DNA of 64,000 nt from contig NZ_JACHHN010000001.1 of assembly GCF_014202765.1 (NCBI RefSeq), positions 62,001 through 126,000 on the forward strand. Direction: 5' to 3'. Below the pieces are notes generated by a model. That model was not told where the DNA came from and made no database searches. It worked only from the letters and a program-made list of their open reading frames with translations. Below are positions 1-64,000 of this stretch, piece after piece. The stretch comes from Silvimonas terrae. GTDB taxonomy: Bacteria; Pseudomonadota; Gammaproteobacteria; Burkholderiales; Chitinibacteraceae. Position 1 is the first letter of the stretch. The number at the start of each line of letters is the position of its first letter. Both the position numbers and the translations under genes were made by a program.

Positions 1-301
1 TGATGACGTGCTGGTGTTTGAACTGCGCGAAAGCATGCGCAACGGCGGTGGTCCCGCCTGCCTGCGTCTGCGGGTGGTATTGAACGAGGCCGAACAGGCA
101 GCGGTGAACCCGCAGGTCTGGATCAACGACCAGAGTTTTACCTTGCTGGACGACTGGATCGGTCGCCACTATCGGGACCGTCTGGTGGATAGCGATCTGG
201 CAGACCCCAAACTGCTGGATGAATGCCGCACTGCGCTGGATGAACTGACACGCATCCTGAATCTGGGATCGGTGTATGACTTTCAGCAAGCAGGAGCGTA
301 A
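1..301 (+). CDS. astB: N-succinylarginine dihydrolase, C-terminal end (partial)
   Basis: The gene runs in from the left edge; the first full codon starts at base 2. AstB hydrolyses N2-succinylarginine to succinylornithine, CO2 and ammonia in the arginine succinyltransferase catabolic pathway. The visible 99 residues carry the family's conserved C-terminal block ([19 protein letters not shown]) and the usual ending [22 protein letters not shown]. The stop lies 2 nt before the GTG of astE, so the two genes are in one operon. The start and most of the protein are outside the window. Confidence 0.93.
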
Positions 302-303
302 CC

Positions 304-1275
304 GTGCTTGATGACTTCCTGCATTTCACCCTGCGGAACGAAACCCCGGAACAAGCCGCCGGCGCAGCGCCTTCTGGCGTACGTTGGCGCTGGCTGGGGC
401 AGGGCATGCTGGAACTGACGCCGCCGCATCAGGTGGACGCCCATATGGTGTTGTCTGCCGGCGTGCACGGCGATGAAACCGCACCCATTGAAATCCTGCG
501 TGATCTGGTCACCGACATCGCCAACGGCACCTTGCCCCTGGCCGTGCGGGTGCTGGTGCTGTTTGGTAATGCACCCGCCATGAGCGCGGGTAAACGTTAT
601 CTGGACGACGATCTGAATCGTTTGTTCAGTGGTGCCCACCGCGAACTGCCACAAAGCGCCGAATCCCCGCGTGCTGCGGCGCTGGAGCACGCCGTTGCCG
701 CTTTCTTTGATGAGGCCGCTGGCGCGCGCTGGCATCTGGATTTGCACACCGCCATTCGCCCCTCGGTATTCGAGCGCTTTGCGCTGCTGCCGCATCGGGA
801 TGCTGCCTATGGTGAGGCGGTCTTTGAATGGTTGGCGGCGCTGGATATCTCCGCCGTGCTCAACCATCGCGAGCGCTCCAATACCTTTACTTATTTCAGC
901 AGCAGCCAGCACAACGCACTGGCAGCGACGCTGGAGCTGGGCAAAGTGATGCCCTTTGGCATGAATGATCTGACCCGCTTTACCAAAGTGGCAGATGGCT
1001 TGCGGCTGATGCTGGCAGCCAGCCCATTGCCCGCCACAGGTGCAAAGCCACGGATTTTTGATGTGGTGGGGCAACTGGACAAGCACAGCGAACGGTTTGT
1101 GTTGGTTGTCGGGTCGCAAATGGCCAACTTTACCGCTTACCCCAAGGGCACTTTGATTGCCTCGGACGGGGATTATCAGTATGCGGTGACCCATGAAGAA
1201 GAGCGGATTGTGTTTCCGAATCCGAAGGTGAAGGTGGGGTTGCGGGCGGGGTTGATGGTGGTGGAGCGGGGGTAA
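304..1275 (+). CDS. astE: Succinylglutamate desuccinylase
   Basis: AstE is a zinc-dependent M14-like enzyme that releases succinate from N-succinylglutamate, giving glutamate in the last step of the ast pathway. The 323-aa length is normal for the family. Zinc ligands are visible as H55 and E58 in GVHGDE and H148 in HLDLHTA; E211 in ATLELGK is the likely catalytic glutamate. The GTG start at 304 is chosen because AGGAG lies 7 nt upstream, and it follows the astB stop by 2 nt, so translation is probably coupled. The other ast genes would lie to the left of the window. Confidence 0.95.
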   Translation: MLDDFLHFTLRNETPEQAAGAAPSGVRWRWLGQGMLELTPPHQVDAHMVLSAGVHGDETAPIEILRDLVTDIANGTLPLAVRVLVLFGNAPAMSAGKRYLDDDLNRLFSGAHRELPQSAESPRAAALEHAVAAFFDEAAGARWHLDLHTAIRPSVFERFALLPHRDAAYGEAVFEWLAALDISAVLNHRERSNTFTYFSSSQHNALAATLELGKVMPFGMNDLTRFTKVADGLRLMLAASPLPATGAKPRIFDVVGQLDKHSERFVLVVGSQMANFTAYPKGTLIASDGDYQYAVTHEEERIVFPNPKVKVGLRAGLMVVERG

Positions 1276-1335
1276 CAACACCGGGCCATCCCGCGTTCGT
1301 CGTGGATTTTACGGTGGGGCTGTTGTTTTTTTGCT
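1276..1335 (+). terminator. Possible intrinsic terminator after astE
   Basis: ACAACA just after the astE stop can pair with TGTTGT at about 1320-1326, which runs straight into seven or more T residues; CCG/CGG inside can extend the stem with a bulge. The loop is large and the stem imperfect, so this is a moderate call. It would end the ast operon. Confidence 0.35.
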
Positions 1336-1361
1336 GGATTAGTAACTCATAATATTTATGG

Positions 1362-1389
1362 TTTGACTGTCATTTAGCTGACATATAGT
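1362..1389 (+). promoter_or_regulatory. Candidate sigma-70 promoter
   Basis: TTTGAC (1362-1367) and TATAGT (1384-1389) are separated by 16 nt. It lies in an AT-rich stretch unlike its surroundings and points into the DUF4124 gene. Transcription would start near 1396, leaving about 100 nt before the ATG at 1498. Confidence 0.4.
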
Positions 1390-1497
1390 GTTGCTCGCAA
1401 TTTTTTGCGACAACATCTGACTGGTGCGAAATTGGCAGAGCGTTTTGAACGTACTAACGGACGGGGATGGGTTCACACTGGCTGGCGCAATCGCGGC

Positions 1498-3066
1498 ATG
1501 CTTGTCATCGCCTTGCTGGCATTCTGCACAAGCCCGGTTTTTGCGGCTCAGGTCTATCAATGTACCAGGGCCGGCAATGTGGTTTTCCAGGATCATCCTT
1601 GCGACGATGGCAGCACATCGCAGCTACATGAGTACTCTTCGCCGTCACCGGCGCAACCATCCGCGGCACAACAACGCTGGCGCGGGATGACACCCATCCC
1701 CCGGCCGGTGATTACACCGCCACCGACACTTGCATCGGTGCTTGCCCATCAACGCGCGAACCTGCGCCCGACCGCACCCAACCCATCGGACATCATTTCC
1801 AATCCGGCACCCGTTGCTGTTACCGGGGATACTCTGGTTGTATCTCATGCCCAGCCTCCGTCCGGGTTACCTCAGCCGCCCATTGCACCTGAGCAGGTCA
1901 AGGGTGCAAAAATCGTAATGGTGTCCGGTTATGACTCTGAGCGGCCCGATCCAGCGTGTACCAGCGGTTGTGCTTTACCCAAGCCTGGCACTGCGGCTGC
2001 GCAAAACATCACTTCACAGAAGCCAGTCGAAGTAACGTTATCCTTCCCAGGGCAAAAAGTGTTGCTGCTGATTAACAGCCATACGCTTGTCCCCTGGAGC
2101 ATTAAACTGGTGGGGAATACGCAGCTGGTCGGGATATTGCAGGGTTATCGCGCGTTGAATGACAAACCCTCACCTGTGTCGGCACCGGTCAAGCCTGTGC
2201 CGATGTCCATGGCCTATACCTCTGAGGTGGGCAATGCCGGGTTTGTCAGCACCTTGCAGATGCTTTCCTGGTGGTATGGCGTACAGAAAATGGATGCTTT
2301 TTATGGCAGTTATCGCTTACCTGCCAGCGTGGTCATTGATCATGTGAGCGATGATCCCGCACTGGCCTTGGGGCTACGGGTTTCCAGACTGGCCGGAGTT
2401 GATGCCGGCAAGCTGGCGTTCAAGTTGCCATTAGAGCGTGGCGGCTACCAGAGCTGGACTGCGGCAGGGCCGGCGAATGGGCAAGCTTCAGGCTACACGC
2501 TCAATGATCTGACGGTAGATAACGCTGAAGTGGGTGTCAGCTATGTCATGGAACGCTATCACCCGGAATACGTGATTGCCGTTGATAAAAAGACCGGCCA
2601 GAAAAAGCAGTTTGCAGCCACGGCAACGCTGCCCAACTTTGCATTCCCGTCTGCCATGGCGCTGGATACCCGCCATCACATTCTCTCGCTTGTCACTACG
2701 CGTGGGTTTATCTATCGCTACGACCTGAAACACGAGCGCTGGATTGACTCTCAATTGATGAAAAACGTTGGTATCGTCAGCTTCGCCTATGACGAGGCAC
2801 ATGACCGTTACGTGGCGCTTAACCGCTATGGGATGCTGCTGTTTATCTCCAGTGAAGGGAAAGTTCTGGTCAGCATGCCGCTGCTCAAACAGCTGCCAGG
2901 CTCCGGCCTTTTATACGGGGATGATGATGGACGCATGCAAGCACCCATGATCATTCCAAGGGAAAACGGCGCTGTGCTGGTGGGCTATGCGGGCGATACG
3001 GTCAAACTGGTCTGGTATCTGGATTACGTCCAGAACCAGACCCGGCTCACTTACAGCAGTTATTGA
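1498..3066 (+). CDS. Secreted protein with N-terminal DUF4124 domain
   Basis: The product begins with a short hydrophobic export signal (MLVIALLAFCTSPVFAA) followed by a DUF4124-type module (QVYQCTRAGNVVFQDHPC) with its cysteine pair, a domain common in exported proteobacterial proteins of unknown role. A Pro-rich linker follows (about residues 40-130), then a long C-terminal part with strand-rich segments such as SAMALDTRHHILSLVTTRG, which might be a beta-propeller-like fold (inference). Start choice is uncertain: the frame is open back to a TTG at 1405, and that longer form would add basic residues before the hydrophobic segment. No clear ribosome site is seen for either. Function unknown; it stands alone between the ast genes and an SRPBCC gene. 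Confidence 0.8.
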   Translation: MLVIALLAFCTSPVFAAQVYQCTRAGNVVFQDHPCDDGSTSQLHEYSSPSPAQPSAAQQRWRGMTPIPRPVITPPPTLASVLAHQRANLRPTAPNPSDIISNPAPVAVTGDTLVVSHAQPPSGLPQPPIAPEQVKGAKIVMVSGYDSERPDPACTSGCALPKPGTAAAQNITSQKPVEVTLSFPGQKVLLLINSHTLVPWSIKLVGNTQLVGILQGYRALNDKPSPVSAPVKPVPMSMAYTSEVGNAGFVSTLQMLSWWYGVQKMDAFYGSYRLPASVVIDHVSDDPALALGLRVSRLAGVDAGKLAFKLPLERGGYQSWTAAGPANGQASGYTLNDLTVDNAEVGVSYVMERYHPEYVIAVDKKTGQKKQFAATATLPNFAFPSAMALDTRHHILSLVTTRGFIYRYDLKHERWIDSQLMKNVGIVSFAYDEAHDRYVALNRYGMLLFISSEGKVLVSMPLLKQLPGSGLLYGDDDGRMQAPMIIPRENGAVLVGYAGDTVKLVWYLDYVQNQTRLTYSSY

Positions 3067-3157
3067 ACCAGTCGTTGGGCCTGTTCGACAGGGAAACCGT
3101 CAGCATACGGATTAGCCACTATGATGAGGGCTGTTACTCTCAGCCAAAGGCCCCATC

Positions 3158-3565
3158 ATGTGGACCCACGAAGAATCCATTACCACCACCGCCAGCCCGG
3201 CGCGGGTGTGGCAGTTGTTCACCGATGTTCACGGCTGGAAGAACTGGAACGCAGGGATTGATTACATCCAGCTCAACGGCCCGTTTGCCGTTGGCACCAC
3301 GTTTTCCATGCAACCGCCGGGGCAGGAGGGGTTTGTCAGCACGCTGACCCAGGTGACCGCGTTGTCGGGTTTTACGGATGAAACCGTGATTGATGGCACC
3401 AAGGTCATCGTCGATCACCGCATCACGCCCTTGTCCGACAACCTCACCCGCATTACCTACAGCACCACCATCACCGGCCCGCAGGCCGATGAATTCGGGC
3501 CGATGGTGACCGGGGACTTTGCCGAAGTGCTGGCGGCGTTGAAAAACCTGGCGGAGCGGGGGTGA
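3158..3565 (+). CDS. SRPBCC (START/polyketide-cyclase-like) family protein
   Basis: A 135-aa single-domain protein with the START-like pattern: an N-terminal strand with SITTTASPARVWQLFTDVHGWKNWN, central strands, and a long C-terminal helix (TGDFAEVLAALKNLAERG). Members bind hydrophobic ligands in a helix-grip cavity; substrate unknown here. AAAGG lies 8 nt before the ATG. The stop is followed after 4 nt by the ATG of a small membrane protein, so the two are probably co-transcribed. Confidence 0.85.
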   Translation: MWTHEESITTTASPARVWQLFTDVHGWKNWNAGIDYIQLNGPFAVGTTFSMQPPGQEGFVSTLTQVTALSGFTDETVIDGTKVIVDHRITPLSDNLTRITYSTTITGPQADEFGPMVTGDFAEVLAALKNLAERG

Positions 3566-3569
3566 GGGT

Positions 3570-3821
3570 ATGCATACCACGCTGGTGATCGCTGCCGGCC
3601 TGGTGTTGCTAGGCCTGGCACTACTGGCCGGCCACTGGCTCGGCGCGACGGTGCCGCTGGTTTGCCAGGTATTCATTGGCATCTGGCTCGTGGCCTCGCT
3701 CATCAATATGTGGTTTGGCGTCCACCGCGCCGGCTACTCCGCACTGGAAGAACTGCCCATCCTGCTGCTAGTCTTCGGCGCCCCTGCGATTCTTGCGGTG
3801 TGGGTTTGGTCCAAGGCCTGA
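3570..3821 (+). CDS. Small three-helix membrane protein
   Basis: 83 residues with three hydrophobic segments (about 4-24, 28-48 and 62-81) and a short central loop (FGVHRAGYSALEELP). It begins 4 nt after the SRPBCC gene, so it is likely in the same transcript. I do not recognise the family. Codon use matches neighbouring genes and the ATG has a GGGTGAGGG stretch just upstream. Confidence 0.75.
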   Translation: MHTTLVIAAGLVLLGLALLAGHWLGATVPLVCQVFIGIWLVASLINMWFGVHRAGYSALEELPILLLVFGAPAILAVWVWSKA

Positions 3822-4263
3822 GGGGCCAGCGTGCCACAACTACGTAAAATGAACCAGGTCCACCACCCCGGATTCCCGCCTTCGCGGGAATGACGAGTCA
3901 GCGGCGAGGCCAGTAGCCCATATACGCAACCATCACCATGGTGGATTGTCGCTCCCGCTCCGAATCCACCTCCGTTCCCCGCAACAATACATAACCAGGC
4001 CAGTCACCCCGAATTCCCGCCTGCGGCTCCATCCGGGCTACGAAGTGGCCCGCAGGGCCCAATGTCCCACCCACCAACCCCAATTTCCCCTTCCACACCA
4101 GTTCCTTAAGCCCCGCACGGCCCCCCCAAATTAAACTTCCGCACATTCAGTCGACCCCCATGCAGTTTGCATAATCCGGGTCGCTGACAGGCACCTCACA
4201 CGTGTCGGGTCAGTCGCCAGCCATGCTGGCGTTTGACCCACTCTTGTTGCTGCAGGTGCCGCG
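3822..4263. repeat. Gene-free stretch built of dispersed repeats
   Basis: No gene seen. It holds pieces of three repeat types found elsewhere in the window: a CCCGCcttcGCGGG palindrome (about 3877-3892), a GTGGATTGTCGCTC...CGAATCCACC unit (about 3940-3970), and a CCATCCGGGCTACGA unit near 4030. Confidence 0.6.
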
Positions 4264-5544
4264 ATGTCCTTTCCCCCTTTGTCCAGAATCTGGACCTTTG
4301 TTCTCGTGTTTGGCGCGCTGGTGTTGTTCAGCATGCTGGTGCGCGATCCCGTCACGCACTCCACCCTGATCTGGCCCGCCGGCGGTGTATTGCTGGGTAC
4401 GCTCATGCTGGCGCCGCGCCGCGAATGGCTGGTGTATTGCGTGGTCGCTGGCTGGTTGCATTTTGGTGCAGGGCTGTTCATTCACCGGCCCGTGGCCGTG
4501 TCGGCGCTGTATGTGCTGTTTAACCTCGGCACCATGTTGTCGATTGCGGCGCTGTGGCGCTGGCGCAAGCCGGGCCGGACCATGCTGACCGAGCCCGTTG
4601 CCCTGTGCTGGTTTGTCGGGCTGGTGCTGGCGGGCAGCCTGCTGGGGGCGCTGGCCGGCTCGGAAGGCCTCAAGGTGCTGGGTTTTGCACCGCTGAAGGC
4701 GGGCGTCGATGTGCTGGCGATTTCAACCGCCGTCGGTGCGTTGGTGGGGGCGCCGCTGGTGCTGGCCTGGGCCGGTTTTGGCGCACGGCGCTCGGCCGGG
4801 CGGCAGAGCGCGACCGGCGCGGTGTGGTTTGCCCTGTTGCTGGTGAGTGCGGCTGTTGCGTTCGACAACGGCACCATTGAAGCCCTGTTTGGCGCGGGCA
4901 CGTTTGAGCTCTCTTACCTGCCGCTGGTGTTCATGGTGCTGGTGGCGCTGTCCTGGCAGCAACGGGGCATGGCGGCGGCGTTGCTGGCGCTCTCTGTCAT
5001 TGCCTGTGTCAACACGGCGCAGGGCGACGGCCCGTTTGCCCACGCTGGCAATCTGCTGGGCGATCCGCTCTTGCAAGTCCAGGTCTATCTGGCGGTGGCG
5101 GCATTGCTGGGCTTGTTGATGTCGGCGATCAACGCCGCCCGTGAAGCGGCCCTGGCGGATGCGCTGGCCTGGAAAGTGCGGGCCGACGGCATGTTGCTGG
5201 GCACCCAGCAGCTGATGTACGAGGTCGATCCGGCCACCGGCAACATCATCTGGGCCGGCCCCATGCCCGCCTTGATGGGCCTGACCGCGCCGCAACTGCC
5301 GCATCTGGATGACTTTTTTGCCCGCATCCATCCGCAAGACCGCAGCCGCGTGACGGATTACGCTGCCTTGCGGGAAGCCGGCGGGGTGGCGGCCTTTACC
5401 CAGACCTTCCGTTTCAAAACCGGCAACGGGCAGTGGGTCACGCTGGAAGACACCGGCGCACCCGTTGTGGATTTTGACGACAGCATATACCGCGTCAGCG
5501 GGCTGCTGCGCCTTGCCGCCACCGCCAACCAGGGGGTGTACTGA
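4264..5544 (+). CDS. MASE1-PAS membrane sensor protein without an output domain
   Basis: Residues 1 to about 285 form a polytopic MASE1-type sensor with roughly eight membrane segments and the typical early motif TLIWPAGGVLLGTLMLAPRREW. A PAS_3-like domain follows (about 305-420: YEVDPATGNIIWAG, FFARIHPQDRSRV, FRFKTGNGQWVTLED). MASE1 proteins normally end in a kinase, GGDEF or EAL domain; this one stops right after the PAS fold at 426 aa, so it has no visible enzyme output. It may signal through a partner or be a truncated regulator. The stop and the next ATG (5546) are 1 nt apart, implying coupling with the hydrolase. Confidence 0.85.
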   Translation: MSFPPLSRIWTFVLVFGALVLFSMLVRDPVTHSTLIWPAGGVLLGTLMLAPRREWLVYCVVAGWLHFGAGLFIHRPVAVSALYVLFNLGTMLSIAALWRWRKPGRTMLTEPVALCWFVGLVLAGSLLGALAGSEGLKVLGFAPLKAGVDVLAISTAVGALVGAPLVLAWAGFGARRSAGRQSATGAVWFALLLVSAAVAFDNGTIEALFGAGTFELSYLPLVFMVLVALSWQQRGMAAALLALSVIACVNTAQGDGPFAHAGNLLGDPLLQVQVYLAVAALLGLLMSAINAAREAALADALAWKVRADGMLLGTQQLMYEVDPATGNIIWAGPMPALMGLTAPQLPHLDDFFARIHPQDRSRVTDYAALREAGGVAAFTQTFRFKTGNGQWVTLEDTGAPVVDFDDSIYRVSGLLRLAATANQGVY

Positions 5545-5545
5545 G

Positions 5546-6412
5546 ATGAGCCAGCAACGCATTGGCGTGCTGCTGGTTCATGGTCTGGGTGGCACGCAAT
5601 ATGACTTGGGGTCCCTGCATAAAACGCTGCAAAAAGCAGGGGTGGATACCCATGGCATCACCTTGCCAGGGCACGGCGGGCAACCGCAAGACCTGATTGG
5701 CGTGATGATGGAGGATTGGCTGGAAACCGTAGAAAAACAGTACCTTGCGCTTGCACCACAGTATGACGTGCTGCACATCATGGGCATGTGTCTGGGTTCG
5801 CTGATTGCGGTAGAAGTGGCCAAACGGGTGCGACATGCCAAGGGGCGGCTGATTGCGCTGGCACCGCCGGTCTTTCTGGATGGCTGGGCAACGCCGTGGT
5901 ATCGGGGGGTGCGTCACCTGCTGTACCGCCTTCCAGGTGTGGCGCAGCGCATGAAAGTGGCGGAAGAAGAACCATTTGGCATCAAAAGTGATCTGGTGCG
6001 CGCCATCGTTAAAGCCAGGTTTGCACGCGGTGACGATTTTCATTACCCGTGGGTGCCGCTGTCTTGCGTGGAACAGGTGGACCGCCTGCGCGCGCAAGTG
6101 CGGCAGGATCTGGATCGCATCCAGTGCCCGACACTGATTGTCCACGCCGCTGAGGACGAACTGACCAGCCCGCGCTCGGCCCGTTTTCTGGCGGAGCGTA
6201 TTGGTCACGACCGCACGCGGGTGGTGATTGTGGAGGATAGCTATCACATGATTTGCGTCGACAATGACCGGGATCAAGTTGCGGTCGAAGTCTTGCGTCA
6301 CCTGCAACTGGATACAGGCGTGGTCAAGGTGCGTGAGCGTAAACCCGGCACGCGGGCGGCGGGGCGGTTGCGCCAGGCCAACGGCCGAACAGCAGAAAAC
6401 GCGCTCGTGTGA
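5546..6412 (+). CDS. Alpha/beta hydrolase with Cys in the nucleophile elbow
   Basis: A 288-aa alpha/beta-hydrolase fold protein: oxyanion region LLVHGLGGT (9-17), nucleophile elbow IMGMCLGS (C82), acid residue D204 in HAAEDELTSP, and histidine H234 in SYHMICVD. The elbow is G-x-C-x-G rather than the usual G-x-S-x-G; Cys at this place is known in PhaC-type synthases, but the size matches esterase or aminopeptidase-like members. The ATG at 5546 is chosen because it follows the MASE1 gene stop by 1 nt. Substrate unknown; the tail (residues 262-288) is basic and probably disordered. Confidence 0.85.
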   Translation: MSQQRIGVLLVHGLGGTQYDLGSLHKTLQKAGVDTHGITLPGHGGQPQDLIGVMMEDWLETVEKQYLALAPQYDVLHIMGMCLGSLIAVEVAKRVRHAKGRLIALAPPVFLDGWATPWYRGVRHLLYRLPGVAQRMKVAEEEPFGIKSDLVRAIVKARFARGDDFHYPWVPLSCVEQVDRLRAQVRQDLDRIQCPTLIVHAAEDELTSPRSARFLAERIGHDRTRVVIVEDSYHMICVDNDRDQVAVEVLRHLQLDTGVVKVRERKPGTRAAGRLRQANGRTAENALV

Positions 6413-6502
6413 ATTTTTACACGAGGCTTGCGCAATACGCCGCAGCCCCCGGTATGCCTAACGCATAGGCCGACTCCCACAATGTCTTGGGAATGTCATC
6501 GT

Positions 6503-6532
6503 TTGCATCTGCAAGTAACCAGATGTTATAAA
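6503..6532 (+). promoter_or_regulatory. Candidate promoter for the osmoprotectant ABC operon
   Basis: TTGCAT (6503-6508) and TATAAA (6527-6532) are spaced by 18 nt. Transcription from here would give a leader of about 300 nt before the first permease gene. Confidence 0.45.
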
Positions 6533-6549
6533 CAAGGCCCTTGTCACAC

Positions 6550-6569
6550 GGGGCTTACCCGCAAGCCCC
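6550..6569 (+). promoter_or_regulatory. Perfect hairpin in the ABC operon leader
   Basis: GGGGCTT (6550-6556) and AAGCCCC (6563-6569) pair perfectly around a 6-nt loop. A second hairpin, CGCACT/AGTGCG with a TGAG tetraloop (6602-6617), is followed by TTTCTT. Both lie between the candidate promoter and the first gene, so they could affect leader transcription or translation. Confidence 0.4.
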
Positions 6570-6841
6570 TGCGGCTGGTGTCATCACCACCGCACCCATA
6601 GCGCACTTGAGAGTGCGTTTCTTGCCCGGAAATCAACACCAACACCGGGTTCTAACCAGACAGCTCCGGTTGTCGCGATCGTTCGCCGCGGTGGGTAAAA
6701 CCCTGCTGATTGTGATGTGTGCGTTTGCCATACCCACGTATGGCCGCACGCATTGTCGGCACCGGCTTTGCCGGGGTTTCCCAGCGGCTTGTGCGCATGG
6801 TGGGGACGCTTTTTGTCCCGCTGGCGCAAGAGGAGACGCAG

Positions 6842-7558
6842 ATGCAAAAAAATGCGTGGTTCAAACGCATGACCCTGGGTCTGGTAGCTGGCTTTGCTGT
6901 ACTGGCCGCACTGGTCTGGGTGATTGGTCCGGACCAGATTGCCCCCTACCACGAAGACCTGGTTTACCTGGGGCAGCGCCATCTTTATCTGGTTGGCGTA
7001 TCCATGGCGCTGGCCTTGCTGGTTGGCGTGCCCAGTGGCGTGCTGTTAAGCCGCCCGTTTGCCCGACGCTGGGCCGAATCGGGCATGCAGTTGTTCAACA
7101 TCGGCAATACCTTGCCCCCCATGGCCGTGCTGGCGCTGGCGATGGTGGTGGTGGGGATTGGCGACAAGCCGGCCATTGTGGCGCTGTTTCTGGCCTCGTT
7201 GTTGCCGATTGTGCGCAACACCTACGCCGGCCTGGTTGGCTTGCAGCCGGCCTTGCTGGAGGCCGCCAATGCGCTGGGCATGACCCCGCGGCAAAAGCTG
7301 TTCCGGGTGGAGTTGCCCAATGCGCTGCCGGTGATGCTCTCGGGTATTCGTATTGCATTGGCGATCAACGTCGGCACGGCGCCGCTGGCTTTTTTGATTG
7401 GCGCCAGCAGCTACGGCGAGTTGATCTTTCCGGGTATTTACCTGAACAACCAGATCGCCCTGGTGCTGGGTGCCCTCGCCACCGCACTGATTGCGCTGGT
7501 GCTTGATCTGACCCTTGCCGGTATTGGCAAGCTGGTCACACCGCGTGGCGTGGCATAA
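6842..7558 (+). CDS. Osmoprotectant (betaine/choline-type) ABC transporter permease
   Basis: A 238-aa inner-membrane permease of the OpuB/OpuC-OsmF class with about six helices. The inner-membrane permease loop that contacts the ATPase is visible as EAANALGMTPRQKLFRVELPNALPVMLSG (residues about 140-168). The ATG at 6842 is preferred over upstream in-frame starts because AGGAGA lies just upstream and the hydrophobic segment begins soon after. First of four genes (permease, binding protein, permease, ATPase) in one operon importing quaternary amines for osmotic protection; the exact substrate cannot be read from sequence. Confidence 0.92.
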   Translation: MQKNAWFKRMTLGLVAGFAVLAALVWVIGPDQIAPYHEDLVYLGQRHLYLVGVSMALALLVGVPSGVLLSRPFARRWAESGMQLFNIGNTLPPMAVLALAMVVVGIGDKPAIVALFLASLLPIVRNTYAGLVGLQPALLEAANALGMTPRQKLFRVELPNALPVMLSGIRIALAINVGTAPLAFLIGASSYGELIFPGIYLNNQIALVLGALATALIALVLDLTLAGIGKLVTPRGVA

Positions 7559-7576
7559 GCCCCGCAAGGAGAAAAC

Positions 7577-8494
7577 ATGAAAGTTTCTATCAAGGCGCTG
7601 TACCGCCGCGCGCTGGCTGCATTATTGCTGCTCTGTGCCGTGCCGGCGCTGGCCGCCGGTACGATCAACCTGGGCAGCAAGAACTTTACCGAACAGCACG
7701 TGCTGGCCGAACTGACCGCGCAGTACCTGACGGCCAAAGGCTATACGGTGAACCAGACGACTGACCTGGCGACGATCATTCAGCGCAATGCGCTGGAGAA
7801 CAAGCAGCTGGATATGGTTTGGGATTACACCGGCACCGCGCTGATCATCTACAACCACATCGACCAGCGCATGAGCGATGAAGAGGCATACCAGACCGTC
7901 AAGGACATTGACGCCAAAAAGGGTCTGGTCTGGCTGAAGCCCGCGCCGCTGAACAACACCTATGCGCTGGCCATGAAACGCAGCGTGGCTGAGGCGGAAG
8001 GCATCAAGACGGTGTCTGACCTCGTCGCCGCCATGAAGCGTGCGCAGGACGATCCCAAGACCAAACCCTGGCAACTGGGTTTTGATATGGAATTCGCCGG
8101 TCGCCCGGATGGCCTCAAGCCCATGCAAGCCATGTATCAGCTGGAACTGGCCCGTCCGCAAATCCGCCAGATGGACCCGGGCCTGGTCTACAACGCCATC
8201 CGCGACGGTTTTGTGCAGGCTGGTCTGGTGTACACCACGGATGGCCGGGTGAAGGGGTTTGACCTCCTGGTGCTGGAAGACGATCTGCATTACTTCCCCA
8301 GCTACGCCGCTACCCCGGTGATCCGTCAGGAAGTGCTGGATCAGAACCCGGGCCTGGCCGACGACATGAACACGCTGGCCGCACTGCTGGATAACGACAC
8401 CATCGCGACGCTCAATGCGCAGGTGGATATCGATCACCGCAACGTCAGCGACGTGGCCGCCACGTTCCTGCGTGACCACCAGCTCATTCCTTAA
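7577..8494 (+). CDS. Osmoprotectant ABC transporter substrate-binding protein
   Basis: 305 aa with a Sec signal peptide ([22 protein letters not shown]) followed by the OpuAC/OsmF-type domain opening [22 protein letters not shown]. Such periplasmic proteins bind glycine betaine, choline or carnitine. Aromatic residues that could form a cation-pi box are present (W in VWDYTG, Y in DYTG and LVYTTDG). The ribosome site AAGGAG precedes the ATG. It sits between the two permease genes, the usual yeh/osm arrangement. Confidence 0.93.
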
Positions 8495-8503
8495 GGAGGG
8501 CGC

Positions 8504-9163
8504 ATGGATACCATCAATGACACCTTCCTGTATGTGATTCACAACCTGCCCTTCATCCTGGGCCTGACTGCGCAGCATTTGCGGCTGGTGGGCATTGCCG
8601 TGGCGCTGGCCGTGGTGATTGGCGTGCCCCTGGGCATTGTGATCGTGCGTTTCAAATGGCTGGCAGGCGTGGTGTTGAGTCTGGCCACCATCGTACTGAC
8701 CATTCCGGCGATTGCGCTGTTTGGTTTGATGATCCCGCTGTTCTCCATGATCGGGCAGGGGATCGGCGCGGTGCCGGCCATTACCGCCGCGTTTCTCTAC
8801 TCTTTGCTGCCCATTGTGCGCAACACGCATACCGCGCTGACCCAACTGGATGCGGGCGTGCGTGAAGCCGGGCGCGGTATCGGGCTGACGTTCTGGCAGC
8901 GCCTCAAATGGGTGGAACTGCCGTTGGCCGTACCCTTGGTATTTGGCGGTATCCGTACCGCCGTGGTGCTGAATATCGGCGTGATGGCGATTGCCGCCAT
9001 TGTCGGCGCTGGTGGTCTGGGCACCCTGATTTTGCATGGCATCAGCCAGAGCGATATTCGCAAGCTGATTGCCGGCGCCGTCATCGTAAGCGTCCTGGCC
9101 GTCGTCATGGACCAGGTGCTGCTGCGACTGCAGCGTGTGTTAACCCCTAAAGGAATCCGCTGA
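8504..9163 (+). CDS. Osmoprotectant ABC transporter permease
   Basis: A 219-aa second permease of the transporter with about six helices and the ATPase-contact loop EAGRGIGLTFWQRLKWVELP. AAGGAGGG overlaps the stop of the binding-protein gene, and its own TGA overlaps the ATG of the ATPase gene (ATGA), indicating tight translational coupling. It is related to, but clearly different from, the first permease, so the transporter probably has a heterodimeric membrane core. Confidence 0.92.
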   Translation: MDTINDTFLYVIHNLPFILGLTAQHLRLVGIAVALAVVIGVPLGIVIVRFKWLAGVVLSLATIVLTIPAIALFGLMIPLFSMIGQGIGAVPAITAAFLYSLLPIVRNTHTALTQLDAGVREAGRGIGLTFWQRLKWVELPLAVPLVFGGIRTAVVLNIGVMAIAAIVGAGGLGTLILHGISQSDIRKLIAGAVIVSVLAVVMDQVLLRLQRVLTPKGIR

Positions 9164-10302
9164 TGATCGAACTCAAAAACCTGTGCAAGACCTTTACCCA
9201 GAAAAATGGCCAGCCATTCAAGGCCGTGGATAACGTCAACCTCACGGTGGCTGAAGGCGAAATCTGCGTGCTGCTGGGGCCTTCCGGTTGTGGCAAGACC
9301 ACCACCATGAAAATGATCAACCGGTTGATTGACCCCTCATCCGGCCAGGTGCTGATCAATGGTGAAGATACCGCCGGCATCGATACGGTGACACTGCGCC
9401 GGAATATTGGTTATGTGATCCAGCAGATTGGCCTGTTCCCCAATATGACCATTGAAGACAACATCATGGTCGTGCCGCGCATGCTGGGCTGGGACAAAAA
9501 GAAATGCCGTGAACGTGCCCGTGAACTGATGGGCATGGTGGCGCTGGACCCGGACCGCTTCCTGAGCCGCTACCCGCGTGAAATGTCGGGTGGTCAGCAG
9601 CAACGCATCGGGGTGATCCGGGCGTTGGCGGCAGACGCACCGGTTTTGCTGATGGATGAACCCTTCGGCGCGGTTGATCCGATCAACCGGGAGCAAATCC
9701 AGAACGAATTCCAGCAAATGCAGCGGCAACTGGGCAAGACCGTGATGCTGGTCAGTCATGATATTGATGAAGCCATCAAGCTGGGCGACCGCATTGCCGT
9801 GTTCCGCCAGGGCAAACTGGTGCAAGTTGATACGGCCGATGCCTTGCTGGCCCAGCCGGCTGATGACTTTGTGGCGTCTTTCCTCGGCCATGACCGTACC
9901 CTCAAGCGCCTGTTGCTGGTGCAAGCGGGCGAAGTGGCCGACATGCAAGAGACACTGACCGCCACGCTGGATACCCCGCTGAACAACGCCTTCACCGTGA
10001 TGGACGATGCCGACTTGCGCCACCTGACCGTGGTGGATGAGACCGGCAAACCCCTGGGTTATGTGCGCCGCAAAGATGTGCGCGGGGCGAGCGGGGTATG
10101 TGCAGACAAACTGCAACCCATCAGCATTGCCTCCGCCGAAAACGAAAACCTGCGGGTGGTGCTGTCCAAATTGTACGAACACAACCTGACCTGGATGCCG
10201 GTGATCGACGCGAACGGCCGCTACAGCGGTGAGGTATCGCAAGACTACATTGCCAGTTATCTGAACTCTGGCCGGACCCACCGCAGCGCGCTGGCGGCTT
10301 GA
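9163..10302 (+). CDS. Osmoprotectant ABC transporter ATP-binding protein with CBS domains
   Basis: 379 aa. The nucleotide-binding domain has Walker A GPSGCGKTT (39-47), signature MSGGQQQR, Walker B VLLMDEPFGAVD and the switch histidine in LVSHDIDEAI. The C-terminal part (about 255-370) holds a pair of CBS motifs ending with WMPVIDANGRYSGEVSQDYI; in OpuA/OpuC ATPases CBS tandems sense ionic strength or nucleotides. It powers uptake by the two permeases upstream and is the last gene of the operon. Confidence 0.94.
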   Translation: MIELKNLCKTFTQKNGQPFKAVDNVNLTVAEGEICVLLGPSGCGKTTTMKMINRLIDPSSGQVLINGEDTAGIDTVTLRRNIGYVIQQIGLFPNMTIEDNIMVVPRMLGWDKKKCRERARELMGMVALDPDRFLSRYPREMSGGQQQRIGVIRALAADAPVLLMDEPFGAVDPINREQIQNEFQQMQRQLGKTVMLVSHDIDEAIKLGDRIAVFRQGKLVQVDTADALLAQPADDFVASFLGHDRTLKRLLLVQAGEVADMQETLTATLDTPLNNAFTVMDDADLRHLTVVDETGKPLGYVRRKDVRGASGVCADKLQPISIASAENENLRVVLSKLYEHNLTWMPVIDANGRYSGEVSQDYIASYLNSGRTHRSALAA

Positions 10303-10329
10303 TCCTGTTGTTCAAACAAGGCCACGTCG

Positions 10330-10430
10330 TCGCCCGGATGAAGGCACGCCCCCGCTGTAACTGCCATTTGGTACATCAGGTGGCTTTGTGGGGGTACCCG
10401 CCAAGGGGCGCGGCTTCATCCGGGCTACCG
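10330..10430. repeat. Inverted repeat of the CCCGGATGAAGG type between convergent genes
   Basis: CCCGGATGAAGGC near 10333 and GGCTTCATCCGGG near 10414 form the outer arms of a long imperfect palindrome, with CCCCC/GGGGG inside. It lies between the ABC operon and a convergent gene and belongs to the REP-like repeat seen about ten times in this window. It may serve as a transcript end. Confidence 0.55.
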
Positions 10431-10457
10431 TGTTGGTGGCGGTCTACATGAAAAACC

Positions 10458-10874
10458 TCAAACCTTCCCGCTAGCCTGATCCATGCTCTTGATCAGATCG
10501 GCCAGGGTCTGTTTGCAAATGTCCGCATTGGGCTTGTCGGCCCGCAGGGCAGCCAGGGCGTGGTCGATGGCTTTGTCCACCACATGCCAGGTGGCGGCGT
10601 CGCGCGGTTTAAGGCCGGCTTCGGCTTCATCCCATGACACTTCCAGGTCTTTGATACGGGTTTTGCCGCCAGCCAGATCGCCTTTGTTGACCAGCGTTTG
10701 CACATCCACTGCAATTTTGCGGAAAGACGATAGATCGCCCAGTTTTGCCGGCGCGGCAGCCTGGGCCGAAGCCAGCAGCGGCAAGCTGGCAGGCAATAGA
10801 TTGGTGGCAGTCAGTGCGGCGAGTGCCAACAAGGTCATTGTCAGTGGACGCGCCAGCGGGATGGGGTGTGACAT
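10458..10874 (-). CDS. Small exported protein of unknown function
   Basis: 138 aa with a signal peptide ([26 protein letters not shown]) and a helical mature part of about 100 residues ([20 protein letters not shown]...[17 protein letters not shown]). The ATG at 10874 has AGGAG 8 nt upstream. It follows the COG4705-like membrane gene on the same strand with a 57-nt gap, so the two may be co-expressed. No catalytic motif seen. Confidence 0.75.
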
Positions 10875-10931
10875 GGTTTTACTCCTGAATAAAACAACGG
10901 TGCGGTCTAACAAATAATGGGGATGGCCCGA

Positions 10932-11690
10932 TCAGTGAGCTGGGTCGGCGCGCATGGCCTGGCGTTGTGCCATGACGACCAAAGCCACAATGACCAGCAG
11001 AAAAAGGGCGCTGGTGAGCATGGCACCCAGGCCCAGTCCGCCATAATGGGTGGATTGGGACAGCAAATCGCCCAACGCAGCGCCCAATGGCCGGGTCAGG
11101 ATGTAGGCCACCCAGAATGTCAGCACCGCGTTGACGCCCAGTTGCCAGGCAATGGCGGTCAGCGCAATCAATAGTCCAAACACAAACACGCCCCACTGAA
11201 AGCCCAGACCCAGCGCTTCGGTGGTGAGATCGCCAGCGGCAGTGCCCAGGGCGAAGGTGCACAAAATGGCGGCCCAGTAGAAGAGTTCGCGCGGCAAGGT
11301 GGTGATGTCCTTGATCGAAAGCGTGCCTTCTTTGCGGTACCAGATCGCAAAGATGAAGACCAGCAGCACGGCAAATACGGCGGTGCTCAGATAAAGGCTG
11401 ACGCCCAGGCCATCGGTCAGCAGATCGGTGATTTGTGTGCCGACCACGCTGACCAGCACGACGGTCAGCCAGTAAATCCACGGCACGTGGCGGTGCGCGG
11501 TCAGTTGCAGACCCAGTGCGCCCGCCAGAAACAGCGCCATGGCGCTATCGGTGACCAGCGTGCCAAAACCGGCGTTGACGGCCAGAAAATCTGCGCCGGT
11601 TTCACCGACGGTGGTGGAGAGAATCTTGATCAGCCAGAAGGCGACAGTGACAGCGGGGACTTTGTTGGTCCAGTGGGGGCTTGCTTGCAT
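10932..11690 (-). CDS. COG4705-like multi-pass membrane protein
   Basis: 252 aa with about eight hydrophobic segments and the recurring pattern WLIKILSTTVGETGADFL near the N-terminus, which I associate with the COG4705 family of uncharacterised membrane proteins; acidic residues within helices (E and D in TTVGETGAD, TQITDLLTD, TAAGDLTTEA) are regularly spaced, suggesting an internal repeat and possible ion binding (inference). The ATG at 11690 is preferred over a TTG 33 nt upstream; neither has a good ribosome site. Confidence 0.8.
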   Translation of the reverse strand: MQASPHWTNKVPAVTVAFWLIKILSTTVGETGADFLAVNAGFGTLVTDSAMALFLAGALGLQLTAHRHVPWIYWLTVVLVSVVGTQITDLLTDGLGVSLYLSTAVFAVLLVFIFAIWYRKEGTLSIKDITTLPRELFYWAAILCTFALGTAAGDLTTEALGLGFQWGVFVFGLLIALTAIAWQLGVNAVLTFWVAYILTRPLGAALGDLLSQSTHYGGLGLGAMLTSALFLLVIVALVVMAQRQAMRADPAH

Positions 11691-12411
11691 GGGAGGGGCT
11701 CTGGCTATTGCGGATGGGCGCAATGTGCCTGAGGGGACTTAGGTGGGGCATAGGTGAGGGGGGAACTGGTTTTGCCTTGAAAAGGCAGCCATGTGCCCGG
11801 ATGTCACTGCGTAGCCCGGATGGAGCCGGAGGCGGAAATCCGGGAGACCGGTCGGCCGCAGCAGGTGGCCTTTGGCTGTAGGGTGGATTCGGAGCGGAGC
11901 GACAATCCACCACTGCGGTGTGTGTAATAGCGCCTGGCGGCGCGGGTTTGAAAAGCATTTGATACCCGGGGTGCCGGGCCCACGTTACTTTCTTTGCTTC
12001 GCCAAAGAAAGTAACCAAAGAAAGGCGACCCCTGCGACAGCGCCCTTCGGGTTCCCTGCGCTTCTCGCAAGGCGCGGCTGGCTGCAGCCCCGCTGCCACT
12101 GCCATCCGATGGGATGATCGTCTTTGTGGGGGTACCCCCGAGGGGCAGGAACTCGGCCTTCGGCCTCAAACACCCTTACGCCGAAACCCCGGACTTTGCT
12201 GCGATGCTCGGCGCTGCCGGAGGGGGGAAAGTCAACATCAACATCAAAAGCAACCCCAACCCCAACCGCACAAACCCTCTGTGCGCAAGAATGGTTAGCT
12301 CCCCCACCACTTCGTCATTCCGGCGAAGGCTGCAATCCAGGGGGCCGCCGCAGGTGGCCTTGTGCCGGCGTACCACCCGGCCTTCCATCCGCTGGCGGCC
12401 AGACCCAGTCC
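11691..12411. other. Gene-free stretch dominated by dispersed repeats
   Basis: No gene supported; open frames here translate repeat DNA. It contains a GTAGCCCGGATGGAGCC unit near 11812, one near-complete copy of the large composite repeat (from 11879), and a CATTCCGGCGAAGGC unit near 12323. Confidence 0.6.
11879..12294 (+). repeat. Composite dispersed repeat, copy 1
   Basis: Head TAGGGTGGATTCGGAGC at 11879, central hairpin with arms ACTTTCTTTG (11987-11996) and CAAAGAAAGT (12003-12012) around CTTCGC, then AACCAAAGAAAGGCGACCCC. The middle part differs from other copies, and the tail (CAAAAGCAACCCCAACCCC, then a GCGCAAGAATGG end) appears at about 12245-12294. Confidence 0.75.
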
Positions 12412-13857
12412 TCAATGCAAGGCCATCAACATCGCATTCAAAAACGTCCCCTGTTCGTTATACGGGTCGCTGGCAATGTATTCGGGGCTGGTGGCGTCGC
12501 AGCAGGTGGGGTCGGGGTTGTCCCAGACGGACCATTGCACCACCACCAGGTGTTCGCGCTGGTTGATGGCAATCAGTTGGCCAAATACACCTTGCGCTTC
12601 AAAGGTCCAGTCGCTGACGGAAGCGGGCTGACCTTGCACCGGGTCACGCGCCTGGACCGGCACCGCACCCGCAGGGTTGTCGGTGTTTTGCAGTGGCGCG
12701 CCAATGTTGGCATAGAGCGGGCTGGCAAAGTTGGTGCCACCGACCTGGTTGTCGTCGTAGGCAGGGGCAAACCACCACATATAACCGTATTGACCATTGT
12801 CGGCGTAGTAGGGCAAGGCGGAGGCCATGGTCCAGGTGGTGGCGTCACGCATCCAGTGTTCCGGCAGGGTGCGGGAGCCATCGGGCAGGCGGCCGTTGTT
12901 CATGACGTACAGGCCCCAGCGACCGTAGTCATGCAGGGTGGCGTTAAAGCCGCCAGCGCCGAAAGACACACCGTTCCAGGTCCACCAGTTGCCGTTGGCT
13001 TCCATACCCAATGGTTGCCACAGCTTGCGCTGCATGTACTGCGCCAGGCTCAGGCGGGTGGCGCGCTGGATGGCTAGCCCGGTCAAAAAGGCTTCACCGG
13101 TGCTGTAGTTGAACACCGCACCCGGTACTGCGTTGACCCCGGTGGCAGGGTCGATGGCATGTGGCCGGGTTTTCAGCAGGTTCAGCGCACAGATGGGGGT
13201 GTTGGTGCTGGAGGTATTCACACACTTGAGCAAGCTGGACAGATCCGAGTTCGGGTCCAGATAGTTCTCGTTCCAGGCCACGCCGGAGGCCATATGCAGC
13301 ATGGCGCGCAACGGTACGCCCTGATACGCCGTGCCGTGCAGTTCCGTCACGTACATGTCGATGGGGTCATCCACGCTGGAGATATACCCATCCTTGATTG
13401 CCATACCCAGCAAGGTGGAGGTGATGGATTTACCGGCCGATTTGCTGTCCCAGAGCGTCCACGGCGTAATGCCCATTGCGTAGCGCTCCAGCGCGATATT
13501 GCCGTCTTTGAGCACCAGCAGTGCTGTGGCTTTGCTGTGCTTCATGTAGTCATCCACCGTGTTGCCGGTGTGGGGCGTGCCGTTGGGGTTGCTACCGTAC
13601 TGGTAACGCACCTGGCTGGCCCGCCATAACTGGTCTGGCCGGGCGGGCCACAGCGGAGAGACCCAGTAGCCGCGCTGCATGGTTTCGGTACTGAAAAGTT
13701 GGGCGCTATGACTGAAACCGACCACCTTTTGCTGTGTGGTCCAGGAAAACATGTTCTGCGGGTCGGGCAAGGTGATGCTGGTCGCATCGGCGGCGATGGC
13801 ATTGGCGCCCAGCAAAAGGCCTGCGCACCAGCCCATGCATTGGAGCAATCTGTTCAT
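12412..13857 (-). CDS. Class C beta-lactamase-fold serine hydrolase
   Basis: 481 aa, exported (signal LLQCMGWCAGLLLGANAIAADA). The catalytic SxxK motif is S140-A-G-K143 in WDSKSAGKSITS, and YST in NYSTGEAFL is the likely tyrosine motif. The fold and motif style match beta-lactamase/esterase/6-aminohexanoate-dimer hydrolase relatives rather than true AmpC, which is about 380 aa. The ATG at 13857 is chosen because the signal peptide follows it directly; GAGG lies upstream. Single gene; likely acts on an amide or ester in the periplasm. Substrate unknown. Confidence 0.87.
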   Translation of the reverse strand: MNRLLQCMGWCAGLLLGANAIAADATSITLPDPQNMFSWTTQQKVVGFSHSAQLFSTETMQRGYWVSPLWPARPDQLWRASQVRYQYGSNPNGTPHTGNTVDDYMKHSKATALLVLKDGNIALERYAMGITPWTLWDSKSAGKSITSTLLGMAIKDGYISSVDDPIDMYVTELHGTAYQGVPLRAMLHMASGVAWNENYLDPNSDLSSLLKCVNTSSTNTPICALNLLKTRPHAIDPATGVNAVPGAVFNYSTGEAFLTGLAIQRATRLSLAQYMQRKLWQPLGMEANGNWWTWNGVSFGAGGFNATLHDYGRWGLYVMNNGRLPDGSRTLPEHWMRDATTWTMASALPYYADNGQYGYMWWFAPAYDDNQVGGTNFASPLYANIGAPLQNTDNPAGAVPVQARDPVQGQPASVSDWTFEAQGVFGQLIAINQREHLVVVQWSVWDNPDPTCCDATSPEYIASDPYNEQGTFLNAMLMALH

Positions 13858-14287
13858 GGTGAACCTCGGGGAAAAACGTCTCATGCAAGCGAGCAGCACC
13901 CGGGGTACGGGCGCATTTTGCCTGTTAGCCCGGATTGGGCCGGTATTACGCTTAAGGTCTTGCTGGAATGACGCGGAATCTGGGCATCAGACAAATCAAT
14001 TCAATGGCTTTGTTTCTGGATTGCTTTTTTTGTGTGCAATCCGGCGCTGGTTTTGTCAGTTTTTGCCGGAAAGTGAAGCTGATGGCCCACCGCAGGTGTG
14101 ATCCAGCGGGCTGACCATGAGCGAATAATCTGCGTTGTAGAGAATGCTTTCGTCTACTGTCAACAATGACGATGACGAACGTAATGAGATAGCCGGTTCT
14201 GCATGCCATAACGGCAGCCAGACTGACCAGTGGTAGAAGCGGGCAGGGATAAGGGCCGGGGCGAGCTAATCCGTGCAGATCAGCGCG
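13858..14287. other. Gene-free stretch
   Basis: No convincing gene. A lone GTTAGCCCGGATTGGGCC repeat fragment lies near 13925. The rest is unremarkable, with lower GC around 13975-14070, which may hold the promoter of the minus-strand hydrolase. Confidence 0.4.
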
Positions 14288-15064
14288 TTAACGCACGCCA
14301 TAACGGTTGCGGATTTGCGGCAGGACGCCGTTTTTCTCCAGCCGGGAAATCGCCGCATTCAGGGTGGCGATGTCGGTATCGGTGGCGGCTCTGCGGCTGA
14401 GCATGAAATGCACCTCATCGCTCACCACCGGCATGGGCAGTTCCTGGACGGAAAGATCCTGCTTGCGTGCTTCCCACAACAGGGCCGCCAGATCGCCCAG
14501 CATGATGTCGCCATGCCCGGCCTTGAGCATGCGGATACCTTGCTGGAAGTCCTCAAAAAACGCCACCGACGCGCTGGCTCGCATGGCCGGCAGGTTGTCG
14601 GCGTAATCCTGACCGTACCAATCGGTGTTGGGGCTTAACAGCAATACCTTGCGGCTGCCCAGATCGGCAAAGTGGTGGATATCGGCGTATTGCGGTGCTT
14701 TGCTGGTCAGTGCGACGAGCGCGGTGATCTCGTGCCGGTAGGGCAGGGTGAAATAGCTGGTTTTCTCACGTTCCGGGGTGTCGGATGCGGCCAGCAGCAG
14801 GGTCAGCTCGCCATCTTCGTACATTTTCAGCCGCCGCTTGCGTGGCACTTCCCCGGTGATGATGAGCGTGCAGCCGGCCTCCCGGAATACGGCTTGCGCC
14901 AGTTCCACATCCAGCCCGGCGGGTTTGCCGGCCGCATCGGCGTAGACATAGGGCGGCCAGGTTTCCAGCGCCATGGTAAAGGGCTTGCTGCAGGCCGCAT
15001 GGGCCGCGCCGGTCAGCAGCCAGAGCGCCAGGGGGGCCAGCCTCACGTTTGGACTCAAAGTCAT
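14288..15064 (-). CDS. Periplasmic solute-binding protein (SBP_bac_3-like)
   Basis: 258 aa with a signal peptide (VRLAPLALWLLTGAAHAA) and the family 3 binding-protein pattern ALETWPPYVYADAAGKPAGLDVELAQAVFREAG. No permease or ATPase lies next to it, so it may serve as a sensor or work with a distant transporter. The start could be ATG at 15064 or TTG at 15058; GGAGG abuts the ATG but sits 6 nt before the TTG, which is the better spacing. It is divergent from the phosphoesterase gene. Confidence 0.85.
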   Translation of the reverse strand: MTLSPNVRLAPLALWLLTGAAHAACSKPFTMALETWPPYVYADAAGKPAGLDVELAQAVFREAGCTLIITGEVPRKRRLKMYEDGELTLLLAASDTPEREKTSYFTLPYRHEITALVALTSKAPQYADIHHFADLGSRKVLLLSPNTDWYGQDYADNLPAMRASASVAFFEDFQQGIRMLKAGHGDIMLGDLAALLWEARKQDLSVQELPMPVVSDEVHFMLSRRAATDTDIATLNAAISRLEKNGVLPQIRNRYGVR

Positions 15065-15236
15065 CCTCCAGCCTGAGGATACATATTGTCCCAGTATAGA
15101 AAGTGCCCGAGCCGTCTTGCGCCGTGCCCACGCCATCTGCCCGACACAAGTTGTCATTGCCCATGCATGTGCTAAACCACCATGCAAAGTGCGGGTGGGT
15201 ACAACAGCGGGCAGACAACGGCGGCGGGAGAGTGAC

Positions 15237-17450
15237 ATGTTCCAGATTTCAGTGGTCAACGGTTCACGAACCCTGTCCGATCGCGACATGTTGCGGGCGA
15301 TCCGGGCCATTAACCGGCAAATTGCAGAAGACTTCGAGCCGTTCTGGGCCTTTGGCGGGCGACTGCGACTGGATGCCAGCGGACCGGAAATCAAAGACCC
15401 GCGCCAACTGGCGCAACTGCGCGGGGACGCCATTCTATACGTACTGGACAGCGCACAGGGCGCGGGTTTTCTGGGGTATCACGATCACAACGCGGCTGGC
15501 GTGCCGTTTGGATACATCTTTCTGGATTTATGCCGCCAGCTTGGGGATGAATGGACCACCACACTCTCGCACGAGGCCATGGAACTGATTGGCGATGCGC
15601 AGTGCAATCTGCTGGTGCAGGGGCCGCATCCGGCCAACCCGCAGAACACGGTCTACCACTACTTTGAGATGTGCGATGCAGTGCAGACCGTCACTTACGC
15701 CATCGACGGTGTGACGGTGTCTGACTTTGTCTTACCCGCCTACTTTGCCAGCAGCAGCGAGCCGGGCGCACGCACCAGCTTTTGCAGTGCGCCGCTGACG
15801 CCCTTTGGCGTCACGCCCGGTGGCTATATCGGCTTTTTTGATCCGGCGCTCAATGCGCCAGACACCTTTTTTGCCAACAATGCCGTCGCGGCACAGCGCC
15901 TGGCGCTCAAAACCGGGCACGGCAATGGCCGGGTTGCGCGGCGGGGTGCGACTACCGTGCAAGCGGGGGCCAGCACCACGCCTGCTGATCCCATCCGGCA
16001 TGTGGTGGTGTTGATGCTGGAGAACCGCTCGTTCGATCATATGCTGGGCGCGCTGGCGGCCAGTATTCCAGGGCTGACTGGCGTGCAGGCCAGCGACCCG
16101 CGCAGCAATACGGATAGCCAGTCCGGCAAGGTCTTTACCCAGAGCCCCGCCGCCGTACCGTGGGTGGATCAAACCTTTGCCCCGCCGCACGAATACACCG
16201 ATGTGCAAACCCAACTGGCCGACCAGATGGGGCATTTTGTGGATAGCTACCGCGCGGCACTGGGCAGCAAGCTGGATGCCGCCACGCTGGCGCGACATCA
16301 ACAAGAGATCATGAATTACTTCAAGGAAGGGGACCTGCCGGTATTGCACACGCTGGCACGCCACTTCATGGTGTGCGACCGCTGGTTTTCCTCGTTACCC
16401 GGCCCCACCTGGCCCAACCGCTTTTTTGTGCATTCGGCTACCTGCAAAGGGCAGGTGGTGATGCCCAGCGGCGGCTCGCCGGCGACCTGGAGTTCGTTGC
16501 TGACGGATTACGATCAAGACACCATTTACGATCGCCTCAACGCGGCGCAGCCCCCGCGCAAGTGGAAGATTTTCCACGATGGTTTCCCGCAGACGGCCTT
16601 GTTGAGTCATGTGCGGGAGCAGATTCTGTCATCCCCGTATTCGGGCATGGCCGATTTTGTCAGCGCCTGTGCCGGGCCGGAAGGCGCGTTCCCGGATTAC
16701 GCCTTTATCGAACCGCGTTATTTTGACAACAGCAATGGCAAGGAAAACGACCAGCACCCGCCCGCCAGCGCGGCCGATGGCGAGGTGCTGATCGCGCAGG
16801 TCTACAACGCTATCCGGCAGAACCAGAACCTGTGGAACAGCACCTTGCTGATCATCACCTGGGACGAACACGGCGGCTTTTACGATCACGTGCCGCCACC
16901 TGCTACGGTCGCCCCCGACACCTTCATGGATAGCACGCATGGCTTTGATTTCAGCCGGCTGGGCGTGCGCGTGCCCACGCTGCTGGTCTCGCCATGGATA
17001 CCGGCTGGCGTGGATCACACGGTGTATGACCACAGCAGCATCTTGCGTTATTTGTGCGACAAGTGGCGCATGCCGTATCTGGGTAATCGCATGAATCCGG
17101 CCGTGGCGGACAGCAAAGTGTGCGGCAACTTTGCCGGGCTGATCTCGCTGACCACGCCGCGCACGGACAACATCACCGTCGCCGCCTCGCCGGTCACGCT
17201 CCCCGCGGCAGCCGCCACCCCGTGGGATGATGCACGTGAGGCGCTGTTGAAAGCGGCGGAAGCCATCATGCATCCGGGCCCGGTCATGGGCGCGGCGGCT
17301 GCACCGGTCACGCCGCCACAAAGCGTGGATGAGCGCATCCGCGCTGTGGAGGTATGGCTGGCAAGCAAAGCGCCGCAAACCTCCGCGCCGCCGCCGGCTA
17401 AACGCAGAAAAGCCGGAAAGCCTGGCGTTACAGCAGGGGCAGGCCGCTAA
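15237..17450 (+). CDS. Phospholipase C/acid phosphatase-family phosphoesterase with extra N-terminal domain
   Basis: 737 aa. From about residue 252 it is a classical phosphoesterase: HVVVLMLENRSFDHMLG with catalytic region ENRSFDH (262-268), WFSSLPGPTWPNRFF, and the metal site WDEHGGFYDHVPPP. These enzymes hydrolyse phosphodiesters or monoesters of phospholipids. Residues 1-230 are an added domain with SHEAMELIGDAQ (H112, E113, E116, D120), a zinc-protease-like signature of uncertain activity. GGGAGAG precedes the ATG. No signal peptide is evident, which is unusual for the PLC family. The last 23 bases overlap the convergent Lrp gene. Confidence 0.87.
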   Translation: MFQISVVNGSRTLSDRDMLRAIRAINRQIAEDFEPFWAFGGRLRLDASGPEIKDPRQLAQLRGDAILYVLDSAQGAGFLGYHDHNAAGVPFGYIFLDLCRQLGDEWTTTLSHEAMELIGDAQCNLLVQGPHPANPQNTVYHYFEMCDAVQTVTYAIDGVTVSDFVLPAYFASSSEPGARTSFCSAPLTPFGVTPGGYIGFFDPALNAPDTFFANNAVAAQRLALKTGHGNGRVARRGATTVQAGASTTPADPIRHVVVLMLENRSFDHMLGALAASIPGLTGVQASDPRSNTDSQSGKVFTQSPAAVPWVDQTFAPPHEYTDVQTQLADQMGHFVDSYRAALGSKLDAATLARHQQEIMNYFKEGDLPVLHTLARHFMVCDRWFSSLPGPTWPNRFFVHSATCKGQVVMPSGGSPATWSSLLTDYDQDTIYDRLNAAQPPRKWKIFHDGFPQTALLSHVREQILSSPYSGMADFVSACAGPEGAFPDYAFIEPRYFDNSNGKENDQHPPASAADGEVLIAQVYNAIRQNQNLWNSTLLIITWDEHGGFYDHVPPPATVAPDTFMDSTHGFDFSRLGVRVPTLLVSPWIPAGVDHTVYDHSSILRYLCDKWRMPYLGNRMNPAVADSKVCGNFAGLISLTTPRTDNITVAASPVTLPAAAATPWDDAREALLKAAEAIMHPGPVMGAAAAPVTPPQSVDERIRAVEVWLASKAPQTSAPPPAKRRKAGKPGVTAGAGR

Positions 17451-17892
17451 AGGGCTTGACCTCGCCCATGGCCAGCATGGACTCCACGGCCGCCACCCCG
17501 GGCAACACACGCAGCACGTCGTGGACAAACTGGCCATAGTCATCCATGTCTTTGGCGACAATCTGCAGCAGATAATCCGCGCTGCCGGCCACGCTATGGC
17601 ACGCCACAATGCGCGCTATACCCTGGATTTCCACTTCAAACCGGTCGTAAAGCGTGCGGTCGTGCTCGCCAAAATGCACCAGCGCAAACGCCAGCACACC
17701 CAACGCCAGCGCCTTGCGTGACAGCACGGCGTGATAGCTGTGGATATACCCTTCGGTTTCCAGCCGCTTGAGCCGGCGCACACAGGGGGTCTCGCTCAGG
17801 CCGATCCGCTCGGCCAGGTGCGAGAGGGAAATCCGGCCATCCTGTTGTACTAGCGCCAGAATGTGCCGGTCGTATTGATCCAGCGTATCCAT
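17428..17892 (-). CDS. Lrp/AsnC-family transcriptional regulator
   Basis: 154 aa: N-terminal AsnC helix-turn-helix (LDQYDRHILALVQQDGRISLSHLAERIGLSETPCVRRLKRLE) and C-terminal RAM ligand-binding domain (CHSVAGSADYLLQIVAKDMDDYGQFVHDVLRVLPGV). Such regulators respond to amino acids as octamers. AAGGAC lies near the ATG at 17892. Its 3' end overlaps the phosphoesterase gene tail-to-tail by 23 nt. Target unknown. Confidence 0.92.
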   Translation of the reverse strand: MDTLDQYDRHILALVQQDGRISLSHLAERIGLSETPCVRRLKRLETEGYIHSYHAVLSRKALALGVLAFALVHFGEHDRTLYDRFEVEIQGIARIVACHSVAGSADYLLQIVAKDMDDYGQFVHDVLRVLPGVAAVESMLAMGEVKPFSGLPLL

Positions 17893-18223
17893 ACCTTGTC
17901 CTTGGTTCTGGCCTGGCCGCAAAGTAACACCGTAGCCCGGATGAAGGCCCAGCGGGCCGGGAATCCGGGGTGGCAATGCATGCAATAGCGATGCCCGATC
18001 CGCAAAACCCTACATCAGCATCATGCTTGCCCGCATCGTCACCCCGGATTGCGCCTTGCTCCATCCGGGCTACGATGCTGGCCTGACCGCAAAGTAACAC
18101 CGCAGCCCGGATGAAGGCCCAGCGGGCCGGGCATCCGGAGTGGCAATGCGGGTACATCACCGCGGCCCGCTGGCAGGAATCCAGCCTGCGGCCCAGCGGG
18201 CTGCTTGCGCCGGCCAGGTACAC
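17893..18223. repeat. Gene-free stretch with a 70-bp direct repeat and REP-like units
   Basis: Two near-identical segments, about 17909-17979 and 18079-18149, each read GCCTG[G/A]CCGCAAAGTAACACC then a CCCGGATGAAGGCCCAGCGGG unit and end TGGCAATGC, with about four mismatches. Between them lies an inverted relative (CCATCCGGGCTACG near 18060). No gene seen. Confidence 0.75.
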
Positions 18224-18493
18224 TCAATACGGCAATTTCCCGGTTGCCCGCAAGGTCTCCCCCACGGCCTTGGTCAACTGCGCATGAGCTGCTGCAATGT
18301 CTCCGGCGTCTTTGCTATCCACCGCGCGGGAGACCGCATCAAACGTCACCTGCCAGGTTTCCGGGTTGGGTGTGCGGGGGCTTTCTTTTTTGGCGAGGGC
18401 GTAATCCAGCGCGCTTTCCAGGTTGTCCAGATGCGTGTGCAGACCGCCGGTTTCGCCGGTTTCAATGGGCGGGGAGAGGGGCGTGATACTCAT
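18224..18493 (-). CDS. Small helical protein of unknown function
   Basis: 89 aa, no signal peptide, mostly helical and charged (HTHLDNLESALDYALAKKE, then DAVSRAVDSKDAGDIAAAHAQLTKAVGETLRATG). CAGGAG lies 7 nt before the ATG, supporting a real gene. It is divergent from the tyrosinase gene, with a 222-nt gap. Not recognised. Confidence 0.7.
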   Translation of the reverse strand: MSITPLSPPIETGETGGLHTHLDNLESALDYALAKKESPRTPNPETWQVTFDAVSRAVDSKDAGDIAAAHAQLTKAVGETLRATGKLPY

Positions 18494-18715
18494 GGCAAAC
18501 TCCTGAAAAAGGAACGGGTACTGGCGGACCGCCCACCAGCAGAAATATGAGGTTGATCTCTTAATCTGGCACAACGCTGCCCTTTGTCCAGATCGCATGG
18601 CATGTCGGGTTGACAGTACGCCAGGGCTGAGCCAGAACCCATGCAGAACCACGGCGATGAGCGTGGCATGCAGTTGGGGGTGAACCGTCAGGGAGACAGT
18701 TCTGGAGGCACCAGC

Positions 18716-20176
18716 ATGGTCACTCGTGTTCGTCAGGATGTGAACAAATTGCCGCAGTGGGACCCAACCTTGCTGTGGTACGCCAAAGCCGTGGCAGAGA
18801 TGCAGACGCGGCCTTTTAACGATCCCACCAGTTGGCGCTATCAGGCCGCCATTCACGGTTACCAGCGGGATCAAGACCCGTTTGCCAGCGACAGCGACAC
18901 GCTGCCCAGCGCCGCCGACCAGCGCACCTTCTGGAGTCAGTGCCAGCATTCATCCTGGTTTTTCCTGCCCTGGCATCGCATGTATCTGATGTGTTTTGAG
19001 GCGATGGTGGCCGCGACGGTGGTCAAACTGGGTGGCCCGGCCGGCTGGTCTTTGCCGTACTGGAACTACAGCGACACCAGCAATCCTGGCGCGCGCCGTT
19101 TGCCGGCCGCCTTCTTTCTGCCCACGCTGCCCGATGGCAGCGCCAATGCGCTCAATGTCAGCGCCCGCGCGCCCAATGACAACGGCGATATCGGCATGAC
19201 GCCAGCAGAAGTGGATATTCGCTGCCTGGCAGACGCCCTCTTTACCGGTATTGCCGATGGCGGTCACCCCGGGTTTGGCGGCCCCAAAACCGGGTTTAAC
19301 CACGGCAATGGCCCCACCGGCGCGCTGGAAAAAACGCCGCATGGCGACGTGCATGTGGCGGTAGGTGGCGATAGCGGGTTGATGAGCGCCTTTGAAACCG
19401 CCGCGCTGGACCCGATTTTCTGGCTGCACCACGCCAATATCGACCGGTTGTGGCAGGTGTGGCTTAACCGGCTCTCCAGCCACAAAAATCCGGCCGATAC
19501 CACCTGGTTGTCCGCCAGTAACGCCAAATTCCAGTTTCACGATGCCAGTGGCCAGGTCCAGACCTACACCCCAGCCCAGATGCTCGACACCACCAACACG
19601 CTTTTGGGATATCAGTATGAAGACACGTCAGACCCGCTGGCTACGGGGGCGCCAGTGAGCATTCATGCCGCGGTGGGCGGCCCCATGGGCGCGGTGGTGC
19701 AGCAGCCGGCAGAACTGGCGGGCGGGACATCCGCCGCGCATGCGCTGGCCAACGCTCCCACCACAGCGCAGGTGCCCTTGCAGGCGGGGGCGGCCAGTGT
19801 GCGCGGCGCGGCGCTGACCTCTGCGCCGGTGGCGCGGGTGTATCTCAACCTGGAAAACATTACCGGTAGTGGTCGGCCCGGCGGGTATGGCGTTTACCTG
19901 AACGTGGCGGACGCAGCCAACCCGCCGGCGCAATCAGACCCCGGTTTTGCCGGGACATTGCCCATGTTTGGCGTGCAGGCCGCATCTGGCAGTGACCTGC
20001 TGCATCAGGGCAGTGGCCTGACCTATGTGCTGGATGTCACCCATGTGGTGGAGCACCTGAAAGCGGCGGGGACGTGGGATGCCCACAATCTGCGCGTCAC
20101 CTTTGCGCCATTGCGGGCCGGGCAAAAAGCACCTGATCTGCAAGTGGGCCGTATCAGTCTGTATTACGGAGACTGA
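18716..20176 (+). CDS. Tyrosinase-family copper oxidase
   Basis: 486 aa. Both type-3 copper sites are complete: CuA H47, H78 and H87 (CQHSSWFFLPWHRMYL) and CuB H209, H213 (PHGDVHVAVGG) and H238/H239 (DPIFWLHHANIDRLWQVW). Such enzymes hydroxylate monophenols and oxidise catechols to quinones. The C-terminal part (about 370-486, APVARVYLNLENITGSGRPGGYGVYLNV) forms a separate strand-rich domain of the kind that can shield the active site in pro-tyrosinases. No signal peptide. GGAGG sits 8 nt before the ATG at 18716. The DUF2182 gene starts 1 nt after its stop. Confidence 0.92.
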   Translation: MVTRVRQDVNKLPQWDPTLLWYAKAVAEMQTRPFNDPTSWRYQAAIHGYQRDQDPFASDSDTLPSAADQRTFWSQCQHSSWFFLPWHRMYLMCFEAMVAATVVKLGGPAGWSLPYWNYSDTSNPGARRLPAAFFLPTLPDGSANALNVSARAPNDNGDIGMTPAEVDIRCLADALFTGIADGGHPGFGGPKTGFNHGNGPTGALEKTPHGDVHVAVGGDSGLMSAFETAALDPIFWLHHANIDRLWQVWLNRLSSHKNPADTTWLSASNAKFQFHDASGQVQTYTPAQMLDTTNTLLGYQYEDTSDPLATGAPVSIHAAVGGPMGAVVQQPAELAGGTSAAHALANAPTTAQVPLQAGAASVRGAALTSAPVARVYLNLENITGSGRPGGYGVYLNVADAANPPAQSDPGFAGTLPMFGVQAASGSDLLHQGSGLTYVLDVTHVVEHLKAAGTWDAHNLRVTFAPLRAGQKAPDLQVGRISLYYGD

Positions 20177-20177
20177 G

Positions 20178-20864
20178 TTGACCGTGCTACGGCAATGGCT
20201 GGTGTGGCACCCGGAATGGGTCGCGCTGGCTGTGTGCGTGGCGGCCTGGTCGCTGCTGCTGGTGCAGGCTGGCCAGACCATGCCCTTGCTGGCGCTGTGT
20301 ACTGCAAACGGCGTCCAGTCTGGCCCCGTGTTGCCGCGTGTGCTGGGCGGGTTGTTGATGCTGCTGGCGATGATGTCGCCGCGCTGGTTGCCCGCATTGC
20401 GACATGTGGCATTTCGCAGCTTGCGGCAGCGACGCGGGCGCGCCATGAGTGTTTTTGTGCTGGGCTGGCTGCTGCCGTGGTTGCTGGCAGGCTTACCGCT
20501 CTGGGCCTGGCAGGGCGTGATTGCGCTACCCACTGCGGCACTCGTGGCCTTGTTTGCCGGGGCGGTGCTGTGGCAAGGGCTGCCCGCGCGAAAGCGGGTG
20601 CTGCTGCGTTGCCACCGGACCCAGCCGCTGGCACCGGGTGGCTGGCGCGCACAGAGTGATTGCCTGCGCTTTGGCATCAGACAGGGCGTCGATTGTCTGC
20701 TGACCTGCGGCCCGTTGATGCTGGCACTCAGCCTGGCGCCGCCGGCACGCGGCTTGATGCCGGCGGCCAGCGCGCTGCTGGCGGCAGAACTGTATCTGCC
20801 GCGTTTTGCCGGACGCCGGGCGGCGTTGTTTACCGCGTTGCTGGGGTGTGCTGCGCTGGGGTGA
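20178..20864 (+). CDS. DUF2182-like membrane protein coupled to tyrosinase
   Basis: 228 aa with about six hydrophobic segments and the pattern seen in DUF2182 (predicted metal-binding membrane proteins): RVLLRCHRTQP, then GIRQGVDCLLTCGPLMLAL, with paired cysteines in a helix. The TTG at 20178 is chosen because GGAG lies 6 nt upstream, overlapping the tyrosinase end; a GTG at 20184 is an alternative. Its position suggests a role in copper supply or membrane placement of the tyrosinase (inference). Its 3' end overlaps the convergent kinase gene by 35 nt. Confidence 0.8.
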   Translation: MTVLRQWLVWHPEWVALAVCVAAWSLLLVQAGQTMPLLALCTANGVQSGPVLPRVLGGLLMLLAMMSPRWLPALRHVAFRSLRQRRGRAMSVFVLGWLLPWLLAGLPLWAWQGVIALPTAALVALFAGAVLWQGLPARKRVLLRCHRTQPLAPGGWRAQSDCLRFGIRQGVDCLLTCGPLMLALSLAPPARGLMPAASALLAAELYLPRFAGRRAALFTALLGCAALG

Positions 20865-22089
20865 GGACCACCGGGTTGGCGCCGGCTACGCCTTCGGTCA
20901 GGGGTAATTCCACAGTAAAGGTCGAACCTTCACCTGGCACGCTGTCCAGCCGGATGCGGCCGTTATGCGCTTCTACAATCTGCGCCACGATAAACAACCC
21001 CAAGCCCAGCCCGCCAGAACCACTGGTGCTGGAGGCGCGTTCAAACACCTGGAAAATCCGGGTCTTGTCTTCTGGCGCAATGCCCATGCCCTGATCACGT
21101 ACCGACAACTGGACCTGATTATCCTTCTGCGTGAGTTTGATGGTGACCGGTTTGCCACTGCCATAACGGATCGCATTGGTGATCAGGTTGGTAATCACTT
21201 GATCCAGCCGGTAGCGATCCCACAGCCCCACAACGCAGTCGGCAATGTCCAGCGTATAGCCGTGATTGGATTGCGTGAGCTGATCGGCAAAGCGCTCGAC
21301 GATTTCATGGGTCAGTTCAGACAGGTCGAACTCGGTGGTGGCATAGGTCAGCTTGCCCACACGGATGCGGGACACATCCAGCATGTCGTCGATCAGCCGG
21401 ATGATGGTTTCCACCAGCCGTGAATCGGTATCCGTCATCTTTCTGAGTTTGTCGGGCGTAAAGGCGTCCAGGTTATCCCGATCCAGATGGCGCTGGCGCA
21501 ACTGGTTCTGCAGTTTGAGCGTGGCCAGCGGCGTTTTGAGTTCATGCGAGGCAATCGCCATAAAGTCATCGCGCACGCGGATAGCCTGTTGCAGTTCGCC
21601 CTGGGTTTTTTGCAACTGCAGCAGCAGTTTTTCCTGCGCGGCGCGGCTGGCCTGGAGTTCCTGCAACTGGCAACGCATGGCGAGGCGCTGCTGGTGCAGT
21701 TCGACAAAAATATTGATCTTGCTGCGCACCGCGTGGGCGTCCAGCGGCTTGTGCAGAAAATCCACCGCGCCGCTTTCGTAGCCCTTGAACACAAAGTGTT
21801 CCTTGTTGCCGGCGGTGACAAACACAATGGGCACGTGTTTGGATTTTTCCGTACCGCGCATGAACTCGGCCAGTTCAAACCCGTTCATGCCTGGCATCTG
21901 CACATCGATCAGCGCCAGCGCAAAGTCATGCAGCAAAATCAGTTCCAGCGCCTGCAAGCCCGATTGCGCGGTGTGGATTTCCAGCTCGTTGCTACGTATC
22001 AACGCTTCGAGCGCGAGCAAGTTCTCTGCCAGGTCATCGACCACCAGAATTTTGGCTTTGGCTGGCTGCATGACTTTATCCATAAGCAT
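20830..22089 (-). CDS. Response regulator-histidine kinase (REC-HisKA-HATPase)
   Basis: 419 aa, soluble. N-terminal receiver with D62 in LALIDVQMPGMNG and K114 in FLHKPLD; a coiled coil (about 128-175); HisKA with H182 in FMAIASHELKTPL; and an ATPase domain with N box, DQGMGI and GGLGLGLFI. The layout suggests the receiver controls the kinase after phosphorylation by the large CHASE3 hybrid kinase in the same operon. It starts inside the end of cheB (14-nt overlap). An internal ATG at 22083 could also be used. Confidence 0.92.
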   Translation of the reverse strand: MLMDKVMQPAKAKILVVDDLAENLLALEALIRSNELEIHTAQSGLQALELILLHDFALALIDVQMPGMNGFELAEFMRGTEKSKHVPIVFVTAGNKEHFVFKGYESGAVDFLHKPLDAHAVRSKINIFVELHQQRLAMRCQLQELQASRAAQEKLLLQLQKTQGELQQAIRVRDDFMAIASHELKTPLATLKLQNQLRQRHLDRDNLDAFTPDKLRKMTDTDSRLVETIIRLIDDMLDVSRIRVGKLTYATTEFDLSELTHEIVERFADQLTQSNHGYTLDIADCVVGLWDRYRLDQVITNLITNAIRYGSGKPVTIKLTQKDNQVQLSVRDQGMGIAPEDKTRIFQVFERASSTSGSGGLGLGLFIVAQIVEAHNGRIRLDSVPGEGSTFTVELPLTEGVAGANPVVLTPAQHTPATR

Positions 22090-22675
22090 GGGCCGCCAGT
22101 GCCGGTCCGATCTCCCGGGCGGGCAAAATCAGCTCAACCGTCGTCTGGCGCAGGGCGCTGGCGGGCATGAACGGGGCTTGCGCGTCCGCCGGGTCTTGCA
22201 CGATGGTGGTGGCGCCAGCGGCCACCAGCGCGGCCATGCCGGCTGCCCCGTCCTGGTTGGCGCCGGTCAGTAACACGCCCACCGCGCGTTTGCCCAGCGC
22301 ATCCGCGCCGGATTCAAACAAGAGATCAATGGCCGGGCGGCAAAAATGCACGGGTGGATCGTCATTGAGCGTCAACTGGCCCTCCGGCTCAACCAGCACA
22401 TGATAATCAGGCGGGGCAAAGTACACCCGCCCGGCTTTGAGTTGTACCTTGTCATGCACCTCCGCCACTGGCAAGGCCATGCGCGGAGCGAAGATATCGA
22501 CCAGCAGGCTGGGGCTGCTGGACGGCAGGTGCACCACAATCACCACCGCCGCGCCCAGGTCGGCCGGCAAGGCCGGCAGGATCAGTCCCAGCGCTTCCAC
22601 GCTGCCGGCAGAGCCCCCGATCAACACCGTGGGTGGCAAATGGCGGGTATCACGGGGTTGCAAACGCATGGTCAT
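22076..22675 (-). CDS. Stand-alone CheB-type methylesterase
   Basis: 199 aa consisting only of the CheB catalytic domain: S22 in GGSAGSVEAL, H49 in VVHLPSS, and D142 in LLTGANQDGAAGM. CheB removes methyl groups from or deamidates receptor glutamates. No receiver domain is attached, so control must come from elsewhere. It overlaps cheR by 4 nt (ATGA) and the REC-kinase gene. No receptor lies in this operon, suggesting a non-chemotaxis sensory system. Confidence 0.92.
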   Translation of the reverse strand: MTMRLQPRDTRHLPPTVLIGGSAGSVEALGLILPALPADLGAAVVIVVHLPSSSPSLLVDIFAPRMALPVAEVHDKVQLKAGRVYFAPPDYHVLVEPEGQLTLNDDPPVHFCRPAIDLLFESGADALGKRAVGVLLTGANQDGAAGMAALVAAGATTIVQDPADAQAPFMPASALRQTTVELILPAREIGPALAAHAYG

Positions 22676-23520
22676 ACCTTGCGAAAAACCCGTTCAGTTT
22701 TGGCAAAAGACTCAAATTCGCCGGCAAACTCGGAAAACTGCACCGTTTCCTTGGAGCCCAGCCCCAGAAAACCACGATGCACCAGTGACTGGTGAAACAG
22801 TTCAAAAGCGCGGTTTTGCAGTTCGCGGTTGAAGTAAATGAGTACGTTGCGGCAAGAAATCAGTTGCACCTCAGAGAACACACTATCGGTCGCCAGGCTG
22901 TGATCGGCAAAGATCACGTTACGCCGTAGCGATTTGTCGAACAGCACAGAGCCATAGGCCGAGGTGCAATAGTCAGACAAGGAACGCGTGCCACCGGCTT
23001 TATCGTAATTGCGTTCAAACAGCGCCATGCTGTCCAGCGGGTAGATACCCGCTTCGGCCTTTTGCAGACTGTGCGGGTTGATATCCGTGGCGTAAATGAT
23101 GGCGCGGTCCAGCAGGCCTTCCTCTTTGAGCATGATGGCCATGGAATAGACTTCCTCGCCCGTGCTGCAACCGGCAATCCACACCTTGATGGTGGGGTAG
23201 GTATGCAAAATGGGCAGCACCTGTTCCCGCAGCGCGCTGAAGTAGCCTGGGTCACGGAACATCTCGCTCACCGGAATCGTCAGGTATTGCAGCAGCGCCG
23301 GAAAACAATCGGCATCATGAATCACCCGGTGCTGTAGCTGGCTGACTGTCTGGCAATCGAACTGCTGCAAAGCGTGCGCTACCCGCCGCTTCATGGAGGC
23401 GGGCGAGTAGTTGCGAAAGTCATAGCTGTACTTGAGGTAGATGGCCTCGATCAGCAAACGCAACTCAATATCGAAGTCGGCGGCGGCGTAGGTCACAGGC
23501 GGCTCAGCTTGGGCATCCAC
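22672..23520 (-). CDS. CheR-type protein-glutamate methyltransferase
   Basis: 282 aa with the CheR N-terminal helical domain and the S-adenosylmethionine-binding site VWIAGCSTGEEVYSMAI (113-129), then ATDINPHSLQKAEAGIYP and LISCRNVLIYF. It methylates glutamates in receptor-like domains using SAM. GTG start at 23520 lies inside the end of the upstream kinase gene (28-nt overlap). The operon order kinase-cheR-cheB-REC kinase suggests methylation acts on a partner of the CHASE3 kinase. Confidence 0.92.
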   Translation of the reverse strand: MDAQAEPPVTYAAADFDIELRLLIEAIYLKYSYDFRNYSPASMKRRVAHALQQFDCQTVSQLQHRVIHDADCFPALLQYLTIPVSEMFRDPGYFSALREQVLPILHTYPTIKVWIAGCSTGEEVYSMAIMLKEEGLLDRAIIYATDINPHSLQKAEAGIYPLDSMALFERNYDKAGGTRSLSDYCTSAYGSVLFDKSLRRNVIFADHSLATDSVFSEVQLISCRNVLIYFNRELQNRAFELFHQSLVHRGFLGLGSKETVQFSEFAGEFESFAKTERVFRKV

Positions 23521-26500
23521 ACCCGGATCAGCGACAGCAGTTTATCCAGATCAATCGGCTTGGCCAGATAGTCATTGGCGCCCGCGGCAAGGCACTTTTC
23601 CTGATCGTCCCGCATGGCGTTGGCCGTGACGGCAATAATGGGCAGGCGGGCAAAACGTTCATCGGTGCGGATCTGGCGCATGGCGGTATAGCCATCCATC
23701 TCCGGCATCATGATGTCCATGAGTACCAGGTCAATGTCTGGATCGGTGTCGAGTTTTTCCAGCGCATCACGGCCATTGCGGGCAATGACAATCTGCGCGC
23801 CTTTGGGCTCCAGTGCGCTGGTGAGCGCAAAGATATTGCGCACGTCATCATCCACCACCATGATCTTGCGCCCCTCAAAGGCCTTTTCGCGGCTACGCGC
23901 TACCTTGAGCATTTGCTGGCGTTCTGGTGCCAGGGTGGTTTCCACGCGGTGCAAAAACAGTGTGACTTCATCCAGCAACCGCTCAGGCGAGCGTGCGCCC
24001 TTGATGATGATGGAGTGCGAATAGCGCCGCAGTTCGGCTTCTTCTTCCCGGCTAAGCACGCGGCCGGTATAGACAATGACCGGCGGGAACGCATAGGCGG
24101 AATCGGCCGCCATGCGTTTCAGCAGGTCGTAACCGGCCATGTCGGGCAGGGTCAGATCGACCACCATGCAGTCAAAACTGGTGTCCTTCAGATGCTGCAG
24201 CGCGTCTTCAGCCAGCGCCACAGCGGTGATTTTGACGTCTTCATCCGCAATCAGCTTCATCATGCTTTCGCGCTGGAGCGGGTCGTCTTCCACCACCAGT
24301 ACGTGCTTGATGGCTTGCGACAATTTGGCCTCAATGCGCGCAAACACCTTGCGCAGTGCTTCCCGATCCGCCGGCTTGAGCGCGTAGCCAATCGCCCCGG
24401 CCTGCAAGGCGGCGTGGCTGCTATCTATACCGGAAATCACGTGCACCGGAATATGCCGCGTGCGCGGTTCTTCTTTCAGCCGCTCCAGCACCGTCATGCC
24501 GGATTGATCCGGCAGTTTCATGTCCAGCATCACGGCGTCTGGCATCAATTCCAGCGCCAGATCAAAGCCGCTTTGCGCACTGCTGGCCAGCAGACAATCA
24601 AAACCCAGTTCCTTGCCTTGCGTGTACAGAATACGGGCAAAGGTGGCATCGTCTTCAATGATCAGCACCTTGCGCGCGTTGGGCCGCAACTGGTCGCGGT
24701 CATCCGGCAGGGCGGGTGTAGCGGGTTCCACCGGCGCGGGCAACGCCGGGCGGGAGGCCGGCACGACGCTGACGGAGGCGGGTGCGTCATCCGCCGGCGT
24801 TTGCGGCAGGGTCAGCGGCACAATCAAGGTAAAGGTGCTGCCGGTGCCAGGCGTGCTTTGCACACTGATGGTGCCGCCCAGCAAGCCCGCCAGATCGCGC
24901 GAAATGGTCAGGCCCAGACCGGTACCGCCAAATTTGCGGTTGGTGGCGCCGTCGGCCTGGTGGAAGGCATCAAAAATGGTTTGGAGTTCGTTTTCCGCAA
25001 TGCCGATGCCGGTGTCGGAAACGGCAAATGCCACTTCACCCGGCGCGTGCAGACCCGCCACGATATGCACCGTGCCTTTTTCGGTGAACTTGATGGCATT
25101 GGAAAGCAAATTCTTCAAAATCTGCTGCAAACGGGCCTGGTCAGACACGATGGTGCGCGGCAGATCCGCCCGCGCGACCACTTCCAGCTCAACCCCCTTG
25201 CTTTGCGCCAGCGGCTTGAACATCTGCTCCAGCCCTTCCAGCAAGCGGCTGGTGGGAATGTCTTCCGGCCAGATATCGAGCTTGCCGGCTTCCACCTTGG
25301 AGAGGTCCAGAATATCGTTGATCAGCGTCAACAGGTCATTGCCGGATGAATAAATGGAGCTGGCAAACTGCACCTGTTCTGGTGACAGATTGCCCTCACC
25401 GTTATCGGCCAGCAGTTTGGACAGAATCAGCGCGCTGTTGAGCGGTGTGCGCAGTTCATGCGACATGTTGGCAAGAAACTCGCTCTTGTAACGGCTGGCA
25501 CGCAGGAGTTCGTCGGCGCGTTCTTCCAGTTGCACATGCACCATGCTCAGCGCCTCGTTACGGGCGTCCAGCTCATCCCGCTGCTGTTGCAGGGTTTGTG
25601 TTTGTTCTTCCAGTTGATCGTTGTTCTGCTCCAGCTCGACTTGCTGGCTTTCCAGCCGCACCTGGGATTCGCGCAAGGAACGGGATTGCTCTTCCAGTTC
25701 TTCATTGGCGACTTTCAATTCTTCTTGCTGGGCTTGCAGTTCTTCATTGAGTTGTTGTGTTTCACTCAGCACGTTCTGCAATTGCTCACGGTACTGCGCG
25801 CTATCAATGGCAGTGCCCATGGCGTGCGCCACCAGATTGACAAACTCCTCGGCCTGATCGGGCATGGTGTGGGTAAACGACAGCTCCATGACCAGATTGA
25901 CAAAGCGATCGCCCCGCGCCGGAATCACCAGCACCGCGCGTGGTTTGCCGTTACCCAGCGCGGAGGTCACGCGCAGGTAGTCATCCGGAATATCGTTCAG
26001 CACGATAATGCGGTTTTCTGCTGCGGCCTGGCCGGTAATGCCTTCGCGCAACTGGAATTCACGCTGGCTTTCCAGCGCCGTGGCTTCCAGCGCGTACTGA
26101 CTGACCCGCGCAAAATGCTGGCGGTCTGCACTGACATAGACTGCGCCCACGGCCGCACCCAGGTGGCGCACCATGAAGTCCAGCATATTGGCCGCCAGGG
26201 TCTGGATGTTCTGTTCACCCAACATGACCGTCGCCAGTTCGGTCTGGCCCTTGCGCAGCCAGCTTTGCCGTTCCAGATGCAGATTGTGCTCGCGCTGCTG
26301 CGCCAGTGTTTCGCCATAGGCCTGCGAGAGTTGCTGCAACTGGCGGCGGCCGCTCAGCACCAGTACCACACCAGAAAACAGGCCAATGGCCAGCGTCAGG
26401 CCCAGCAACCAGTTAACGGTGTTTTCCACCTCGATACTACGTTGCGCGCGGGCGGCTTCTTCGGTCTGGATGATCTGGCTGAAAAAGCCCCGCAATTGAT

Positions 26501-26966
26501 CCATTTGCGTTTTGCCGGATTCAGAGGTGATGTAATCACTGGCGTTCTGGATGCCATCCTGGCGCGCCTTGATCACATGCTCGGCATAGTTGTGCCACTC
26601 TTTGTAGCGCTCTTCGGCCCGGCTGAAAAAGGCTTGCTGGCTGGGGTTGTCGGCCGCCAGGGCGCGGGCTTCATGCAGCGTGTCCAGAAACTGCTCGCTG
26701 GAGCTATTGTACGGCTCCAGGAAACTGGCTTTGCCGGTGATCACATAGCCGCGCAGGCCCGTTTCACCATCTACCAGTAACTTGGTCACGGCTGTGGTTT
26801 TGCTGATGACCTGATCGGCATGGTCTACCCAGCGGCTGACGTTTTGCAGATACAGCACAAGGCCAATGTAGATAGCGCTGGTCACCGCCGCGACGATCAG
26901 CGGGGCGAGCACATTGCGCGCCAGAATGCGGCGGAAGGTGTTTTCTGGAAGCGATAAATCGGTCAT
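23493..26966 (-). CDS. CHASE3-GAF hybrid histidine kinase with three receivers
   Basis: 1157 aa. Membrane anchor (about 20-40), CHASE3 sensor with [12 protein letters not shown], second helix (about 190-210), GAF domain (about 240-395), long Gln/Glu-rich coiled coil (about 400-490), HisKA with H503 in [15 protein letters not shown], ATPase domain (DTGIGI, GGTGLGL), then receivers with D815 ([11 protein letters not shown]), D937 ([11 protein letters not shown]) and D1084 ([11 protein letters not shown]). It likely senses stress at the membrane and heads the operon with cheR, cheB and a REC-kinase. The frame is open to an ATG at 27017; no ribosome site separates the two choices. Confidence 0.92.
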
Positions 26967-27017
26967 GGCATTCTGCGGTGTCGTTGTGGCCGGTTTGGGG
27001 ATGTGCGTGTTGCACAT

Positions 27018-27644
27018 ACTTCAAGAATCAGGCGGGATGATGTCATGAGTCGTCGTGTAAGGATGTCGGTTGTAGTCCTACACGGGTGGGGGGAGAGATT
27101 TGCGCCCTGGAGAACCGCCCCATTGCCCGGATGGCGCGAAGGGGGAATCCGGGGTGGGGCTATTTGCAAGCATGAAACAGGCTGCTTGCCACGCGGCCAC
27201 TAATTCGTCATTCCCGCGGAGGCGGGAATCCAGCTACGACCTGTACCAGGATCGGGATGTACACCCGCGCCACTACTTCGTCATTCCGGCGAAGGCCGCA
27301 ATCCAGCCCGGCCGCCGCAGGTGGCCTTTGCAATGCCGGTTGTAGGGTGGATTCGGAGCGAAGCGACAATCCACCATTGCGATCTGTGTTAGCGCCTTCG
27401 GCGCGGGTCTTTTAAAAGCATTTGATACCCGGGGTGCCGGGCCCACGTTACTTTCTTTGCTTCGCCAAAGAAAGTAACCAAAGAAAGGCGACCCCAGCCT
27501 TGCGGCCCTCCGGGCTGCCCTCAGTCGGTCGGGAGCCTTGGGTCTCCCGACCTCCTTCGGCGCTGGGCTTTAATGGGGAGGAAAGACAACGGCAAGATCA
27601 AAAGCAACCCCAACTTCGCAAACCGTCTGCTTGAAATTGGGTGT
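27018..27644. other. Gene-free stretch with dispersed repeats
   Basis: No gene supported. It contains a TGCCCGGATGGCGCGAAGG unit (near 27117), two CATTCC-GGCGAAGG-type units (near 27207 and 27286) and a full composite repeat from 27342. Confidence 0.6.
27342..27636 (+). repeat. Composite dispersed repeat, copy 2
   Basis: Full-length copy: head GTAGGGTGGATTCGGAGC, GTGTTAGCGCC, hairpin arms ACTTTCTTTG (27450-27459) and CAAAGAAAGT (27466-27475), GGCCCTCCGGGC, CAGTCGGTCGGGAGCC, CTTCGGCGCTGGGCTTTA, and tail AAAAGCAACCCCAAC followed by GCAAACCGTCTGC. Confidence 0.85.
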
Positions 27645-28022
27645 TCACGCCCGCTCGGCCAGCGCCTGGCGTATGTTGTTCAGCACGGCGTCGATGTCGT
27701 CCAGGTCAAACGGTTTGGGCAGGCATTGGGTATTGGGCATGTTCTGCACAAAGCCGGATACGTCGTGCCCGGTCGAGATGATCAGGTGGATGTCGGGGTA
27801 AAGCGTCAGGGCGTCGCGGCCGAGGTCCATGCCGGAACGACCAGGCAGGCTGACGTCGGTCAGCAGTACGTCAAAGTGCTGCCGGGCCAGGCGCTCCAGT
27901 GCGTCTTCTGCGCTGGCTACCGGGGTGACCGGCAGGCTCATTTCTTCCAGGTACTCCACAATGGTGGCGCGGAGCATCTCGTTATCTTCTACGTAGAGAA
28001 TTGAAAGTCGATCTGCGTTCAT
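27645..28022 (-). CDS. Single-domain response regulator
   Basis: 125 aa forming only a receiver: acidic pocket E12/D13, phospho-acceptor D56 in VLLTDVSLPGRSG, conserved T/S in IISTGHD, and K in CLPKPFD. No output domain, so it probably relays phosphate or acts by protein binding, as in CheY-like proteins. It follows the OmpR-type regulator gene on the same strand after 150 nt. ATG at 28022 is chosen because the fold starts right after it; no strong ribosome site is seen. Confidence 0.88.
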   Translation of the reverse strand: MNADRLSILYVEDNEMLRATIVEYLEEMSLPVTPVASAEDALERLARQHFDVLLTDVSLPGRSGMDLGRDALTLYPDIHLIISTGHDVSGFVQNMPNTQCLPKPFDLDDIDAVLNNIRQALAERA

Positions 28023-28172
28023 TGGGGTCTCGCAAGGCTGCGGCAATGTCAGGGCACCTGAATAAACCGGAAATGCCATAGTGCAGGCCGTCGTGAGCGA
28101 CCTGCTGTAGGCGCTCGCTGATATCGCTGTGGGACAACGGGCACGCCCGTCAGTTTTATGCCGGGGCAACCG

Positions 28173-28853
28173 TCAATCGCGTACGGTATCACTCCGGTCA
28201 GGAACAAACAGATAACCCACGCCACGCACCGTGCGGATCAGGGGCTCGCCAAGTTTCTTGCGCAGATGGTGGACATGAACTTCCACGGCGTTGCTGCCCA
28301 CTTCTTCCCCAAAGCCGTACAAACTGTCTTCCAGTTGCGCCCGGGTGCGGGCAATGCCGCGGTGTTCTACCAGATCAACCAGCAAGAGATATTCACGCGG
28401 GGACAGCGTCACCAGGCGGTTTTGTTGCGTCACCGTGCGGGCGGCGGGGTCGATGGTCAGGTTGCCGGCTTCAATCAGCGGCTGGGCGCGGCCATGCGCA
28501 CGGCGTAACAAGGCGCGCACGCGGGCAACCAGCTCGGCCAGGGCCACGGGTTTGACCACATAGTCATCCGCCCCGTTTTCCAGACCGGTAACGCGCTCGT
28601 TCACTTGATCCCGTGCGGTGAGGATTAGCACCGGCATGTCTTGCCGTTGCGCGCGCAAGGTGCGCAGCACACTGATGCCGTCCCGGCGCGGCAGGCCCAG
28701 GTCCAGCACTACCAGTTCATAAGCGACCGTGGTCAGCGCAGTCAGTGCGGCCTCGCCATCGGTGATCCAGTCTACGGTAAAGCCGGCGTCACGCAGCCCG
28801 GCGGCTACGCCATCGCCCAGCAGGACATCGTCTTCAACCAGCAATATGCGCAT
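28173..28853 (-). CDS. OmpR/QseB-family response regulator
   Basis: 226 aa: receiver with D8/D9 and D51 (ELVVLDLGLPRRDG), T in LILTARD, K in DDYVVKPVA; then a winged-helix DNA-binding domain ending VEVHVHHLRKKLGEPLIRTVRGVGYLF. The closest flavour is QseB/TctD/PmrA. No cognate histidine kinase lies beside it, unlike most of this family; the next kinases belong to other operons. ATG at 28853. Confidence 0.9.
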   Translation of the reverse strand: MRILLVEDDVLLGDGVAAGLRDAGFTVDWITDGEAALTALTTVAYELVVLDLGLPRRDGISVLRTLRAQRQDMPVLILTARDQVNERVTGLENGADDYVVKPVALAELVARVRALLRRAHGRAQPLIEAGNLTIDPAARTVTQQNRLVTLSPREYLLLVDLVEHRGIARTRAQLEDSLYGFGEEVGSNAVEVHVHHLRKKLGEPLIRTVRGVGYLFVPDRSDTVRD

Positions 28854-29505
28854 GAGGGTCCATGGGGTGCAGGGCAGCTCGCGGATGGCTGCTGTGATCA
28901 GCCTTGCAGTGTATCGCGTTGTACCCTGGAGGCGATACGGGCAAGGGTGAGATGTTTGCTTGCCCATTGCATCGTCATTCCCGACCTTGGTGGCCCCTTT
29001 GCGCCGGAATCCGTTATGGCCAACGCGGGTGGCCTTTGCCAGGCTGGCCGTAGGGTGGATTCGGAGCGTGAGCGACAATCCACCATTGCGATCTGTGTTA
29101 GCGCCTGACGGCGCGGGGTTAAAAATGCATTTGATACTGGCGGTGGCCGGAGCACGTCACTTTCTTTGCGTCGCCAAAGAAAGTAACCAAAGAAAGGCGA
29201 CCCCAGCCTGGCGGCCCTCCGGGCTTCCCTCAGTCGGTCGGGAGCCTGAGGTCTCCCTCCACTCCTTCGGCGCTGGGCTTTTATGGGGGAGAACGTCAAA
29301 AGCAACTTCAAACCCAAAATCAACGGCAACGGCAACGGCTACGGCAACTTCAACCGCAACACCCACCCGAGTCCTAATCCGGCCATACACAAATACCCCG
29401 GTTGACGTGCCCGCCTTGCAAAGGCAGCATCAGCGGCACAGTGGATGACATACAGTCAGACCTTGCCAACGCGCCACAAGAGCGCTGTAGGGTGGAGAGT
29501 CAGCT
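28854..29505. other. Gene-free stretch with dispersed repeats
   Basis: No gene supported. A CGTCATTCCCGACC unit is near 28974 and a full composite repeat spans 29050-29330. The stretch from about 29400 to 29505 should hold the promoter of the response regulator gene at 29506; GGAGAG lies 7 nt before its ATG. Confidence 0.55.
29050..29330 (+). repeat. Composite dispersed repeat, copy 3
   Basis: Head GTAGGGTGGATTCGGAGC, hairpin arms ACTTTCTTTG (29159-29168) and CAAAGAAAGT (29175-29184) around CGTCGC, then GGCGACCCCAGCC, GGCCCTCCGGGC, CAGTCGGTCGGGAGCC and a tail that grades into AACGGC hexamers. Belongs to the subfamily with GCGGTGGCCGGAGCACGTC before the hairpin. Confidence 0.85.
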
Positions 29506-30228
29506 ATGGATAACAGACATTGCATCCTGGTCCTGGATGACGATGCAGAAGTACGACAATGGTTGAAAACGCTGCTGGAAGATGCAGGTTTTGCCGTCTG
29601 CGCAGTAGGTCAGAGCAGTGGTTTGTTCCAGCATCTGGCTACGCAATCCTGCGCGCTGGTCATTCTTGATCTGAAACTGCGCGGCGAGGATGGCATGACG
29701 GTCGCGCGGGAGCTGCGGCAGAAGTCCAACGTGCCCATCATCATGATCAGCGGGCAGGGTGACGAGACCGATCGCGTGCTGGGGCTGGAACTGGCGGTGG
29801 ATGATTTCATCAACAAACCGTTCTCCGGGCGCGAGTTGCTGGCGCGGGTACGCGCGCATCTGCGCCGCAGCACAGAACTGTCACAACCTCGTCCGGTGGC
29901 CGATGGCAGCGTGCGCTACGGTTTTGGTGACTGGGTGCTGGATATGGGCAAGCGCGTGCTGGCCAGGAACGGTTGCGAGCCGTGTTCGCTCACGCGCGGG
30001 GAGTTCGCCATTCTGGCGGCGATGGTGCAGCAGCCCAGCCGCATCTGGTCGCGGGATCAATTGCTGGAACACACCCGTGGCATCGAAATCGACGTGTATG
30101 ACCGCACCATTGACGTGCTGATCCTGCGCCTCAGACGCAAGATCGAACCCAACCCGCGCTTGCCGGCGTATATCCGCACCGAACGCGGCGAGGGTTATAT
30201 GTTTGCCACGCCCGTCACCCGTCTTTAG
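29506..30228 (+). CDS. OmpR-family response regulator paired with hybrid kinase
   Basis: 240 aa: receiver with D11-D13, D55 in LVILDLKLRGEDG, and K in FINKPF; winged helix with RDQLLEHTRGIEIDVYDRTIDVLILRLRRKIE and a GEGYMF wing. It resembles TorR/OmpR-type regulators. The hybrid kinase gene begins 5 nt after the stop, so they form a cognate pair. Confidence 0.93.
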   Translation: MDNRHCILVLDDDAEVRQWLKTLLEDAGFAVCAVGQSSGLFQHLATQSCALVILDLKLRGEDGMTVARELRQKSNVPIIMISGQGDETDRVLGLELAVDDFINKPFSGRELLARVRAHLRRSTELSQPRPVADGSVRYGFGDWVLDMGKRVLARNGCEPCSLTRGEFAILAAMVQQPSRIWSRDQLLEHTRGIEIDVYDRTIDVLILRLRRKIEPNPRLPAYIRTERGEGYMFATPVTRL

Positions 30229-30233
30229 CCATC

Positions 30234-32825
30234 ATGCGCGCCTTAAGATCCCGCCTGCCTGATCGCATGCCCAGCATCCGCACGCGGCTGATCGTCGCGT
30301 TTTTGCTGTTGTTCCTGGTCACCATGTCGATTGCACTGGTCGGGGTTATGGGCATGCGCGCCAACCAGCGCGCGCTGGATGAGTACGAAGCCAACGTGGT
30401 GCCGGAAATCGCCCGCGTGCTCAAACTCTCTGAAAAAGTGGCGCAGGTGGCGGCCATTGCGCCGGGCATGGCGGGGACAGATTCGCCCGATCTGTTGCGC
30501 AGTGATACCGAGGTACTGCACAACCTGCTGCACGATATCCGCCTGTTAAGCATGGATTTGCCGGAACGCACCGCCGACCAACTGGCCGCCAATGCAGAGC
30601 TGGACGGCATTGACCGTGACCTGACCCGGTTGATGGTGCAATCGGGCATGCACCGCCTGTTGCAGCGCCGTATCAACGAAGAACGCCGCGATGCCGATCG
30701 CGCGGGTAACGAAATTCTGCGTCGCCGCCGCGATGTGGCGCGCAATGCGCCCACCATGCTCAACCTGTGGGTGGTGACCATGTCGGCGTTTCAGGCCAGC
30801 GATTTCACCACGCTGGGCGTCGCGGAAAGTGACAACGAAGCCTTGTGGATGCGGGTGCGCGCCTTGGGTGAGGACAAGCGCGAACCTGAACTGGCTGCCC
30901 TGTTGCACAAAATTGGCGAGGGGCCGGATAACGTCTTTAGTCTGCGCAACGAGTTTCTGACCAGCGAACAGCGCATGACCTATCTGGTGCAGTTGATCCG
31001 CTCGCATGCCGACCAACTGGATGAACGTTCTGCCAAATATGTAGAAGAACTGCGCCAGGTGGCTGAACGGCGCCACGAAAGCGTGCGCCGGGTGGTGGCA
31101 TCCAGTGAATCGGGCCTGTGGCTGCTGACGGCGATCGGCGTGGTGCTGGCTATTCTGGGGGTGACCTATGTTGACCGGGTGCTGCGCAAGCTGCAGCGCA
31201 TGACCCGCGTGCTGGCGCGGCTGGCCTCCGGTCACACGGAACAGCGCATTCCATCGATTGATCGCAAGGACGAGGTGGGCGAACTGGCGCGTGCGTTTGA
31301 AGTGTTCCGCGCCAACATGCTGGAAAAACAAAAGCTGACCGAGGGTCTGGATAGCCAGCAACGGCTACTGGAGACCGTATTCCGTTCCATGAACGACGGC
31401 GTCTCTGTCCACGATGGCGAGGGCCGTCTGGTGGGCTGGAACCCCATGTTTCAGGCCGCGCTGGGCATGCCGGATCAGCGTCTGCACATTGGCATGACGC
31501 TGCTGGAACTGCGCAAGGCACTCCCGGTGCAGGCGCGCTGGCGCGCGGTATCCCGCCGCACCGCCACGCGCACGACCGACCGGCAAACGCGCATTGCCGC
31601 CGCCGCAGAACTGCATTTTGTCGACCAGCGGGTGCTGGAGTTTCACTGTCAGGGCATGCCCGGTGGTGGCTGGGTGGCGGTGTGTCGCGACCTGACCGCC
31701 CGCCGCGCCGTAGAGGCGGACTTGCGCCAGGCGCAGAAAATGGAAGTGCTTGGGCAACTGACTGGGGGGGTGGCGCATGACTTCAACAACTTCCTGGTGG
31801 CCATTCTGGGCAACCTGGAAATGCTGGAAGACAAACTGCAAAAGCAGCCCGAAGCCCTCGGCATGGCGGAACTGGCGCGGCGTTCTGCCGAGCGCGCCTC
31901 GCAGCTCACGCGCCGTCTGCTGTCTTTTGCCCGCCGTCAGCCCTTGCAGGCCGAGGTCGTACAACCGGACGACATGCTGGCAGAAATGCTGGACCTGATT
32001 GAATACGCCGTCGGCACAGAGATTGAGGTCGTCATCAAACCGGGCAGCGGCAAACACACCGTGAATGCGGACCGGGGCCAATTGGAGAACGCCGTGCTGA
32101 ACCTGGCGCTCAATAGCGCGGCAGCCATGCCCGGCGGCGGCACGCTGACGCTGGCGGTAGAGGCCGGCGGCAGTCCGGAGCGCCTGCCCGCACTCAAAGA
32201 AGCCGTGGTGATTTCGGTGGCGGATACCGGCATCGGCATCCCGCCGGAATTGCTCGACAAGGTGATGGAGCCTTTCTTTACCACTCGCGCGCTGGGTGAA
32301 GGCAGTGGTCTGGGGCTATCGAGCGTGTATGGTTTCGTGCGGCAAAGCGGTGGCGATGTGCAAATCCAGAGCGTGGTCGGGCAGGGCACCACGGTATCGC
32401 TGTGGTTACCCCCCAGCACGCAAGACGCCCTCCTCAGCCATGATCACAGCCGCCCGCAACTGACCAGCCAGCTCGGCGGCCGCGTGCTGGTGGTCGAAGA
32501 CGACCCGGCAGTGAAAGACACCGCACTGGCGATGCTGCGCACTCTGGGGGCCGATGCCATTGGCGTTTCTGGCGCGCAGGAAGCGCAGGACTGGCTGGCG
32601 AGTAACGAACCGGTGGAACTGGTGCTGTCGGATATCTCTTTGGGCAGTGGGGGTAACGGCATTGCGCTCGCCGCCGCCATCGCCCGCCGCTGGCCGCAAA
32701 CGCGGGTGGTGCTGATGTCTGGCCTGCCACTGGAAACCCACCGCGCGCATCCGGCCTGGCGGGAAGGGCAAGCATTTATCGCCAAACCCTTTGTCCGCGC
32801 TGATCTGGCCGCCCTGCTGGTTTGA
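30234..32825 (+). CDS. Hybrid sensor histidine kinase (HAMP-PAS-HisKA-HATPase-REC)
   Basis: 863 aa. Two membrane helices (about 20-42 and 290-310) enclose a large periplasmic helical sensor of about 250 residues, similar in plan to TorS-like sensors. HAMP (about 312-365), a PAS domain (about 375-490), HisKA with H515 in GGVAHDFNN, ATPase domain (DTGIGI, GSGLGLSSVYGF), and a C-terminal receiver with D800 in LVLSDISLG. The HisKA type (AHDFNN) differs from the other two kinases in this window. Signal unknown; output goes to the regulator immediately upstream. Confidence 0.92.
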   Translation: MRALRSRLPDRMPSIRTRLIVAFLLLFLVTMSIALVGVMGMRANQRALDEYEANVVPEIARVLKLSEKVAQVAAIAPGMAGTDSPDLLRSDTEVLHNLLHDIRLLSMDLPERTADQLAANAELDGIDRDLTRLMVQSGMHRLLQRRINEERRDADRAGNEILRRRRDVARNAPTMLNLWVVTMSAFQASDFTTLGVAESDNEALWMRVRALGEDKREPELAALLHKIGEGPDNVFSLRNEFLTSEQRMTYLVQLIRSHADQLDERSAKYVEELRQVAERRHESVRRVVASSESGLWLLTAIGVVLAILGVTYVDRVLRKLQRMTRVLARLASGHTEQRIPSIDRKDEVGELARAFEVFRANMLEKQKLTEGLDSQQRLLETVFRSMNDGVSVHDGEGRLVGWNPMFQAALGMPDQRLHIGMTLLELRKALPVQARWRAVSRRTATRTTDRQTRIAAAAELHFVDQRVLEFHCQGMPGGGWVAVCRDLTARRAVEADLRQAQKMEVLGQLTGGVAHDFNNFLVAILGNLEMLEDKLQKQPEALGMAELARRSAERASQLTRRLLSFARRQPLQAEVVQPDDMLAEMLDLIEYAVGTEIEVVIKPGSGKHTVNADRGQLENAVLNLALNSAAAMPGGGTLTLAVEAGGSPERLPALKEAVVISVADTGIGIPPELLDKVMEPFFTTRALGEGSGLGLSSVYGFVRQSGGDVQIQSVVGQGTTVSLWLPPSTQDALLSHDHSRPQLTSQLGGRVLVVEDDPAVKDTALAMLRTLGADAIGVSGAQEAQDWLASNEPVELVLSDISLGSGGNGIALAAAIARRWPQTRVVLMSGLPLETHRAHPAWREGQAFIAKPFVRADLAALLV

Positions 32826-32843
32826 CGTGCGCTGGCTGACAGC

Positions 32844-32876
32844 CAAAAAAAAGCCCCGCAATGCATGCAGGGCTTG
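32844..32876 (-). terminator. Intrinsic terminator, minus strand
   Basis: On the minus strand AAGCCCTGCA pairs with TGCGGGGCTT (one U-G wobble) around a 5-nt loop and runs into nine U residues. The wobble only works in this direction, so it serves minus-strand transcription. Confidence 0.75.
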
Positions 32877-32926
32877 AACTGTGGACTTCCAGACTGGAGA
32901 GATGAGTACCTGAGAAGATATTCAGC
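32844..32926 (-). ncRNA. Candidate small RNA
   Basis: The terminator at 32844-32876 lies over 430 nt from the nearest minus-strand gene end. A TATAGT -10-like hexamer on the minus strand (32932-32937) could start a transcript of about 80 nt ending at that terminator. The -35 region is poor, and I recognise no known RNA family, so this is tentative. Confidence 0.3.
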
Positions 32927-33307
32927 TGCGCACTATAGGGGTGGATTATTACGCTGGCGTGAAAGATCTGTTTGCAACTGTTTCAGAGGTTGAGGCGGGG
33001 CGAGGGCGTTTACTGGCGTGGTAGCCCGGATGGAGCGAAGCCAGCCACCCCGGATTCCCGGCCTTGTGGCCTCCATCCGGGCTACAAAGTGGCGCTGCCG
33101 GAGGGGGGAGGTACGTCAAAAGCAACCCCAACCCCGCAAACCATCGGTTTGCAAGGATGGGCTGGTTGTATCCCACTTCCTCGTCATTCCGGCCTTGAGC
33201 CGGAATCCAGCCCTCAGCCCAACGGGCTGCTTGCGGTGGATTGTCGCTACGCTCCAAATCCACCCTACAAACAGAACAGCACGCCCAGATCCCCGGTGTA
33301 GGCAAAA

Positions 33308-33775
33308 TCAAAACCCCAATTCCGACAGCCCCGCATGCTCATCCGGCCGCCGCCCCAGCGGCCAGAAAAACTTCCGCTCCGCCGCTTTGATCGGTGCGTC
33401 ATTAATGCTGGCATGCCGCCGTGTCATCAGCCCGAACTCGTTGAACTCCCAGTTCTCATTGCCATAACTGCGATACCACTGCCCGGCGTCGTCATGCCAT
33501 TCATAGGCAAAACGCACGGCGATGCGGTTGTCTGAGTGCGCCCAGATCTCCTTGATCAAGCGGTAATCCTGTTCCCGCTGCCATTTGCGCTCCAGAAAGG
33601 CTTGCGCTTGCGCGCGCCCACGGACGAATTCGGCGCGGTTACGCCACCAGGTGTCTTCGCTGTAGGCCAACACCACGCGGGCGGGGTCGCGGCTGTTCCA
33701 GCCGTCTTCTGCGGCGCGGACTTTGGCGATGGCGGTCTCCAGGGTAAATGGCGGCAGAGGGGGGCGATGTTCCAT
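33308..33775 (-). CDS. DUF1348/NTF2-like protein
   Basis: 155 aa with the family's features: [34 protein letters not shown] and [27 protein letters not shown], then [15 protein letters not shown]2-like folds form cone-shaped pockets; DUF1348 members are often linked to oxidative or chemical stress operons, but the reaction is unknown. AGGAG lies about 9 nt before the ATG. It is divergent from a TetR gene and both share two palindromic operators, so it is probably the regulated target. Confidence 0.88.
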
Positions 33776-33808
33776 GATGCGGGCTCCTGGTGTGGGATAG
33801 TCATTCAA

Positions 33809-33828
33809 TGTAGACAAGTCTGTCTACG
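33809..33828. promoter_or_regulatory. TetR operator 1
   Basis: TGTAGACA-AGTC-TGTCTACG: 8-bp arms with one mismatch. Lies between the divergent NTF2-like and TetR genes, 43 bp from a near-identical site (about four helical turns). Confidence 0.8.
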
Positions 33829-33851
33829 TGCATGAACTGCACTCTAGAAGA

Positions 33852-33871
33852 TGTAGACAGATTTGTCTACA
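33852..33871. promoter_or_regulatory. TetR operator 2
   Basis: TGTAGACA-GATT-TGTCTACA: perfect 8-bp arms. It ends 8 nt before the TetR start codon, so binding here would block the regulator's own expression. Confidence 0.82.
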
Positions 33872-33879
33872 ATGGCAGC

Positions 33880-34443
33880 ATGAAAACCGACCAGACCACA
33901 GACCTTGCCACTTTGCCCGCCCGCGAACGCATTTTGTGTGTGGCGCATGATCTCTTTTACCGGGACGGTATCCGCGCTACCGGGATCGACCGGGTGATTG
34001 CTGCTGCAGGCGTAACCAAAGTGACGTTTTACCGGCACTACCCCAGCAAGAACGATCTGATCCGCGCGTTTCTGGAGGATCGCCACACCCGCTGGATGAC
34101 CTGGTTTACCGACGCGTTGCAACGGCATGGCGGACATCTGGCCGCGCTGGTCCCGGTCTTGGCGGAATGGTTTGACAGCACGGATTACCGTGGCTGCGCA
34201 TTTATCAACGCCGTTGCAGAGCAGGGCGGCGGTTTGCCAGATGCGGCAGATATTGCCCGCCGCCATAAAGCGCAGATGACCGAGGCGATCGCCGCGTTGT
34301 TACCGCCTTCGTCCGGACGTGAACGCATTGCACTGGCGGCGGCCGTGGCCGTGGATGGCGCCATTGTGCGGGCCCAGACCGATGGCGCACCGCAGGCAGC
34401 GCTGGATGCGCTGGCACTGCTGCTGGCTGTTTTGCCCACCTGA
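33880..34443 (+). CDS. TetR/AcrR-family repressor
   Basis: 187 aa: TetR DNA-binding domain at residues about 12-58 (RERILCVAHDLFYRDGIRATGIDRVIAAAGVTKVTFYRHYPSKNDLIRAF) and an all-helical effector domain. The ATG at 33880 is used because an upstream in-frame start would lie within the operators. Two TGTAGACA palindromes just upstream indicate autoregulation and control of the divergent NTF2-like gene. Confidence 0.92.
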   Translation: MKTDQTTDLATLPARERILCVAHDLFYRDGIRATGIDRVIAAAGVTKVTFYRHYPSKNDLIRAFLEDRHTRWMTWFTDALQRHGGHLAALVPVLAEWFDSTDYRGCAFINAVAEQGGGLPDAADIARRHKAQMTEAIAALLPPSSGRERIALAAAVAVDGAIVRAQTDGAPQAALDALALLLAVLPT

Positions 34444-34840
34444 GCGCTTGTTTCTCCCCCTTTTTGAACACAGCAATGCCACCGCTTGTAAGAGATATGC
34501 GGTGCGAGTTGGCCCGGTGGTTCTATGTGGCCGCCCACTGCTCAAGCCAGTGGTTATACCGTAGTGCCTGGTTGAGCCATATCTGCTGCGGTGTCGCCGT
34601 GGCGCTGGTATTGACGGGCCGGGCGGCCAAAGTTGCGGTGGTCTCTTTCCCCGGAAAAACACATGCAAGACATGACATTGACGCCAGACTGCATATGGCT
34701 GTAAATGTCGCCACCCTGGCCGGGGTATTGGCCAGGGCCGGGTCTACTCACGGGCGCGTACCGGCTTGAACCGGACAAACCGTCGATCAGAGGTGCAACA
34801 GCACCCGCATTGTTTTTCACAACCTGGGATGGAGATAGAG
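34444..34840. other. Gene-free upstream region of the chitinase
   Basis: No gene seen. It holds GGCC-GGGC-GGCC near 34617 and a perfect inverted repeat at 34714-34737. Low-GC patches near 34660-34710 may carry the chitinase promoter, but I see no clear -35/-10 pair. Confidence 0.4.
34714..34737. promoter_or_regulatory. Perfect inverted repeat upstream of chitinase
   Basis: CCCTGGCC-ggggtatt-GGCCAGGG, 8-bp arms, 103 nt before the chitinase start. It could be an operator or a leader hairpin. Confidence 0.4.
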
Positions 34841-36454
<1,614 letters not shown>

Positions 36455-36476
36455 TCCAGCGCTGACGCAGGTACGA

Positions 36477-36507
36477 AATCCGGCGGGTATCCCGCCGGAT
36501 TTTTTTT
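36477..36507 (+). terminator. Intrinsic terminator of the chitinase gene
   Basis: AATCCGGCGGG (36477-36487) and CCCGCCGGATT (36491-36501) form an 11-bp perfect stem with a 3-nt loop, followed by six further T residues. Confidence 0.92.
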
Positions 36508-36623
36508 GCCCGCCGTGTCCGTTCCTGCGCGGCGTGCGCCAGACCGCGTTATGCTCTACACATATTTGTAGAAGCAATCATCTGTCCATCCAGACAAGAT
36601 TGCCGCACTGTGGAGGGCATGCT

Positions 36624-37430
36624 TTGCGTCTTACCTGTTCTGGCCTTGCTGCCGTTCTTGCCCTGAGTTGTGCGTGGCTGCCTGCGGCAGAGCCGCTCAA
36701 GCTGGTCACGGGCAACGGTTACCTGCCTTATACCGATAACGGCTTGCCTGAAGGCGGCATCTTTACCGCCATTGTCCAGCGCAGCCTTGCCGTGGCCGGG
36801 TATACCTCGACGGTAGACTGGCTACCCTGGGCGCGCGGTTACAAAGACACGCTGGATGGCCGCTACGCCGCGACTTTCCCTTACGTACAAACGCCTGAAC
36901 GGGCGGCGCAATATCTGTTTTCCGAGCCGGTAGTACAGATGACCACCTATCTGTACGGCCGTGCGGATGGTCAGGAAATCACGCTCAAGCCAGGTGTCCT
37001 GAAAGACAAGGTGCTTTGCCTGCCAGCGGGGTTTGTGGCGCTGCCGTCGGTGTACAAACTGATGGGAGGCGGAACGCCGCGTGTGGAAACACCGGCCGAT
37101 ATGAGTGCCTGCGCCAGCATGGTGGCCTTGGGGCGGGCGGACTTTTTTGTCACCAACAGCCTGTTGGGTGATCTCGTCTTGCGCAAACTGCCTTCGGGGT
37201 ACCCGAAACTGGCGGCATCTGCGCAACCTCTGGATACGCGCGCCTTGTATTTCATCGCCCCGCGCAAGCAACCGGGCTCTGCCAGTTTGATCGCCGCTTT
37301 CAACAAAGGGCTGGCGCAGCTACATACGGATAAAACCTGGGACATGCTGATCAATCAGTATGTGACTACCTTGTTGAACAGCCATTCCGCTACGGCTGCG
37401 TTGCAGAACAGGGGGGGACGGGCGCAGTAG
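36624..37430 (+). CDS. Periplasmic solute-binding protein (PBPb-like)
   Basis: 268 aa with a signal peptide (LTCSGLAAVLALSCAWLPAA) and a binding-protein-like body (LKLVTGNGYLPYTDNGLPEGGIFTAIVQRSLAVAGY). Start is TTG at 36624: GGAGG lies 7 nt upstream, and the nearby ATG at 36619 is out of frame. No transporter genes are adjacent; it stands alone after the chitinase, so a role in sensing or taking up chitin products is possible but unproven. Confidence 0.82.
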   Translation: MRLTCSGLAAVLALSCAWLPAAEPLKLVTGNGYLPYTDNGLPEGGIFTAIVQRSLAVAGYTSTVDWLPWARGYKDTLDGRYAATFPYVQTPERAAQYLFSEPVVQMTTYLYGRADGQEITLKPGVLKDKVLCLPAGFVALPSVYKLMGGGTPRVETPADMSACASMVALGRADFFVTNSLLGDLVLRKLPSGYPKLAASAQPLDTRALYFIAPRKQPGSASLIAAFNKGLAQLHTDKTWDMLINQYVTTLLNSHSATAALQNRGGRAQ

Positions 37431-37543
37431 CGGATATTTGATGGCGAGGTAGGTGGTCCTTGCTGGCTGGTGCCACTTTGTAGCCCGGATGGAGGCCACC
37501 AGGCCGGGAATCCGGGGTGGCGGACGTGGTTCATATTGTTGTG

Positions 37544-37625
37544 GGTGTTAGCGTCTTGCAGCGCCGGTTTGAAAAGCATTTTGATACCCGGGGTGCCGGG
37601 CCCACATCACTTTCTTCGCTTCACC
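37544..37625 (+). repeat. Composite dispersed repeat, truncated copy 4
   Basis: Begins GTTAGCG, runs through GATACCCGGGGTGCCGGGCCC and stops in CACTTTCTTCGCTTC, where a different repeat (CGTCATTCCGGCC) takes over. The right arm of the hairpin is missing. Confidence 0.7.
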
Positions 37626-37698
37626 ACGTCGTCATTCCGGCCTTGAGCCGGAATCCAGTGGGGGCCGGGACGGCCCCGTTCTCTGGCGAGAACCAGGG

Positions 37699-37952
<254 letters not shown>

Positions 37953-38082
37953 ATGACCGCCACTGCGGAAGTGTCACTTACGAGGCGCCTGGCCAGGCCC
38001 TTTACCACCCGCTACAACACCAACAACCACACATACCCGCAGCGGCATTAGAATGACACCAACATAGAACAACAGGTGTGCC

Positions 38083-39570
38083 ATGTCCCAGCTCCCTCCC
38101 GCTGCACCCGCCAATACCGATGACGCCTGGATGTTCGATCTGGCGCCGGTTTCACTGTGGGTGGAAGACTACAGTGCCATGCGTGTCTTGTTTGATACCT
38201 GGCGCGCGCAGGGCGTGACGGATTTGCGCGCGTGGTTTGATGAAGACCCGGCGCGGGTGGCGCAGTGTTCCGAATGTATCAAGGTGGTCAAGGTCAACCA
38301 GAAAACCCTGACGCTGTTTGAGGCAGATAATCTGGAGCACCTGGTCGGCGGGCTGGATCGGGTGTTTCGGGATGACATGTTCAAAGAGCATCTGGAAGAG
38401 CTGGTGCAGTTATGGTCGGGAGAGACTCATTTTCTCAGCCAGACCGTCAATTACACGCTCACCGGCCGCCGACTGGATGTACTGCTGCGCGGTACGGTGC
38501 TGCCAGGGCATGAGCACAAATGGGATCGCGTGCTGGTGGCGGTGGAAGACATTACCGAACTGGAACGCGCACGCCACCGGGCGATGTTGTCGGCCCAGTA
38601 TGCGCGTGGATTGTTTGAATACTCACCGGTCTCTTTGTGGGTAGAAGACTTCAGCGTGGTCAAACAATTGCTCGACGAGATCCGCGCCCAGGGGATTCGT
38701 GATCTGCGGGTCTTTACCGACGTGCATCCAGAATTCGTCGAACGTTGTATGGAAGAAATCCAGGTGATCGACGTCAACCAGCACACGCTGCAACTGTTTG
38801 CCGCGCCGGATAAAAAAACCCTGTTAGGGCGGCTGCGTGATGTGTTCCGTGACGATATGCGCCAGCATTTCCGGGAACAGTTAATTGACTTGTGGGACAA
38901 CAAACTCTTCCAGCAGCGCGAGGTCCTCAACTACTCGCTGGAAGGCAACGAGGTCAACGTCCACCTGCAATTTGCCGTGCTGACCGGCCACGAACAGCAC
39001 TGGGACATGGTGCTGGTGGCGCTCACCGACATCACCGCACGTAAAAAGGCCGAAGCTTACCTGGAGTTCCTGGGCAAGCACGACGTGCTGACCAAACTGC
39101 GCAACCGCTCGTTCTATGTGGACGAACTGAACCGGCTGGAGCGCAAAGGGCCGTTCCCGGTTACGGTCATCATTGCTGACCTCAATGGACTGAAGGGCGT
39201 TAACGATCAGTTGGGGCATGCCGCCGGGGATACCTTGCTGCGCCGTGCCGGTGAAGTCTTTGCCAAGGCGGTGGAAGCACCGCATTACGCGGCCCGTATC
39301 GGTGGGGATGAGTTTGCCGTGTTGCTGCCCGGTATGGATGAGCGCGGCGGGCAGGCGGTCATTGATAGCCTGCAACATCTGATTGAACTCAATAACCAGT
39401 TCTACCCTGGCGCGACGCTGAGTTTTTCCATGGGCATGGCCACCTGCCACCGTGGCGAGCGGCTGGAAGCCACCGTGCAGCACGCGGATTTGCTGATGTA
39501 CGAAGAAAAGCGCGCGTTTTACGCCAACACGCCAGCGGCCGAACGCCGGCTGGGGCTCAAGCCGGACTAA
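38083..39570 (+). CDS. Diguanylate cyclase with duplicated PAS-like sensor units
   Basis: 495 aa, soluble. Two homologous units of about 130 residues (about 18-155 and 178-315) share APVSLWVEDYSAMRVL / SPVSLWVEDFSVVKQL and DRVFRDDM / RDVFRDDM patterns, each ending like a PAS domain with VAVEDITELERA / VALTDITARKKA. The C-terminal GGDEF domain has an intact active site GGDEF (407-411) after DLNGLKGVNDQLGHAAGD, so it should make c-di-GMP; I see no RxxD inhibitory site directly upstream. AGGTG precedes the ATG. Confidence 0.92.
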   Translation: MSQLPPAAPANTDDAWMFDLAPVSLWVEDYSAMRVLFDTWRAQGVTDLRAWFDEDPARVAQCSECIKVVKVNQKTLTLFEADNLEHLVGGLDRVFRDDMFKEHLEELVQLWSGETHFLSQTVNYTLTGRRLDVLLRGTVLPGHEHKWDRVLVAVEDITELERARHRAMLSAQYARGLFEYSPVSLWVEDFSVVKQLLDEIRAQGIRDLRVFTDVHPEFVERCMEEIQVIDVNQHTLQLFAAPDKKTLLGRLRDVFRDDMRQHFREQLIDLWDNKLFQQREVLNYSLEGNEVNVHLQFAVLTGHEQHWDMVLVALTDITARKKAEAYLEFLGKHDVLTKLRNRSFYVDELNRLERKGPFPVTVIIADLNGLKGVNDQLGHAAGDTLLRRAGEVFAKAVEAPHYAARIGGDEFAVLLPGMDERGGQAVIDSLQHLIELNNQFYPGATLSFSMGMATCHRGERLEATVQHADLLMYEEKRAFYANTPAAERRLGLKPD

Positions 39571-39610
39571 AGCCAAAGACCCGCTCTGGTTTAGTCCGGG
39601 TCTTTGGCTT
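39570..39610. terminator. Bidirectional terminator overlapping the FHA gene end
   Basis: AAGCCAAAGACCCG (39570-39583) pairs with CGGGTCTTTGGCTT (39597-39610), a 14-bp stem; T residues flank on the plus side and A/T content is modest. The last codons of the minus-strand FHA gene lie inside it. Confidence 0.8.
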
Positions 39611-40562
39611 TCTGCAACGCGCTGTCGCGCACGTCCGGGAGGTTGTCGAAGAACTGCGGCGCAGGCGTGACATGGAGCATGCTGACCGGCAGCAATTGCA
39701 AGTCGCCATTGAACGGCAAATCCCGGGTGAAGGTGTGGTCGTCGCGGTAGCTGGACAACACCAGAAAACCGCACATGGCCACCAGGCCCGCGCCGATCAA
39801 GGTGTAGAGCTTGCGCCGGGAGAGCGCTGTGGCCAGTTTCAGGTGCAGATAGGCTGCCACGGCCATGACCGCCAGCCAGACAAGGCTGGAGGTGATCAGC
39901 GCCAGCGTGCTGTCATGCGCCAGGTAGCCCAGCCTGGCCTCGAACGCCTGCAACGCCAGGCTAGCCAGCGCCAGTAACGAGCCCAGCGAGATATATTCCA
40001 GCAGTACGGCCCGGTGATTCAGCAGCCGTGCCAGCAAAGCCCAGATGCTGGCCCAGATCAGCGTGCCGGCCAGCAAGGTGCCGGCGGTGACGGCGGTGTC
40101 GGACGGTTTGATCTGGGTGAACACATGGGTGTTGCTGCTCCAGCTTAACAAGCCCACATTGAGCAGCAGCAGGGCGAGCATGATCCACACATTGCCCAGC
40201 AATTGGGACACCCGCCACAGCAAGCCGTCATGCAGTACGGTGGGGGAGACGGCCGATTGCGGGCTGCGCAATTGCAGTTGCGTGCGGCCAATGCGCACGC
40301 GGTCGTCGGTCTTGACGCGCGCCAGGGTAAAGCGCTGGCGGTTGCTGGCATAACTGCCGTTTTCGCTAGAGAGGTCTTCCAGCACCCAGCCACCATCGGG
40401 CGAGGGCTCAATGCTCAGGTGACGGGCCGAGACGGCTTCATCGTCAATCATCAGATCGTTGCTGTAATCCCGCCCGATGATGACCGGAAAATGCGTGAAT
40501 TTCTGGCGCTGCGCCACCCGGCCATGCCGGTCCAGGATTTCCAGAATCAGTGGTTCGACCAT
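39591..40562 (-). CDS. FHA-domain membrane protein
   Basis: 323 aa. N-terminal FHA domain (about 25-100) with FPVIIGRDYSNDLMIDDEAVSARHLSIE and ENGSYAS, which binds phosphothreonine. It is followed by about five membrane helices (about 120-275) and a short soluble tail. It starts inside the end of the serine protease gene (16-nt overlap), so the pair is co-expressed, suggesting that phospho-signalling and proteolysis at the membrane are linked (inference). Confidence 0.88.
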   Translation of the reverse strand: MVEPLILEILDRHGRVAQRQKFTHFPVIIGRDYSNDLMIDDEAVSARHLSIEPSPDGGWVLEDLSSENGSYASNRQRFTLARVKTDDRVRIGRTQLQLRSPQSAVSPTVLHDGLLWRVSQLLGNVWIMLALLLLNVGLLSWSSNTHVFTQIKPSDTAVTAGTLLAGTLIWASIWALLARLLNHRAVLLEYISLGSLLALASLALQAFEARLGYLAHDSTLALITSSLVWLAVMAVAAYLHLKLATALSRRKLYTLIGAGLVAMCGFLVLSSYRDDHTFTRDLPFNGDLQLLPVSMLHVTPAPQFFDNLPDVRDSALQKAKDPD

Positions 40563-41827
40563 GCCACCGCTCCCAGAAACTTGCGGCCCAGCCGCACTGC
40601 GTTGTCGTAACTGACCCCGCCTACCACCAGCCGGTTGATCAGCCCGCTTTGGCTTTGATCCAGCGTGGCGCTCATGATCACCGCATCAAACAGACCCGGC
40701 AATTTGCGATGCGCCCGCAGGCAGAACACGTTTTTCATGGGCAGGCCATCTGGCTGGCGTACAAAGGCGGTCTTGCAGGCAAAGTTGCCCACGTCTTCGC
40801 GTGTGGCGTCCGGGATATGGGTTTCCATGCTGAACTGGCTGCTGTACAGATGCGCAAATTGCAGGTCGGTCAGCCCTTTACTCTGCACATAACTGCGGCT
40901 GTAGTAGACCGTGCCGGTTTCGTAGTCTTCGGTCAGGAAAATATTGCTTTGCGTGCCGCAGCGCATGGCCAGCGCGCTGTAGCGTTTTTCTTCGCCATGA
41001 TCTTCAGCACCCCAGCAGCGGAAGAAATCCGACCAGTCACGCGGGGTGCGGTAATGATCCAGCGTATCGGTGGTGAGTGGTGCGGCCAGCAACCGGCTGG
41101 CCAGCGCGTTCTGTTCGGCCAGTAACTGGGTGTCCATCAATTTGAGCATCTGGCTGGCGCTGTTAATCGGCGCGCTGGCGCGTTGCTGCAACAACGCCAC
41201 GGCATAACGGGCAGGCACCAGAAAACCCACATCATTGCCGGAGGTGGCGACATTGATCCCGATCACATGGCCGGCTTCAGTCATGGTGGGGCCGCCGCTC
41301 ATGCCCGGGTTGATGGCACCGGTAAAGTGGATTTGTTCGCGCAGGCTCTTGGGCAACAAGCCGTTGTAAAGCCCACGCACAATGGTGAAATCCAGATCGA
41401 GCGGAATCCCGAACGAGTACAGCGTGGTGCCCTTGTCCAGTGGGCCGGCATCCAGTGTCAGGTGAGTGCCCAGGGGTGTCGCCAGTTTCAGCAGCGACAG
41501 GTCGTGCACCACATCAAACCCGGAGACCGAAAGCGGCACCACGCTGCCATTGGCGCGCACGGCCTCGGCCCGGAATGATTCGGGGTGCCACACCACTTCA
41601 GAGATCACATGGAAGTTAGAGATCACATGGCCGGCATCATCGACCGCAAAGCCGGTACCCAGCGCGGTGCGGTTATTGCTGCGCTTGTCCATGATGCGGA
41701 CCTGCACCACGGCATCTTTGTACTGGCGAAAGACCTGGGGCGTGTCGGCCAGCGCGGTTTCCGCGGCAGTGACGCTGGTCGCGCCCAGCAAGAGGCAACT
41801 GGCAAGAAGGGCAAGAAGGGTATGCAA
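40547..41827 (-). CDS. Exported trypsin-like serine protease (S1C type)
   Basis: 426 aa with signal peptide (TLLALLASCLLLGATSVTAA) and catalytic triad H73 (ISNFHVI), D109 (DVVHDLSLLKL) and S177 (NPGMSGGP). The protease core spans about 35-225; the remaining 200 residues show no PDZ domain and I do not recognise them. Start is TTG at 41827, the only usable start after an in-frame stop 24 nt upstream; the ribosome site is weak, so a later start is possible. Confidence 0.85.
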   Translation of the reverse strand: MHTLLALLASCLLLGATSVTAAETALADTPQVFRQYKDAVVQVRIMDKRSNNRTALGTGFAVDDAGHVISNFHVISEVVWHPESFRAEAVRANGSVVPLSVSGFDVVHDLSLLKLATPLGTHLTLDAGPLDKGTTLYSFGIPLDLDFTIVRGLYNGLLPKSLREQIHFTGAINPGMSGGPTMTEAGHVIGINVATSGNDVGFLVPARYAVALLQQRASAPINSASQMLKLMDTQLLAEQNALASRLLAAPLTTDTLDHYRTPRDWSDFFRCWGAEDHGEEKRYSALAMRCGTQSNIFLTEDYETGTVYYSRSYVQSKGLTDLQFAHLYSSQFSMETHIPDATREDVGNFACKTAFVRQPDGLPMKNVFCLRAHRKLPGLFDAVIMSATLDQSQSGLINRLVVGGVSYDNAVRLGRKFLGAVAWSNH

Positions 41828-42052
41828 GGCGGGCCGGGTGTGTATGTTTTAAGCCTCATCTTACCTGTGACATGTCCGGTCCGCGATCAGTCTTTCAGTG
41901 TTTGTCACCAAACCACAACGCATGCTGACGTCGGGCCAATTGTTGCGCTACAGCACTACCGCTCACGTGTTGCGGCCGGGTCAACGGCAGTGGACGCTCT
42001 AAAGCCGCAGCGGCTAGAGTGGCGGTCTTGCCGCACCTGATCACGAGCCATC

Positions 42053-42607
42053 ATGTACAACCGTTATTCCTTTAGCTGCACCCGCTGTGGACAAACCCAC
42101 GTCTGCGATACCGGCTGCGCCTTTGAAGTGCCCTATCACTACTTCAATCTGAGCGACGAACAAAAAGCGTCGCTGGCAACTCTGGATACCGATTTTTGCA
42201 GCATCAAACATGACCACCAGACGGATTACTTTGTCCGCGCTGTGCTGGAAATGCCGGTGCATGACGACGCTAACCTGATGTACAGCTGGTATGTCTGGGT
42301 GGCGATTGATGAAGCCACCTGGACGGCCTACCAGGCGTTCTTGCGTGGCGAAGGCCCGGCCATCAATGGCGCGGGCTGGTTGGCCAATCAATTGTCGGCC
42401 TACCCGGAAACCCTGAACCTGCAAGTGGAGTTCCGTCCCCGCGCGGGCGGCCTGCGCCCGCTGGTCTTTGTGCAGCGTATTCCGCAGCAAATGGCGCACC
42501 CGCTGTTGCAGCATCAATATGGCGGTTTTGGCGTGGCGCAGTTGCAGGCACTGTCTGAACACCTGGTCCATGCCAACAGCACAGAGAGCCCGACCAACGC
42601 GGACTAA
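42053..42607 (+). CDS. DUF2199 protein
   Basis: 184 aa beginning with a zinc-ribbon-like CTRCGQTH pair, then the DUF2199 pattern (VPYHYFNLSDEQKASLATLDTDFCSI, YFVRAVLEMPVHD, YSWYVWVAIDE). Function unknown; probably cytoplasmic. Single gene followed by a strong hairpin. Confidence 0.9.
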   Translation: MYNRYSFSCTRCGQTHVCDTGCAFEVPYHYFNLSDEQKASLATLDTDFCSIKHDHQTDYFVRAVLEMPVHDDANLMYSWYVWVAIDEATWTAYQAFLRGEGPAINGAGWLANQLSAYPETLNLQVEFRPRAGGLRPLVFVQRIPQQMAHPLLQHQYGGFGVAQLQALSEHLVHANSTESPTNAD

Positions 42608-42614
42608 GACGTGT

Positions 42615-42644
42615 GGTCAGCCAGTCGCAAGCTACTGGCTGACC
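42615..42644 (+). terminator. Perfect hairpin after the DUF2199 gene
   Basis: GGTCAGCCAGT (42615-42625) and ACTGGCTGACC (42634-42644) pair perfectly over 11 bp around an 8-nt loop, 7 nt after the stop codon. There is no U tract, so it may stabilise the mRNA end or act as a rho-aided terminator. Confidence 0.55.
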
Positions 42645-42794
42645 GTCCGCCTGTGATGCCTGATGGTGTTCTGCCCGGCCCGCACGCGCCGGAAGTCATC
42701 CCGTTACCACGACTTGGTTTGCTCATGGCAGCATGTTGCTCAGCCCGACATTTGATACGGGCAAACAAAACAACACGGCAACCGCAGGCAAGGG

Positions 42795-43100
42795 ATGATG
42801 GGGAATCAGGAAAAACGCGGCGCACGGCGCGTTCCAGTGAACTGTGAAGTCAAACTGCGGTTTCGCGACGCCGCACCGGCGCAATACGGCACCTGCACCG
42901 ATCTGAGTGTGGGTGGCATGACCGTGCGGACCAGTTACGTGCCGCGCCTGGAAGAAGTCTTTGACGTACTGATGATGCCGCCTGCCGTGGGCGGCAGCCG
43001 CAAACCATTTGCCGCCACCGTGCGGGTGCGGCGCTGTCATGAAGTGGAGCGCGGGCGGATGTATGAACTGGGGCTGGAGATTGTGGAGGTTTTGCAGTAG
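42795..43100 (+). CDS. Single-domain PilZ protein
   Basis: 101 aa. c-di-GMP-binding signature: arginines in EKRGARRVPV and the DLSVGGMTVRT (D/N-x-S-x-x-G) motif. Likely an effector reading c-di-GMP made by cyclases such as those at 38 and 58.7 kb. ATG at 42795 or 42798; AAGGG lies just upstream. Confidence 0.9.
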   Translation: MMGNQEKRGARRVPVNCEVKLRFRDAAPAQYGTCTDLSVGGMTVRTSYVPRLEEVFDVLMMPPAVGGSRKPFAATVRVRRCHEVERGRMYELGLEIVEVLQ

Positions 43101-43625
43101 CTGGCTGGAGCCTCTTTGTCGCCCGGATGAAGGCGCGCCCCTTGGCGGTCCCCTTGCGCCGGAATCCAGTTCGGCCACCGCAGGTGGCCTTTGCTGGCAG
43201 ATGCCACTCGTAGCCCGGATGAAGCGAAGCGGGAATCCGGGGTAGCTGGCCTGGTTCATATTGCTGTGGAACGTAGGGTGGATTCGGAGCGTGAGCGACA
43301 ATCCACCATTGATATGTGTGTTAGCGCCTTGTGGCGCGGGTTGGGAAAGCCTTTTGATACCGGCGGTGGCCGGAGCACGTCACTTTCTTTGCGTCGCCAA
43401 AGAAAGTAACCAAAGAAAGGCGACCCCAGCCTGGCGGCCCTCCGGGCTGCCCTCAGTCGGTCGGGAGCCTAAGGTCTCCCTCCACTCCTTCGGCGCTTGG
43501 CTTTAACGGGGGAGGAAAGTCAAAAGCAACCCCAACCCCAGCCCCAACCCCCGCAAATCGTTTGTGCGCAGTCGGGGTTTGTCATGTCGGGTATTTCGTC
43601 ACCTTGGCAGTCCTTCACCTGCGCC
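43101..43625. other. Gene-free stretch with dispersed repeats
   Basis: No gene supported. It holds CCCGGATGAAGGC (near 43118), GCCGGAATCCAG (near 43158), GTAGCCCGGATGAAGCG (near 43210) and a full composite repeat from 43273. Confidence 0.6.
43273..43570 (+). repeat. Composite dispersed repeat, copy 6
   Basis: Complete: head GTAGGGTGGATTCGGAGC, TGTTAGCGCC, hairpin arms ACTTTCTTTG (43382-43391) and CAAAGAAAGT (43398-43407) around CGTCGC, GGCCCTCCGGGC, CAGTCGGTCGGGAGCC, tail CAAAAGCAACCCCAACCCC and terminal CGCAAATCGTTTGTGCGC. Confidence 0.85.
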
Positions 43626-44237
43626 TCAACCCGCCGCCGGCTTTTTATCGTTGGGCAACGGTTTGACGGAGCGTAACTGATGCGCGGAAATCTGCTGGAT
43701 GGCGTGAAGGTGCGCTTGCAAAAGGGGCAGTGTTTGCGCAGCAAATTGCCGCACGTCCAGGTCATTGCCAGATTCGGCTTCCTTCGAGAACAGATGTACC
43801 GCATCCTGGTGCGCTGCCACCTGGTACTGGATATACGCGGCATCAAACGCATCGCCCTTCAAGCCAGAGAGGCGGGTTAATTCGGCCTTGAGGTCGGGGC
43901 TGTTTTGCGGGTGCAGGTCATGCTTTTTGCCGCGCGCCAGGCGGGTGAGCCGGTCGGCCAGTTGCTGATGATCTTCAATCATATGGCCGGCAAAATCCTG
44001 CACATCTTTACCCTTGGCTTGTTTGAGCGCCAGTTTGCTGGTGGTCATTTCCGCATTGCCGGCGGCACCGGCCTTGTCGATAAAGACAATGTCATCCGGT
44101 GCCAGACGGGCATTGGCAGCAGTGGCGGCTTCGCGCTCGACAATGCCACCGCGTGATGCTGCATCATTGACCGCATACAACTGGGTACAAGACAGACCCA
44201 GCAAAGCGGCCAGGGTGGGGGACAGGACAGGGTGCAT
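43626..44237 (-). CDS. DUF4142 exported protein
   Basis: 203 aa with a signal peptide (SPTLAALLGLSCTQLYA) and a DUF4142 four-helix region: FIDKAGAAGNAEMTTSKLALKQAKGKDVQDFAGHMIEDHQQLADRL. These are ferritin-like helical bundles of unknown role, often stress-linked. ATG at 44237. Single gene. Confidence 0.88.
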   Translation of the reverse strand: MHPVLSPTLAALLGLSCTQLYAVNDAASRGGIVEREAATAANARLAPDDIVFIDKAGAAGNAEMTTSKLALKQAKGKDVQDFAGHMIEDHQQLADRLTRLARGKKHDLHPQNSPDLKAELTRLSGLKGDAFDAAYIQYQVAAHQDAVHLFSKEAESGNDLDVRQFAAQTLPLLQAHLHAIQQISAHQLRSVKPLPNDKKPAAG

Positions 44238-44536
44238 AGCGTTCTCCGTATCAGATCAGCATGCACTCAGCATGCACCGGGGCATGGCAAGGGTGATGTC
44301 GGACCAGCGCCTGCCTGCGTGGCTGAATGTGCGGCAAGGGCTGTCGGTGTTTGCTGGCAAGGGCGCGTGGAGGCTAAAAAGCGGGGACCATCCGGCCCCC
44401 TTGAAAGGCGCATCGCAACGTCATGGGGTCGCACCGCCATCGCAAAACGGTGTTTACGTCGATCAGCACGGTTTTATCCTGCCCCTGCTGTGGTGATGAC
44501 ACTATCGGCGTGCATCCTACGTGGCGTAAGACGCGC
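44238..44536. other. Gene-free stretch between DUF4142 and LysR genes
   Basis: No gene or obvious repeat seen. It should hold the promoter of the minus-strand DUF4142 gene and the 3' end of the LysR transcript. Confidence 0.35.
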
Positions 44537-45442
44537 TCAGGCGGTCAGTTCGCGGGATAGTGCCAGCACGTGTTCACGCAGCCAGCGGTGCAAGGGGTCG
44601 GCGTGGCGACGCGGGTGCCAGGCCATGGTGACGTGGACGACCGGCGTGCTGACCGGCAAGGGGAAGATCGCCAGCGGCAGTGTCGGAGCCGTCCAGCGGG
44701 CAAAGACTTCCGGCACCGTGGCGATGAAGTCGGAGGCACACGCCATGGTCAACGCGGACTGAAAGCCCGGTGCCACGGCCGTCAGCCGGCGTTCCGCGCC
44801 CAGTACCGCCAGCGCGTCATCGACCGGCCCGCAAGCCAGTCCGCGCCGCGATGCCCCAATGTGCGGCCAGCGGACAAAGTCATCCACCGTGACCGGCCGA
44901 CCTTGCACGATAAGCGGATGCCCCTGGCGCACCACGCCGACAAAACGCGTATCAAACAAGGCACGGTTGTGGATTTCTGGCGCATCAATGTCCAGTACGC
45001 CCAGCTCCAGATCGGCCGAGCCGCTACGCAGAAACTCAAAATTTTTCTCTGCCCGTGGCATGAAGCGCAAGCGCACGCCGGGGGCTTCGGCCACCAGCCG
45101 CTCGGCCAGGCGGATACCCCAGACGCCGGTAAAGCCGTCATTGGCGCGCAGCACCAGGGTGGCTTTGACGGTGGCCAGATCCAGCGTTTGCGGTACCAGC
45201 AAACCGCGCACGTCTTCCACTGCGGCGCGCACGCGTTCTTGCAGGTTCAGCGCGCGTTCTGTGGGGACGAGTTTGCGGCCCGCCAGTACAAAGAGCGGGT
45301 CTCCCAGCGCGTCACGCAGATGCGCCAGCCGCCGGCTCATGGCCGGCGCGCTGATGTTCAGCCGCCGGGCTGCGCCGGCTACGCTGCCTTCGGTAAGCAG
45401 GGCGTCCAGGTCGATGAGGGTGTTGAGGTCGAGGCGGGGCAT
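44537..45442 (-). CDS. LysR-family transcriptional regulator
   Basis: 301 aa: winged helix at the N-terminus (LDLNTLIDLDALLTEGSVAGAARRLNISAPAMSRRLAHLRDALGDPLF) and a periplasmic-binding-like effector domain. The WHT region reads APAMSRRL, typical of the subgroup acting on aromatic or exporter genes. Divergent from the EamA exporter gene (355 bp apart), its likely target. Confidence 0.92.
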   Translation of the reverse strand: MPRLDLNTLIDLDALLTEGSVAGAARRLNISAPAMSRRLAHLRDALGDPLFVLAGRKLVPTERALNLQERVRAAVEDVRGLLVPQTLDLATVKATLVLRANDGFTGVWGIRLAERLVAEAPGVRLRFMPRAEKNFEFLRSGSADLELGVLDIDAPEIHNRALFDTRFVGVVRQGHPLIVQGRPVTVDDFVRWPHIGASRRGLACGPVDDALAVLGAERRLTAVAPGFQSALTMACASDFIATVPEVFARWTAPTLPLAIFPLPVSTPVVHVTMAWHPRRHADPLHRWLREHVLALSRELTA

Positions 45443-45797
45443 GGTTTTAATAGGTGGGTTAATGGGTCAGGTTGTTGGTACGGAAGGGCGGTGATTGCAC
45501 TCACTTTGTGGTAAAGCGCCACGGCGTAGACCGGATGGAAATCAACTGTGTGCAAGAATAGTTGGGTGCTCGCCCACCACCTCGTCATTCCCGACCCGCC
45601 ATCCGTAGGGTGGATTCGGAGCGGCAGCGACAATCCGCCATGGCAGCGGTGGATTGCTATGCAAATCCACCCTACGGCGCACAAGCCGGCTCAACCAGTG
45701 CAAACGGTGCACGCATCAATTAATCATATTGCAGTTTTTGCATCTATGCATGCCGTCCACAATCAACGCATCTACAGAATCCTCACCGCGATGCGTC
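45443..45797. other. Divergent LysR/EamA control region with repeat units
   Basis: No gene. GTAGGGTGGATTCGGAGC (from 45606) and its inverse AATCCACCCTACG (near 45665) flank GCAGCGACAATCCGCC. A TGTGTGCAAGAATAG fragment near 45548 matches the end of the composite repeat. Lower GC at 45710-45780 probably carries the exporter promoter. Confidence 0.5.
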
Positions 45798-46724
45798 ATG
45801 ACTCCTTCTGCGACAACCATTCACCCGCTAGCGCGGTTTGCACCGTTGGGTGCGGTGTTGATCTGGTCCGGCAATACCATTGTCAGCAAGGCCGCGGCGA
45901 CCCAGATTGATCCGGCCTCGATCACCTTTTATCGCTGGCTCCTCGCCGTACTGGTGATGACCCCGTTTGTGTTACCGGGCGTGCTGGCCCGCCGGGCGTC
46001 CATTGCCAGGTCCCTGCCAAAGCTGGCGGTGCTGGGTGGCTTGGGGATGGCGTTGTATCAGGGGCTGGCGTATGTGGCGGCGCATCACACGTCCGCAGTG
46101 AACATGAGCGTCATGCTGATGCTGGCACCGCTGTTGTCCGCCGTGCTGGCGGGTTTGCTGGCGCATGAAGGTTTGCCGGTGTACCGCCTTGTCGGCGCGC
46201 TGGTGTCATTTGGCGGGGTGATTGTGCTGGTTACGCATGGGCAACCGGCGCAATTGCTGCACGGCCAGTTTGGCGTGGGGGATGTCTGGATGCTGGTTGC
46301 GGTCACGTCCAACGTGATTTACGGGATTCTCTACAAACGCTGGGCCATTGCGTTGCCGACCTGGACGCAACTCTATGTGCAGGCCAGCATTGGCGCGCTG
46401 CTGGTGCTGCCGTTCTGGCTGGCCGGGCCGATGACACCGCTGGCGGCCGGTAATGCGCCATTGGTTCTGTACGCGGGTACTGCCGCATCGCTGGGGGCGC
46501 CGTTTTGCTGGATGCAGGGCATCCGCGCGCTGGGCGTGGCGCGCACCTCGCTGTTTCTGAACCTGTTGCCCATGCTGGTGGCGTTGCTGGCGTGCTTGCT
46601 GCTGGGCGAACACCTGTATGCCTGGCACGCGGTGGGCGGTTTGATTGCCTTTGCCGGCGTGGTGCTGGGGTTGGGTTTGATCAAATGGCCGTGGCTGCAA
46701 AACAAAGGGCATGCCACAACGTGA
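45798..46724 (+). CDS. EamA-family (DMT) metabolite exporter
   Basis: 308 aa with ten predicted membrane helices forming two EamA halves (about 20-145 and 165-295), e.g. FAPLGAVLIWSGNTIVSKAAAT and FLNLLPMLVALLACLLLGE. Such exporters move amino acids or related metabolites. ATG at 45798 is chosen because the first helix follows closely. The gene's end lies within the terminator hairpin of the convergent chemoreceptor gene. Confidence 0.9.
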   Translation: MTPSATTIHPLARFAPLGAVLIWSGNTIVSKAAATQIDPASITFYRWLLAVLVMTPFVLPGVLARRASIARSLPKLAVLGGLGMALYQGLAYVAAHHTSAVNMSVMLMLAPLLSAVLAGLLAHEGLPVYRLVGALVSFGGVIVLVTHGQPAQLLHGQFGVGDVWMLVAVTSNVIYGILYKRWAIALPTWTQLYVQASIGALLVLPFWLAGPMTPLAAGNAPLVLYAGTAASLGAPFCWMQGIRALGVARTSLFLNLLPMLVALLACLLLGEHLYAWHAVGGLIAFAGVVLGLGLIKWPWLQNKGHATT

Positions 46725-46731
46725 CATGCCC
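46699..46731 (-). terminator. Intrinsic terminator of the chemoreceptor gene
   Basis: On the minus strand GGGCATGTCAC pairs with GTGGCATGCCC (11 bp, one U-G) around GTT and is followed by TTTGTTTT. It overlaps the last 18 bases of the convergent exporter gene. Confidence 0.82.
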
Positions 46732-46755
46732 CGGTAATGGTGGGAAGAGGGCGCC

Positions 46756-48372
46756 TTACAGCCGGAACTTGCCCACCATCTGGTTCAGCCGTGCCGCGAC
46801 GTTTTCGATTTCACCGGCAGTATCGGTCGCGCGGTGAATCGACGCCGTGGTTTCTTCCACCATGCGGGAGATATCTTCCACGCGGCCGGCAATGCTGTTG
46901 CTGGCCTCGCTTTGTTCCCGCGTGGCGCTGGCCATTTCATTCAGGCGGCCCAGCGTGGCTTCGGCGCCACCATGAATGCGACTGAGCGATTCCGCCACAT
47001 GGCGCGCGACGTCAACGCCATGCTCCACCTGCGGCAGTGCCTCATCCATGACCGCGACGACGGAGTCGGTCTCGGTCTGCACATCGGCCAGCATTTTTTC
47101 GATATCCACGGTGGCACTGCTGGTGCGCTCGGCCAGTTTGCGCACTTCATCCGCCACCACCGCAAAACCGCGACCTTGTTCGCCAGCGCGGGCGGCTTCA
47201 ATGGCGGCGTTCAGTGCCAGCAAGTTGGTCTGCCCGGCAATTTCCTTGATCACAGCGGCAATGCTGGAAATCTCGCGGGATTTGGCATCCAGATTGCGTA
47301 TCTGGCCAGAGGCACGCGATACGCTGCCGGCGATATTGCCCATGGCGGTGGAGGCTTCATTGACCTGGGTGACGCCTTCGGCGGCCAGTTCTGTCGCCAT
47401 GCGGGAGGTCTGTTCCGCGTCGCCGGTGTTGTCGGAGATGTGGTTGATGCTGACCGTCAGTTCTTCCATGGCAGCGGCCATGGACGATGTGGAATCGGTC
47501 TGGCGGCCAGCAGCGTTGGAAATCTCGCGGCTGGCGCTGGCAATGGATGACGCGTGATGCTCCAGTTGGCGCGCATCGGTCTGGATGTCCGACATGACGG
47601 TGGAGAGCGACTGGCGCATGCGTTCCACTTCACCCAGGATACTGCGGGATGGCGCATTGATGCGCTGGTTGCTGGTCAGATCGCCCGCCGCCACACGGGA
47701 CACCAGTTTCACCACTTGATCCGGTTCACCACCCAGTGCACTGGTCAGGCCACGCACGGCGATAATCAGGATGGCGCCGATAATGGCGGCCATCGCCAGG
47801 CAGATGATGACCTGCCAACGGGCGTTACTCCAGAAGCGTGCATCGGCTTCGGCAAAGCTGATGCCACTTCCCACCACCCAGCCCCACTTGGGCGTGCGCA
47901 CGGCGACCGACAAAAGATCAACCACCTTGCCGTCACGCTTGCTGTCCCACCAGTAGTCCGTCATGGCGCCGCCGGATTTATCCAGCGCGGACGCGGCAAT
48001 CGCCCCGACGCTATTGCCTTTGGAGTCTTTGAAATCGTTAAAGCTGGTGCCCACCAGTTGCGGGTCCAGCGGGGTGGCGACAAACACCAGTTTGTCATCC
48101 GTGACGTAGACGTATTCGGATTCGTGATACTTGTTTTCGCGCAGAATCTGCGCCGCCAGGGCTTTGGCGTCGGCTTCACTCATTTTGCCGCTGGCGCTGG
48201 CGTTTTCCATCTGCACGATGGTGTTGTAAGTGGTTTTCACCAACTGCTTGATCCGCGCGCGGTTATCCTGGTCGCTGGCATTACGCAGCACGTACAGCCC
48301 TACGAGCATCATGCCCAGCAAAAACACCAGCACAACAGTCGTCAGGCCCCAGGCCTTCTTCTTCAAAGTCAT
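46756..48372 (-). CDS. Methyl-accepting chemotaxis protein with single Cache domain
   Basis: 538 aa. N-terminal helix (about 9-30), sCache_2-type periplasmic sensor (about 35-185: [39 protein letters not shown]), second helix (about 188-210), HAMP (about 212-265) and a cytoplasmic signalling hairpin with the conserved tip [26 protein letters not shown]. sCache_2 receptors commonly sense small organic acids. AGGGGA precedes the ATG. No che operon lies nearby, so it would plug into pathway proteins elsewhere. Confidence 0.95.
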
Positions 48373-48586
48373 TTCAAAATCCCCTGTTTGGCATGTCCGG
48401 TCGGCCCGACGTTCTGGCGACGCGATGCCGGCCTTTGCTTTGTAGCATTTTTAGCATAATCCGCTGGAGCGGCTTGCTCCGCATTTAAGCAAAACATTTG
48501 AAATGTGACTGTAACAAATTCGCGTTGAAAACAGTTGAAACCTTTGCAGCTAAAGGGGTAGAGGCGGATTTTGAGGTGGGTGACAC

Positions 48587-49879
48587 TTAGCCAATGGTGT
48601 CAGGTTTCGGCAACAATTTATGCTGACACGTCTGTGCGCGGGCCAACAGTAGCGTTCGTTCCGGAATATTGCGGGTCAGTGACGCGGCGCGCTCAAAGGC
48701 CACCGCGGCTTCGGCAAAGCGGCCCAGACGGAACAAAAAATCCGCTCGGACTGCGGGCAGCAGGTGATAGCGCTGCAAGGCGGGTTCATCTTGCAGTGCC
48801 TCCACCGCGGCCAGACCTGCCTCCGGGCCAAAGGCCATGCACACGGCGACGGCACGGTTCAGTTCTACGACCGGGGAGGGCGAGACCTGCGCCAGGGCAT
48901 CATAGAGGGCGCAGATTTCCTGCCAGTCTGTTTCCGCTGGCGTGCGGGCGCGGGCATGGCAAGCGGCAATACCGGCTTGCAGTGCATACGGACCCAGCAA
49001 GCCACCCAGCGCCCGTGCGCGGTCCAGGGCGGTCAGGCCGCGCTGGATCAACAGGTGATCCCAGCGCGCCCGGTTTTGTTCCAGTAACAAGATAGGTTGG
49101 CCGTGGGCATCTATACGGGCGCGGGCGCGGGAGGCCTGGATTTCCATCAGCGCCACCAGACCGTGAACCTCTGAGTGATCGGCCGCGAGCCCGGCCAGAA
49201 TCCGCCCCAACCGCAGTGCCTCGTCACACAGCGCCGGGCGCATCCAGTCATCGCCGGCGGTGGCGGCGTAGCCCTCATTGAAAATCAGATAGATCACCGC
49301 CAGCACGGAACCCAGCCGTTCGGGCAGGGCGTCTTTCTGTGGCATTTCAAACGGCACTTGCGCGGCAGAGAGGGTGCGTTTGGCCCGCACAATGCGCTGG
49401 GCGATGGTGGGTTCGGGCACCAGAAAAGCCCGGGCGATTTCATCGGTCGATAGCCCGCCCAGCAAGCGCAAGGTGAGGGCCACCCGGCCTTCCGGCGGCA
49501 AGACCGGATGACAGGCGATGAACAACAGCTGTAATACGTCGTCATCGACCGGGTTATCCAGCGCGTCGATGGGGTCAGTCGCGGCCAGTTCCCGTTCAAT
49601 AGAGAGATCCCGGCCCAGCTCTGCGTGTTTGAGTTGTTGCAGCTTGTGGTGGCGCAGCCGGTCCAGCGCCCGGTGTTTGGCGGCTGTCATCAACCAGGCC
49701 GCCGGGTTGTCGGGTACACCGGTGAGTGGCCAGTTTTCCAGTGCAATCACCAGCGCATCTTGCGCCAGTTCCTGGGCCAGCCCCACATCCCGCAGCATGC
49801 GGGTCAGCGCGCCGATGATGCGGGCAGATTCAATACGCCAGACCGCTTCAATGGCCCGGTGGGTAGCAAGCTGGGTCAC
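48587..49879 (-). CDS. ECF42-type RNA polymerase sigma factor
   Basis: 430 aa: sigma-2 (AVWRIESARIIGALTRMLRDVGLAQELAQDALVIALENWP), sigma-4 (EGRVALTLRLLGGLSTDEIARAFLVPEPTIAQRIVRAKR), then a long C-terminal TPR-like extension (about 180-410), the COG4941 layout. ECF42 proteins lack an anti-sigma factor and are controlled through this extension. Start GTG at 49879 follows an in-frame stop closely. The DGPF/YCII gene lies 54 nt upstream on the same strand, the family's standard partner. Confidence 0.92.
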   Translation of the reverse strand: MTQLATHRAIEAVWRIESARIIGALTRMLRDVGLAQELAQDALVIALENWPLTGVPDNPAAWLMTAAKHRALDRLRHHKLQQLKHAELGRDLSIERELAATDPIDALDNPVDDDVLQLLFIACHPVLPPEGRVALTLRLLGGLSTDEIARAFLVPEPTIAQRIVRAKRTLSAAQVPFEMPQKDALPERLGSVLAVIYLIFNEGYAATAGDDWMRPALCDEALRLGRILAGLAADHSEVHGLVALMEIQASRARARIDAHGQPILLLEQNRARWDHLLIQRGLTALDRARALGGLLGPYALQAGIAACHARARTPAETDWQEICALYDALAQVSPSPVVELNRAVAVCMAFGPEAGLAAVEALQDEPALQRYHLLPAVRADFLFRLGRFAEAAVAFERAASLTRNIPERTLLLARAQTCQHKLLPKPDTIG

Positions 49880-49933
49880 AACAGGGTTCCATCAGCAAAC
49901 AGGGCGGCCAGGCGGCCGCCCTGAGCCCGCCAG

Positions 49934-50362
49934 TTAGTGGCCTTGTTTAGCCATTTGTTCACGCATGCGCTCTTCTGCCGCGCGGGCTTCTGGCGTGAAT
50001 TCGTCGCCAAAATCTTCGGCTTCAAACACCTGGCGGATTTCGATATAGCTGTCCGTACGGAACGGGTTGGGCGAGCGCTTGACCCACTCAATACATTCTT
50101 CCAGCGATTTGGTCTGCATGATCCAGAAGCCGGCGATCAATTCTTTGGTCTCGGCAAACGGGCCATCAATCACGGTGCGCTCTTTGCCAGAAAAACGGAT
50201 ACGCGCCCCTTTGGCGCTGGGTTGCAGACCTTCACCGGCCAGCATCACGCCGGCCTTGACCAGTTCTTCGTTGTATTTGCCCATGGCGGTGAGCAATTCT
50301 TCTTCCGGCATCGTGCCGGCTTCAGATTCCTGAGTGGCTTTGACCATAACCATAAAACGCAT
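49934..50362 (-). CDS. YCII/DGPF-domain protein, ECF42 partner
   Basis: 142 aa with the YCII-related fold (MRFMVMVKATQESEAG...EELVKAGVMLAGEGLQPS) and the eponymous motif VIDGPFAETKELIAGFW. DGPF genes are the usual targets and neighbours of ECF42 sigma factors. AAGGAG lies 8 nt before the ATG at 50362. Enzyme activity unknown. Confidence 0.93.
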   Translation of the reverse strand: MRFMVMVKATQESEAGTMPEEELLTAMGKYNEELVKAGVMLAGEGLQPSAKGARIRFSGKERTVIDGPFAETKELIAGFWIMQTKSLEECIEWVKRSPNPFRTDSYIEIRQVFEAEDFGDEFTPEARAAEERMREQMAKQGH

Positions 50363-50754
50363 GATGAAGCTCCTTGAGATTGAGGTTGGGACGCCGCTGG
50401 CCGCGTGGTTTTTCCGGCATCTATGGGGACGACGAACCAGCCACGACAGCATCGACATGCTCGACGATTATTTTTTTGCCAGGCGCGTTACACCGCAAAA
50501 CGCCCGCCCGGAACGGGCAGGTTAGACCATGTTGCTGCCGCTTGCGCAAGCGTTGCGGGCCAACCGGCATACTCGTAATGGAGAGTGCACATTACATTCT
50601 TGCGGGTTTGCGGCGGAATCCAGCGTTTTCTTGGTGATTTTTACGGTGTTTTACCGACCATCTCGCCCGCGTAGCATCAGACCGTCTGTTATCAGCGAGG
50701 CGGCCTGACGCCCTGGCGCAGCCTCGTGAATGCCAATGTATCCGAGGCCCCCGC
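50363..50754. other. Gene-free stretch between divergent DGPF and lipase operons
   Basis: No gene supported. It must contain promoters in both directions. A short GCCCG/CGGGC hairpin lies near 50500-50520, and GC drops at 50590-50660. I see no composite repeat here, unlike most other long gaps. Confidence 0.4.
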
Positions 50755-51447
50755 ATGAAATATCCATACGCCTGGTTGTTGTGTTGTCTGTTCCCCGTAC
50801 TGACTGCCTGTGCCAACCCCCCGGAACCCCAAGCCCAACCCAAAACCTGGTTCAGCCTGGGCTTGATTGCCTACAACTACACCAACCGCACCATAGATAC
50901 CTACTCCGTGAATGGGGCGGGGGGCGGCAATGTGTTTTTGAGTCGCTCCAGCGCAGGGGGGAGCAAGACCACTTGCTGTAGCGGCTTCAGCCTTAAAGAC
51001 CCCCTGCCCAGGCAATACCGTATTCAATGGGGTGGGGACGAATGCCGCTATACCCAAGTCTCCAGCTACGATGGTACGCGGCGCAATGATGCGCGCATCC
51101 TGTGGCGCGAACAAACAGTCTCCCTCAGCGCTGCCGACATCCACGTCCCGCCTGGTGAAGAACCGGCCTACTTCGAAACCCACTTCTACCCGGACGGTCA
51201 TGTGGAAGTGGCGGTGACCAGCCGCCCGTCTGCCCCGCGCCTGATCCTGCCGATTGACCCCGACACCGGCCGCCGCCCCGGTGTGCCCTATCTGCCGGAG
51301 CGTTGCACCCCCGCCCAGATTACCCAGCCCGGGTACCCGGAACTGTATGACTGGATTGTGCTGCCAGACGGCCTGATCGAGAACGACCCGGTATTCAATC
51401 ACCACAACACCCCCCCTGCGCCCGCCCTGCCGAGAAATGAACCATGA
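50755..51447 (+). CDS. DUF3304 lipoprotein, putative lipase immunity protein
   Basis: 230 aa. Lipoprotein signal with lipobox LTAC (Cys19), then the DUF3304 pattern: AYNYTNRTIDTYSVNGAGGGNV, TTCCSGFSLKDPLP, and YFETHFYPDGHVEVAV. DUF3304 lipoproteins commonly sit beside DUF2235 (Tle1-like) lipases, where they probably protect the producer in the periplasm (inference from gene pairing). GAGG lies 7 nt before the ATG, and the stop overlaps the lipase start (ATGA). Confidence 0.87.
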   Translation: MKYPYAWLLCCLFPVLTACANPPEPQAQPKTWFSLGLIAYNYTNRTIDTYSVNGAGGGNVFLSRSSAGGSKTTCCSGFSLKDPLPRQYRIQWGGDECRYTQVSSYDGTRRNDARILWREQTVSLSAADIHVPPGEEPAYFETHFYPDGHVEVAVTSRPSAPRLILPIDPDTGRRPGVPYLPERCTPAQITQPGYPELYDWIVLPDGLIENDPVFNHHNTPPAPALPRNEP

Positions 51448-53462
51448 CCAATACCACACCCAACGATGCCCTGGTGCTTAGCCAGACCGCCGCGGCCCTG
51501 CAGACCAGCGCCGATGATGCGGTGGCTAACCCGGCCCACGGCGCGCTGACCGCCCAGACCCAGACCCCGGTAGGGCCGGGCACGCCGTACAACCGCGAAG
51601 ACTTTGGCCTGTGCTGCCATGACGTGAAACTGGCCATCTTTTTTGATGGCACCGGCAACAATATGGATGCCGATCTCCCCAGCCGCAAACACAGCAACGT
51701 GGCCCGGTTATTTCGTGCTCATCCGCTCAACGACTCGGTGGCCGCCCACTTTGCAATTTACGTGGCCGGTCTGGGCACCTATATGGCAGACATTGGCGAC
51801 CCTGGTGGCAACCTGGGCAGCGGTTTTGCCCGGTATGGCGAGGCCCGGCTGGAATGGGCCTTTGCCGAAATCACCCGCGTGCTGACCGGGGGGGACCCCC
51901 AACGCGGGCAGGCCGGCTATGCCCCCTGGAAAATTCGCAAGATAGACCTGGCGCTGTTCGGCTTCTCCCGCGGGGCGACAGAGGCCCGCGCTTTTGCCAA
52001 CCTGTTGCAGCAGCGCAGCAAGGCCGATGAACACGGTAACCGCAGCCTGGATATCAAGGGCGCCCAGGTGCCCATCCGCATTTATTTCATGGGGTTGTTT
52101 GATACCGTGGCCTCGGTGGGCATCCCTGCCAGCGCCAGTGCCAACAGCAGCGGTCAGTCTCTGACCGGCTGGCTGGGCCACACCCTGGATCAGCGCCGGT
52201 TGAGTGGCGAGACCCCCACCCGGCACATGGGCAAGGCAGACAGTGGGCTGCCTGCTGAAACCGGCAACGGCCTGCAACGCATTGCCTGGGGGCAGGCCGC
52301 CGGGGCCAACCCGGTGCAGGGCACCTGGGGGGACGGCACCAACGGCCACGGCAGTTGGGTCCAGGACTATGGCCTGGCCATTCCGCCGCGCCCGTTTGTG
52401 GCGCAGTGCCTGCACCTGGTGGCGGCGCATGAAATCCGCAATTCCTTCCCGCTGGATTCAGTGCGGGTAGGGGCGGTGTACCCGGACAACTGTACCGAAG
52501 TGGTGTATCCGGGCTCGCACAGTGATGTGGGGGGCGGGTATCGGGCTGGAGAGCAGGGCAAGAGCCTTGATGATGGTTCGAAATTAAGCCAGATCACGCT
52601 GTATGCGATGTATCAGACAGCGGTCTCAGTTGGCGTGCCCCTGGAAAAGCTGGGTAGTCTTCATGACCTTACTGTTGAACGGGACTTTGTTATAGACAGC
52701 AAACTCATCCAGGACTTCAACCAATACTGCCAGCTCACCGGTCTTGCCAATGCCTCTGCCCCACTCGGACAACTGGTCAACACGCAGATGCAGCACTGGC
52801 AACACTGGCGGCTGTGGCGCATGGCCCACGGCCGGGACGCCCAACTGGCCGCGATTGCCCAGCAAGAAGCCCAGTACAAGGCCGAGCATGCGCGCATTCA
52901 GGCGGAACTGGATGCCGAAGAAAGCAACCCGGCACGGCTCAAGGCCGTTAACCGTTACCAGGACTGCCGGGACCGCGCTGCGCAACTGTGCTCGGGCCGG
53001 TCGCCCACGCATGAAGCGGTGGGCAAAGCCTGGGACGAGCTGGACGAGGCCGAACGTGAATGGCGTACCGCCAATGACCCGTGGAACCGCATCCACGCCC
53101 GGCTGGAAGCCCTGCCCAAATACGAAGGCCAGTTCTCTGCCGCCCTGCAAGTGTATGACCGGGCCCTGCTCAAAGACCTGGCCTACCTGACGGACCCCTA
53201 CAACGCGCCGACCGGCAAACCGCCCTTGCGCCCGCACTACGCCCGGCTGGTGGCCGTGGCAGACCTGGTTGCCCGGCAGCAGGGCCCCGCAGCGCAAATT
53301 GCCGACTTTTTTGACCGGTACGTGCATGACTCTCTGGCGGGTTTTGCGGGCGACGCCACGCTGCCTTCTGACCCGCGCATCCATTACCTGGGTGGAGACC
53401 TCAAGTCCCTCTTTGGCCAGCGCCAGCCAGACGTGGCGCAGACCCGTACCGCCATCGTATAA
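51444..53462 (+). CDS. DUF2235 (Tle1-like) phospholipase, putative type VI effector
   Basis: 672 aa. DUF2235 hydrolase with IFFDGTGNNMD (66-75), nucleophile S175 in GFSRGATEARAF, D361 in PGSHSDVGGGY, and H628 in YVHDSLAGF, a Ser-Asp-His triad of Tle1 type. Tle1 enzymes are phospholipases delivered into the periplasm of rivals by type VI secretion. There is no signal peptide and no PAAR or VgrG segment is fused. Residues about 470-570 are an inserted Glu/Arg-rich helical stretch. No VgrG or other T6SS gene occurs in the window, so delivery must rely on distant genes. Confidence 0.9.
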   Translation: MTNTTPNDALVLSQTAAALQTSADDAVANPAHGALTAQTQTPVGPGTPYNREDFGLCCHDVKLAIFFDGTGNNMDADLPSRKHSNVARLFRAHPLNDSVAAHFAIYVAGLGTYMADIGDPGGNLGSGFARYGEARLEWAFAEITRVLTGGDPQRGQAGYAPWKIRKIDLALFGFSRGATEARAFANLLQQRSKADEHGNRSLDIKGAQVPIRIYFMGLFDTVASVGIPASASANSSGQSLTGWLGHTLDQRRLSGETPTRHMGKADSGLPAETGNGLQRIAWGQAAGANPVQGTWGDGTNGHGSWVQDYGLAIPPRPFVAQCLHLVAAHEIRNSFPLDSVRVGAVYPDNCTEVVYPGSHSDVGGGYRAGEQGKSLDDGSKLSQITLYAMYQTAVSVGVPLEKLGSLHDLTVERDFVIDSKLIQDFNQYCQLTGLANASAPLGQLVNTQMQHWQHWRLWRMAHGRDAQLAAIAQQEAQYKAEHARIQAELDAEESNPARLKAVNRYQDCRDRAAQLCSGRSPTHEAVGKAWDELDEAEREWRTANDPWNRIHARLEALPKYEGQFSAALQVYDRALLKDLAYLTDPYNAPTGKPPLRPHYARLVAVADLVARQQGPAAQIADFFDRYVHDSLAGFAGDATLPSDPRIHYLGGDLKSLFGQRQPDVAQTRTAIV

Positions 53463-53485
53463 CCCCGCCCCTGGAGCCCTTTATC

Positions 53486-54155
53486 ATGCAATTGACCCCC
53501 CTTACCCTGCTGCTGGCCGCCGCGCTGAGCCAGAGCGCGTGTGCCACGCCTGCAGACACGCCCCCTCAACCCAAAACCTGGTTCAGCCTGGGCTTGATTG
53601 CCTACAACTACACCGACCGCTATATCGACACTTACTCTGTCAACGGCGCGGGGGGGGGGCAATGTTTATGTCAGCAACGCCCATGCCGGGGGCGGGGGCA
53701 CTACCTGTTGTACCCAGTTCGGAATCCATAACCCTTTACCCAAGCAATATAAGATTCAATGGGGAGGGGAGGGGTGTCGATATACGCAAATTGGGGATTA
53801 CACCGGCTGGCGGCATGATGACGTTCGTACATTATGGCGAGAGCAAACCGTCTCCCTCACAGCCTCCGACATCCACGTCCCCCCGGGTGAAGCGCCGGCC
53901 TACTTCGAAACCCACTTCTATCCGGATGGTCATGTCGAAGTGGCCGTCACCAGCCGCCCGTCTGCACCGCGGTTGATTTTACCGGTTGACCCGGCCACCG
54001 GGCGGCGCCCCGGCGTGCCGTATCTGCCGGACTGGTGTACCGCCGCCCAGATCAGCCAGCCGGGTTACCCGGAACTGTATGACTGGATTGTGCTGCCGGA
54101 TGGGCATATCGAGAACGACCCGGTGTTCCATCACCGGCAACCCCCGGCGGAATAA
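53486..54155 (+). pseudogene. Second DUF3304 gene, frameshifted at a G10 tract
   Basis: The ATG-started frame (53486-53731) encodes a signal peptide and AYNYTDRYIDTYSVNGAGGG, then shifts to nonsense. The frame continuing to 54155 carries the rest (NVYVSNAHAGGGGTTCC...GYPELYDWIVLPDGHIENDP). Removing one G from the ten-G run at 53650-53659 joins them into a protein of about 222 aa very like the upstream lipoprotein. So the gene is off as sequenced; it may be phase-variable, decayed, or affected by a homopolymer read error. Its lipobox (SQSAC) is weaker than in copy 1. Confidence 0.85.
53650..53659 (+). repeat. Ten-G homopolymer inside the second DUF3304 gene
   Basis: A run of ten G follows GGCGC. 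The matching place in the intact copy (about 50914-50930) is broken up by C residues. Nine G would restore the reading frame. Confidence 0.9.
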
Positions 54156-54186
54156 AACGGCATGTCAGGCGGCAGACCAAACCGCC

Positions 54187-54606
54187 TCAAACCACCAGGT
54201 GGTCTGTGGCATCAAACACCCAACCGTCTTCATACACTACTTCAAACAGGTGTCCGTCCGGGTCCTTGAAATAACCAGCAATACCCCAGGCGTTTTCCGT
54301 GGCCGGTTTGACGATGCTGCCGCCGGCCGCTGCGGCCAGTGCCAGCGTCTGGGCCACTTCTGCGGGCTGGTGGGCCACATAAGCCAGTGCCATCCCGCCA
54401 AAGCCATGGCCCTGAGGCGTGGCGCTGTTGCAGTCTTGCGCCATGGCGTCACGCGCTAACAAACCCAGCACCACGCCGCCCAGATCAAACTTGGCAAAAC
54501 CGGCATGGCTGGTGGCGGCCAATGTCCAGCCCAGGGCTTGATAAAACGCAGTGGCGCGGGCGACGTCGGCCACACCCAGCAAAACAAGGTTGAGTCGGGG
54601 GCGCAT
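54187..54606 (-). CDS. VOC-superfamily (glyoxalase-like) protein
   Basis: 139 aa with two babbab repeats: LNLVLLGVADVARATAFYQALGW, ALAYVAHQPAEVAQTLALAAAAGGS and GIAGYFKDPDGHLFEVVYEDGW. The terminal FKDPDGHLFEV with its Glu is the metal-site motif. Substrate unknown; relatives include glyoxalases and antibiotic-binding proteins. ATG at 54606. Confidence 0.88.
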   Translation of the reverse strand: MRPRLNLVLLGVADVARATAFYQALGWTLAATSHAGFAKFDLGGVVLGLLARDAMAQDCNSATPQGHGFGGMALAYVAHQPAEVAQTLALAAAAGGSIVKPATENAWGIAGYFKDPDGHLFEVVYEDGWVFDATDHLVV

Positions 54607-54799
54607 GGTGGATACAGGATGATTGAATTGGCCCAGCTTAGCTGATCTGCAACGGATGTCGCGGAGGAGGGCAAGAGCAGCAAAATGTGGGGCGGGTTCA
54701 AGCGGTGTTGGCGGCCCGCGCTTCAAGAAATGCCATGCGCTGCCGATAGCCTGTTTGACGCTTGTATCTTCATGTATCAACGCCTCCCGGATTCTATCC

Positions 54800-56311
54800 A
54801 TGACGGTTATTGCCCCCATTTCTACCAGCCTGTTACCCGTTCAGACCACGCTTGCCCCAACCAACACACAGGCGGCGACTTTGAGCCTGGCAAGCCAGCC
54901 CTCTGTCATGGTGAATCTGGGCACGTCCCAGGCGGGCGTGGATAGTCAGACTTATTCGGCGCAAGGCACCTTGTACCCTGGGCTGAGTTCGCAACTGGTC
55001 TGGAAAAATGCCGTGCAAGACCCGGTATCCATCCTGATGGGCAAGCATTTCATGGGCAACACGCTGGCCGACCGTTTCAAGGGCCTGGGCGCGGCCTTGC
55101 TGGATGGGTTTAGCAGCGGCAGCGGCAATTACAGCCAGAGCGTGAAGGTACAAAACACCGATGGCATAAGCAGCGGCAACGGTTTGCGTGCGGGGGTCTC
55201 GCTGCAGATCAAGACCAATAGCGGCACCCTGGTCACACTCAGTATCGACAGCCAGGCTGACGGGATGGATATCCAGGTCAGTAGTGACAGCAAACTTAGC
55301 GATGAAGAACGCGCCGCCATTGCCGGCCTGGCCGATGGTTTCCAGAATGCGCTGGATGGTTTGAGCCAGCAGCCGCCACGGCTTGATCTGGCGGGTCTGG
55401 CCGGTTACGACACCCATCAACTCAAGTCGGTGGATCTGCAACTGGACAGCCATCAAGGCATTACCCTGGGGGTGTCCGCCAGGGTTCATCTGGATCGCCA
55501 GACCAGTTCGGTTAACGTCAGCATGCCGCAGGGCAAAATGGCGCTGAGCGTGAACAACGGCAATATCATGGGGATTCAGGGTTCTGCCGGACAACGCGCG
55601 GCGGCGGTGGCCAATATGCTCAAGCAACTGGACGATGCGGCCAGCCGTGGTCACGGCGACCCGGCACTGGTTAACTTGTTCAAAGACGCCTTTACCACGC
55701 TCAATGGCAAGGCCGGGGCCACCAATCTGAACTTGCCGCTGGATGACCGCGAGCACGCCATGCTGACTGGCTTGTCCGATTTCACGGCGTCGATTACCGA
55801 TACGCCAGTGAGCTCCAATCCGCTGCACCTGGATGAGGTGGACAAGTTTGAGTGGACTGCATCGCAAAGCACCACCCTCAAGGGCAACACCATGCTGGAT
55901 CACACCCTCTCGCAAACGCAGAAAACGCATCTGACGGCGGCCTGGCACCGGCCGCTGGTGGCCGGCACACAGCTTAGGCTGACCACGGACCCGGATTCAC
56001 AAAACTACTATTTTGACCAGGTCGATGACAGTGCCCAGAGCCAGGCAGACCTGGCTATGCAAAACGGGCAGATGGTGAGTGCCAGAGTGGCGCAATCGGC
56101 GGACCAGAGCCTGCACGAGACCAAGGTGGTCAAAAACAAGGTGATGGCCGACCAGACCACGCCAACACACAATGCCCGCACGCTGGATTTGCTGGGCCTG
56201 TTACAACAAACGCCGCGGACCATGAGCGCGGATGAGGGCGATGCCGATCAGAACCTGCGCAAGGTGCACGGACTGGTGTTGTTGTCGGCCAATCCGCGCG
56301 ACCTGGGCTGA
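54800..56311 (+). CDS. Large protein of unknown function
   Basis: 503 aa, no signal peptide or membrane helix. Ser/Thr/Gln-rich N-terminus; a middle part with repeated strand patterns (VSLQIKTNSGTLVTLSIDSQADG, LKSVDLQLDSHQGITLGVSARVHL) and a helical stretch DEERAAIAGLADGFQNALDGL. The style recalls some uncharacterised Pseudomonas-type proteins, but I cannot name a family. Codon use and GC match neighbours. The ATG at 54800 is the first in a good context; no strong ribosome site. Confidence 0.75.
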   Translation: MTVIAPISTSLLPVQTTLAPTNTQAATLSLASQPSVMVNLGTSQAGVDSQTYSAQGTLYPGLSSQLVWKNAVQDPVSILMGKHFMGNTLADRFKGLGAALLDGFSSGSGNYSQSVKVQNTDGISSGNGLRAGVSLQIKTNSGTLVTLSIDSQADGMDIQVSSDSKLSDEERAAIAGLADGFQNALDGLSQQPPRLDLAGLAGYDTHQLKSVDLQLDSHQGITLGVSARVHLDRQTSSVNVSMPQGKMALSVNNGNIMGIQGSAGQRAAAVANMLKQLDDAASRGHGDPALVNLFKDAFTTLNGKAGATNLNLPLDDREHAMLTGLSDFTASITDTPVSSNPLHLDEVDKFEWTASQSTTLKGNTMLDHTLSQTQKTHLTAAWHRPLVAGTQLRLTTDPDSQNYYFDQVDDSAQSQADLAMQNGQMVSARVAQSADQSLHETKVVKNKVMADQTTPTHNARTLDLLGLLQQTPRTMSADEGDADQNLRKVHGLVLLSANPRDLG

Positions 56312-56320
56312 GCGCTGCAA

Positions 56321-57217
56321 TCAGGGCGCGGGCACCGTGGCGCGGGCCAGCAAGGCCCCCAGCACCATGCGCAAGGTGGTCTGGCCATGCCAGTGTTCCC
56401 CCGCGCCGGTTTCCACATCAATGCCGCCGGCGTTGTGGGTATCGTACAAATCGCTCATCAGGCGGATGTAATCCGCGCTGTGACCACCCCGCGCCAGCAT
56501 GGCCGGCCAGTTAGCCCGGGGCACGGCGTAGGGCTTGATCGGGCGGCCGGCCAACTCGCTCAGGGTCTGGGCGATGTCTTCCACACTCACCCGGCGTGGC
56601 CCCTCAATACTGACGATGTGTGGCTGATCGTTGGCGGGTTCTTGCTGCAATAACTGCGCCGCGGCCAGACCCACATCATGTGCAGAGACTGTGGCAAACG
56701 GGTGATCCAGCGGCGCATGCAGACTGGGGAGGGTATTGGTGGCCAGCGCAATCGGCAGCACGCGCGCCCAGTTCTGCAAATGCTCGGCCGAGCGCAACAG
56801 GGTTAGCCGGGTAGGGATGGTTTTGAGTTGGTGCTCCAGTTCATGAAACAACATGGTGATGCCGGTGCCCTGCGGCAGCTCTGCGCCAAAGTCAGACAAA
56901 CCCAGCACCACCGCCGGTGGGGTGCGCCGCAGGGCATCGGCAGCCGTCTGGATCATCTGGCGCATGGTGTCGCTGGCGTGAGGATCATCTGCCGGCACCA
57001 CCGGGCAGAGGATCTGTACGGCGTAAGCGCCTGCAATGGCGTGGGCGACAGCAGCGGCGTTGGTCAGATCGGCCTGCACCACTTCGCAGCCCGATTGTTT
57101 GAGGCTGACGGCCTGTTCCAGGTTGCGCACCACGGCCCGCACCGGCAGGCCGGCGTGGCGCAAGGTGGTGGCGGTCATGTGTCCGGCCTTGCCGGTGGCA
57201 CCAAAAATGACAAACAT
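56321..57217 (-). CDS. NmrA-like NAD(P)-binding protein
   Basis: 298 aa, Rossmann fold with GATGKAGHM (6-14) and the NmrA/SDR layout (VQADLTNAAAVAHAIAGAYAV, LLRSAEHLQNW, GPRRVSVEDIAQTLSELAGRPI). Members act as NAD(P)H sensors or quinone/ether reductases. GAGGAG lies just upstream of the ATG. It is divergent from an AraC gene, a common pairing in which the regulator controls the oxidoreductase. Confidence 0.9.
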   Translation of the reverse strand: MFVIFGATGKAGHMTATTLRHAGLPVRAVVRNLEQAVSLKQSGCEVVQADLTNAAAVAHAIAGAYAVQILCPVVPADDPHASDTMRQMIQTAADALRRTPPAVVLGLSDFGAELPQGTGITMLFHELEHQLKTIPTRLTLLRSAEHLQNWARVLPIALATNTLPSLHAPLDHPFATVSAHDVGLAAAQLLQQEPANDQPHIVSIEGPRRVSVEDIAQTLSELAGRPIKPYAVPRANWPAMLARGGHSADYIRLMSDLYDTHNAGGIDVETGAGEHWHGQTTLRMVLGALLARATVPAP

Positions 57218-57379
57218 GGAAGTCTCCTCGCGGATGGATGAGCCACCATCGTAGAGCGCACCACGCCGGCAGATGAGCGGGTATGGATGAAGCTGCGCAG
57301 AAGAGGATGATTGTTTTGGCCCGCGTGGCCAGGCCCGTTGCCGGGCCCGGTACACTGATCTGGTTGAAAAGGACTCCCT

Positions 57380-58231
57380 ATGCCTGTCATGACCCCGACA
57401 CCTGGTTCCACCATCAGTCTGCGCAATAGTGACGGCTTGGGCTGGCACGGCTTTGGCGCCGCGCTGGTCGGGGTCGGACAGGGCACGCACCGCATACCGG
57501 GCGGCGCACAGCACCGTATTGGCGTGCATGTCGGCAGCCCGGTGCGCGCCAATTGTGCTTGTGATGGCCGCCGCCAGGCGCGGATTCAGGCGCATGGCGA
57601 TGCAGACATTATTCCTGCCGGGGTAGATGGCCAATGGACTGACGACGCCAATTGCACCATCTTGCGCATCTGGCTGAGTGATGATTTTGTGCGCGCCACG
57701 GGTGAACAACTGGCACTGAAACCGGCACAACGGTCTTTGCAGCCGCAACTACAACTGCGCGATACCCGTTTTCAGCATATGGCCTGGGCGTTACAGGCCG
57801 AACTGGAAGCCGCCGAAACCTCAGACCCGTTGCTGGCCGAGAGTCTGTGTACGGCCATGGTGGTGCGACTGCTGGGCGATGCGCCATCACTGCAGAACCG
57901 GCGCTACGCCTTGACCCCGCGGACTGCCGCACGGGTGGTGGATTACATTGAAAGCCATCTGGACCAGCGCCTGACGTTGACAGAACTGGCCGCGCTGGTG
58001 GATTTATCTGTGCCGCATTTCAAGGTGCAGTTCAAAGCGACACTGGGGGTGCCGGTGCATCGGTATATCGTGCAACGGCGGGTGGAACTGGCCAGGCATC
58101 TGCTGCTGGCGGGCAAACTCTCAGCCAGCCAGATTGCACTGGAGGCCGGATTTGCGCACCAGAGTCATATGGCGCACTGGATGGGGCGGTTGCTGGGCAT
58201 ACGGCCGCGAGACCTGCTGCGGGAGGGGTGA
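57380..58231 (+). CDS. AraC-family transcriptional regulator
   Basis: 283 aa: N-terminal cupin-like ligand domain (about 15-120) and a C-terminal pair of helix-turn-helices (AARVVDYIESHLDQRLTLTELAALVDLSVPHF, ASQIALEAGFAHQSHMAHWMGRLLGIRPRDL). AAAAGGA precedes the ATG. Divergent from the NmrA-like gene with a 162-bp gap. Confidence 0.92.
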   Translation: MPVMTPTPGSTISLRNSDGLGWHGFGAALVGVGQGTHRIPGGAQHRIGVHVGSPVRANCACDGRRQARIQAHGDADIIPAGVDGQWTDDANCTILRIWLSDDFVRATGEQLALKPAQRSLQPQLQLRDTRFQHMAWALQAELEAAETSDPLLAESLCTAMVVRLLGDAPSLQNRRYALTPRTAARVVDYIESHLDQRLTLTELAALVDLSVPHFKVQFKATLGVPVHRYIVQRRVELARHLLLAGKLSASQIALEAGFAHQSHMAHWMGRLLGIRPRDLLREG

Positions 58232-58700
58232 CGCCGGGCTTGCCCCGCAATCAAAAGAACACAAAGGCCTCGTTGCTGTCGGGCAGGCCGCGCAACAGGG
58301 CGGCCAGATCATGCCAGCGTGCCCGTTCACATAGCCACAGCAAGGCGCGTAATCGCCAATCCATGCGTGCTGGCGGGATCACAGCCACGCAGGGTCTGGC
58401 ATATAAAAAGCCGGGGCAGCGCAGGGGGCAGGTGGACATGCGGGTATCTCGGGTTGGTGATCAGCAATCAACTCAGCTTCCGGTCTGATGCTGCACGATG
58501 GCGCATGCCCTGGCGCGCAGAAAAAGAGGCTGTGCGCAGATATGGATGATTCCGCTACGCCACACCAGGCATTCACCCTGGTTGTACGGCAACATGACAG
58601 CCGGGTATTATCGCGGCGCCTGAGGTGTGTGTGATTGATCCGGCCTGACGCTGTTTTCAACATGCAACACTCTGCAACTATGCTGGTCAGGCGTTGTGAA
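58232..58700. other. Gene-poor stretch before the GGDEF-EAL gene
   Basis: No gene firmly supported. A minus-strand frame at 58251-58364 could encode a 37-aa basic peptide (MDWRLRALLWLCERARWH...), but it lacks a ribosome site and may be a remnant. GC falls around 58440-58660, where the promoter of the next gene likely lies. Confidence 0.35.
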
Positions 58701-61289
58701 ATGCTCAATGATGAGACGAATACTCATCTTCCCTGGGGTCCCGCAGCGGCTATGAGCCAACCTGAACGATCTGGCGCCAAACCAGGCCGCTTTTCAATTC
58801 CCTTAAGGCTGGCGATCACGCTGCCCGTGGCATTGATATTGATTGCATCGGTGGGCTTTCAAGAGATCACCCAGCATGACAATTCGGCCCGCTTGATCGA
58901 CACCACCAGCATCCGCTTGCTGGATGCCCTGACGGTCACGACCCGCAACCGCCTGACCAATTTCCTGGAAGTCCCCTTTGCGGCGCAACAAGCGCTGGGG
59001 GATGCCATTGTCCGTTACAAGCTCTACACGCCGGGCAATATGGAGCCGGTTTACCGCCATATTGTCGGCACCTTTCGCGACCTTTATCAGGACCAACCCC
59101 AGATCAGCGTGATGTCGTTTGGTGGTAGCCATGGCGACTTTGCCGGGGTGCGGCGCAAGGACAATCACTACAACCTGATGCTGTCTGATGCCTCAACCCA
59201 GGGGCAGTTGCTGATCTACAAAGAAAACGCGCCTGGCGCCACCGCCGCGTCTTTTCCTGGCTACGATCCACGCACCCGGCCGTGGTATGCGCCGTTTGCC
59301 CAGTCCGGCAAAGCGGGCTGGTCAGATATCTATGCCAATTACGATGAGTTTGCCGAAGTCACCATCAGCGCGGCCAGCCCGGTCAAGGTGGCCGGGCAAT
59401 TGATTGGCGTGGTCGATGCGGACATTAAACTGAGTGACCTGAACCGCTTCTTGCGGGATGAATCCCTGCGCGGATCAGGTTCAATTGCCATTACCGATGC
59501 CCAGGGCGTATTGATTGCGCAATCGGGTGATAGTCCGGTGCTGTCGGATGGTCACGGCGGTATCGCGCGCGGCCAGCGGCTGAGCCTGGCGCAAAGTGAC
59601 GACCCGGTGCTGCGGGTGGCGGCGGCCTGGGTTGCGCAAACCCCGCAAGATCAATCGGTCAGCTTTCATGACACGCTCGATGGCAAGGCTTATAGCGGCC
59701 GTGTTACCCCGTTTTTTGACCAGCGCGGCCTGCGTTGGCGCATTGTCACGCTGGTACCGGATTCTGACCTGGTGGGCGATATCCGCGCCAGCACGCGGCG
59801 GGCGGGTATTTTGCTGGCTGGCCTGGCCATTACCGGCTTGCTGCTCTGTTTATGGGTGATCGGCTGGGTAACCCGACCCATTCACCGTACTGCGCAGGCC
59901 GCCAACCGGCTGGCGCAGGGCGACTGGCTGGCCAAGATCAATACCCGCAGCCCCATTCGTGAAACCGCCACGCTGGTCAAAGCCTTCAACACCATGGCGC
60001 GGCAGGTAGACCTGGCTTTCAATACCATGCGCGACCAACTGCGGCTGGATGGTCTGACCCAGTTGCTGACCCGCCAGGGTTTGCTGGAAGAAGTGAACTG
60101 GCCAGAGCCACGGCCCGCCATTCTCTGTCTGATCGGGCTGGATGGATTCCGCAGCATCAACGATAACCTGGGGTATGACACCAGCAGTCGGCTGTTGCAG
60201 GCAGTGGCAGAGCGCATGCGCAACCATCTGCCTTGCCTGGCCTTGCTGGCGCGCATAGGCGGCGACGAATTTGCCGTGATCTGTATGGACCCGACCATGC
60301 CGGCCGATGAAGCCGGCGCGCAGGTGCTGGCGCTGTTCGCCACGCCGTTTACCTCTGGCGATGACGAAGTGATGGTCAGTGCTTCGGTTGGCGTGGTGGA
60401 AGGGCTGTTGTCGTCAGATCACCTGCCGGAATGGCTGCGCAATGCCAGTGTCGCGATGGGCGAGGCCAAGCGGCGCGCGCGCATGTCCTCCGTGGTGTTT
60501 GAGCCCGCCATGCTGGAACGTCTGCGCGAAGTTTCCCGCCTGACCAGTGATCTGCGTCAGGCGCTGGACCAGAACCAGTTCCTGGTGCACTACCAGCCAG
60601 TGGTCAATATGGCGGACGGCCAGATCAGCGGCCTCGAGGCCCTGGTCCGCTGGCAAAGCCCCACGCGCGGTCTGGTGCCCCCGGCCATGTTTATCCCCAT
60701 TGCCGAGAACTCGGACCTGATCCTGGCGCTGGGCGACTGGGTACTGCGCACGGCCACCCGGGACATCGCCGGCCGTCTCGATACGCTGCCTGCAGACTTT
60801 GAACTGCATGTGAACGTGTCTGCACGGCAACTGATCCAGTCTGACTTTATTGCCACGCTACGCCATGCCCTGCAGGAAAGCGGCTTGCCGCCGGGACATC
60901 TGACCCTGGAGTTGACGGAATCCGTGCTGATTGAGCAGGGCGGTCAAACCGTGGAGCGCTTGCGGCAGATTCGCAATCTGGGTGTGAAGATCGCCATTGA
61001 TGACTTCGGCACCGGTTATTCGTCGCTGTCTTATCTGGGGACGTTGCCGTTTGATTGCCTGAAGATCGACAAGAGCTTTGTGGACAATATCTGTGTGTCT
61101 CCACAAGACACCGCCGTGGTCGCGGCCGTGCTGCACATGGCGCGCGGTTTTGGTGTCACCGCCGTTGCCGAAGGGGTGGAAACCGAAGACCAGGCCCGAC
61201 GCCTGCGGGAAATGGGTTGCAGCCACGCCCAGGGCTACTGGTTTGGCCGCCCGGTGCCGCTGGCTGATATCCGCTGGCCTGGCCAGTAA
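58701..61289 (+). CDS. Cache-HAMP-GGDEF-EAL cyclic-di-GMP protein
   Basis: 862 aa. Helix 1 (about 38-57), dCache periplasmic sensor (about 60-360, with YDPRTRPWYAPFAQSGKAGWSDIY), helix 2 (about 370-390), HAMP, GGDEF with an intact site GGDEF (520-524) and EAL with E646-A-L, followed by DDFGTGYSSLSYL and KIDKSFV. Both domains keep active-site residues, so it may make and break c-di-GMP; which activity wins is unknown. Start ATG at 58701 is chosen because CAGGCG lies 7 nt upstream; ATG at 58752 or upstream starts are possible. Confidence 0.9.
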   Translation: MLNDETNTHLPWGPAAAMSQPERSGAKPGRFSIPLRLAITLPVALILIASVGFQEITQHDNSARLIDTTSIRLLDALTVTTRNRLTNFLEVPFAAQQALGDAIVRYKLYTPGNMEPVYRHIVGTFRDLYQDQPQISVMSFGGSHGDFAGVRRKDNHYNLMLSDASTQGQLLIYKENAPGATAASFPGYDPRTRPWYAPFAQSGKAGWSDIYANYDEFAEVTISAASPVKVAGQLIGVVDADIKLSDLNRFLRDESLRGSGSIAITDAQGVLIAQSGDSPVLSDGHGGIARGQRLSLAQSDDPVLRVAAAWVAQTPQDQSVSFHDTLDGKAYSGRVTPFFDQRGLRWRIVTLVPDSDLVGDIRASTRRAGILLAGLAITGLLLCLWVIGWVTRPIHRTAQAANRLAQGDWLAKINTRSPIRETATLVKAFNTMARQVDLAFNTMRDQLRLDGLTQLLTRQGLLEEVNWPEPRPAILCLIGLDGFRSINDNLGYDTSSRLLQAVAERMRNHLPCLALLARIGGDEFAVICMDPTMPADEAGAQVLALFATPFTSGDDEVMVSASVGVVEGLLSSDHLPEWLRNASVAMGEAKRRARMSSVVFEPAMLERLREVSRLTSDLRQALDQNQFLVHYQPVVNMADGQISGLEALVRWQSPTRGLVPPAMFIPIAENSDLILALGDWVLRTATRDIAGRLDTLPADFELHVNVSARQLIQSDFIATLRHALQESGLPPGHLTLELTESVLIEQGGQTVERLRQIRNLGVKIAIDDFGTGYSSLSYLGTLPFDCLKIDKSFVDNICVSPQDTAVVAAVLHMARGFGVTAVAEGVETEDQARRLREMGCSHAQGYWFGRPVPLADIRWPGQ

Positions 61290-61301
61290 GCGGCCCCTCG
61301 T

Positions 61302-61910
61302 TCAGGCCGTGGGGGCCAGATGCCGGGCAATCAACGGGGCAATGTCTGCCGCCATGCTGTTGGCAAACCCGTGATCCCCGCCAGTAAACACATGCAGCTC
61401 CGCCCTGGGGAGCAAGCGGGCCAGATGCTCACCCACTGCCACCGGGCTGATCGGGTCGGCATCGCCCCACAGCAACAGGGTGGGGATGGCCAGCGTGGTC
61501 AGCCGGGCTGACAAATCGGTCTGCCATGATCCAAACCAATCCGGCAAACCAGGGTTGTTGCGGGCAAATTCTGCGCGCCAGTCTTGCGCACCCAGGCGGG
61601 CCGTATCCACTCCGCCAGAAGTCGCCGTCAGCACCAGATGCGTAATCTGCTGCGGGTTTTGCAGCGCAGCCAGCACCGCCACCACGCCCCCCATGGATTG
61701 CGCGACCAGCGCTGTCGGACCATTCAGTTCCCGTTTCACCAACCCTGCCAGATCGGCCAGCCCATGCACGTCTGGCCGGGGCGGGGTATCGCCAAAACCG
61801 GGCCAGCCCATGTGGATTTTCTCTGCCGGGTGGGGCAACGCCTGGGCTACGGGTTGCCAGAATTGCGTGTTGCCGGAGGCACCTGGCAGGAACAGGATTT
61901 TGTCAGGCAT
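61302..61910 (-). CDS. Alpha/beta-fold hydrolase
   Basis: 202 aa: LFLPGASGN oxyanion strand, nucleophile elbow VAQSMGG (A-x-S-x-G), acid D in LLWGDADPISP, and H in GGDHGF. Likely an esterase or lipase-like enzyme; substrate unknown. ATG at 61910 is preferred to 61925 because GGAAG lies 8 nt upstream. It ends 12 nt from the stop of the convergent GGDEF-EAL gene. Confidence 0.85.
   Translation of the reverse strand: MPDKILFLPGASGNTQFWQPVAQALPHPAEKIHMGWPGFGDTPPRPDVHGLADLAGLVKRELNGPTALVAQSMGGVVAVLAALQNPQQITHLVLTATSGGVDTARLGAQDWRAEFARNNPGLPDWFGSWQTDLSARLTTLAIPTLLLWGDADPISPVAVGEHLARLLPRAELHVFTGGDHGFANSMAADIAPLIARHLAPTA

Positions 61911-64000
<2,090 letters not shown>

Follow-up and report, generated by a model that had tools for sequence, protein, structure and literature searches.

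The locus of interest lies in Silvimonas terrae, in the window, by which we mean the whole stretch of 64,000 nucleotides that was analyzed, and comprises copy A, a lipase gene, and copy B in this order, all on the plus strand. Copy A was an intact DUF3304 (PF11745) lipoprotein gene at 50755..51447 with an open frame of 230 aa, and its end overlapped the start of an intact, open gene for a Tle1-like lipase (51444..53462; 672 aa; PF09994; GFSRG motif). Copy B (53486..54155) was a second DUF3304 gene lying in two frames, as determined from the open reading frames, a genome search, Pfam, and alignment to copy A. It started with ATG at 53486 and its stop codon ended at 54155, and a GGAG at 53473..53476, 9 bases 5' of the ATG, was a plausible ribosome-binding site. 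The first frame (53486..53731) gave a truncated product of 81 aa with a putative signal peptide and the start of the domain. The other frame was open to 54155, giving 185 aa counted from a TTG at 53598 (53598..54155), and most of the DUF3304 domain lay there. The junction of the two frames was a run of G (53650..53659, plus strand), which encoded a glycine patch, NGxGGGN, and was the longest G/C run in the 64-kb window.

The family assignments of the intact genes were determined by profile searches. Copy A scored 33 bits for PF11745, above the curated Pfam cut-off of 22, and every one of the 38 sequences in alignment A2, which include copy A, matched DUF3304. The lipase scored 96.2 bits for PF09994 and contained GxSxG, and its GFSRG was unchanged across the nine sequences of alignment A1. 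The adjacency of a DUF3304 gene to Tle1 holds at the Silvimonas terrae locus. For the NCBIfam family Tli1a_fam (NF053804), copy A scored 35.5 bits, below the threshold of 110, and an E. coli copy scored 200.5 in the same scan. A candidate lipoprotein signal was read by eye in both copies, as LTAC in copy A and as an atypical QSAC in copy B. The type VI secretion component searched for in the genome, TssK, gave one family match (C2:561713), VgrG and DUF4123 were absent among the three neighbor genes scanned, and the search for relatives of copy A among solved structures returned a match at chance level (E 0.83). Copy A is likely the cognate Tli1-type immunity gene, protecting against its partner, and we infer that this protection would make copy B dispensable.

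The earlier note had taken copy B for a spare or alternative immunity-type lipoprotein gene beside the lipase, broken at a run of ten G, and both points held. In a whole-genome protein search with copy A that reads through stops, copy B was 66% identical to copy A. The run was exactly ten G long, both flanking frames were open, and neither the frames nor the alignment to copy A revealed any disruption of copy B besides the run. When scored alone, the piece in the second frame matched DUF3304 weakly, at 19.2 bits, under the cut-off of 22. The two copies were also compared at the codon level, with the pieces before and after the run taken apart and the run left out. Before the run, dN was 0.053 and dS was 0.635 (25 codons); after the run, dN was 0.171 and dS was 1.07 (161 codons), and third positions accounted for 71 of the 122 differences. 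Because dN was low relative to dS and the differences were biased toward third positions, selection acted on copy B at the protein level through most of its existence; the gene was under purifying selection before the break. Moreover, as past selection was combined with the absence of a second disruption, the break is young relative to the split of the two copies. The selection data say nothing about whether the break flips back, and we infer that the break exists in the living bacteria.

A block of 51 bases differed at one position between copy A (50839-50889) and copy B (53570-53620), with 45 bases identical in a row. Fifteen consecutive degenerate codons for the same amino acids were identical in the two copies (permutation p 0.027). 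This pattern is suggestive only, and gene conversion between the copies is possible.

As the run encodes part of the protein, its origin was examined in terms of amino acid conservation and codon use. Glycine 57 of copy A, located in the NGxGGGN patch, was near-invariant (≥90%) in the 38 sequences of alignment A2. Of the glycine codons, GGG made up 6 of 17 in copy A, 7 of 16 in the part of copy B after the run, and 616 of 3753 across the open frames surveyed. It follows that the run stems from a conserved glycine patch combined with GGG-rich codon use at the locus. Ten of the 23 G/C runs of at least 6 in the window were within the locus, which makes up 5.3% of the window (binomial 1e-7, for a region chosen post hoc). 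The 3.4-kb locus (50755-54155) was run-rich and high in GGG, and copy A had no match in three other Silvimonas genomes; run richness, GGG use, and absence from the sisters may mean that the locus was recently acquired. When copy A was used as a query against the named genome contigs, no match was obtained, and the lipase alignment as a query gave relatives.

Genome-wide, G/C runs of at least 9 were observed 6 times against approximately 18 expected, and runs of at least 10 were observed 4 times against approximately 4 expected. The expectation for 4.83 Mb was extrapolated from the 23 runs of at least 6 in the window, with a decay of approximately 0.22 per added base estimated from 183 kb, in which five of the nine stretches had been picked around long runs. 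Since a ten-G run somewhere in this genome is at chance frequency, the genome as a whole gave no indication of poly-G switching. The aspect that is not chance is that the run coincides with the frame break of a recognizable gene. Thus, of the slipped-strand switch proposed in the earlier note, the slippage-prone run and the dependence of the frame on its length stood, and a functional switch gained no direct backing; long runs were not in excess. A mutator background was considered as a further candidate and set aside; MutS, the one repair gene examined, had an open frame in the Silvimonas terrae genome.

Besides copy B, another conserved gene was broken at a long G run. A gene of the glycine transporter family PF03458 lay in two frames at a nine-G run (C9:28282-28290), and it was open in three sister genomes, where the stretches fetched contained no G/C run of 7 or more. 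This raised the standing of read error, which had been named as an alternative to the switch. In the case of such an error, the G run would have been miscounted in sequencing or assembly, copy B would truly be open, and both immunity genes would be expressed. The main support comes from the fact that both family-recognized genes with runs of at least 9 (two of the six such runs) were out of frame at them, and it is because a second conserved gene is broken in this way that a miscount is a real rival. The lack of any other disruption in copy B and its strong past selection also agree with a miscount. However, a ten-C run in the same genome lay inside an uninterrupted frame of 436 residues, 29 of the 49 G/C runs of 6–8 in the 183 kb were inside frames of at least 200 codons that read through them, and the same kind of break was present in the records of many E. 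coli strains. The other three runs of at least 9 were one outside long frames and two in mechanical open reading frames, one of which crossed an N gap. Real slippage would give the same picture as a miscount at both genes, and overall we consider a miscount unlikely, albeit a rival to be taken seriously.

Whether copy B is typical of its family was evaluated with a survey of Tle1 loci. The contigs were searched with a profile of the lipase alignment, and the best 80 of 520 Tle1 relatives were examined. Among these 80 loci, at least one DUF3304 copy was present at 76, at least two copies were present at 39, and a copy downstream of the lipase was present at 15, where most lipase ends were approximate. 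In one relative (G272), whose lipase was 42% identical, DUF4123, one DUF3304 gene, and the lipase were in a row, and a second DUF3304 copy was absent from the stretch read. A search with alignment A2, considering the best 8 candidates per genome, gave matches in at least 4 of 369 genomes including Silvimonas terrae. In this genome, two more tandem DUF3304 copies were located at approximately 576.5–578.6 kb of C1, followed by what appeared to be the degraded C-terminal portion of a Tle1-like lipase. The likeness to a lipase was judged by eye, the frame had no Pfam match, and the arrangement resembles an orphan immunity island.

The integrity of the copies was determined in 83 stretches, namely, the 80 loci, the window stretch, and two further loci. 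These contained 159 DUF3304 copies, of which 141 were full, 6 were in two pieces, 2 were partial, and 10 were set aside because they were at contig ends or N gaps. A homopolymer of at least 8 was contained in 5 of the 6 two-piece copies and in 16 of the 141 full copies (Fisher p 2e-4), although the copies of an array are related, and the test therefore overstates certainty and serves as a guide only. A Cedecea copy was retained despite an adjoining N gap, whereas full copies were excluded if they had an N gap; without the Cedecea copy, 4 of 5 two-piece copies had a run of at least 8 (p 1e-3). The break sites were read by eye, and the N-gap junctions in L105 and in the Cedecea locus (L142) were not taken as breaks. 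In Aquitalea (L140), the break was at 8 G in the same glycine patch as in copy B, and in Pseudomonas putida (L123), it was at 8 G in the next glycine patch. In Enterobacter (L096) and Cedecea, the breaks were at 8 A and 9 A, respectively, in a lysine stretch. In the case of Paraburkholderia nodosa (L085), there was no homopolymer at the break. Homopolymer breaks were repeated in the DUF3304 family. Moreover, the broken copies of P. putida and Cedecea were the immediate upstream neighbors of the lipase and not distant spares, and a decayed copy in G675 had lost its N-terminus by a route other than a homopolymer break.

The E. coli arrays, which were matched in 63 of 5426 genomes, allowed a comparison at the population level. 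Among 25 array-family records examined, the same first copy was found in 18. The G run of this copy, located in the second glycine patch, was 7 long in 16 of the 18 strains, with single strains at 8 and at 6. In the record annotations, 15 of these first copies were flagged as frameshifted, 2 were given as two short genes, and 1 as a shorter gene. Strain PM06121 had zero substitutions in the aligned array relative to FDAARGOS_144, A21, EC28, and ECO20, and apart from the alignment ends, the length of the G run, by one G, was the only difference. All indels among 17 strains were in homopolymers (T, G, C, and A runs; alignment ends excluded), and the one in the T run produced an additional frame change in some strains. 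Other strains had array members with the G run and no frameshift flag. As run lengths varied and a further frame change was present in some strains, the tract changes in E. coli, and the first copy looks, from these records, mostly decayed. Further disabling mutations in relatives, named in the earlier note as a sign against the switch, were found in part, as the extra frame change of some E. coli strains, which are distant relatives. In the third DUF3304 copy, SCU-124 and TUM13773 differed by paired changes in adjacent C and A runs, with lengthening in one strain and shortening in the other, and these may be assembly errors. The record pKP87-2 of E. coli CRE78, a circle of 1207 bases of which approximately half was one frameshifted tli1 gene, is possibly an assembly artefact.

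Several characterized systems resemble the Silvimonas locus. In P. aeruginosa, a single Tle1 is likewise accompanied by two DUF3304 lipoprotein genes, tli1a and tli1b (PA3291 and PA3292), of which the latter is frameshifted. According to one study (PMC13133936), the frameshift of tli1b in PAO1 was caused by one additional A within an A-rich stretch, the gene was judged a pseudogene, and Tli1b protein was undetected. The same study describes an AlphaFold 3 model in which most lipase contacts were on a loop of Tli1a (residues 69–92) and reports that P. aeruginosa Tli1 bound Tle1 but gave no neutralization in E. coli. Unlike in Silvimonas, where the G run lies in a glycine patch, the product is shortened, and the lipase precedes the broken copy, the change in the A-rich stretch of tli1b lengthened the protein. 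The Aux 5 cluster of V. cholerae, with TleV1, TliV1a, and TliV1b, similarly has two DUF3304 genes and one Tle1-family lipase. In the portion of PMC6691524 consulted, TliV1a rescued and the second DUF3304 protein gave no protection, so that only one was protective when tested. Both V. cholerae genes are upstream with a vestigial lipase between them, unlike in Silvimonas, and that portion of PMC6691524 mentions no frameshift. Tandem immunity paralogues with one pseudogene member, comparable to the Silvimonas pair, are also found in the esaG and tsaI arrays of the type VII system of S. aureus, where esaG copies recombine (available sections of PMC9484751). Those arrays belong to another secretion system and other families, and the text of PMC9484751 contains neither "frameshift" nor "homopolymer".

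The E. coli arrays of Tli1a, situated between DUF4123 and tle1, are like Silvimonas in that a DUF3304 copy is frameshifted at a G run in a glycine patch. However, the E. coli run is in a second, neighboring patch, by a CC pair, and the array is upstream of the lipase with additional homopolymer indels, whereas copy B is downstream with its run in the other patch. The phase-variable poly-G contingency genes of Neisseria and Campylobacter have coding G runs of slip-prone length. Copy B has such a run as well, but unlike these organisms, Silvimonas terrae has no genome-wide excess of long runs. In the literature on phase variation or slippage together with type VI secretion or immunity, which was surveyed in part, no phase-variable immunity gene was found, and the available portions of PMC4287609, PMC9263626, PMC5801462, and PMC13183296 reported none.

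Taken with the comparisons above, copy B is rather probably a redundant immunity paralogue that was inactivated by slippage within the birth-and-death turnover of Tli1 arrays. Copy B would have arisen by duplication or by the acquisition of a second immunity-effector pair, and polymerase slippage in the ten-G run of the conserved glycine patch would then have put it out of frame. Copy A would have remained intact and is likely to protect against the partner, so that the loss of copy B would be tolerated. Since slippage is reversible in principle, copy B may flip by accident, and phase variation of the gene is mechanically possible; nevertheless, redundant members of arrays in the family seem more usually to decay. 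Copy B most likely exemplifies a proneness of additional DUF3304 copies to homopolymer breakage. Several points are against loss by slippage, namely, the non-homopolymer break in P. nodosa, the decay by another route in G675, the 16 full copies that remain open despite runs of at least 8, and the broken copies of P. putida and Cedecea, which adjoin the lipase upstream and are no distant spares. In addition, the break of the PF03458 gene at a nine-G run fits assembly error at long G runs.

Selected switching was weighed against this slippage-driven loss. If copy B were a genuine contingency locus, slipped-strand switching of this second lipoprotein would itself be selected and would create subpopulations whose protection against kin lipases is broader or different. 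The run lies inside a gene that was under selection until recently, homopolymer breaks recur across the family, and in the aligned array of E. coli, such a run is the only difference between one strain and four others. However, long G runs are not in excess in the Silvimonas terrae genome, the E. coli first copies are mostly at one frameshifted length and some carry a further frame change, and the run is explained by the conserved glycine patch and GGG-rich codons; we therefore regard a selected switch as quite improbable. Slippage at the ten-G run during transcription or translation, which would give some full-length copy B so that the run tunes dosage instead of setting an off state, is very improbable, since, although the length and position of the run are permissive and the start context appears intact, a conserved signal was not observed, the breaks in relatives lie at different homopolymers and positions, and P. 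aeruginosa Tli1b was undetected as a protein in the part of PMC13133936 consulted.

Loss of copy B by slippage, as the preferred reading, bears on the question of why bacteria hold several similar immunity genes beside one toxin. Homopolymer breakage of extra copies would give a simple and testable route for their turnover. A broader proposal, which we hold to be improbable, is that built-in slippery sites, namely, the glycine patches with G runs and the lysine stretch with A runs, make extra DUF3304 copies contingency genes, with one copy constant and the others flickering. If such contingency arrays were real, clonal cells would differ in their sets of protection against kin lipases. Should the breaks prove reversible at a high rate, clones would be mixed in their immunity to kin attack.
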